The notes under the pieces: model-generated
What the model saw: only the letters and a program-made list of their open reading frames with translations
Database searches by the model: none
Told to the model about the DNA's origin: nothing
Program-made: the position numbers and the translations under genes
Shown here: piece by piece, positions 1 through 33,384 of the stretch
How the letters are laid out: every line of letters starts with the position of its first letter
Position numbering within the stretch: the first letter of the stretch is position 1
Assembly: GCA_020630395.1 (NCBI GenBank)
Contig: JAHDBM010000030.1
Span: 4,351-37,734, forward strand
Source of the DNA: Flavobacteriales bacterium
Lineage (GTDB): Bacteria > Bacteroidota > Bacteroidia > Flavobacteriales_D > CAJJDF01
Length of the DNA stretch: 33,384 nucleotides
Reading direction: 5' to 3'

Positions 1-152
1 CTAAAATTATCTACTTGTTGGTCATCTGTACCAGTTCCATCTTGTAAAGAAGCTAAGTTAACAGTATGAGGTGCCTGTCCATCACTTTCAACTTCAAGTG
101 TAAGAGTTGTGCCAACCAAACTAAAATTATCTACTTGTTGGTCATCTGTACC
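1..152. repeat. 120-bp tandem repeat inside the surface protein gene
   Basis: Bases 1-32 and 121-152 are identical over 32 positions, apart from what follows the window edge, giving a period of 120 bp, exactly 40 codons. The repeat stays in frame with the minus-strand protein and encodes the GTDDQQVDNFS unit. The near-identity at DNA level suggests recent duplication or gene conversion, and copy number is likely to vary between strains. Confidence 0.8.
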
Positions 153-422
153 TGTATTTATTATAGAATCTCTCATTATTGATATTATACTATCCATAGG
201 GATGTGCTTTACAATACCTAGTGAAGGATTGATTATTAATAAATTTCTCTCTATTCCATATTGATTTAATCCCTCTATTTTAAGTGGATCAGATCCTAAA
301 GCGGGAACAATATGAAGAGAATTTGTAGGTATAGTAGTACCAATACCAACATTTTGAGATATTAAAATTTTAGTGTTTATGAAAATAAACAGCAACAAAA
401 GTACTTTATAATTAAAATGCAT
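1..422 (-). CDS. Repeat-containing secreted surface protein, N-terminal fragment (3' end outside window)
   Basis: An ATG at 422-420 opens 140 codons that run off the left edge without a stop. The N-terminus is a signal peptide (hydrophobic LLLLFIFINTKIL ending in LISQ), followed by NVGIGTTIPTNSLHI. That opening is typical of large Bacteroidota surface and tail-fibre-like proteins. After about 90 residues a 40-residue unit begins with GTDDQQVDNFSL, continues through GTTLTLEVESDGQAPHTVNLAS and starts again at the window edge, so at least two copies exist. I recognise the architecture but not a specific function; cell-surface display or adhesion is a guess. The short upstream gap to the Fur-family gene, which is also on this strand, means the two could be co-transcribed, but their content does not suggest a shared role. 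Confidence 0.75.
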   Translation of the reverse strand, partial: MHFNYKVLLLLFIFINTKILISQNVGIGTTIPTNSLHIVPALGSDPLKIEGLNQYGIERNLLIINPSLGIVKHIPMDSIISIMRDSIINTGTDDQQVDNFSLVGTTLTLEVESDGQAPHTVNLASLQDGTGTDDQQVDNF

Positions 423-490
423 AAGTTAGTTTATATATGATACAAATTACGCGTTAATAATACAAAGGTTTGCTAAAAAAACATATATTA

Positions 491-889
491 TTACAAACAC
501 TTATTACACAGACCACTAGCGTTTATTTCAAAAGAATTTACTGTAAATCCAGGGATAGCTATAGTAGGTAATTCATCAATTTCTTTACAATATATTTTTG
601 TACAAGAGGTGCATTTAAAATGAATGTGTTGATGTACATGTTCTTCAGAACTACAGCTGGTATCACACAGAGCAAGCTTTTTAGGCTCATTAGGTAATAC
701 AACCTCATGCAAAACTCCTTTATCAATAAAGGTCTTTATAGTACGGTATAGAGTAGTGCGATCATGTTCGCCAATTTCACTTTCAAGAAATTCTATCGAT
801 AATGCAGTTTTATTGTTATCAAAAACAGCTAATACTTTTTCTCTAAAAGCAGTTTGCCTAATGTTTTTATTTAAAAATATTTCTGTCAT
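491..889 (-). CDS. Fur-family metal-responsive repressor, probably zinc (Zur-like)
   Basis: This 132-residue protein has the Fur-family layout. An N-terminal winged helix with the recognition helix around DRTTLYRTIKTF (43-54) is followed by a metal-binding and dimerisation domain. The metal domain has the His cluster H84, H86, H88, H90 directly before C93-x2-C96, and a second C128-x2-C131 pair at the C-terminus. The two CxxC pairs form the structural zinc site in this family. The protein is diverged from the TonB receptor gene across about 75 bp that hold two 7-1-7 palindromes, the operator form used by Fur-family proteins. I infer that it represses the receptor and itself. Zinc is favoured over iron because the receptor and the small lipoprotein next to it are rich in His and Cys. 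Fur or another metal sensor cannot be excluded from sequence alone. Confidence 0.85.
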   Translation of the reverse strand: MTEIFLNKNIRQTAFREKVLAVFDNNKTALSIEFLESEIGEHDRTTLYRTIKTFIDKGVLHEVVLPNEPKKLALCDTSCSSEEHVHQHIHFKCTSCTKIYCKEIDELPTIAIPGFTVNSFEINASGLCNKCL

Positions 890-898
890 AATCTTTTA

Positions 899-913
899 TG
901 CAACATTGTTGCA
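899..913. promoter_or_regulatory. Palindromic operator 1, Fur-family 7-1-7 type
   Basis: TGCAACA-T-TGTTGCA is a perfect inverted repeat of 7 bp around one central base. It lies 10 bp upstream of the regulator's ATG and close to the divergent receptor promoter. The arm matches one arm of operator 2 exactly. Binding by the adjacent Fur-family protein is inferred. Confidence 0.7.
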
Positions 914-932
914 AATAATAAATTTAATGCTT

Positions 933-940
933 TATATTTG
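933..940 (+). promoter_or_regulatory. -10 element (TAnnTTTG) of the TonB receptor gene
   Basis: TATATTTG matches the Bacteroidota -10 consensus TAnnTTTG exactly. A TTG at 909-911 is a possible upstream element. The expected transcript start near 947 lies downstream of the in-frame ATG at 927 and upstream of the TTG at 966, which argues for the TTG as translation start. Confidence 0.55.
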
Positions 941-958
941 CATCACTGTTGCAAATAT
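934..958. promoter_or_regulatory. Palindromic operator 2, overlapping both divergent -10 elements
   Basis: This 25-bp near-perfect palindrome runs from ATATTTGCA to TGCAAATAT. Its 7-1-7 core is TGCATCA-C-TGTTGCA (939-953), with one mismatched pair. Its outer arms form TATATTTG on the plus strand (933-940) and on the minus strand (959-952). A repressor bound here would therefore cover both promoters. The centre lies 40 bp from the centre of operator 1, about four helical turns. Confidence 0.7.
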
Positions 959-965
959 AAGAAAC

Positions 966-3233
966 TTGATCAAAACGATTCTTACATATTTAACTTTGTT
1001 TTCCACTTGCATTTCTATTTCTCAATTATCGGGGGTAGTATATGATGCAGATAATAAACAACCAATTCCATACGCTACAATTGAGTTAGTAGATTTAGCT
1101 ACTGGTATCACAGCTGATGAAAATGGAACGTTTAAGTTTGATATTTCAATCCCTTGGCATTCTAAAGTTAAAATAACTGCAGTAGGTTATAGTGCTCATA
1201 TATTAGAAATAGAAGATAATACTGATAGAGATAATTTAGTTGTTAGTCTTTTTTCTAAACATTACCATCTACATGAAGCAGTTATTTCTGCAGGTACAGG
1301 AATTTTACAAGATTACACCATTACAAATGTTATTTCTGCTCCTATGAGTGAGTTATCTATAATTAAACCAGCAAATGTAGGTGAAGCAATAACAAATTTA
1401 TCAGGAGTGTATAATAACTCCATGGGAAATGGTATTTATAAGCCAGTGATTAGAGGATTATCTGGAATACGTGTATTGTCATTTTTAAATGGAGTTAGAT
1501 TAGAAAACCAACAATGGGGTGGAGATCATGGTTTGGGTGTATCATCAGTAGGTATTGGACAGGTTGAAGTGATTAAAGGTCCAGCATCTTTACTATATGG
1601 TGCTGATGCATTAGGAGGAGTGCTACATCTTACAGATGAAACTTTTGCTAAAAACAACAGTGTTGAGGCAAAAATAGAATCTAAAGTTTCTTCCAATACA
1701 AGGGGGGTAGATAATGCAGGACAAGTGAAAATTAATACTGGAGGAATACGCTTTAATGCCTTTATAAACCATCAAGATCATGCTGATTACCAAATGGGAA
1801 ATGACCTTTTTGTTAAAAATTCGAGATATAAAGGGATTGGAGGTAAATTTTTATTAGGTTACAACAAGAAAAATTGGGTAACTAAATTAGGATATAACAT
1901 TTCTCAATCAAGAATTAGCCTTCCTGGCCATACACACGATAGTATCGTTAATCTCAGTTCGTTTACTTCAACTAATCAAGGGAGAAGAAAATCCAGCCCT
2001 GCACAGGTTATCAATAATCACTTAATAACATTTGATAATCAATTCTTTTTTCATCATGCCGATTTAAAAATTACACTTGGACATCAAGCCAATCAGCTCC
2101 AAGAATTTGAAAAACTTACGATTCCAGAAATTGATATGAGGCTAAATACAACTAATTACTATGCTCGTTATCATTATGGTTTTAAAGATGTAGATTTAAT
2201 TGTAGGAGCACAAGGGGTAATACAAAGAAACATTAACCCGCCTGGTATTCCAGAAGAGCTTATACCTAATTATAATAATATAGATAATGGTGTTTTTGGT
2301 ATTTTAAATGGTAAAAAAGGAAAGCTAAATTATCAGCTTGGAGCAAGAATAGATAATAGGTCAATAACTGTTTATGATGAACCTATTGACACTATGAATA
2401 GAGAGTTTCATTATTTAGCTGGAAATTACTCTGCTGGTTTATCTTATAAATTAGAGCAATTTGCTGTTCGTTTAAATATATCTACTGGTACAAGAATGCC
2501 ACATGTTTCTGAGTTACTATCTAATGGTGTTCATCATGCTACTAATCGTTATGAAATTGGAGTTTTAAATTTAAAACCAGAACAAGGAACACAAATTGAT
2601 ATCTCTTTTGAATTTAATAAGGAACATATAGACTTTATTATTAATCCATTTGTCAATCAAATTAATAATTACATTTTTCTGAAACCTTTAGATTCTACAA
2701 TCGATAATAACCCAGCATATACATATACTCAAACTGACAGAGCTAATTTAATAGGAGGGGATTTCTCTTTTCATTGGCATCCACATTTTTTACATGATTT
2801 TCATTTAGAATCTAATGTTTCATTTTTATATGCTGAAGCAGAGAATAATGAACCAATAACCTTTACACCACAACCAAGATTGACTAATGTATTAACCTAT
2901 AGCTTTGATCATGATGAAGATGCATCATTTAAAGTGTCTAATATCTCATTGCAATATCAGCTTTTTAATGAGCAAAATAGGGTAGTAGACTATGAAATAG
3001 CAACTAAAGGCTATCAATTATTACATATTGGTACAAATGCTAAATGGGAATTAAGTAAGGATTGTGTTATCGATATTGGATTTGGTGTAAGAAATCTATT
3101 AAATGCACAATTTATAGATCATTTATCAAATTTAAAACAATATAATATCCAAGGACAAGGAAGAAATATATACGTGTCTTTAGGATTTAATTTTAATTCA
3201 AAACTAAAAACAAACAAAAACAAAGAACAATGA
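966..3233 (+). CDS. TonB-dependent outer-membrane receptor, probably for zinc
   Basis: This protein of about 755 residues would carry a substrate across the outer membrane using TonB energy. Residues 1-20 form a signal peptide ending in ISISQ, residues 21-95 a carboxypeptidase-D-regulatory-like domain, and roughly 105-225 the plug. The plug has RGLSGIRVLSFLNGVRLE, then WGGDHG and IKGPASLLYGADALGG. The rest is the beta-barrel. His-rich patches (HYHLHE near 99-104, GVHHAT, and HWHPHFLHDFH late in the barrel) fit a transition metal, zinc being likeliest. I chose TTG 966 because a longer frame from 756 overlaps the regulator gene, and an ATG at 927 precedes the predicted transcript start and leaves the signal peptide misplaced. 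The gene overlaps the next by four bases (ATGA) and is probably repressed by the divergent Fur-family protein. The substrate is inferred, not shown. Confidence 0.88.
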   Translation: MIKTILTYLTLFSTCISISQLSGVVYDADNKQPIPYATIELVDLATGITADENGTFKFDISIPWHSKVKITAVGYSAHILEIEDNTDRDNLVVSLFSKHYHLHEAVISAGTGILQDYTITNVISAPMSELSIIKPANVGEAITNLSGVYNNSMGNGIYKPVIRGLSGIRVLSFLNGVRLENQQWGGDHGLGVSSVGIGQVEVIKGPASLLYGADALGGVLHLTDETFAKNNSVEAKIESKVSSNTRGVDNAGQVKINTGGIRFNAFINHQDHADYQMGNDLFVKNSRYKGIGGKFLLGYNKKNWVTKLGYNISQSRISLPGHTHDSIVNLSSFTSTNQGRRKSSPAQVINNHLITFDNQFFFHHADLKITLGHQANQLQEFEKLTIPEIDMRLNTTNYYARYHYGFKDVDLIVGAQGVIQRNINPPGIPEELIPNYNNIDNGVFGILNGKKGKLNYQLGARIDNRSITVYDEPIDTMNREFHYLAGNYSAGLSYKLEQFAVRLNISTGTRMPHVSELLSNGVHHATNRYEIGVLNLKPEQGTQIDISFEFNKEHIDFIINPFVNQINNYIFLKPLDSTIDNNPAYTYTQTDRANLIGGDFSFHWHPHFLHDFHLESNVSFLYAEAENNEPITFTPQPRLTNVLTYSFDHDEDASFKVSNISLQYQLFNEQNRVVDYEIATKGYQLLHIGTNAKWELSKDCVIDIGFGVRNLLNAQFIDHLSNLKQYNIQGQGRNIYVSLGFNFNSKLKTNKNKEQ

Positions 3234-3436
3234 AAAAATTACAAATTATAGCAGTATTTGCAGGATTAGCGTTTTTCTCTTGTAAAAAAGAAGAATGTGC
3301 TCAATGCCATTACGATAAAAATGGTGGAGAGGTAGATTTAGGAGAAAAATGTGGAGATGATATTACTACTTTAGAAGCAAATGGATATGAAGAAAATGGT
3401 GTTACATACACAGTTCACTGTGGAGATGGACATTAA
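3230..3436 (+). CDS. Small Cys/His lipoprotein, putative metal-binding partner of the receptor
   Basis: This 68-residue protein has a lipoprotein signal ending FFSC (C18), followed by KKEE, typical of Bacteroidota lipoproteins. The mature part of about 50 residues has C23, C26, H27, C41, C64 and H68, a high density of possible metal ligands for its size. Its start overlaps the receptor stop by four bases, so the two are translationally coupled. I do not recognise a named family. The best inference is a periplasmic or outer-membrane metal-binding accessory, perhaps passing zinc from the receptor. The CAQCH motif resembles a haem c site, but the protein is too short and lacks other cytochrome features. 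Confidence 0.8.
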   Translation: MKKLQIIAVFAGLAFFSCKKEECAQCHYDKNGGEVDLGEKCGDDITTLEANGYEENGVTYTVHCGDGH

Positions 3437-3462
3437 TTAGTAATATATTTAATCATATAGCT

Positions 3463-3492
3463 AAAGGGAAGTAAAATATACTTCCCTTTTTT
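3463..3492 (+). terminator. Hairpin terminator after the receptor operon
   Basis: An 11-bp perfect stem (3463-3473 with 3479-3489, AAAGGGAAGTA and its complement) with a 5-base loop runs into a T tract. It lies between convergent genes and may also stop the minus-strand operon that ends at 3497, though the T tract on that side is poor. Confidence 0.8.
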
Positions 3493-3496
3493 ATAT

Positions 3497-4027
3497 TTAA
3501 CATATTTCAGCTCCAAGTCTCAGCATGTATGTTTTATCGGCTCCTGATAACACTATGATGTCAAAATTCATTCCCCAGTAAAGGTTCATTGCCCAAGGGT
3601 ATAGTTTATTATTTCTATTTTCACTTGAAATACTTAGCTTGTAAATATTATTGAATGGTCCAAGAAAATAAATTAATGTAATCAAATTGTTCACTAAATT
3701 ATCATCATTTGTTTTTAGTGGTATTTTTGGCAACCATTCTTTTGCAGTATTATGCATACTAATTTTATCAATTGTTTCAAATTGACATATTCTATTCATA
3801 AATGAATTTAACTTATTATCGAGCTCTATATGATAAGCAAGCTTAGACAATAATATATGACTACCGAATTCATTGATATTAGTTAACGAAATTTCATTAA
3901 ACTCAAATACATGATTAATTCCCTGACCTGTTTCATTAAGATTTTTAATGGCCTGATACGCATACAATAATCCTTGTATATGATCTATACTTACACTATC
4001 ATCAAATTCTGGTTCTTCGAAATACAT
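3497..4027 (-). CDS. Unrecognised 176-residue protein
   Basis: I do not recognise this protein. It has no signal peptide or membrane segment and looks like a soluble cytoplasmic protein. It is acidic at the N-terminus (FEEPEFDDS), with alternating helical and strand-like stretches; the C-terminus is YWGMNFDIIVLSGADK and MLRLGAEIC. Its ATG shares a base with the stop of the upstream hydrolase gene (TAATG), so it is translationally coupled and is the last gene of the six-gene minus-strand run. A role linked to the hydrolase is possible, but nothing in the sequence defines it. Confidence 0.75.
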   Translation of the reverse strand: MYFEEPEFDDSVSIDHIQGLLYAYQAIKNLNETGQGINHVFEFNEISLTNINEFGSHILLSKLAYHIELDNKLNSFMNRICQFETIDKISMHNTAKEWLPKIPLKTNDDNLVNNLITLIYFLGPFNNIYKLSISSENRNNKLYPWAMNLYWGMNFDIIVLSGADKTYMLRLGAEIC

Positions 4028-4920
4028 TAATCATTCTTTTTAATCCAGTCCAATGCAGTTAAGAAATGATCTTCTTCAGCTAGTTTATGAGTTAGAATAT
4101 CAATATGATTATAATCATGAAGATTACCATAATTTTTTCCAAGAATTGATATTTCAAGATCTTCATGTTCACCAGCTTCTTCGGCTAGTAATGCCACATC
4201 AATAGGGTTGCCAAGAACTTTGTCTTTAATACCTGTAAGGTGTAAAGTAGGAGGTAAGTCAATTTTAGATAAGGTTTCCTTATAATCTAACTCATCAACT
4301 TTATCAATCCATTGTTTAGTATAAACCCAGGTGTTCATATCCAAAAAGAGTTGTTTGGGCTCATTTTCTGATCCAATTCTTGGTTTTTGAAATAAAGCTA
4401 TTCCACTTAACACACTAGATATTCTACCATATCCATTCCAAATAATATCTGCAAATAATATTCGCTTTGGAGTCCAAACAGAAATTCTTCTTTTAGAGGC
4501 AAACATCACCATAGATTTAACTTTGTATTGATTATAAAAACGAGCTAAAAAAGAATAAGCCCAAACTCCTCCCCAAGAATGGGTTACAAAATGAAACTCA
4601 TCTTTATTGGTAAGTTCTTTAATCTTATCTAAACAAGCTGGTATATCTATTGTCAATAAGTCTGTTTGAGAATAAGTAAGTTTTTTTGAGACTTTAGGCT
4701 TACTTGATCCTTTCCCTCTCATATCTACTATAAAAACATCAAATCCATTCTTGGCTAAAAATGGACCAATTCCTTTACCAGATTTACTATAAAAAATTTT
4801 ACCATCTTCAATAGCTCCATGAATCATGAAGATTGGGGTCCTGCCATTTCCATTTGTAAACCTATGTATACAGAGAGTGTCAACATTATTTACCTCTATG
4901 AAATGTTTGCTGTAATTCAC
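4027..4920 (-). CDS. Alpha/beta hydrolase
   Basis: This 297-residue single-domain hydrolase has the oxyanion motif HGAIEDG at 34-40 and the nucleophile elbow THSWGG with S115 at 113-118. D233 in TGIKDKV and H272 in YNHIDI complete the triad. No signal peptide is visible, so it should act in the cytoplasm. The fold covers esterases, lipases, peptidases and haloperoxidases, and the substrate cannot be read from sequence. The start is GTG at 4920: the upstream stop is only 7 bases away, and the frame gives the usual short strand before HG. It overlaps the following unknown gene by one base. A lipase-like role fits loosely with the lipocalin-like neighbours, but that is conjecture. Confidence 0.85.
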   Translation of the reverse strand: MNYSKHFIEVNNVDTLCIHRFTNGNGRTPIFMIHGAIEDGKIFYSKSGKGIGPFLAKNGFDVFIVDMRGKGSSKPKVSKKLTYSQTDLLTIDIPACLDKIKELTNKDEFHFVTHSWGGVWAYSFLARFYNQYKVKSMVMFASKRRISVWTPKRILFADIIWNGYGRISSVLSGIALFQKPRIGSENEPKQLFLDMNTWVYTKQWIDKVDELDYKETLSKIDLPPTLHLTGIKDKVLGNPIDVALLAEEAGEHEDLEISILGKNYGNLHDYNHIDILTHKLAEEDHFLTALDWIKKND

Positions 4921-4927
4921 TTTAACT

Positions 4928-5380
4928 TTAATCAGCTTTAGTAAAACAATAAGTAATTCGGTTACTGCTTAATATTAATTGATTATTAATAAAATCAAAT
5001 TTAAATGTCTCTGAAGATGCTTTAAAATAATCTCCAAATCCTGTAGAGCTTAGTTTTATCGTCTTTTCCTCTAGATTTAATTTAAACTTACCTTTTTGAC
5101 CTAAATTTTTGGCAAATGTTTTATTCTCTCTATAAACTACACCATGAAATGTTTTTTTACCTTCTAACATAATTCCACTAAGAAACCAACCTACTAAATT
5201 ACGTCTGTTATTTTCTTCAAAAGTTGTTTTAATCCCATTAGTTTCAGTATAAACTAAATTCCATTGTCCTTTAATCTTTTTACTAATGTTTTCTTTTTGA
5301 GAAAAACTAGTGAAAGAACAAAATAGTCCTACTAATAAAATGGCAATATGTTGCTTTGAAAAAACTATTTTGTTAGCCAT
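4928..5380 (-). CDS. Secreted lipocalin-like protein
   Basis: This 150-residue protein has an N-terminal hydrophobic signal (IAILLVGLFCSFTSFSQ) with probable cleavage after SFSQ, leaving about 120 residues in the periplasm or outside. The mature part starts with a GQWNLVYTETNG segment and then runs as short alternating strands, the pattern of small lipocalin-like domains that open with G-x-W. No Cys lipobox is positioned for lipidation. Its start lies 16 bases inside the end of the M61 peptidase gene, so it is part of the same transcript. A second lipocalin-like protein, though not close in sequence, opens the same operon at 8810. Ligand unknown. Confidence 0.75.
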   Translation of the reverse strand: MANKIVFSKQHIAILLVGLFCSFTSFSQKENISKKIKGQWNLVYTETNGIKTTFEENNRRNLVGWFLSGIMLEGKKTFHGVVYRENKTFAKNLGQKGKFKLNLEEKTIKLSSTGFGDYFKASSETFKFDFINNQLILSSNRITYCFTKAD

Positions 5381-7173
5381 TTTGTTTTATTTTCTTTTTG
5401 AGTTGTAGATAAATCTGTTTTTTCTGTAATGGTATATTTTTCAGAAGTAGTTTCAGCTAATTTAAAATTAAGCGTACGCTCAATATTATCTCTAGAAACT
5501 GTTATTTCAACCATATCTCCAGCTTTTTTCTTAGAAAGAGCTTTAGATAAATCTTTTACTTTTTTACCGTCAATTGTAAGAACATAATCATTAACATTTA
5601 ACCCGCCATCATATGCGTTTCCACCTCTTCTTAAACTCGTAATTCTATTTCCACTAAATCTAGCTCCTAATGATGCATCTTCTTTAACTACAGTTTCTTT
5701 ATTAAAATCATAGCCAACATAATTAAATCGAGTTTTATAGTCTACTTCACCAGGTTTAAAAACTTTTTCTTGAAAGAAATTATCCAACTTTTTACCAGCA
5801 ATTAACTCAACAGCATCTTGAAATTCTTTATCAGTAAATCCTCTTTTTTTCTTTTTAGCATATTCTTCATAAAGGTATTTCATTACATCATCTAGACATT
5901 TTTCTCCTTTAGTATTATTAATAATTTCAAATTCTAACATCAATGCTAATGTAGCGCCCTTAGAGTAGTATGAGATTGTTGTATTAGCACTGTTTTCATG
6001 TGGTCTGTATGCTTTAATCCAAGCATCAAAGCTAGATTCTGTAACACTTTGAACTTTATTACCTACAGAATTCTCGATATAGCTTATTTTGCTGCGCATT
6101 TTGTTAACTAGATCTTCTTTAGAATATATTCCAGCTCTGTAAAGTATTAGCTCTTGATAATAACTTGTAAAACCTTCCATTACCCACAATAAGTGAGTAT
6201 AGTTTTCTTTTTCATAGTCAAAAGGTCCTAGTGCTTCTGGACGAATTCGTTTAACGTTCCATAAATGGAAATATTCATGAGCAACTAGATTTAAAAAGCC
6301 TTTGTATTTGCCACCTTCATATGTGTTTCTATTAACCTGTAAAGTGGTAGAATTAATATGCTCTAATCCTCCAGAACCAACCGTTAAGTTGTGTACAATA
6401 AATAGATACTCTTTGTTTGGATTTTCCCCAAAAATATCGGTAGCAGATTGACAAACCTTTGCCATATCCCTTTTAAGGGTATCGATATTATAGTTTCCTT
6501 TACCATATATAGCTACTCTATGTTTTGTTCCTCCTGCTTTAAACTCAAATTCTTCATGATTTCCAATTTCAATAGGAGCATCAACTAAATAATCGTAATT
6601 AATAAAAGAAAACGTGTTTTTTCCCTTACTCTTAAGACTTGTTGCTATCTTTTTAAAATTTGAATGAGGAATAATCTTTATTGTTCCTTCTTTTTGTTTT
6701 AATTCGTCTACATACATAAAAACACTTGTACCATTAAAATAGGCGTGAGAATCATCTACAAAACTTGTTCTTACAGATAATTCATTACAGTACACCTTGT
6801 AACTAACTGTAACACTAGATTGGTTATTTGTGTATACTCTCCAGGTGTTTTTAGTTATTTTTTCTGATTTAAGGTCAGATCTGCTGTAAGAAGCTTTAAA
6901 GTCTTCAACAAACCTAGGAAACTCTCTTATTAAATATGATCCTGGTGCCCATACAGGTAGTTTAAAATCAATATACTCTTTTGTATAATTAGATACTGTT
7001 AAACTCACTTCGGCATAATGAGTATGTGGTTCAGCAGTAGATATTGTATACGATATTTTTGCATTTTGAGCATCTTCATTTAATGGAGTGCTGTACGTAT
7101 ATATTTCATTCTTTTGAGTTTTACAAGAGTAAGTAGCAAATAAAACAAGTGTTAAAAGTGATAATCTAATCAT
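5365..7173 (-). CDS. M61-family (glycyl aminopeptidase-like) lipoprotein peptidase with PDZ domain
   Basis: This 602-residue zinc peptidase starts with a lipoprotein signal (LFATYSC, C17), so it should sit on the periplasmic or outer face of a membrane. Residues about 35-215 match the M61 N-terminal domain (LPVWAPGSYLIREFPRF at 72-88). The catalytic domain has GGLEH at 268-272 and the zinc site HEYFH at 299-303, with E333 in VMEGFTSYY as the likely third ligand. A PDZ domain lies near 505-585 (GGLNVNDYVLTIDG). Length and order are standard for the family, which removes N-terminal residues from peptides. It sits 18 bases after the Nramp-like gene and overlaps the lipocalin-like gene. Function as a peptidase is well supported; the natural substrate is unknown. 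Confidence 0.9.
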   Translation of the reverse strand: MIRLSLLTLVLFATYSCKTQKNEIYTYSTPLNEDAQNAKISYTISTAEPHTHYAEVSLTVSNYTKEYIDFKLPVWAPGSYLIREFPRFVEDFKASYSRSDLKSEKITKNTWRVYTNNQSSVTVSYKVYCNELSVRTSFVDDSHAYFNGTSVFMYVDELKQKEGTIKIIPHSNFKKIATSLKSKGKNTFSFINYDYLVDAPIEIGNHEEFEFKAGGTKHRVAIYGKGNYNIDTLKRDMAKVCQSATDIFGENPNKEYLFIVHNLTVGSGGLEHINSTTLQVNRNTYEGGKYKGFLNLVAHEYFHLWNVKRIRPEALGPFDYEKENYTHLLWVMEGFTSYYQELILYRAGIYSKEDLVNKMRSKISYIENSVGNKVQSVTESSFDAWIKAYRPHENSANTTISYYSKGATLALMLEFEIINNTKGEKCLDDVMKYLYEEYAKKKKRGFTDKEFQDAVELIAGKKLDNFFQEKVFKPGEVDYKTRFNYVGYDFNKETVVKEDASLGARFSGNRITSLRRGGNAYDGGLNVNDYVLTIDGKKVKDLSKALSKKKAGDMVEITVSRDNIERTLNFKLAETTSEKYTITEKTDLSTTQKENKTKWLTK

Positions 7174-7191
7174 GTTCAGTATATCTAAATA

Positions 7192-8400
7192 TTAATTGAT
7201 AAGGATGTAAAGATAGTAAATAGTAAAGCCAACTAAAAAAGCAATTCCAATCCAGCTTAAAACCTTCATTAAGGTGTTAGGCTGATGTTCTTTGGGAAAG
7301 TTATTATTTGTTACAGCCAAATAGTTCATTATGGCCAATACTGGTGCAGAAATAAATGATATTGCAGTAGCAATAGTAATCATTAAAGACATATCGTTTA
7401 CAGCTCCAATTATTAATGTCGATATAATGGCTAATAAGATTAATGACAACCAATATGTTTTAGGTTGGTAATTTCTTTTTTCTATCCATTTAATATTCGA
7501 TAAACTTCTTGGAAATGCATCTAAACAAGTAAGAGTTGTACTAAACATAGTAGCTAATGCCGCAAAAGCAACTAAATAATAAGACCAATCTCCTAAATTA
7601 TTAGTAAATAATTTAATAATTTGTTTAGCAAATCCTGCTCCTTTGGTACTTAATTCTTCCTCAGTTCCATATATCATTAAGGCGCCAAGTAATAGAAAGC
7701 AAACAGCTAAAAAAGTTGTTCCCCAATAGCCTATCTTAAAGTCAAAAAGGGCTTCTTTTAGTGTTCTTTTATTTGTTTTATCTTTTTCGGTAGTCCAAAC
7801 AGAATTCCATACGGCTATATCAAATGGAGCTGGCATCCAGCCAATTAGCGCAATAAAGAATAATGCGTCAGGTGTGTTCATAATATCAAAATCACCAAAT
7901 TTAAGGTTGTTAATCGGATTCGAAAAGGCTGCAACAACTGTAATGATAAGTGTCATGGATAAAAGTAAGATTACCCATTTAATAAGGCTATCTAACATGT
8001 TGTATTTACCTACTAATAAAATTACAATGCATGTTAATAATAATATTGTACTCCATAAAACAATTGACCAGCCAAATTGAAAAACTTCTTCTAATAAAAC
8101 TGATGTAACAACTGTAACTGCTGCTTGAACTGTAAACATGGTTGATACAGTTACAATGGAAAAAAGGGGAGTACCAAACTTTCCTAATTCTTCATATCCA
8201 TTTAGTAAAGAAGCTTTTTTAACAGTTGCGTATCGAATACCAAATTCAAAAAACGGATATTTTAGTACGTTTGCAAGAATTACAATTAGTATTAATGTAC
8301 CTCCGTATAAAGCTCCGGCTTTACTTGACTGCACTAGGTGAGATACACCAATTGCAGCTCCAGCATATAATAAACCAGGACCTAATTTAGAAAGTTTCAT
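7192..8400 (-). CDS. Nramp-related transporter lacking the canonical metal-binding motifs
   Basis: This 402-residue inner-membrane protein has about 11 hydrophobic helices. The opening LGPGLLYAGAAIGVSHLV and the general layout place it in the Nramp superfamily of proton-coupled divalent-metal transporters. Canonical Nramp proteins carry DPGN in helix 1 and MPH in helix 6. Here the corresponding stretches read GVSH (18-21) and MPAP (189-192). The Asp and Asn of helix 1 are therefore absent, as is the usual His after MP; the Met is kept. Nramp-related magnesium transporters are a known branch with altered sites, so a different cation or a non-metal substrate is possible. It lies 2 bases after the lipocalin-like lipoprotein gene and 18 before the M61 peptidase gene. 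Confidence 0.8.
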   Translation of the reverse strand: MKLSKLGPGLLYAGAAIGVSHLVQSSKAGALYGGTLILIVILANVLKYPFFEFGIRYATVKKASLLNGYEELGKFGTPLFSIVTVSTMFTVQAAVTVVTSVLLEEVFQFGWSIVLWSTILLLTCIVILLVGKYNMLDSLIKWVILLLSMTLIITVVAAFSNPINNLKFGDFDIMNTPDALFFIALIGWMPAPFDIAVWNSVWTTEKDKTNKRTLKEALFDFKIGYWGTTFLAVCFLLLGALMIYGTEEELSTKGAGFAKQIIKLFTNNLGDWSYYLVAFAALATMFSTTLTCLDAFPRSLSNIKWIEKRNYQPKTYWLSLILLAIISTLIIGAVNDMSLMITIATAISFISAPVLAIMNYLAVTNNNFPKEHQPNTLMKVLSWIGIAFLVGFTIYYLYILIN

Positions 8401-8402
8401 TA

Positions 8403-8810
8403 CTACAATGTGCTTGTTTTATCAAGGATTAATGTTTTTTCATTTACCTCCTTTACTATTAGTTGTTTATATACTTTACCATCTTTTAAAAGATCAATCT
8501 TTATTAAAGGTATTGTTTCTACTATATTCCAAGCTCCCTTTTCCATATAATGAGCGTCAACTGGGGATAATTGCATCCAAGAACACGAATGATCATTATT
8601 TAAGATAATTTTATTCCTAAACCTACTAGCAGGAAATTCTCTTGATTCACATTTGTAAAATATGAAAGTTAAATTATTATCTTCTTCTTGACTATGTTGC
8701 CAACAACCATATATGTTTTCGGGCAGTTTGGGTTCAACATTTTTATTGATCGTACAGGAAGATATTAACACCAATAAACTGGTAATAACAAGTAATACAA
8801 ACTTAATCAT
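8403..8810 (-). CDS. Lipocalin-like lipoprotein, first gene of the minus-strand operon
   Basis: This 135-residue protein has a clear lipoprotein signal (LLVLISSC, C19). The mature part of about 115 residues begins YGCWQHSQEEDN, then gives alternating strands and ends with VNEKTLILDKTSTL. The G-x-W start and strand pattern resemble lipocalin-like domains, though similarity is too weak to be firm. Extra Cys residues (in GCW, YKCES and HSCSW) could form disulfides in the periplasm. The stop is 2 bases before the Nramp-like start, so both are translated from one message. Function unknown; binding of a small hydrophobic ligand or an envelope-stress role are both plausible. Confidence 0.75.
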   Translation of the reverse strand: MIKFVLLVITSLLVLISSCTINKNVEPKLPENIYGCWQHSQEEDNNLTFIFYKCESREFPASRFRNKIILNNDHSCSWMQLSPVDAHYMEKGAWNIVETIPLIKIDLLKDGKVYKQLIVKEVNEKTLILDKTSTL

Positions 8811-8892
8811 ACATTTTTTTGATGAAAATACTATTAAAATTAAAAACCTGTGATTAATTGTATAATTTTAGTGAATCAATCTAGTGTTAAGA

Positions 8893-9372
8893 ATGAGAAT
8901 TACGTTAATTATATTGCTTTCAAGTACCATTATAGCTTCCTGTAAAACCAAGATCAATTTAGCTAAAGAAATGAAAGATGAGGGTTTTGAGGCTAGTATT
9001 GAAAAAACATATATTGATACTATCCAAACGAAAGGAGTAAAACATCATCTTGAATATTTACAACATGAATGGGCTAATGTGCCTAATCCATTTATTGCAA
9101 AATACACTGGAGCTTCTATTGGAGATTACTTTCATATTATATTTGAAGACAGTGTAAAACAATATGATTTTGGTGATGGATATTTACACAACAAAACCAC
9201 TCCTTACAAATTATACTCATCTGATAACCATATTGCAAATAAGAGTTTATTAAATAAAAAGTTTAATGTTTTTTGGGGCTGGAAAGAATCAAAATTTGCT
9301 TGTTGTGAAGGAGAAATGGATATAGTATCTGCAAAAGTACCTTGTATATACAAACTAATACTTATTGAGTAA
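8893..9372 (+). CDS. Unrecognised lipoprotein, about 159 residues
   Basis: The ATG at 8893 gives a short lipoprotein signal, MRITLIILLSSTIIASC, with the lipidated Cys followed by KTKI. A GTG at 8884 in the same frame would add three residues and is less likely. A weak -10-like TAATTTTA lies at 8863-8870. The mature part has no family I know; notable parts are a GASIGDYFHIIFED segment and a Cys-rich stretch FACCEGEMD close to the C-terminus. It is divergent from the minus-strand operon and 2 bases upstream of the phosphoesterase gene, so it heads the phosphoesterase and importer operon. It is not a recognisable periplasmic binding protein for that importer: it is half the usual length. Confidence 0.78.
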   Translation: MRITLIILLSSTIIASCKTKINLAKEMKDEGFEASIEKTYIDTIQTKGVKHHLEYLQHEWANVPNPFIAKYTGASIGDYFHIIFEDSVKQYDFGDGYLHNKTTPYKLYSSDNHIANKSLLNKKFNVFWGWKESKFACCEGEMDIVSAKVPCIYKLILIE

Positions 9373-9374
9373 GC

Positions 9375-9869
9375 ATGAAAATTGGATTACTTTCAGATAC
9401 ACATGGTCATTTAGATGATAAAGTATTTACATATTTCAAAGATTGTGATGAAATTTGGCACGCAGGTGATATTGGAAATATTGAAGTAACGGATAAATTA
9501 AAAGCATTTAAACCATTAAAATGTGTTTATGGCAATATTGATGGAGGTGATGCGAGAAAAGAATTTCCTGAGAATTTAAGATTCGATTGTGAAGGCATGA
9601 ATGTATTAATTACTCATATCGGGGGAAAACCTTATGTATACACCAAAAACATAAGGGAAGAATTAAACGATAACCCTCCAGATATATTTGTATGTGGTCA
9701 TTCACATATTTTAAAAGTTCAATACGATAAAAGACTTAATTTTTTATACTTAAATCCAGGTGCTGCCGGTATTCATGGCTTTCATAAGGTTAAAACATTA
9801 CTAAGGTTTGAAATAACTGCAGGGTCCATAAAAGATATGGAGGTAATTGAATTAGGAAAGAGGGCATAA
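9375..9869 (+). CDS. YfcE/MJ0936-type metallophosphoesterase
   Basis: This 164-residue cytoplasmic enzyme has all five blocks of the two-metal phosphoesterase site: D8 and H10 in LSDTHGH, D32 in HAGDIG, N54 in YGNIDG, H81 in THIGGK, and H109 and H111 in CGHSHI. Length and order fit the small YfcE/MJ0936 branch, which hydrolyses phosphodiesters in vitro with manganese. The physiological substrate is not settled for most members. The gene lies 2 bases after the lipoprotein and 4 before the FecCD-type permease. A shared transcript is likely; a functional link to uptake is not evident. Confidence 0.92.
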   Translation: MKIGLLSDTHGHLDDKVFTYFKDCDEIWHAGDIGNIEVTDKLKAFKPLKCVYGNIDGGDARKEFPENLRFDCEGMNVLITHIGGKPYVYTKNIREELNDNPPDIFVCGHSHILKVQYDKRLNFLYLNPGAAGIHGFHKVKTLLRFEITAGSIKDMEVIELGKRA

Positions 9870-9873
9870 GTGA

Positions 9874-10842
9874 ATGAAAGCTAACAAAACATATAGTGTA
9901 TTATTATTAATATTGTTTGTGTTAATGGTATTATCCATGCTTCTTGGAACTGTTTATAAAGGATTTGAACAATCATTTGATTTATCAAATGCAATGACTC
10001 AGTTAAGACTATCAAGAACAGTTACCGCTATTGTTGTGGGTATTGGAATAAGTGTATCAGGACTATTATTACAAACTCTGTTTAGAAACCCATTGGCAGG
10101 CCCATCAGTTTTAGGAATATCATCTGGAGCTACTTTAGGTGTATCTGTAGGTTTATTATTATTACCTATGCTTGGCATAACGTTATCAAGCTTTTCCGTA
10201 ACGCTATTAGGTATTATCGGTTCATTTTGTATCACGCTAATGCTACTCATCACAACTCGCTACATAAACAACAACAACACATTACTTATTATTGGATTAA
10301 TGCTAGGTTATTTTACTTCTTCTATCATTAATGTTTTATCATTTTATACAGATAAATCTAGCTTGCAAGAACTTGTTTTTTGGGGTTTAGGAAGCTTTAC
10401 AAAAGAAATATCATTAACAACCATTGGCATTTATAGCTCTGTTATTATACTACTTGTTATGTGCTCTATTGTTTTTGTTAAACGATTAGATCTATATCTA
10501 CTAGGAGATAACTATGCGAGAGCTCTTGGATTAAATGTAAAGCAAACAAGATACATCATTATTTTAATCGCTAGTTTATTAATTGGATTAATTACCTCAT
10601 GGTGTGGGCCAATAGCCTTTATTGGCATTGCAGTGCCTCACATAGCCAGAAATATATTAAAAAGCTCAAAACATTTTAATGTAATTCTTATTTCCATTAT
10701 TATCGGGGCAATTTTAGCGCTAGTTTGCGATATTATATCAAGGTTGCCAGGATTAGATCAAACTCTTCCGTTAAATGCAGTTACCTCTATAATTGGAGCC
10801 CCTTTAGTTATATGGATTATTTTTAAAAACAAATTGGTCTAG
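9874..10842 (+). CDS. FecCD-family ABC importer permease (iron-chelate, haem or cobalamin type)
   Basis: This 322-residue protein has about nine to ten membrane helices and the family's diagnostic sequences: LRLSRTVTAIVVG near 44-56, RNPLAGPSVLG, GISSGATLGVSVG, and late in the protein GPIAFIGIAVPHIAR followed by LPLNAVTSIIGAP. FecCD permeases work as homodimers with an ATPase and a periplasmic binding protein, taking up siderophores, haem or vitamin B12. The ATPase gene follows after one base. No binding-protein gene is present here, so the importer must use one encoded elsewhere. The substrate cannot be assigned; iron chelate and cobalamin are the main options. Confidence 0.92.
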   Translation: MKANKTYSVLLLILFVLMVLSMLLGTVYKGFEQSFDLSNAMTQLRLSRTVTAIVVGIGISVSGLLLQTLFRNPLAGPSVLGISSGATLGVSVGLLLLPMLGITLSSFSVTLLGIIGSFCITLMLLITTRYINNNNTLLIIGLMLGYFTSSIINVLSFYTDKSSLQELVFWGLGSFTKEISLTTIGIYSSVIILLVMCSIVFVKRLDLYLLGDNYARALGLNVKQTRYIIILIASLLIGLITSWCGPIAFIGIAVPHIARNILKSSKHFNVILISIIIGAILALVCDIISRLPGLDQTLPLNAVTSIIGAPLVIWIIFKNKLV

Positions 10843-10843
10843 T

Positions 10844-11533
10844 ATGAGTAATAAAAGGTTAAAGTTTAATGGTGTAACTATTGGATATGATAATCAAACA
10901 TTGATTCATAATATTAATTTGGATTTACCTGCTAACAAATTAATTGGCTTAGTAGGTGAAAATGGATCTGGTAAAACAACATTATTCAACACCTTATTAG
11001 GTAATATTCCCTCTTTAACTGGTCAAATAACATTTAATAATCAACCCATAATTGAAGTTGAGAAAATTTTTAGTGTAGTGTTTACCAAAAGAGTTAGTAT
11101 TCAAGGGTTTTCTGGGCTTGACATGTTAAGTATGGCTAAGATTACAAATGCCAATTGGAAAGGGGGTATTTCTCCAGATGACAAAAAAGAAATAATCAGT
11201 TTTGCTAAAACATTAGTAATAGAAAACCTACTAAATAAACAAATTAATGAACTTAGTGATGGACAATATCAAAAATTAATGGTTGCAAAAGCTGTATTAC
11301 AAGATACTCCAATCATATTAATGGATGAGCCAACTGCATTTTTAGATATAAAAAACAAAAAACAAATTAACAATCTTTTATTATCATTGGTTAAAGATCA
11401 AAACAAGACAATCATTGTGTCAACCCATGATGAAATCTTCTGTACGCAATATTGCGAAAACTTAATGGTTATTAAAGAAAATACATTAACATTAACTGAA
11501 TCTAATATAGGTTTGCAAAGTATTTTCGAATAA
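10844..11533 (+). CDS. ABC importer ATPase, partner of the FecCD-type permease
   Basis: This 229-residue cytoplasmic ATPase has Walker A GENGSGKTT at 38-46, signature LSDGQ at 137-141, Walker B IILMDEP at 157-163 with catalytic E162, and the H-loop His at 195 in STHDE. The position normally holding the Q-loop glutamine falls in SVVFTKR (77-83), where I see no Gln. The same region is diverged in other importer ATPases of this phylum, so I do not read it as loss of function. It starts one base after the permease stop and closes the operon. No obvious hairpin terminator follows. Confidence 0.9.
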   Translation: MSNKRLKFNGVTIGYDNQTLIHNINLDLPANKLIGLVGENGSGKTTLFNTLLGNIPSLTGQITFNNQPIIEVEKIFSVVFTKRVSIQGFSGLDMLSMAKITNANWKGGISPDDKKEIISFAKTLVIENLLNKQINELSDGQYQKLMVAKAVLQDTPIILMDEPTAFLDIKNKKQINNLLLSLVKDQNKTIIVSTHDEIFCTQYCENLMVIKENTLTLTESNIGLQSIFE

Positions 11534-11627
11534 TAAAAAGATCCTCTGCACCATAATGACACGTTCATTCATGATCCAATGTATCTATTATACTGAATAA
11601 TATTATTTTAATTAGTAATTTGTATTA

Positions 11628-13547
11628 ATGAATTCTAAAAAGTCCTTATATAAACCATTATGTTTATGCATAGTCATTTTAATGATTGGGTTAAATGTAA
11701 GTGCGCAAAAATCAAAACATTATTTAAAAAAGATTAAAAACCAAGCAGATTTTAGTGTATTACAAAGCAATCCTGCAGTAGCAAAATATTCGAATGTACA
11801 GTCGGTTAAGGTAGTGTATGATTTTAAAAAGAAAAGACTGTATTACATAAACGGGAATAAATATGAGTTTCACCACAACTTCTGTTATGAAGTATTAAAA
11901 GATAAACGATCACTCCCTTCATTTAATCGAAAAAATTATAACGATAAAGACAGGAGATTCGGATTGGTAAACATCAATTATTTTAAAGAGAAAAACATCT
12001 ATTCCTTAGAATATAATGTTTCAGATGATATTAGTTTTGATAATATTAATTTTATATACTCCAAAATAAAACAAACGTTTTACGATTCAATTGGAATTGT
12101 ACTAAACAACAATAAAAGACTTTCTTGGAAAGATGATTTTACTAAAAAAAGTATTCCTATTTATTTACCTGTAGATTTATTTGGCTCTCAAAAGCTCCAA
12201 ATAGTCAATAAAGGAAAAGCAAATGGAGAATTAGTTTTTATCACTAAAAAAGAACAGTTATTCAACCAAAATTTAACAGGTAAGATTTTAGTCTTGAAGA
12301 TTGATATATTGGAAGTTCCTAATTGTTCAGGTATTATTACTAAATTATTTCAAACACCTTTAAGTCATATTTCTTTATTATCAAAAAACAGAGGAATTCC
12401 TGTTGTTGCTTATCCAAAAGTGTTTAGTGATGATAATATTAAAATGCTCGAAGGAAAGTTTTGCTGTTTAAATGTAAAAGATGATGCTTACACGCTAAGA
12501 AACTGTAAAAAGGAAAAATCATCTATTCAAAATAGAAAACGAATTATAATTTCAAGTAATCTAGAAGAAAAAAGATTAAAAAAAATAACACGATTAAACC
12601 TAAAAGACAAACTAGCTTACGGAACCAAAGTAGTCAACCTAGCTGAACTAGGTAGAGTTAGCGATAGAAAATATAATACACCTGAAGGTGGTTTTGGAAT
12701 TCCTTTTTATTATTACAAACAACATTTATCGAATAATAAAATTTATAAAAAAATAACCAAGTTTTTAGCTGACACTTCTTGGGTAAAGGATAGAAAGCGC
12801 TTAAAAAAGAAACTAAAAAAAATACGAAATGCTATAACTCATTCCCCTTTTGACTCACTTTTAATGAGTAACATTCTAACTAAAATAGATACCAGTAAAA
12901 CAGGAATTAAATACCGTTTTAGGTCATCTTCTAATGCTGAAGATTTAAACGGATTTAACGGAGCCGGTTTATATACTTCTAAAACAGGTATAATTGATAA
13001 TGATGATAAATCAATTGAAGAGGCAATAAAAAAGGTATGGGCATCAGTATGGACATTAAGGGCATTTGAAGAAAGACAAATATTCAATATCGATCAAGAA
13101 TCTGTTTTAATGGGTGTTTTAGTGCATAGATCGTTTCCAAATGATTATATGAATGGTGTTGGGATTACTAAAAATTTATATCGTGATTACAATGCTGGTT
13201 TTGTATTAAATCAACAAATAGGGGAGCATAGGGTAGTGGATAATCAAGAACATTTACCCGAGCAATTAATAAGCTATTATAATTCTAAAGCAGATTTTTT
13301 TAATCAAAAAGATGCAGTAGAGTATATTGCTACATCCGAATTAAACAATAACAAACCAATTCTTACTTCTAAAGAAGTTTTTGTGTTAACCAAAGAGCTA
13401 GAGCGCATAAAACGACATTTCTATAAGAAGTTAAAAGGAAAGAGCTACCGTAAATTTGCTTTAGATATCGAATATAAATATGCTGATGATTTAACTGGTA
13501 AAAAGAAGTTGTATATAAAACAGGTTAGGTTATTATCTAAAGATTAA
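11628..13547 (+). CDS. Secreted PEP-synthase/dikinase-like protein with His domain before ATP-grasp domain
   Basis: This 639-residue protein has a signal peptide (LCLCIVILMIGLNVSAQ). Residues about 200-285 look like the swivelling phosphohistidine domain, with GIITKLFQTPLSHISLLS and H247 as the expected phospho-acceptor. From about 325 an ATP-grasp nucleotide-binding domain of the PEP-synthase/PPDK type follows: YGTKVVNLAEL (331-341), RFRSSSNAEDLNGFNGAGLY (430-449), WASVWTLRAFEER (471-483), and near the end LDIEYKY and LYIKQVR. The key residues seem intact. Order His then ATP-grasp, with no PEP/pyruvate TIM barrel, matches plant glucan water dikinase rather than PEP synthase. Family membership is well supported. 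The substrate is unknown, and an ATP-dependent enzyme outside the cytoplasm is puzzling. The stop overlaps the convergent peptidase gene. Confidence 0.85.
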   Translation: MNSKKSLYKPLCLCIVILMIGLNVSAQKSKHYLKKIKNQADFSVLQSNPAVAKYSNVQSVKVVYDFKKKRLYYINGNKYEFHHNFCYEVLKDKRSLPSFNRKNYNDKDRRFGLVNINYFKEKNIYSLEYNVSDDISFDNINFIYSKIKQTFYDSIGIVLNNNKRLSWKDDFTKKSIPIYLPVDLFGSQKLQIVNKGKANGELVFITKKEQLFNQNLTGKILVLKIDILEVPNCSGIITKLFQTPLSHISLLSKNRGIPVVAYPKVFSDDNIKMLEGKFCCLNVKDDAYTLRNCKKEKSSIQNRKRIIISSNLEEKRLKKITRLNLKDKLAYGTKVVNLAELGRVSDRKYNTPEGGFGIPFYYYKQHLSNNKIYKKITKFLADTSWVKDRKRLKKKLKKIRNAITHSPFDSLLMSNILTKIDTSKTGIKYRFRSSSNAEDLNGFNGAGLYTSKTGIIDNDDKSIEEAIKKVWASVWTLRAFEERQIFNIDQESVLMGVLVHRSFPNDYMNGVGITKNLYRDYNAGFVLNQQIGEHRVVDNQEHLPEQLISYYNSKADFFNQKDAVEYIATSELNNNKPILTSKEVFVLTKELERIKRHFYKKLKGKSYRKFALDIEYKYADDLTGKKKLYIKQVRLLSKD

Positions 13548-14371
13548 AGTTGTATATGAATATGATCATCATGACTAACAGATTTACAGCCTTGATGTCT
13601 AATTTTTGAGTTCTGTATATTCATTCGATTCTTTAAATGGGGCTCAACAAACATTTTTTTAAGTTTTGGGTTCGCTAATAAAATTTCAATTAATTGTTTT
13701 GTCCCTTTTTCAGAAAAAGTTAAGTCATCATTAATGCTTCCAAAAGTCAAAAATTGGTTGTAATCATATTGCCAATACCCTTTGTTTTTGCATGTACTAG
13801 TATAGTTTACTTCGTTTGGCTTTGGTGATTCACATACACCATAACCGCTTATAGACTTTTGTTTATTTGTAATGTTTCCGTTTTTATCTTCATAAATAAA
13901 ACTTAAATCTAGTTTCTTCCCATCTGAATGACTTAAATGGGGTATTAAAGGAAATCTATCTATAAAAGGAAAAGAAGCATCTAAATAGTGTATTTGAACA
14001 TCAGAATTTAGTTTATCTAACCTATCCTCAGTTTCTTTTAATAATTCATTCATTTTTGGTTTTACATAGTTCCTATTTAATAAAACAGTTAAATAATTAG
14101 TTGGATGAATTCTCTCAGTATGTTGTATAGGTTCTCTACCGAACAATTTTGCTAATGGAGGCACAACAAAACATATGGTAAATAAGTATAATGTTAAAAA
14201 GCTAAGGTGATATTGAAATCTAAAGGATTTCTTCCAGTATTTTTTAATAAGAAATACGTTCAACAGGTATATTATCCCTCCAATTTGTGTTAAAATAGTT
14301 AATGATAAAAATGAGACTATTATTAAAAAAATTCTTAGTATTTTTTGCTTTAAAGTTAGATTAGATTTCAT
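13544..14371 (-). CDS. Membrane-anchored MepA/LAS-type murein peptidase-like protein
   Basis: This 275-residue protein has two or three N-terminal membrane helices (about 12-40 and 55-75). A periplasmic domain follows with the LAS metallopeptidase pattern: H148-x6-D155 in HSDGKKLDLSF, and HxH at H270 and H272 in SHDDHIHIQL. EPHLKNRM near 244 and the ending GC..VSHDDHIHI closely resemble the penicillin-insensitive murein endopeptidase MepA (family M74), which cuts peptidoglycan cross-links. C180, C194 and C262 may include a disulfide. MepA itself is exported rather than anchored by several helices, so this is an unusual form. The stop overlaps that of the convergent dikinase-like gene by four bases. 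Peptidase activity is inferred from ligand residues. Confidence 0.75.
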   Translation of the reverse strand: MKSNLTLKQKILRIFLIIVSFLSLTILTQIGGIIYLLNVFLIKKYWKKSFRFQYHLSFLTLYLFTICFVVPPLAKLFGREPIQHTERIHPTNYLTVLLNRNYVKPKMNELLKETEDRLDKLNSDVQIHYLDASFPFIDRFPLIPHLSHSDGKKLDLSFIYEDKNGNITNKQKSISGYGVCESPKPNEVNYTSTCKNKGYWQYDYNQFLTFGSINDDLTFSEKGTKQLIEILLANPKLKKMFVEPHLKNRMNIQNSKIRHQGCKSVSHDDHIHIQL

Positions 14372-14548
14372 AGGATAGACTATCGGTATATTCTCAAGAA
14401 CAAGGTGGGAAAATGATTATTGTAGTCTTAACAAGAATTAACGATAATTAAGATTATATCATCCTAAACTTGATTCAGTATGTATTAGGTTACAGTAATA
14501 TTTTAGATTCCTGATCGTATGGAATCATCTAATTACTTATTTGTTTTG

Positions 14549-15427
14549 TTAATCTAAAACTGCTTGCAAAGCTTTTAAATCTTCAACTTTGTGTTTGTAA
14601 CCTTGTTTTTCATAAGAAAACATCAAATTATTAATCACACGCTTAATAATTTCGATTGTAGTACAAGGCTCAAAGTAAGAGGGTTTAACTTCAATTTTTA
14701 ATTGCGCTAAAAATCGTTCAATTTCTTTTTTATTAAAAATAGTGCCTCTACTAAATGGATTTATGTACATTAACACTTCACTTTCTTGTTCTTCGGGTGT
14801 AGCTTCAAAATTAATGTTTAGTTCATCCAAGTAGCAAAGAATGAAATGACTAGGCAAATTAACTCCATAAACAGGTAACCCAAGTTGTTGCGTAACTAAC
14901 AAATAAATGACAGATAATGAAAGCGGATTCCCTTTTTTAGTCTCGAATACATCACTTAAATAAGAGTTGTTAGGAGAATGGTAATTCTGTTTATTTCCCG
15001 AAAACCCATATATATCAAATAGAACTTGATTAATGATGTTTATCTTTTCAAAACTGGTTAAATTATTATTTAATTCAATCCAAATATCACGCTTAATTTG
15101 ATCGATCTTATCTCTAATAGGTTGCACATCAAGATCAGGGTACTGAAACTTATTAAGTAAAAGCATACCTTCAAGTAAATCTGGTTCTGACTCTGATTTC
15201 CATTCTTTTAGACCAACAACTATCGCGTCTTGTTGTATTTGCTGAATAATATTTTCAATTCTACTTTGCGACTGAATATCTAAAGGATTGCTTTCCCAAA
15301 AATTCTCTAAAAATGGAATAACATCACTGCCATAAGATAAGAGTTTAGATTTAACTTCGTTAAATACAAAATCATCTGGATCATCCAGTAAACTTATTAA
15401 TGCTGATATTTCATTTTTAGGTAACAC
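14549..15427 (-). CDS. SirB1/YchA-family transglutaminase-like protein
   Basis: This 292-residue cytoplasmic protein has an N-terminal helical segment (1-75, HEAT-like: ISLLDDPDDFVFNEVKSKLLS). The SirB1-type domain is recognisable by YHSPNNSYLSDVFETKKGNP (149-168, the family's N-x-x-N-S-x-L-x-x-V pattern), LSLSVIYLLVTQQLGLPVYG, and VNLPSHFIL with H194. The fold is transglutaminase-like, but members usually lack a demonstrated activity, and the bacterial role is unknown. It is 97 bases downstream of the acyl-CoA dehydrogenase on the same strand. Co-transcription is possible, but no functional link is apparent. Confidence 0.88.
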   Translation of the reverse strand: MLPKNEISALISLLDDPDDFVFNEVKSKLLSYGSDVIPFLENFWESNPLDIQSQSRIENIIQQIQQDAIVVGLKEWKSESEPDLLEGMLLLNKFQYPDLDVQPIRDKIDQIKRDIWIELNNNLTSFEKINIINQVLFDIYGFSGNKQNYHSPNNSYLSDVFETKKGNPLSLSVIYLLVTQQLGLPVYGVNLPSHFILCYLDELNINFEATPEEQESEVLMYINPFSRGTIFNKKEIERFLAQLKIEVKPSYFEPCTTIEIIKRVINNLMFSYEKQGYKHKVEDLKALQAVLD

Positions 15428-15524
15428 GGTATTATATAGACGTATAGTTAAGTTAAAAGGTTTGTTTTCCTATATAAAAGATAATACTTTTAATTTATTA
15501 AACCAATTTTGGTTAGTTAACGGA

Positions 15525-16694
15525 CTATAGCATATCCTTGAAAATCCCTCTAGATACTAATAACTTCATAATCTCATTAGTACCCGCATAAATTCTTGCA
15601 ACTCGATTATCAGCATACATACGAGCAATAGGATATTCCCAAATATAACCGTAACCACCATGCAATTGAACACATTCATCAGCTATTTCTCCATGCATAT
15701 CAGTTGCAGAGCATTTTGCCATAGATGCAGCCTCTGCGCTTAATTTACCATCAGATAATAACAATGTACAGTCATCTACAAAACTTTGATGCATTTGGAG
15801 CTTCATTACGCATTCAGCTAATTTAAATTGTGTATTCTGGAATTTAGCGATAGGCTGTTTAAAAGCAGTTCGCTCAGTAGTATATTGCATAGTAGCTTCA
15901 ATTGCGCCTAAAGAACCACCAATAGCCATTATAGCAACAATAAGTCTTTCACGCGCTAATTCATGCATCATAATTTTAAAGCCCATTTTTTCTTCGCCTA
16001 ATAATCTATCTTTTGGGACTTTAACATTATCAAAGAATAACTCACACGTATCTTGGGCCTTCATTCCAACTTTATCAAAAGGAGTACCTTTAGTAAACCC
16101 TTCCAAATCACTATCCATTAATAATAAAGAGATTCCTTCATCATCCGTGCCGGGATTTGTTCTAACAGCCACAATAGTAACATCTGCCATATAACCATTA
16201 GTAATAAAGGTTTTTCCTCCATTTACTAAATAATGATCTCCTTTATCAACAGCAGTTGTTCTCAATGCTCTTAAATCACTTCCGCAACTTGGTTCTGTCA
16301 TTGCAATTGCAGCAATTTTTTCACCTTTAGCCATTGCTGGTAAATATTCTTTCTTTTGATCTTCAGTACCGTATCTTAAAATATATGGCGCAACTATATC
16401 TGAATGTAAAAAGAAACCAGGACCAGTATATCCGTGTCTGCTTATTTCTTCAACAACTAAGGCACTATAAGAAAAATCTAATCCACCTCCACCATACTCA
16501 ACTGGCATATCAATACATAATAAACCAAACTCACCTGCCTTCTCCCAAACTTGTCGGCTAACCATTTTATCTTTTTCCCATTGTTCATGAAAAGGAGCAA
16601 TCTCTTGCTTTATAAAGTCCTTGGTTACTTGTCGTATCATTTGGTGTTCCTCACTAGTATACACCTTTCTTTTAATTAAAACGTCCTTTAACAT
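15525..16694 (-). CDS. Acyl-CoA dehydrogenase, long-chain (LCAD) type
   Basis: This 389-residue flavoenzyme would introduce the alpha-beta double bond in acyl-CoA during fatty-acid oxidation. It has AIAMTEPSCGSDL (129-141), GKTFITNGYMAD (160-171) and CVQLHGGYGYIWEYPIARMYAD (341-362). In medium- and short-chain enzymes the catalytic Glu lies in a YEGT motif; here that site is YAGTNEIMK with A370. The base is instead probably E249 in LARERL, as in long-chain and isovaleryl enzymes. Length is normal. A TATATTTA near -10 lies on the minus strand at 16726-16719. Two small plus-strand genes start 120 bases away in the opposite direction. No beta-oxidation partners are adjacent. Chain-length preference is inferred only from the Glu position. 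Confidence 0.93.
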   Translation of the reverse strand: MLKDVLIKRKVYTSEEHQMIRQVTKDFIKQEIAPFHEQWEKDKMVSRQVWEKAGEFGLLCIDMPVEYGGGGLDFSYSALVVEEISRHGYTGPGFFLHSDIVAPYILRYGTEDQKKEYLPAMAKGEKIAAIAMTEPSCGSDLRALRTTAVDKGDHYLVNGGKTFITNGYMADVTIVAVRTNPGTDDEGISLLLMDSDLEGFTKGTPFDKVGMKAQDTCELFFDNVKVPKDRLLGEEKMGFKIMMHELARERLIVAIMAIGGSLGAIEATMQYTTERTAFKQPIAKFQNTQFKLAECVMKLQMHQSFVDDCTLLLSDGKLSAEAASMAKCSATDMHGEIADECVQLHGGYGYIWEYPIARMYADNRVARIYAGTNEIMKLLVSRGIFKDML

Positions 16695-16814
16695 CTGGGG
16701 TAATTTATTTTAGTTAAGTAAATATAAGAATTGAGAAGGTAGATAACGAAGAATTAATTCAAGTTCTGAGATTTTTTTATAACTTGCTATGCGTTAATAA
16801 TTAAATTGTAATAA

Positions 16815-17168
16815 ATGAACACAAAACAAGTAGCTGATAGATTAGTTGAACTATGTAGAACAGGACAAAACATGCAAGCATTGGATGAATTATATGATAA
16901 TAATATTGTCAGTATTGAAAGAGAAAATGCTCCTAATCCTAGAGTTGAAGGTAAGGAAAATGTTATTAAGAAATCTCAACAATGGTACGCTATGGTAGAA
17001 GAATTTCACAAGGGAGAAGTATCTGAACCATTAATTGCAGGAAATCATTTTACTGTTACCATGAATATGGACATAACCATGAAAGAAAGTGGTAGAACAC
17101 TAATGGAAGAAGTTTGTGTATATGAAGTTAAAGATGGTAAAATAGTTAAGGAAGAATTCTTTTATTAA
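16815..17168 (+). CDS. NTF2/SnoaL-like small protein
   Basis: This 117-residue soluble protein has the cone-shaped NTF2-like fold pattern: N-terminal helix (VADRLVELCRTGQNMQALDELYD), then strands with VEGKENVIKKSQQWYA, then AGNHFTVTMNMDITMKESGR and VCVYEVKDGKIVKEEFFY. The last of these is a frequent SnoaL-like ending. The fold hosts many binding and isomerase roles, and no catalytic residue set can be assigned. It is 8 bases upstream of the DUF1569 gene, and both end in a shared terminator. Confidence 0.85.
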   Translation: MNTKQVADRLVELCRTGQNMQALDELYDNNIVSIERENAPNPRVEGKENVIKKSQQWYAMVEEFHKGEVSEPLIAGNHFTVTMNMDITMKESGRTLMEEVCVYEVKDGKIVKEEFFY

Positions 17169-17176
17169 TAAATAAC

Positions 17177-17635
17177 ATGAAAAATATATTAAAAGAAGAG
17201 GTTGCTAACGAAGTTATAGCACGAATAGAAAAATTAACTCCAGATACTAAAGCTAACTGGGGAAAAATGAGTGTAGATCAAATGTTAGCACACTGTAATG
17301 TACCATATCGTATGGTATATAATTCTGAGGATTTTAAAAAGCCAGGTGCATTTGGAAGATTTATGATTAAGCTATTTGCTAAGAAAATGGTAACAACCTA
17401 TAGCAAGCCATATCCTAAAAGTGGAAGAACAGCTCCAGATTTTGTAATTACTGATAAAAGAAATTTTGAAAAAGAGAAAAACCTCTTAGCAAATTATGTC
17501 AAGAAAACTGCTGAGCACGGAGAGTCTTACTTTGATGGAAAAGAATCTCATGCCATGGGGGCATTAACAAAAGATGAATGGAACGTTATGTTTTATAAAC
17601 ATATTGACCATCATTTAAATCAATTTGGAGTTTAA
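17177..17635 (+). CDS. DUF1569 family protein (DinB-like helical bundle)
   Basis: This 152-residue protein matches the DUF1569 family, which has a four-helix DinB-like fold. Visible are WGKMSVDQMLAHCNVPYR with H39, and the typical ending ALTKDEWNVMFYKHIDHHLNQFG with H142, H145 and H146, so a three-His metal site is plausible. It has no signal peptide. It is translated in one operon with the NTF2-like gene. The biochemical function of the family is unknown. Confidence 0.88.
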   Translation: MKNILKEEVANEVIARIEKLTPDTKANWGKMSVDQMLAHCNVPYRMVYNSEDFKKPGAFGRFMIKLFAKKMVTTYSKPYPKSGRTAPDFVITDKRNFEKEKNLLANYVKKTAEHGESYFDGKESHAMGALTKDEWNVMFYKHIDHHLNQFGV

Positions 17636-17644
17636 TACTTAATC

Positions 17645-17673
17645 AAAGGAAGGTGTTTACGCCTTCCTTTTTT
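17645..17673 (+). terminator. Hairpin terminator between convergent genes
   Basis: The stem AAAGGAAGGTG (17645-17655) pairs with 17660-17670, with one T-G wobble and a TTTA loop, then runs into a T tract. It ends the NTF2-like/DUF1569 operon and directly abuts the stop of the convergent LpxR-type gene. Confidence 0.85.
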
Positions 17674-17674
17674 C

Positions 17675-18625
17675 TTATATCTTAAATCCAATTTTTAAGC
17701 CTCCCCATCCTATATTTGGCCCGTTTTTACGCTCTTTACTCATTTCTGCTCTAAAATATTCTATAAACAAGCTTTTAGTTTGAATAACAACACCATAACT
17801 AACTTCATAGGTAATCCTTTCAATATTTTCGGATGGTATAGTATAGGTACTTGTTCTATTAAATAATCCTCCTTGTAAAGTTGCATCATACCCAATAGCA
17901 TTAATGATAGGGTTTGCGAAAAGATACAATTGAAAATTAGATTTTTTACTAGTAAAAAAAACAGATTTACTCTTTCCTATTGTCATATTAAAACCAGCCG
18001 ATAAATTAGTATACAAAGTTCCTAATTTACCTCTAGCTGAAGCCATTAAATTAAATACGTTTTTATACCTATACACCTGTTTCTCGATATCTAAACCATA
18101 ATTAATAACTACATCATTTTTTATTTGATGTTTCCAACCACCAGGTATAGTATAATCTATTGCTTTGTGTATACCGGTTTGCATTTCTTTTCCAAATGCA
18201 ACTGGACCAATAGCTCCAATGTTTAAGGAAGAACTTAACCTTACTCTATTACTAGAATCAGTATCTATTAAATAACTTTTTAACATAAAAGCTGAAGCAA
18301 AAGGACGATCTCCGATTTGTAACTCAATACTTTCTATATTTACTGGAGTAAACCCAATATGCTCCCATAATAACCCATATTTTTTAGAAGAATGATTCTT
18401 TTTATAGAAGATATTGTTAATAGGGTTATTGGATAAAAAGGGATGTGCAACTTCCAAACTGTATCCTTGAGAATAATCACGATCAGTTTCACTGAAATAA
18501 TCATTATCATATATTATTCTAGCATATCTATCGGAATCAATGTTTCTATAGGAAACCATTTGGTCTATTTTTTGGGAATAGATATCAAATGATATTATTG
18601 AAATAAGTGTTAATAGTGTTTTCAT
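17675..18625 (-). CDS. lpxR: LpxR-family lipid A 3'-O-deacylase
   Basis: This outer-membrane beta-barrel of about 316 residues would remove the 3'-acyloxyacyl group of lipid A. The start ATG at 18625 gives the signal peptide MKTLLTLISIISFDIYSQ; an ATG at 18634 adds three residues. The mature N-terminus has the family signature IYDNDYFSETDRDYSQGYSL, with Asn and Asp equivalent to the catalytic pair of Salmonella LpxR. It continues with GDRPFASAF, and GAIGPVAFGKEMQTGIHKAI supplies the catalytic His (H153 from this start). Length is usual. It stands alone between a convergent terminator and the divergent TetR gene. Expect lipid A remodelling, but the exact cleaved chain is not certain in this phylum. 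Confidence 0.85.
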   Translation of the reverse strand: MKTLLTLISIISFDIYSQKIDQMVSYRNIDSDRYARIIYDNDYFSETDRDYSQGYSLEVAHPFLSNNPINNIFYKKNHSSKKYGLLWEHIGFTPVNIESIELQIGDRPFASAFMLKSYLIDTDSSNRVRLSSSLNIGAIGPVAFGKEMQTGIHKAIDYTIPGGWKHQIKNDVVINYGLDIEKQVYRYKNVFNLMASARGKLGTLYTNLSAGFNMTIGKSKSVFFTSKKSNFQLYLFANPIINAIGYDATLQGGLFNRTSTYTIPSENIERITYEVSYGVVIQTKSLFIEYFRAEMSKERKNGPNIGWGGLKIGFKI

Positions 18626-18746
18626 ATTATACATACGACAACAAATAAGTTTTGGTTTTCATCTTAACACACGTTTTAAATAATTAAAAATCAAGCATAT
18701 GAATAAATAATTAGTCATTTACTATCAATAATAATAGCAATACTAT

Positions 18747-18754
18747 TACATTTG
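18747..18754 (+). promoter_or_regulatory. -10 element (TAnnTTTG) of the tetR-led export operon
   Basis: TACATTTG matches the Bacteroidota -10 consensus exactly. A transcript start near 18761 leaves the ATG at 18773 as first start. The TTG at 18752 that opens the longest frame lies inside this element and cannot be used. Confidence 0.6.
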
Positions 18755-18772
18755 TATGTAATTAAAACTAAA

Positions 18773-19456
18773 ATGGATAAATTTCAATCTAAAATTATAA
18801 TTCAAGTTAATGAGCAGGTGTACCTAAAAAAACCAACATCATCTTCATTAGGCGAAAAAATAGTAGAAGGAGGTATTAATTTAATTGATGAAATTGGTTT
18901 TGAAGATTTTACATTTAAAAAATTAGCGAAAGAAATTGGCTCTACAGAAGCATCAGTCTATCGATATTTTGAAAGCAAACATCATTTATTAATATATCTA
19001 GTATTATGGTATTGGGGATGGCAAGAATATCGATTAGTTATGAAATTAACTAATATTGAAAATCCAAAAGAAAGATTAACTAGAGCAATAGCAGTGTTAA
19101 CAGACAAAGTAGAACAAGACTCTACTTTTTCTCAAATTAATGAAGTAAAACTCAACCGAATAGTTATTGCAGAATCATCAAAATCCTACTTTAACAAAAA
19201 GGTAGATAAAGAAAATGAATTAGGCTTTTTTAATCAATATAAAGAAGTGGTAGAGCGTGTTGCAGATATTATTTTAGAGATTAATCCAAAATTTAAATAT
19301 GCTCAAATGCTAGTTTCAACTGTTATAGAAGGATCTCATCACCAAAGATTTTTTGCAGAGCATTTACCTAGACTTACGAATGTTTTGGATAATGATGATT
19401 ATATAACTAGCTTTTACCAAGAATTAGTATTTAACGAAATAAACAACAGTAAATAA
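18773..19456 (+). CDS. TetR-family transcriptional regulator of the export operon
   Basis: The ATG at 18773 gives a 227-residue protein. Residues about 25-75 form the TetR helix-turn-helix domain: a helix beginning LGEKIVEGGINLIDEIGFEDF, then the turn and recognition helix TFKKLAKEIGSTEASVYRYFESKHHLL. The C-terminal part is helical, with an aromatic stretch WYWGWQEYR, and would bind the inducer and make the dimer. The gene sits 10 bases upstream of the ABC exporter gene on the same strand, so it is probably autoregulated and controls the four genes behind it. The inducer is unknown. The N-terminal extension before the HTH (about 20 residues) is slightly longer than usual. Confidence 0.9.
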   Translation: MDKFQSKIIIQVNEQVYLKKPTSSSLGEKIVEGGINLIDEIGFEDFTFKKLAKEIGSTEASVYRYFESKHHLLIYLVLWYWGWQEYRLVMKLTNIENPKERLTRAIAVLTDKVEQDSTFSQINEVKLNRIVIAESSKSYFNKKVDKENELGFFNQYKEVVERVADIILEINPKFKYAQMLVSTVIEGSHHQRFFAEHLPRLTNVLDNDDYITSFYQELVFNEINNSK

Positions 19457-19466
19457 TAATCGAATA

Positions 19467-21140
19467 ATGGAAAAAAAATTAACACCAACTAAACGGTTTT
19501 GGTTATTATTAACACCTGATAAAAAAGAAATTAGAAACATATATGTCTATGCGTTCTTTTTTGGATTAGTCAACTTATCTCTTCCAGTAGGAATACAATC
19601 TATTATTAACCTTATACAAGGGGGGGTAGTTAGTACATCATGGATAATACTTGTCGTATTTGTTATTTTAGGGATAGTTGTAGCTGGAGTTTTACAAATA
19701 TATCAACTTAAAATAACCGAAAATTTACAACAAAAAATCTTTACTCGAGCAGCATTCGAATTTGCTTATCGCATACCAAGAGTAAAACTAGAAGCATTAT
19801 ATAAAAAATATGCACCAGAATTAATGAATCGGTTTTTTGATATTATATCTGTTCAAAAAGGATTATCAAAAATATTGATAGAATTTTCTACAGCATCAAT
19901 ACAAACTGTTTTTGGTCTATTATTACTATCCATGTATCATCCATTCTTTATAGTATTTAGTTTAATACTTATCATGTTGGTTTATTCTATTTTTAAGATT
20001 ACATCTAAAAAAGGATTAGAAACTAGCCTTAAAGAATCTAAATATAAATATTCAATAGCACATTGGCTACAAGAAATTGCAAGAGCTAGAATAAGCTTTA
20101 AGTTAGCTGGAAAAACAGATTTACCCATGGATAAAATGGATAGCCATGTAGATTCATATATAAGTTCTAGAGATGAACACTTTAAAGTTTTAATTAATCA
20201 ATATATTTTAATGTTAGTTTTTAAAGTACTAGTTGCTGCTGGCTTGCTAATTGTAGGTAGTATTTTAGTTATGGAACAGCAAATGAATATAGGGCAATTT
20301 GTAGCTGCTGAAATCATTATACTATTAGTTATAAGCTCCGTAGAAAAACTAATATTGAGCTTAGAAACGATATATGACGTTTTAACATCTCTTGAAAAAA
20401 TCGGGCAAGTTACTGATCTTGAATTAGATGAAAGTACTGGGATAGATATATACGAATCTTCAAATGGTAAAGCACTAAAAGTCGAACTTCAGAATATTGA
20501 ATTCAGTTACCCATATAGTGATAAACTTATTTTTAAAGATTTAAGTTTAAGTATTGAACCTAATGAACGAATCATAATATCTGGAGATAATAATTCTGGA
20601 AAAACTTCATTATTATTTTTACTTGCTGGACTTTATAAAGTAAATAAAGGTAATGTTGTAATAAACAATTTGCCATTAGGAAATTATAATCCTGAACATT
20701 TAAGATCTATTATTGGTGACTGTTTAATGGATGAGTTATTATTTGAAGGAACACTATTAGAAAACATTACCATGGGAAGAAAAAATGCAACATTTGATAA
20801 TGTATGTTGGGCAATAGAAAACTTAAACTTATCAAACTTTGTTAAATCTTTGCCTAACGGACTTGATACCGTTATTTACCCGCAAGGTAAACGGTTTTCA
20901 AAGGGGATAATAGATAAGCTTATTTTAGCAAGAAGTATTGCTGACAAACCCAAACTACTGTTAGTAAAAGATGTATTTTCTTCAATGGTTGGTGATGAAA
21001 GAAAAAAAATAATGAAATTTTTAACTGATAAAGATAATGATTGGACTATGGTAATTGCTTCTAGAGATAAACAGCTAGAACAAATGGTAGATAGAGCAAT
21101 AGAAATTAAAGATGGTAACATAATAGAAAAAACAAATTAA
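19467..21140 (+). CDS. ABC exporter (fused TM and ATPase) with degenerate ATPase motifs
   Basis: This 557-residue protein has about six membrane helices in residues 25-300, then a nucleotide-binding domain from about 338. It has the half-transporter layout of type I exporters, and no N-terminal C39 peptidase. The A-loop Tyr (FSYPY) and Walker A GDNNSGKT (373-380) are intact. The other motifs are not: the Q-loop region reads IGDCLMDELLFEG with no Gln; the signature is FSKGI (477-481) where LSGGQ is expected; Walker B reads LLLVKD (497-502) where LLLLDE is expected; and the switch His is R533 in ASRDK. The frame is uninterrupted and embedded in an operon with HlyD and TolC partners, so it is not a pseudogene by appearance. 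Substrate unknown. Confidence 0.88.
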   Translation: MEKKLTPTKRFWLLLTPDKKEIRNIYVYAFFFGLVNLSLPVGIQSIINLIQGGVVSTSWIILVVFVILGIVVAGVLQIYQLKITENLQQKIFTRAAFEFAYRIPRVKLEALYKKYAPELMNRFFDIISVQKGLSKILIEFSTASIQTVFGLLLLSMYHPFFIVFSLILIMLVYSIFKITSKKGLETSLKESKYKYSIAHWLQEIARARISFKLAGKTDLPMDKMDSHVDSYISSRDEHFKVLINQYILMLVFKVLVAAGLLIVGSILVMEQQMNIGQFVAAEIIILLVISSVEKLILSLETIYDVLTSLEKIGQVTDLELDESTGIDIYESSNGKALKVELQNIEFSYPYSDKLIFKDLSLSIEPNERIIISGDNNSGKTSLLFLLAGLYKVNKGNVVINNLPLGNYNPEHLRSIIGDCLMDELLFEGTLLENITMGRKNATFDNVCWAIENLNLSNFVKSLPNGLDTVIYPQGKRFSKGIIDKLILARSIADKPKLLLVKDVFSSMVGDERKKIMKFLTDKDNDWTMVIASRDKQLEQMVDRAIEIKDGNIIEKTN

Positions 21141-21141
21141 T

Positions 21142-22497
21142 ATGTTAAACATTTCAAATAATAAATTAGCAGGTAGGATAAAACCTGATTCTTATTCTAG
21201 TCTAAACAGAGTAGAAGCAAAAATATCGGGTAAGGTATTTCGAAATATTGCATATGTACTATTTATTTTATTCATTATAATTCTATTTATGCCATGGACA
21301 CAAAACATTAGGTCTACAGGTACTGTAATCACATTAAAACCAGAAGAAAGGCCTCAAAGTCTTAATTCTATCATAGCAGGGCAAATCAAATCATGGTATG
21401 TACAAGAAGGAGACTATGTTGAAGCTGGTGATACTATTTTAAAAATTAGTGAAGTAAAAGCAGAATACTTTGATGATAAACTATTAGATAGAACTCAAAA
21501 TCAAGTTAACTTAAAGAAGCAATCTGTTGTAACGTATGGTGATAAAATAGATGTATATGATCGACAGCTTAATGTGCTAACTAAAGAAAGAGAACTTAAG
21601 CTAAATCAAGCTAGAAATAAATTATTTCAAGCTAAAAATAAGGTTCAAAATGACAGTATGACTTATCTAGCCGCAAAAAACAACTATAACATTGCTCAAA
21701 ATCAATTTAATCGTATTGATAGTTTGTTTAAACAAGGATTAAAATCTAAAACAGATTTAGAAAAAAGAAATAGTAAGCTTCAAGATACAAAAGCATATCA
21801 AACAGAAGCCAGAAACAAGTGGGTAAATAGCCAAAATCAAGTATTAAACTTACAAATTGAATTAAATAATATTGATGTAAAATATCAATCCAATATCAAT
21901 AAAGTTAAATCAGATAAATTATCTACAATATCTACTAAATTAGATACTGAAAACAGCCTTACCAAACTAGAAAACCAATACAGTAACTACCTATTTAGGA
22001 ATGGCTTATATTATATAACTGCACCACAATCTGGCTTTATAACTAAAACAATATCTAGTGGTATAGGTGAAACAATCAAAGAAGGTCAAAAAATACTCAC
22101 GTTAATGCCTAAAAATTACCACTTAGCTGTAGAACTTTATGTTGATCCAATAGATTTACCATTAGTAAAAGTAGGAGAGAAGGTTCGTATTCAATTTGAT
22201 GGTTGGCCAGCTATTATATTTTCGGGATGGCCAAATGTAAGTCATGGTACATATGGCGGAGAAATATATGGAATGGATCAATTCATTAGCGATAATGGTA
22301 AGTATAGAGTTTTAGTAAAACCTGATACGACTGATTATGATTGGCCAGATGCACTGAGATATGGTTCTGGAACTTCTACATTAATCATGTTAAATGATGT
22401 TCCTATTTGGTATGAATTGTGGAGAAGAATTAACGGTTTTCCTCCAGATTTTTATAAAGGCGAAAAGAAACAGCCTCTTCCTAAAATTAAAAAATAA
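21142..22497 (+). CDS. HlyD-family periplasmic adaptor (membrane fusion protein)
   Basis: This 451-residue protein has an N-terminal membrane anchor (about 34-51, NIAYVLFILFIIILFMPW). A lipoyl-type half-motif follows (SIIAGQIKSWYVQEGDYVEAGDTILKI, about 76-102), then a long alpha-helical hairpin (about 120-285, rich in N, Q, K and L, such as KNKVQNDSMTYLAAKNN and SKTDLEKRNSKLQ). The second lipoyl half has YYITAPQSGFITKTISSGIGETIKEG, and a beta-barrel segment VDPIDLPLVKVGEKVRIQFDGWP precedes the C-terminal region. It connects the inner-membrane ABC protein to the TolC channel. One base separates it from the ABC gene and one base overlaps the TolC gene. Confidence 0.93.
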   Translation: MLNISNNKLAGRIKPDSYSSLNRVEAKISGKVFRNIAYVLFILFIIILFMPWTQNIRSTGTVITLKPEERPQSLNSIIAGQIKSWYVQEGDYVEAGDTILKISEVKAEYFDDKLLDRTQNQVNLKKQSVVTYGDKIDVYDRQLNVLTKERELKLNQARNKLFQAKNKVQNDSMTYLAAKNNYNIAQNQFNRIDSLFKQGLKSKTDLEKRNSKLQDTKAYQTEARNKWVNSQNQVLNLQIELNNIDVKYQSNINKVKSDKLSTISTKLDTENSLTKLENQYSNYLFRNGLYYITAPQSGFITKTISSGIGETIKEGQKILTLMPKNYHLAVELYVDPIDLPLVKVGEKVRIQFDGWPAIIFSGWPNVSHGTYGGEIYGMDQFISDNGKYRVLVKPDTTDYDWPDALRYGSGTSTLIMLNDVPIWYELWRRINGFPPDFYKGEKKQPLPKIKK

Positions 22498-23903
22498 TGA
22501 ACAGTAGCTTAATATATAAAGTATACATCCTTCTGTTTTTAATTTCAAATACTATTGGATACAGTCAAGATTCAATTTCAGTAAATGAATTAAAATATAA
22601 CGACTATCTGGATATTGTAAAAAAACATCATCCGATAAGTACTCAAGCTAATCTTACTAAAGAATCTGGAGCAATGTTGGTTAGAAAAGCAAGAGGAGCT
22701 TTTGATCCAACTTTAGAAGGTGGAGTTACACAAAAATATTTTGATGATAAAAAATATTACAGTTACCTAAATGCTGGCTTAGAAATTCCTACATGGTATG
22801 GCGTAACTTTAAATGGTGGGTATAATAATAATGAAGGAACAAGGCTAAGCAATGAATCATACACTCCTTCTTTAGGACTATGGAATGCTGGTATAGAAGT
22901 AAACCTTGGTCAAGGTCTATTTATAGATCAAAGAAGAGCTGATTTAAAACAAGCTAAAATATTTGAAAACAGTACTGAACTCGAGCAAAGATTAATGATT
23001 AATAAATTATTATTTGATGCATCTACAGCTTATTTTGAATGGTATAACACTTATTTAAAAGTTATCTTGTATGAAGATGCTGTTACAGTTGCTTTAGATA
23101 GACTAGACAACACAAAACAAAGTGCTATATTAGGCGACAAACCATTTGTAGATACGCTCAAAGCTTACATTCAATTACAAGATAGATCGGTAAAATTAGA
23201 AGCCAATAAATTAAAACTACAAAATAAAAGAGCCTTATTAAACACTTATTTATGGCAAAATGGAAATGTTCCATTACAATTGAAAAAAAATACTATTCCC
23301 GAAGAAATAAATAATATTATTGATACAACCAAACTAAACAAATTAAGCATAGATAGTATTGTTAATGGTCACCCTGAAATTTTAATTGCTAATAATAATA
23401 TAGAAGTTAGTAGAATTGATTACAGACTAAAAAGGGATAAACTTAAGCCAAAAGCAAAGCTAAAATACAATGCATTGTCTGCATATGACGCTAATAACAT
23501 AGTTAGTGAATATAATATGAACGATTATAATTGGGGAGCATCTATAAGTTATCCATTATTCACACGAAAAGAAAGAGCGAATTCAAGATTAGCTAAAATT
23601 AAATATATGCAAGCAGAAGCCAAACAAGCTGATAAAAAAGCAACTGTAGAGTACAAAGTTATTGCTGCTTATAACAATAAAAACAATTTGATAGATCAAC
23701 TTATATTAACAGATCAAATGGTAAATAGTTATACCGAATTATATGATGCTGAACTAAAGTTATTTAATATTGGCGAAAGCTCTATGTTTTTGGTAAACTT
23801 AAGGGATCAAAATCGAATCAATGCTGAACTAAAGTATATCAATATGGCTTATGATAAACTATACGCAGATGTATTATACAAATATCAAACATTTGGTTTT
23901 TAA
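22497..23903 (+). CDS. TolC-family outer-membrane efflux channel
   Basis: This 468-residue protein has a signal peptide (IYKVYILLFLISNTIGYSQ) and two repeats of outer-membrane-efflux type, each with long helices. Examples are YLDIVKKHHPISTQANLTKES at the N-terminus of the mature protein, and in the second repeat VNGHPEILIANNNIEVSRIDYRLKRDKLKPKAKL and LFTRKERANSRLAKIKYMQAEAKQADKK. The end SMFLVNLRDQNRINAELKYINMAYDKLYADVLYKY fits the family. It would form the trimeric exit duct of the complex. Its ATG overlaps the HlyD stop by one base, and its stop overlaps the following micro-protein start (TAATG). Confidence 0.92.
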   Translation: MNSSLIYKVYILLFLISNTIGYSQDSISVNELKYNDYLDIVKKHHPISTQANLTKESGAMLVRKARGAFDPTLEGGVTQKYFDDKKYYSYLNAGLEIPTWYGVTLNGGYNNNEGTRLSNESYTPSLGLWNAGIEVNLGQGLFIDQRRADLKQAKIFENSTELEQRLMINKLLFDASTAYFEWYNTYLKVILYEDAVTVALDRLDNTKQSAILGDKPFVDTLKAYIQLQDRSVKLEANKLKLQNKRALLNTYLWQNGNVPLQLKKNTIPEEINNIIDTTKLNKLSIDSIVNGHPEILIANNNIEVSRIDYRLKRDKLKPKAKLKYNALSAYDANNIVSEYNMNDYNWGASISYPLFTRKERANSRLAKIKYMQAEAKQADKKATVEYKVIAAYNNKNNLIDQLILTDQMVNSYTELYDAELKLFNIGESSMFLVNLRDQNRINAELKYINMAYDKLYADVLYKYQTFGF

Positions 23904-24010
23904 TGAGTAAAAAGAAAAAATGTTGTAAAAAAAAATGCTGTAAACAATACAAGGAAAAGAAAAAAGACTATTGCAAAAAATGTCCTAAAACCTGTAAGAA
24001 GTGTAACTAG
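23903..24010 (+). CDS. 35-residue Lys/Cys-rich micro-protein, last gene of the export operon
   Basis: An ATG at 23903 shares its A with the TolC stop (TAATG) and opens 35 codons ending at TAG 24008-24010. The peptide has 17 Lys and 8 Cys. It begins MSKKKKCCKKKCCKQY, with a second half carrying C24-x2-C27-P and C31-x2-C34. The paired CC, CC, CxxC, CxxC spacing is like a small metal- or disulfide-binding module. I recall no characterised member. It has no signal peptide in the usual sense. Coupling to TolC translation, and a stop overlapping only by four bases the convergent AI-2E gene, favour a real gene over chance. It could be a substrate of the exporter, a metal-binding accessory, or a cytoplasmic redox or metal buffer. 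Confidence 0.65.
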   Translation: MSKKKKCCKKKCCKQYKEKKKDYCKKCPKTCKKCN

Positions 24011-25062
24011 CTGTTATTACCAACTAATATTTCCAAATCGGTATGTTCATTATTTTCAAGATATATTTTTATCATTCCCATTAAAGGAAGTGCTATAATC
24101 ATTCCTACAACACCACCAATAGCCCCCATAATAATGATACTTACAATTATTACCAATGGATTTAAATTTATTGAATCACCTATAATTTTGGGCGTTATAT
24201 AGTTTCCTTCAATAAATTGAATTACTCCGTAAATAATAGCCACACCAATAGGGTACCACATAGAATCTTTAGTAATTAAGGCTATACTAATTGGAATAAT
24301 TGCACCAATAATAATACCTATATATGGCAATATAATAAGAGCTCCTGTAACCATTCCTATTAAAAATGGGTGACCAATCCCTAAGCATAAAAGTCCAATA
24401 CTATTTAATAATCCTACAATAATAATTACCAAGAATAATCCTTTAATATATTGTTGCATCATGGTTTGAACCAACTTGAAGATTTTAATATTTTTATCTT
24501 TTTTAGATTTAGATGAACTTACAATTAAATAACTTTTAAGATTATTCCTATAATATAACATGAAAAACACATAAATAGGTACTAAAGAAAAAAAGACTAA
24601 AGTAGATTTTAATCCTTGAAATAAGTAAGTAAACCATTTACCTGATGATTTTAAAGCTGAATTAGTTAAAGAATCTATCGCTTTTTTATCTCCTTTAAAA
24701 TTCAATGAATTTGTTACTTCTGTAGAGATTTTATCAAAAAATGAAACAGGCTCAATATCATTTTTCTCACTAAATTCATTAATCAAATAATAAGATTCGA
24801 AAGACATAAAGCTAATAATTGCTATAAATAAAATGGTAAATCCTAACACAACTAATATACAGCTTATAAGTCTTGACACCCCTTTATTTTCTAGCTTAAC
24901 AACTAATGGATAAAATGTTAATGCTACAAAAAAGGAAAACAGCAAAGGAAAAATGATAAATCCAGCTAAATATAAACCTGCAATAACAACAATGCCAATA
25001 ATTAACCAATCTCTAATTATTGAAATTTTATTATTACTATCTCCTAATGATGATGTTAACAT
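24007..25062 (-). CDS. AI-2E family (PerM/TqsA-type) membrane permease
   Basis: This 351-residue inner-membrane protein has about eight helices. The helical pair near the N-terminus (IGIVVIAGLYLAGFIIFPLLFSFFVALTFYPLVVKLENKGVSR, about 22-65) is typical. So is a soluble segment after it and the C-terminal block GALIILPYIGIIIGAIIPISIALI followed by FIEGNYITPKIIGDSINLNPLVIIVS and GGVVGMIIALPLMGMIK. The family is named for AI-2 export, but members also work as sodium/proton antiporters or permeases of unknown cargo, so no substrate is proposed. It is convergent with the export operon, and the two stop regions overlap by four bases with no terminator hairpin between them. Confidence 0.92.
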   Translation of the reverse strand: MLTSSLGDSNNKISIIRDWLIIGIVVIAGLYLAGFIIFPLLFSFFVALTFYPLVVKLENKGVSRLISCILVVLGFTILFIAIISFMSFESYYLINEFSEKNDIEPVSFFDKISTEVTNSLNFKGDKKAIDSLTNSALKSSGKWFTYLFQGLKSTLVFFSLVPIYVFFMLYYRNNLKSYLIVSSSKSKKDKNIKIFKLVQTMMQQYIKGLFLVIIIVGLLNSIGLLCLGIGHPFLIGMVTGALIILPYIGIIIGAIIPISIALITKDSMWYPIGVAIIYGVIQFIEGNYITPKIIGDSINLNPLVIIVSIIIMGAIGGVVGMIIALPLMGMIKIYLENNEHTDLEILVGNNS

Positions 25063-25228
25063 TATTGATTTTTATACTTGACTATAAACTTAATGTGAAG
25101 TTAATAGGTATTTTAAAAAAAACAACAATCAACTCAGTATTAAAAGCTAATGATGTAAAGATTAAATTAATGAAATGATATTAAATCAGTTTTTTTGTTA
25201 ATATTGTAGCACATTAAAATTTACATGT

Positions 25229-25795
25229 ATGGATAGTAATCAAATATTCAATCGACTAAAAAAAGGAAATGAAAATTTTGTTTCCGATAAGCTTGAAGGC
25301 AAATTGCAAAATGACGCGCGAAGAACTGAGTTGGTTAATGGACAAGAACCACATACAATTGTTTTGAGTTGTGCTGATAGTAGGGTTGTGCCTGAATTAG
25401 CATTTGACACTGGTTTAGGTGAGCTATTTGTATTAAGAGTAGCAGGTAATATTGCCAATACATCTACAATAGCAAGTATTGAGTATGCCGTAGCTCATTG
25501 TGGTTCAAAATTAATAGTAGTGATGGGACACCAAAGTTGTGGTGCTGTTACTGCTGCAGTTAATGGAGGAGATAATGGTTATAACTTAAATCATTTGTTA
25601 TCTCATATTCAACCAGCATTAAGTGTTGCAAAACCCAATGACCAAGTAAATGACATAGTTAAAATCAATGCTAACCTTACTGCCAATGATTTAATGTCTA
25701 GGTCTTTTATCATTAAAAATGCTGTTGACAAAGGTGATGTTAAAGTAGTAGCAGCTTATTACAATTTAGATTCTGGTAAAGTAGATTTTTTATAA
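25229..25795 (+). CDS. Beta-class carbonic anhydrase
   Basis: This 188-residue enzyme interconverts carbon dioxide and bicarbonate. The zinc ligands are C48 in SCADSR, H101 and C104 in MGHQSCGAV, and the D50-R52 pair of the active site is present. GELFVLRVAGN (64-74) and IASIEYAVAHCGSKLIVVMG (81-100) match the family. Length is typical of the shorter bacterial beta type, and there is no signal peptide, so it acts in the cytoplasm. A weak -10 (TAATATTG at 25199-25206) lies upstream. The gene is monocistronic and followed by a strong terminator. Confidence 0.95.
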   Translation: MDSNQIFNRLKKGNENFVSDKLEGKLQNDARRTELVNGQEPHTIVLSCADSRVVPELAFDTGLGELFVLRVAGNIANTSTIASIEYAVAHCGSKLIVVMGHQSCGAVTAAVNGGDNGYNLNHLLSHIQPALSVAKPNDQVNDIVKINANLTANDLMSRSFIIKNAVDKGDVKVVAAYYNLDSGKVDFL

Positions 25796-25817
25796 TTTAA
25801 GATACATATTAACTTCA

Positions 25818-25855
25818 AAAAAAAGTCTTCATGAATACTCATGAAGACTTTTTTT
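25818..25855. terminator. Strong bidirectional hairpin after carbonic anhydrase
   Basis: A 17-bp perfect stem (25818-25834 with 25839-25855) around the loop ATAC has A and T runs on its outer ends. Either strand therefore gives a GTCTTCATGA-containing hairpin followed by T residues. It terminates the carbonic anhydrase transcript. Confidence 0.9.
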
Positions 25856-25874
25856 GTTAGTGATTATTACATAA

Positions 25875-25905
25875 AAAAACCAATTAACATTGTTAATTGG
25901 TTTTT
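25875..25905. terminator. Second hairpin, likely terminator of the L31 gene
   Basis: A 14-bp stem (25875-25888 with 25892-25905) around ATT has A and T runs outside. On the minus strand it is 18 bases past the rpmE2 stop and runs into seven T residues, so it ends that gene. It also reinforces termination from the plus strand. Confidence 0.85.
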
Positions 25906-25923
25906 AATGATTTTATCAAAACC

Positions 25924-26178
25924 TTATTTCTTTAAATGCTTAGCGTATCTATTTTTAAACTTATCAATTCTACCAGCAGTATCAACAAATTGCATTTTAC
26001 CTGTATAGAATGGGTGAGATTTGTGTGAAATCTCCACTTTTATTAATGGATACTCAGCACCTTCGTGCTCAATTGTCTCCTTAGATGGAGCACAAGATTT
26101 AGTTAAAAATGTATATCCGTTAGACATGTCTTTAAAAACAACAAGTCTGTAATCTTCTGGGTGAATTCCTTCCTTCAT
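25924..26178 (-). CDS. rpmE2: Ribosomal protein L31 type B
   Basis: This 84-residue protein begins [20 protein letters not shown], the usual type B start, and continues through [46 protein letters not shown]. It binds the large ribosomal subunit. The longer reading frame starting at 26208 uses a TTG that lies inside the -10 element, so ATG 26178 is the start. Type B proteins lack the four zinc-binding Cys of type A, and here only one Cys (in KSCAP) remains. In many bacteria type B replaces type A under zinc shortage via Zur, but I saw no 7-1-7 box upstream of this gene. Confidence 0.95.
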
Positions 26179-26205
26179 AACGTTTCTATCTATTTTTACG
26201 AACAA

Positions 26206-26213
26206 CAAAATTA
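26206..26213 (-). promoter_or_regulatory. -10 element (TAnnTTTG) of rpmE2
   Basis: Read on the minus strand, 26213-26206 is TAATTTTG, an exact match to TAnnTTTG. The predicted transcript start is about 20 bases before the ATG at 26178. Confidence 0.6.
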
Positions 26214-26291
26214 CACTTTATCTTTTAAAAAGAAAATAATATGGCAAGCTATTTAAAATTTTTTCAAAAAAATCACGTATTTTCGATATAC

Positions 26292-27719
26292 ATGAAACAA
26301 AACATGATAAAAAGTAAATCTTTCTCAGCAATAGCTGTACTTATTTTATTCTCTCTATTAGTAACACTCAGCACTAATTGTAAAAAAGAAAAAATATTCA
26401 CTGATTCTTCTGCAACTCTTAATTTTTCAAGTGACACATTAATATTTGATACAGTATTTACAACTATAGGCTCTACCTATAGAAGATTCACTGTTCGTAA
26501 TCCATATAACCAAAAAGTAATTATTAATAATATTAAGCTTAATAGTGGTACTCGTTCTTCTTTTAGAATTAATGTAGATGGTATTCCAACAGTAAATATT
26601 AATGATGTAGAAATAGCTGCAAAAGACAGTATTTTCATATATGCTGAAGTTACTATTGACCCAAATAATACGTTAAATCCTTTTGTAGTAGAAGATAAAG
26701 TAACATTTAATACAAATGGTAATATTCAAGAAGTATTGTTATCTGCTTGGGGACAAAATGCATATTTCCATTACAATGAAGTAGTTTGTAACGAAAATTG
26801 GGCAAATGATAAGCCCCATGTTTTATATGGAATAACAGCTGTAGGGTTTCCTGGAATTGATTCTAATTGTTTTCTTAACATCCCTGATGGAACAGAAATA
26901 TACGCTCATAATGATGCGGTTTTATATGTTTACAAAAGTTCTATTAATATTAATGGAGTAGAGGGCAATGAAGTTATTTTTAGAGGAGACAGACTGGAAG
27001 AAAGGTATGAGGATGCTCCTGGACAATGGTTTGGTATCAGAATGTTTCAACCAACAGAAAGTTTTATTAATCATGCGATCATAAAAAATGGAACTGTTGG
27101 TATATGGATAGATACTGCTAATGGAACTGATAAAGTAAATATTAATTATACCATATCAGGTAATCATAATTATAGTTCTTTATTTTGCCAAGGAGCTAAT
27201 ATAGTAGCAGAAAACTCATTATTTTACAGTTCTGCTGTTCATTCAGCTTTATTAAATATTGGAGGCAGCTATGAGTTTAATCATTGTACTTTTGCCAATA
27301 CATGGGCAAATACCACAAGAACAACCACTCTATTAAAACTCAACAATTACTTTTTAGGATCAGATAATGTTATTTACCATAGACCAATTGTTAAAGCTAC
27401 TTTTAACAATTGCATTATACATGGAGATAAAGAAAATGAATTAGAAATTGATACGTTAGCCACTACAACACCTAATTATAACTTTAATTATTGTGTGTTA
27501 AAAACCAATATAAATACAAATAACAACCACTTTCCTAATATTAGAAAAAACGGAAACCCAAGATTTTCAAGTACCTCCTCATTTAATTATCATATTGGAT
27601 CATCATCTGCAGCTAAAGATTATTCAGATCCATTATTTCCCCCAACAGGCGGAGATGATTTAGATGGAGAGTTTAGAACAGCTCCTAATGATGCAGGATG
27701 CTATGAACACATACCTTAA
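26292..27719 (+). CDS. Surface lipoprotein with right-handed beta-helix
   Basis: I start this at ATG 26292 (475 residues). The region CGTATTTTCGATATACATG before it resembles a -10 (TATTTTCG, one mismatch to TAnnTTTG), and an ATG at 26241 would precede it. The N-terminus has a signal of the lipoprotein type (IAVLILFSLLVTLSTNC, C30) followed by KKEK, although Asn before the Cys is unusual. The next roughly 130 residues look like a beta-sandwich (TLIFDTVFTTIGSTYRRFTVRNP). The rest holds beta-helix-like repeats (INHAIIKNGTVGIWID, IVAENSLFYSSAVHSALLN, YEFNHCTFAN, ATFNNCIIHG), ending in GGDDLDGEFRTAPNDAGCYEH, a common ending of such proteins. Carbohydrate binding or lysis is possible; no catalytic site was identified. 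Confidence 0.82.
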   Translation: MKQNMIKSKSFSAIAVLILFSLLVTLSTNCKKEKIFTDSSATLNFSSDTLIFDTVFTTIGSTYRRFTVRNPYNQKVIINNIKLNSGTRSSFRINVDGIPTVNINDVEIAAKDSIFIYAEVTIDPNNTLNPFVVEDKVTFNTNGNIQEVLLSAWGQNAYFHYNEVVCNENWANDKPHVLYGITAVGFPGIDSNCFLNIPDGTEIYAHNDAVLYVYKSSININGVEGNEVIFRGDRLEERYEDAPGQWFGIRMFQPTESFINHAIIKNGTVGIWIDTANGTDKVNINYTISGNHNYSSLFCQGANIVAENSLFYSSAVHSALLNIGGSYEFNHCTFANTWANTTRTTTLLKLNNYFLGSDNVIYHRPIVKATFNNCIIHGDKENELEIDTLATTTPNYNFNYCVLKTNINTNNNHFPNIRKNGNPRFSSTSSFNYHIGSSSAAKDYSDPLFPPTGGDDLDGEFRTAPNDAGCYEHIP

Positions 27720-27746
27720 CTTAAATTGAACTATAAAAGAACACAA

Positions 27747-28967
27747 ATGAATAAAAAAGTACAATCAATTCTTGTCGCTTCGGTCTTAGGAGTATCAAGT
27801 TTATTTAGCCAAAACAAAATAACCAATAAAAAGGGAAGTGATTACGAATTTACAGTAGTTAAAGACTTAGAAGAAAATGAAGTTCAAAATCAAAATAGAA
27901 CAGGAACATGCTGGAGCTTTTCCTCTTTATCTTTTTTCGAATCAGAATTAATACGAACAGGTAAAGGAAAACATAATTTATCTGAAATGTTCATTGTTAG
28001 AAACGCATATTTAGGTAAAGCTGAAAACTATTTACGCTATTATGGAACATTTACATTTGGTCCAGGAGGAGCTTTTCATGATATTCCATGGGTAATTAAA
28101 CGTTTTGGAATTATCCCAGAAGAAGCATATAAAGGATTAGATTATGGAACAGAAAGACATAATCATGATGAAATGCATGCAATGCTAGAAGCTTCTGTTA
28201 AAGCGATTGCAAAAAAACCTCAAAACGGAAAGCTTACTAAATCATGGAAGAAAGCACTAATGGGAATTACTGATGCATATTTAGGTGATTTACCAGAAGA
28301 TTTAGAAACTATGAAATTTACTTATGAAGGAAAAGAATATACTCCTAAAAGCTATGCTAAATCATTAGATTTAAACATGGATGACTATATTTCACTAACA
28401 TCCTATACTCACCATCCTTTTTATTCAAAATTTGTGTTAGAAGTACAAGATAATTGGGCTTTACAATCTAGCTACAATTTACCTCTAGATGAATTTATGG
28501 ATGCAATGGAAGATGCTATTAATGGTGGTTATACATTTGCCTGGGGTGCTGATATTTCTGAAAAAGGGTTCTCTGCAAGAGATGCATTAGCTATTTTACC
28601 TGAAGATCCTTCTACAATTAAACAAAAAGGAACAGACAGTAAATACTTCAATAATGCAGGTGCAGAAAAAATAAGCAATGCGTTTTTACAACCTGTTAAA
28701 GAGAAAGTTGTAACACAAAAAGAACGCCAAGAAGCTTTTGATAATCAAGAAACTACTGATGATCATGGAATGCACATAACGGGTATAGTTAAAGATCAAA
28801 AGGGTACAAAGTATTTTGTTGTAAAAAACTCATGGGGAACAACATACAACCAATGTGATGGTTATTTTTATGCTTCATTTCCTTATGTTAGGTATAAAAC
28901 AATGAATATTCAAATTCATAAAGATGCTTTATCAAAAAAACTAAAGAAAAAGTTAGGAATTAAATAA
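27747..28967 (+). CDS. Secreted C1-family cysteine peptidase, bleomycin-hydrolase-like
   Basis: The ATG at 27747 gives 406 residues with a signal peptide MNKKVQSILVASVLGVSSLFSQ; the TTG at 27726 is not a likely start. Oxyanion Q49 and catalytic C55 lie in QNRTGTCWSFSS, H340 in DDHGMHITGI and N361 in VKNSWGTTY. The wide spacing, insertions and GPGGAFHDIPWVIKRFGIIPEEAY fit the bleomycin hydrolase/aminopeptidase C branch. That branch is normally cytoplasmic, so export is notable, although secreted versions are common in Bacteroidota. It is 27 bases after the beta-helix lipoprotein and is followed by a terminator. Peptidase activity is well supported. Confidence 0.9.
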   Translation: MNKKVQSILVASVLGVSSLFSQNKITNKKGSDYEFTVVKDLEENEVQNQNRTGTCWSFSSLSFFESELIRTGKGKHNLSEMFIVRNAYLGKAENYLRYYGTFTFGPGGAFHDIPWVIKRFGIIPEEAYKGLDYGTERHNHDEMHAMLEASVKAIAKKPQNGKLTKSWKKALMGITDAYLGDLPEDLETMKFTYEGKEYTPKSYAKSLDLNMDDYISLTSYTHHPFYSKFVLEVQDNWALQSSYNLPLDEFMDAMEDAINGGYTFAWGADISEKGFSARDALAILPEDPSTIKQKGTDSKYFNNAGAEKISNAFLQPVKEKVVTQKERQEAFDNQETTDDHGMHITGIVKDQKGTKYFVVKNSWGTTYNQCDGYFYASFPYVRYKTMNIQIHKDALSKKLKKKLGIK

Positions 28968-28972
28968 TTAGT

Positions 28973-29000
28973 AAAAGGACGATCAAATGATCGTCCTTTT
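28973..29000 (+). terminator. Hairpin terminator after the C1 peptidase gene
   Basis: AAAAGGACGATCA (28973-28985) pairs with TGATCGTCCTTTT (28988-29000) across a very short loop, ending in T residues. It separates the peptidase from glpD. Confidence 0.85.
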
Positions 29001-29026
29001 CCATTTACAACCTATATCTTTATAAT

Positions 29027-30655
29027 ATGAACACTACATTCTCTTATAAAAATCAATTAACAGCATTTCCCGAGTTAGAAAAAGAAACATTTGATTTAAT
29101 TGTAATAGGAGGAGGAATCACTGGAGCTGGAATTGCGCTTGATGCTGCCAGCAGAGGGTTATCAGTTTGCTTATTTGAAAAACAAGACTTTGCATCAGGG
29201 ACGAGTAGTCGTTCATCTAAACTTATACATGGTGGATTACGCTATCTAAAACAATTCGATTTTAAATTAGTTCGTGATACAGGATCGGAGAGGGCAGTGG
29301 CTTATAAAAATGCTCCACACATTGTTATTCCCGAAAAAATGTTGCTCCCTATAATAGAGAAAGGGTCTTATGGCAAATTTATGACATGGGTTGGCTTAAC
29401 TATTTATGATTGGCTAGCAGGAGTTAAAAAAGAAGAAAGAAAAAAAATCCTTAATAAAGAACAAGTAGTCAAATTAGAGCCTAAACTTAGAACAGATATT
29501 TTAAAAGGAGGTGGTTATTACACGGAATACAGAACAGATGATGCCCGATTAACCATAGAAGTAATCAAAACTGCTATTGCTAAAGGAGCTAAATGTTTTA
29601 ATTATACCACTGTCGAAGACTTCTTATATGATACTGATGGCAAAATAGAAGGAGTAAAGGTTAAAAATGAGAGTAGTACTATATCCGTTAATGGAAAACA
29701 TGTTGTAAATGCAACAGGACCATGGACGGATGGGTTAAGAGAAAAAGATGGGTCATTATCCAAGAAAAAACTTCACCTAACAAAAGGAGTTCATATTGTA
29801 GTTCCTAATACTGTGTTCCATTTAAATGATACCATTTATTTTGATGTTCCTGGCGGTAGAATGATTTTTGCTATTCCTAGAGGAAATATAACGTACATAG
29901 GCACTACTGATACTAATTATAATACTGAATTAGAAGAACCTAATGTTACGTTAGATGATGTTAATTATTTGCTTAATGCAGTAAATAATATGTTTCCATC
30001 TGTAAACCTTAAAACAGAACATATTATTTCATCTTGGAGTGGTTTACGTCCGCTAATTCATGAAGAAGGAAAAGATCCTTCTGAAATTTCAAGAAAAGAT
30101 GAAATTTTCCAATCAAAAACAGGCTTAATTACAATTGCTGGAGGCAAATTAACTGGTTACCGATTAATGGCAAAAAAAATCACTGACTTAGTTTGCAAAA
30201 GGCTCAATAATAAAACTAAATGTAAAACAAAGCATATAATATTATCAGGTGGTACAATAGCAGATGATAATAAAGAGTTGTTCATTCAAGGATTAACCAC
30301 TACATTATTACCACTATTAAAAGATAATAACCTAGTTAATAATGAAGTGAGCCGACTATATAATTTATATGGTGCGAATACAAGTACGATTATTGAAATA
30401 ATGATAGAACATAATCTTCAAACTACTTTAGAAGCAGAAATCTTCTATTGTATTGAACATGAATCAATAAAAACATTATCAGATTATTTTATTCGTAGAT
30501 CAGGTAAGTTGTATTTCAATCCGGAAAATATTGAAAATGAGATGTTAATGGTAAAAAACGCACTAAAAGAACATACTTCAATAACAGATGCATCTTTAGA
30601 TAAACAAATTAGCATCTTAAAACAGCTATTAAATAACACGGTTAATTTTCATTAA
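29027..30655 (+). CDS. glpD: FAD-dependent glycerol-3-phosphate dehydrogenase
   Basis: This 542-residue flavoprotein oxidises glycerol-3-phosphate to dihydroxyacetone phosphate, passing electrons to the quinone pool at the inner face of the inner membrane. The FAD-binding GGGITGAG (28-35) is followed by the family signature FASGTSSRSSKLIHGGLRYL (55-74). Later come NATGPWTDGLR, GVHIVVP, IPRGNITYIGTTDT and WSGLRPLI, with AGGKLTGYR near the C-terminal end of the FAD domain. A C-terminal helical domain of about 130 residues is complete. It stands alone; no glycerol kinase or facilitator gene is nearby. A TATCTTTA just upstream is a near-match to the -10 consensus. Confidence 0.95.
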   Translation: MNTTFSYKNQLTAFPELEKETFDLIVIGGGITGAGIALDAASRGLSVCLFEKQDFASGTSSRSSKLIHGGLRYLKQFDFKLVRDTGSERAVAYKNAPHIVIPEKMLLPIIEKGSYGKFMTWVGLTIYDWLAGVKKEERKKILNKEQVVKLEPKLRTDILKGGGYYTEYRTDDARLTIEVIKTAIAKGAKCFNYTTVEDFLYDTDGKIEGVKVKNESSTISVNGKHVVNATGPWTDGLREKDGSLSKKKLHLTKGVHIVVPNTVFHLNDTIYFDVPGGRMIFAIPRGNITYIGTTDTNYNTELEEPNVTLDDVNYLLNAVNNMFPSVNLKTEHIISSWSGLRPLIHEEGKDPSEISRKDEIFQSKTGLITIAGGKLTGYRLMAKKITDLVCKRLNNKTKCKTKHIILSGGTIADDNKELFIQGLTTTLLPLLKDNNLVNNEVSRLYNLYGANTSTIIEIMIEHNLQTTLEAEIFYCIEHESIKTLSDYFIRRSGKLYFNPENIENEMLMVKNALKEHTSITDASLDKQISILKQLLNNTVNFH

Positions 30656-30758
30656 AAACTAGCATCATTTTTTTTGTTTAGTTTTTTATATCAAAAACTT
30701 AAACTAAATTTATCTAATACGTAATCAATTATAGATAAGATTTCGATAAAGTTAGTTT

Positions 30759-31781
30759 ATGAGCCTACTTAAGTTTACATCTAAAGGTATATTCTGTCCG
30801 CAAGCCAATGTCTATTTAGACCCATGGAAACCAGTTGGAAAAGCTATTATTTCCCACGCTCATGCCGATCATGCGAGGTGGGGCATGAAAAACTATTTGT
30901 GCCATAACTTATCCAAAAATATTATAAAGCACAGATTAAAAACAGAACATGTTGAAAGTTTACCCTACAATAAAACAGTAAATATTAACGGAGTTAAATT
31001 TTCATTTCATCCTGCTGGACATATTATTGGATCAGCTCAAATTAAAGTAGAATACAAAGGAGAGATTAGTGTTTTTACAGGCGATTATAAAGTAAAAAAA
31101 GATGGCTTAGTACAACCATTTGAACCTGTAAAATGTCATACCCTTATTACAGAAAGCACATTTGGTTTACCAGTTTACAAATGGGAAGATGAAACAATAC
31201 TAAAAGAAAAAATTAATAATTGGTGGAAACAAAACAATGAAAACGGAATTACATCCATCATTCTTGGTTATAGCTTAGGGAAAGCTCAAAGAATTTTACA
31301 TGCTGCTGATCCATCAATAGGACCAATATATACGCATGGTGCCGTAGAAAATATTAATGAAATTTTAAGACAAGATGGTGTTCAATTAACCGCTACTGCA
31401 CGGGTTTCTAAAGATATTTCTAATGATCAATATAAAGGAGCGCTAATTATTTGTCCTCCTTCATCATTAGGCACACCTTGGATGAAAAAATTCAGACCTT
31501 ATAAAACGGCTATTTGCTCAGGATGGATGGCGATTAGAGGCGCAAGAAGAAGGAGAAATGTAGATACAGGATTTGTAATGAGCGACCATGCTGATTGGGA
31601 TGATTTAAATTATGCAGTAAAAGCATCTGAAGCTGAAAAGGTCTATGTTACGCATGGTTACAGTGAGATATATGCACAATGGTTAAATGAACATAATATT
31701 AATGCAGAACCATTAGTTACAGAATACGAAGGCGAATTAAGCGAAATAGGAGAGGGGAACACGCTAAAAGAAGAGATATGA
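30759..31781 (+). CDS. Ligase-associated DNA exonuclease (metallo-beta-lactamase fold)
   Basis: This 340-residue protein has the MBL metal site HAHADH (33-38), then HPAGHIIGSAQ, FTGDYK, ESTFG and, late, VMSDHADWDDL, the order of the beta-CASP/SNM1-like nucleases. This version occurs next to an ATP-dependent DNA ligase in bacteria, with a DEXH helicase and a phosphoesterase often in the same cluster, and is annotated as ligase-associated exonuclease. The next gene overlaps by four bases (ATGA) and is that ligase. The other two components are not in the window. The role in DNA repair is inferred from the family. Confidence 0.93.
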   Translation: MSLLKFTSKGIFCPQANVYLDPWKPVGKAIISHAHADHARWGMKNYLCHNLSKNIIKHRLKTEHVESLPYNKTVNINGVKFSFHPAGHIIGSAQIKVEYKGEISVFTGDYKVKKDGLVQPFEPVKCHTLITESTFGLPVYKWEDETILKEKINNWWKQNNENGITSIILGYSLGKAQRILHAADPSIGPIYTHGAVENINEILRQDGVQLTATARVSKDISNDQYKGALIICPPSSLGTPWMKKFRPYKTAICSGWMAIRGARRRRNVDTGFVMSDHADWDDLNYAVKASEAEKVYVTHGYSEIYAQWLNEHNINAEPLVTEYEGELSEIGEGNTLKEEI

Positions 31782-33370
31782 AACAGTTTGCTTCTTTATT
31801 TCGATCTGTAGATGAAACTACAAAAACGACTAACAAAATAAATGCCCTAGTTGCTTATTTTGAAAAAGCTAACCACCAAGATAAACTTTGGTTAATTGCT
31901 TTGTTTACAGGGAAAAGACCTAAAGGGTTAATTAAAAATAGTTTACTAAAAGAATGGATAATTGAGTTAAACAATATCCCATATTGGTTGTTTGAGCAAT
32001 CCTACCATATTGTTGGAGATTTGGCAGAAACTATTGCATTGTTAAGTCCAAAAACTGAACAATCATCATCATATTCATTAACTGAAGTCATTCAAAAAAT
32101 TATTGCTCTAAAAAAAGAGCCAGATGAAACAAAAAAAGGATATGTACTTAACCAATGGTCTAGTATGACTAAAGATGAAGTATTTGTCTTTAACAAACTC
32201 ATTACAGGAGGGTTTAGAATTGGTATATCTCAAAAAACGATTACGAAAGCACTTGCTAAACACCTAAAAATTGAAGAAAATACAATTGCTCATAGGTTAA
32301 TGGGAAATTGGGATCCATCTACAACATCTTTTGACGAATTATTACTATCAGAAAACAGTGCTGATAATGATAGTAGACCTTATCCTTTTTATTTAGCTTA
32401 TGCTTTAGAGCAAGAACCGGAAGAAATCGGAAACACAGAGGACTGGATTGCTGAAAAGAAATGGGATGGTATTAGAGGGCAGATTATTATTAGAAATAAT
32501 GAACTCTATGTTTGGTCTAGAGGAGAAGAATTAGTAACAGACAAATTTCCAGAATTTAAAGAGTTGATTGGTGTTATTCCTAATGGCACTGTATTAGATG
32601 GAGAAATTATTGGGTATAAACAAAATGCGCCATTAGGTTTCAATAAACTTCAAAAAAGAATAGCTCGTAAAAATATAACAAAACAAATTCTAGAAGATGT
32701 TCCTGTAAAAATGATCGTATATGATGTATTGGAATTTGTTAACAAAGATAGGAGGGAACAACCTTTAATAGGTAGAAAAAAAATACTTAAACTAATATTT
32801 CAAAATTACACGTCTAATAAATTGATTTTAAGTAGGAAAATAAATTTCAAAACATGGAGTGATTTAAAAACTATAAGAGCTAAAAGTCGTGAGCTACATT
32901 GTGAAGGAATAATGCTTAAAAAGAAAAACTCCATCTACCAAGTTGGTAGAAAAAAAGGTGATTGGTGGAAATGGAAAATTGAACCTTTGGTAATAGATGC
33001 TGTACTTATTTATGCTATGAGAGGACATGGAAGAAGAGCAAATTTATATACTGATTATACGTTTGCAGTTTGGGACAATGAAAAATTAGTTACTTTTTGC
33101 AAAGCATACTCTGGCTTAACAGATGTAGAACTGAAAGAAATTGATAAATTTATTAAGAAGAATACGATTGAAAGATTTGGTCCTGTTAGGTCAGTTAAGC
33201 CTCTATTGGTTTTTGAAATAGCATTTGAAGGCATAGCAAAAAGTTCTCGTCATAAATCGGGTATAGCTGTGCGTTTTCCTAGAATAAACAGACAAAGACT
33301 AGATAAAAAAGCTAAAGAGGCTAATACTATTCAAGATTTACATGATATGCTAACTGTTTATGGAGGATAA
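31778..33370 (+). CDS. ATP-dependent DNA ligase of the ligase-associated repair cluster
   Basis: This 530-residue ligase has an N-terminal helical DNA-binding domain (1-200, with FNKLITGGFRIGIS at 138-151). The adenylation domain has motif I EKKWDGIRG and nucleotidyl-accepting K228, motif III VLDGEIIGY and motif V EGIMLKKKNSIYQVG. The WWKWK motif leads into an OB fold ending near KPLLVFEIAFEGIAKSSRHKSGIAVRFPRI. The gene is complete and ends 14 bases before the window edge. It overlaps the exonuclease by four bases, so the two are translated together. This is distinct from the NAD-dependent replicative ligase, and is likely used in repair with the nuclease. Confidence 0.94.
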   Translation: MKQFASLFRSVDETTKTTNKINALVAYFEKANHQDKLWLIALFTGKRPKGLIKNSLLKEWIIELNNIPYWLFEQSYHIVGDLAETIALLSPKTEQSSSYSLTEVIQKIIALKKEPDETKKGYVLNQWSSMTKDEVFVFNKLITGGFRIGISQKTITKALAKHLKIEENTIAHRLMGNWDPSTTSFDELLLSENSADNDSRPYPFYLAYALEQEPEEIGNTEDWIAEKKWDGIRGQIIIRNNELYVWSRGEELVTDKFPEFKELIGVIPNGTVLDGEIIGYKQNAPLGFNKLQKRIARKNITKQILEDVPVKMIVYDVLEFVNKDRREQPLIGRKKILKLIFQNYTSNKLILSRKINFKTWSDLKTIRAKSRELHCEGIMLKKKNSIYQVGRKKGDWWKWKIEPLVIDAVLIYAMRGHGRRANLYTDYTFAVWDNEKLVTFCKAYSGLTDVELKEIDKFIKKNTIERFGPVRSVKPLLVFEIAFEGIAKSSRHKSGIAVRFPRINRQRLDKKAKEANTIQDLHDMLTVYGG

Positions 33371-33384
33371 AATTTCATTAAAAA

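Follow-up and report, generated by a model that had tools for sequence, protein, structure and literature searches.

The stretch of DNA analysed here, referred to as the window, spans 33,384 nucleotides of a Flavobacteriales bacterium contig and carries a very short lysine- and cysteine-rich frame at the end of an exporter operon. The frame is preceded by genes for a TetR-type regulator, an ABC exporter, an HlyD and a TolC, and is met from the other side by a convergent AI-2E gene. The features of this region are:

19467 to 21140, plus strand: ABC exporter of the host operon
21142 to 22497, plus strand: HlyD-type membrane fusion protein, also in the host operon
22497 to 23903, plus strand: outer membrane factor of the TolC type; its stop codon and the microprotein start overlap (TAATG), and its operon is the probable host without being a functional partner
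23903 to 24010, plus strand: Lys/Cys microprotein gene, 35 aa, with CC-x10-C-x2-CP and, in addition, one further CC and one further CxxC
23936 to 23986, plus strand: codons of the core motif, CCKQYKEKKKDYCKKCP, from C12 to P28, with the Cys spacing of the FhuF [2Fe-2S] site (compared with E. coli FhuF, PMC8068687)
24007 to 25062, minus strand: AI-2E gene, convergent

Translation of 23903 to 24010 on the plus strand gives MSKKKKCCKKKCCKQYKEKKKDYCKKCPKTCKKCN, a frame of 35 aa with stops on both sides, and bears out the composition given in a preliminary description of this DNA: 17 Lys and 8 Cys, the latter in regular CC, CC, CxxC and CxxC spacing (C7C8, C12C13, C24xxC27 and C31xxC34). The two overlaps claimed there are also present in the ORF coordinates, as the last base of the tolC stop TAA is the A of the microprotein ATG (a 1-base overlap) and the microprotein TAG overlaps the convergent AI-2E frame by 4 nt. 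The further statement that the frame is too short for usual gene callers holds only in that it lies at the edge of what they report; its 108 nt exceed their usual floor of 90 nt. An AlphaFold model of the window peptide, with a mean pLDDT of 69 and a single helix at residues 10-18, is too weak for use.

The position behind ABC, HlyD and TolC had been read as pointing to exporter cargo, a metal-binding protein or an accessory, and of these only the metal-type Cys spacing is supported. A cargo or accessory of the exporter would agree with the overlap of the start with the tolC stop, which implies co-translation in the window genome, but it is very improbable given that no other family member lies near tolC and that the hlyD-tolC orthologues lack the frame in four of five genomes of the same family (G001, G002, G003 and G005), the very place where a short Cys/Lys frame had been expected. 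In G001, which belongs to the same genus, the adjacent HlyD and TolC are 63% and 48% identical to those of the window, and the operon is therefore very likely orthologous. TolC relatives were also sought in 150 related genomes, and the frame is absent from the DNA behind all of the 29 best that were read, the window's own aside; conversely, no tolC is found ahead of any of 40 other family members examined. The linkage to exporter genes that would be expected of a type I secretion cargo or accessory is not conserved, and a conserved tolC linkage was rejected as both orthologous and other tolC loci lack the frame. It had been proposed that homologous loci lacking the frame, with no conservation of the cysteines, would speak against the gene; such tolC loci exist and tell against the tolC linkage only, since the Cys positions are kept wherever the microprotein gene is located. 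Within the sample the location behind tolC is private to the window genome and an accident of that genome. The microprotein is probably co-translated with tolC there through the stop-start overlap, and its copy is presumably regulated like the tolC operon, which would act as a host of the gene and not as a partner. Another tiny metal-site-like gene added to a tolC operon is seen at locus L005 of genome G140, where a short Cys protein of a different kind (MLKKGDLPTKICLTCEKPFTWRKKW...CSERCRRNK), which we take to be DUF2256-like, begins a few nt after tolC.

The microprotein belongs to a wider family of about 45 aa with the form KKKxCC-x2-[YF]K-x(4-6)-C-x2-CP. The degenerate DNA pattern CC-xx-[YF]K-x(1-7)-C-xx-CP matches 61 of 150 relatives, in almost every case at a single site in the genome, and the reversed pattern used as control gives 1 match. 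When genomes spread over the phylum were sampled, with the class split counted by hand, the family was found in 44 of 98 further genomes belonging to the class and in 6 of 296 genomes of other classes, and these 6 matches look like chance. A pattern scan of named genomes, with counts to be read as "at least", includes Fluviicola, Crocinitomicaceae, Marinoscillum, Flammeovirga and Fulvivirga among the matches listed. The frames at the 41 loci that were read vary at the N-terminus and agree in a constant tail, KKKxCCKK[YF]KKKGxxCKKCPK; C12, C13, K17, C24, C27 and P28 (window numbering) are invariant in 41 of 41, an invariance that is partly built in, as the selecting pattern demands the four Cys, the K and the P, though not the Lys context or the Y/F. 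The spacing from CC to the next C varies across the family between x8, x9 and x10.

A 28-residue Cys core recurs at other loci in four genomes of the same family, with pS of about 1 and pN of 0.04-0.14. The excess of synonymous over nonsynonymous change suggested as a check on the frame is seen here, with a pooled pN/pS of 0.083 (28-codon core, window plus four same-family genomes, silent sites saturated) and a value of 0.056 for five sequences of another genus; the estimates are approximate owing to short sequences and few silent sites, and their direction is clear. The substitution pattern shows a frame evidently under purifying selection. As the core recurs at other loci with this pN/pS, and given 61 pattern matches against 1, the frame is not a chance occurrence, and the earlier claim that it is coding is upheld. 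A spurious or decaying frame, as its low-complexity, AAA/TGT-rich sequence might suggest, is scarcely credible in the face of the pN/pS of 0.083 and of cysteines conserved at unlinked loci. Judged by its sequence, the 35-residue frame is a genuine gene.

The family is not easily reached by standard resources. Pfam and NCBIfam scans of the 41 members returned no family model describing the microprotein, a search of PDB sequences with the family profile gave no match, and a related-locus search with the family alignment gave no tblastn-confirmed match, probably due to low complexity. The letters of the motif were not found in any paper in a literature search. No neighbours are conserved across families except for lineage-specific synteny. 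In G001, the microprotein (locus L076) has a GTG start, precedes cysD/cysN-like genes and carries three CC-KKK units where the window copy has two, and the N-terminal CCKKK unit is for this reason considered repeat-like. The CCKKYKKK...CKKCP tail is also present in records labelled outside Bacteroidota, namely L250, from a MAG labelled as a euryarchaeote, and L221 and L238, labelled Marinimicrobia; in L250 the tail is part of a frame of 88 residues that also has zinc-ribbon-like CxxC pairs.

The genomic context in sister genomes leads away from the exporter and to a second block of the window:

9375 to 9869, plus strand: phosphoesterase, 71-74% identical in sister genomes, directly preceding the microprotein in G003, G004 and G005
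9874 to 10842, plus strand: FecCD-type iron/siderophore permease, 53-58% identity, 3' of the microprotein in G003 and G004
10844 to 11533, plus strand: FecCD-type transporter ATPase, 44-49% identity

In G003 and G004 the microprotein gene follows the phosphoesterase by about 10 nt and is itself followed, after about 20 nt, by the FecCD permease and its ATPase, and in G005 it begins 2 nt after the phosphoesterase with one other gene before FecCD. The window block (9375-11533), which holds the only FecCD found in the window's genome, is without the microprotein, its phosphoesterase and permease being 4 nt apart; the microprotein gene is 13 kb away behind tolC. The orthologous block of G001 also lacks it, the gene being on another contig ahead of the cysD/cysN-like genes, and in G002 it is apparently absent. 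Within the window's family the gene may either have moved as a unit or have been inserted separately in each lineage, and the window gene would have been moved from beside a FecCD iron-transport operon or regained away from it. Across the wider sample, FecCD is present in 50 of the 61 genomes that have the microprotein and in 66 of the 89 that lack it (counted by hand), so that co-occurrence with FecCD was rejected. Because presence of the gene does not track FecCD, a strict role in siderophore import is unsupported and a more general role in iron or Fe-S metabolism is favoured. At the left end of the window, which looks like a metal uptake locus, a Fur-family-like regulator frame (491-889, minus strand) lies beside and overlaps a TonB-dependent receptor frame (756-3233, plus strand), both named by eye.

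Two palindromes precede members of the family: box A, TTAGAATnATTCTAA, and box B, ATACC-N8-GGTAT, with the extended form ATACC-N8-GGTATTG. Many members have TTAGAATnATTCTAA directly after a TAnnTTTG-like -7 element ahead of the start codon, others have ATACC-N8-GGTATTG and some have both. Of 36 members from outside the window's family, 32 have at least one box in the 120 bp upstream; among control ORFs of the same loci, box A (up to 2 mismatches) is found in 5/392 and box B (up to 1 mismatch) in 6/392, several of these controls being divergent genes that share the intergenic region. A box is also seen in 91 of 116 further distinct loci, some of them closely related to each other or to the first set. 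Exact genome-wide matches to ATACC-N8-GGTATTG in four genomes number eight: three at sufA-sufB, three at imelysin/DUF4856 genes, one at the microprotein and one inside a coding region, the domain identities of the box-marked suf and imelysin-type genes having been checked. In G099, TTAGAATnATTCTAA is present at sufA-sufB and sufS, and one box or both are present at many suf (sufA) promoters within the order. Outside the window's family, most members have a stand-alone promoter region with the palindromes of suf and imelysin-type iron genes. Within that family, all five members, the window copy included, are without either palindrome, and no iron boxes were found near the window copy. From the shape of the sites, it may be guessed that TTAGAATnATTCTAA is bound by a DtxR/Fur-like and ATACC-N8-GGTATTG by an Rrf2/IscR-like regulator; 117 of the 150 relatives, counting the window's genome, encode a DtxR-type repressor domain. 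At locus L126 of G105 (about 1440-1905), both palindromes lie ahead of a 120-residue Cys-containing protein (MCHYKTISNNSFGCLIQCKNCEQ...), possibly a further member of the iron/Fe-S regulon.

A short frame near a transcription start, under iron-type boxes and in two genomes directly 5' of FecCD, could also be pictured as a leader peptide that responds to iron, or as a regulatory upstream frame, its translation controlling the gene that follows. This is quite improbable, as the downstream gene varies by lineage and is often distant or convergent, and conservation of the core extends to the amino-acid sequence itself, beyond what translation alone would call for.

The strongest likeness to a described protein is to the C-terminal end of FhuF, in which CC-x10-C-x2-C binds an unusual [2Fe-2S] cluster (PMC8068687). 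The window peptide (CC-KQYKEKKKDY-C-KK-C) has this spacing exactly, and its relatives have x8 or x9. E. coli FhuF, which is Fur-controlled (PMC8068687), ends in RRTCCQRYRLPDVQQCGDCTLK (RRTCC-QRYRLPDVQQ-CGDC), and the FhuF-type tails of Pseudoalteromonas (RIMCCLRHKLPNTPMCTICP), Caballeronia (ARRVCCVRYEIPGETQLCASCP) and a Rhizobium (KRKVCCLRYLIPSLKLCGTCP) agree. In the NCBIfam scan, 22 of the 41 members match TIGR03950 (siderophore ferric iron reductase), with a best E of 5e-4; the window copy matches the last 26 profile positions with an E of 0.18 and 11.6 bits, against a cut-off of 137.9 bits. None of 42 scrambled controls matches TIGR03950, 21 of them with Cys fixed, and thus the residues around the cysteines matter as well. 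No match to Pfam FhuF_C (PF11575) was obtained among the 41 members, and the microprotein reaches the curated cut-off of neither TIGR03950 nor PF11575. As it is below all cut-offs and, at 35 aa, without the FhuF body of about 240 residues with its siderophore-binding domain, the microprotein was rejected as a FhuF. A PF11575 search of the 150 relatives returned nearly all noise, with two matches above the cut-off, neither a full FhuF. In G124, a 56-codon open frame with CARKTCCIDYLAPSAPFICSTC (L116/L329) lies above the Pfam FhuF_C cut-off, and no full FhuF is evident in that genome.

The microprotein therefore shares with FhuF (PF11575/TIGR03950) the CC-x10-C-x2-C of the window copy, basic residues before the CC, x[KR][YFH] after it and often CxxCP, but has no four-helix palm-like domain, is Lys-rich at 35-60 aa and has a family spacing of x8-x10. 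The likeness rests on about 20 residues, far under the TIGR03950 cut-off, and may have arisen by convergence. Small [2Fe-2S] ferredoxins of the plant/vertebrate type resemble the microprotein in having four Cys and as possible one-electron carriers, whereas the microprotein lacks the ferredoxin fold, is far shorter and has a vicinal CC in place of CxxC, a contrast also drawn for FhuF (PMC8068687).

Bacterial metallothioneins and small zinc-ribbon proteins are likewise small and high in Cys, and a Zn- (or Cu-) binding microprotein, with CC/CxxC as a Zn knuckle or metallothionein-like buffer and a Lys body binding nucleic acid or another polyanion, has to be weighed. The CC, CxxC and high Lys would fit Zn sites too, the extra CC/CxxC pairs in the window's family (as many as three CC units in G001) are as expected of a metal buffer, and in L250, from an archaeal MAG, the motif is fused to an N-terminal part of zinc-ribbon type. 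This reading is considered unlikely, though not negligible: the spacing and the flanking Tyr and basic residues fit FhuF and no named Zn finger, the promoter boxes are common to suf and imelysin-type genes, and the Pfam and NCBIfam scans of the 41 members matched no zinc-ribbon or metallothionein model. A fixed CC...CxxCP core, Lys-richness and iron-type boxes in the family further set the microprotein apart from these proteins.

Based on the family, the selection, the boxes shared with suf and imelysin genes, the FhuF-like core and the FecCD context, the favoured reading, with a probability of roughly 0.6, is that of a working gene whose product is a small metal-binding protein in iron or iron-sulphur homeostasis, a free-standing counterpart of FhuF_C. 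We infer both the metal binding and the function. C12, C13, C24 and C27 would hold a [2Fe-2S] cluster (or iron), while the polylysine body would dock the microprotein on an acidic partner or an anionic ferric chelate. It would be made when iron or Fe-S supply runs short, as a carrier of electrons, of iron or of a cluster, and its most likely task would be the release or distribution of newly imported iron.

At somewhat less than even odds, the family may represent widespread, undescribed iron-sulphur microproteins, each a FhuF tail alone, among the smallest Fe-S carriers, wired into the suf/iron regulon and mobile between operons. Such a protein is easily overlooked by family libraries, as both Pfam and NCBIfam are without a model. 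To our knowledge, the iron biology of Bacteroidota is sparsely described. The vicinal-Cys [2Fe-2S] site is hard to study as FhuF is unstable, and the microprotein would, if this is true, be a minimal natural model of it. A conserved, single-copy, 45-residue protein with the FhuF cluster motif, and with promoter signals in common with Fe-S cluster assembly, would then be a missing small component of the Fe-S/iron pathway of Bacteroidota.
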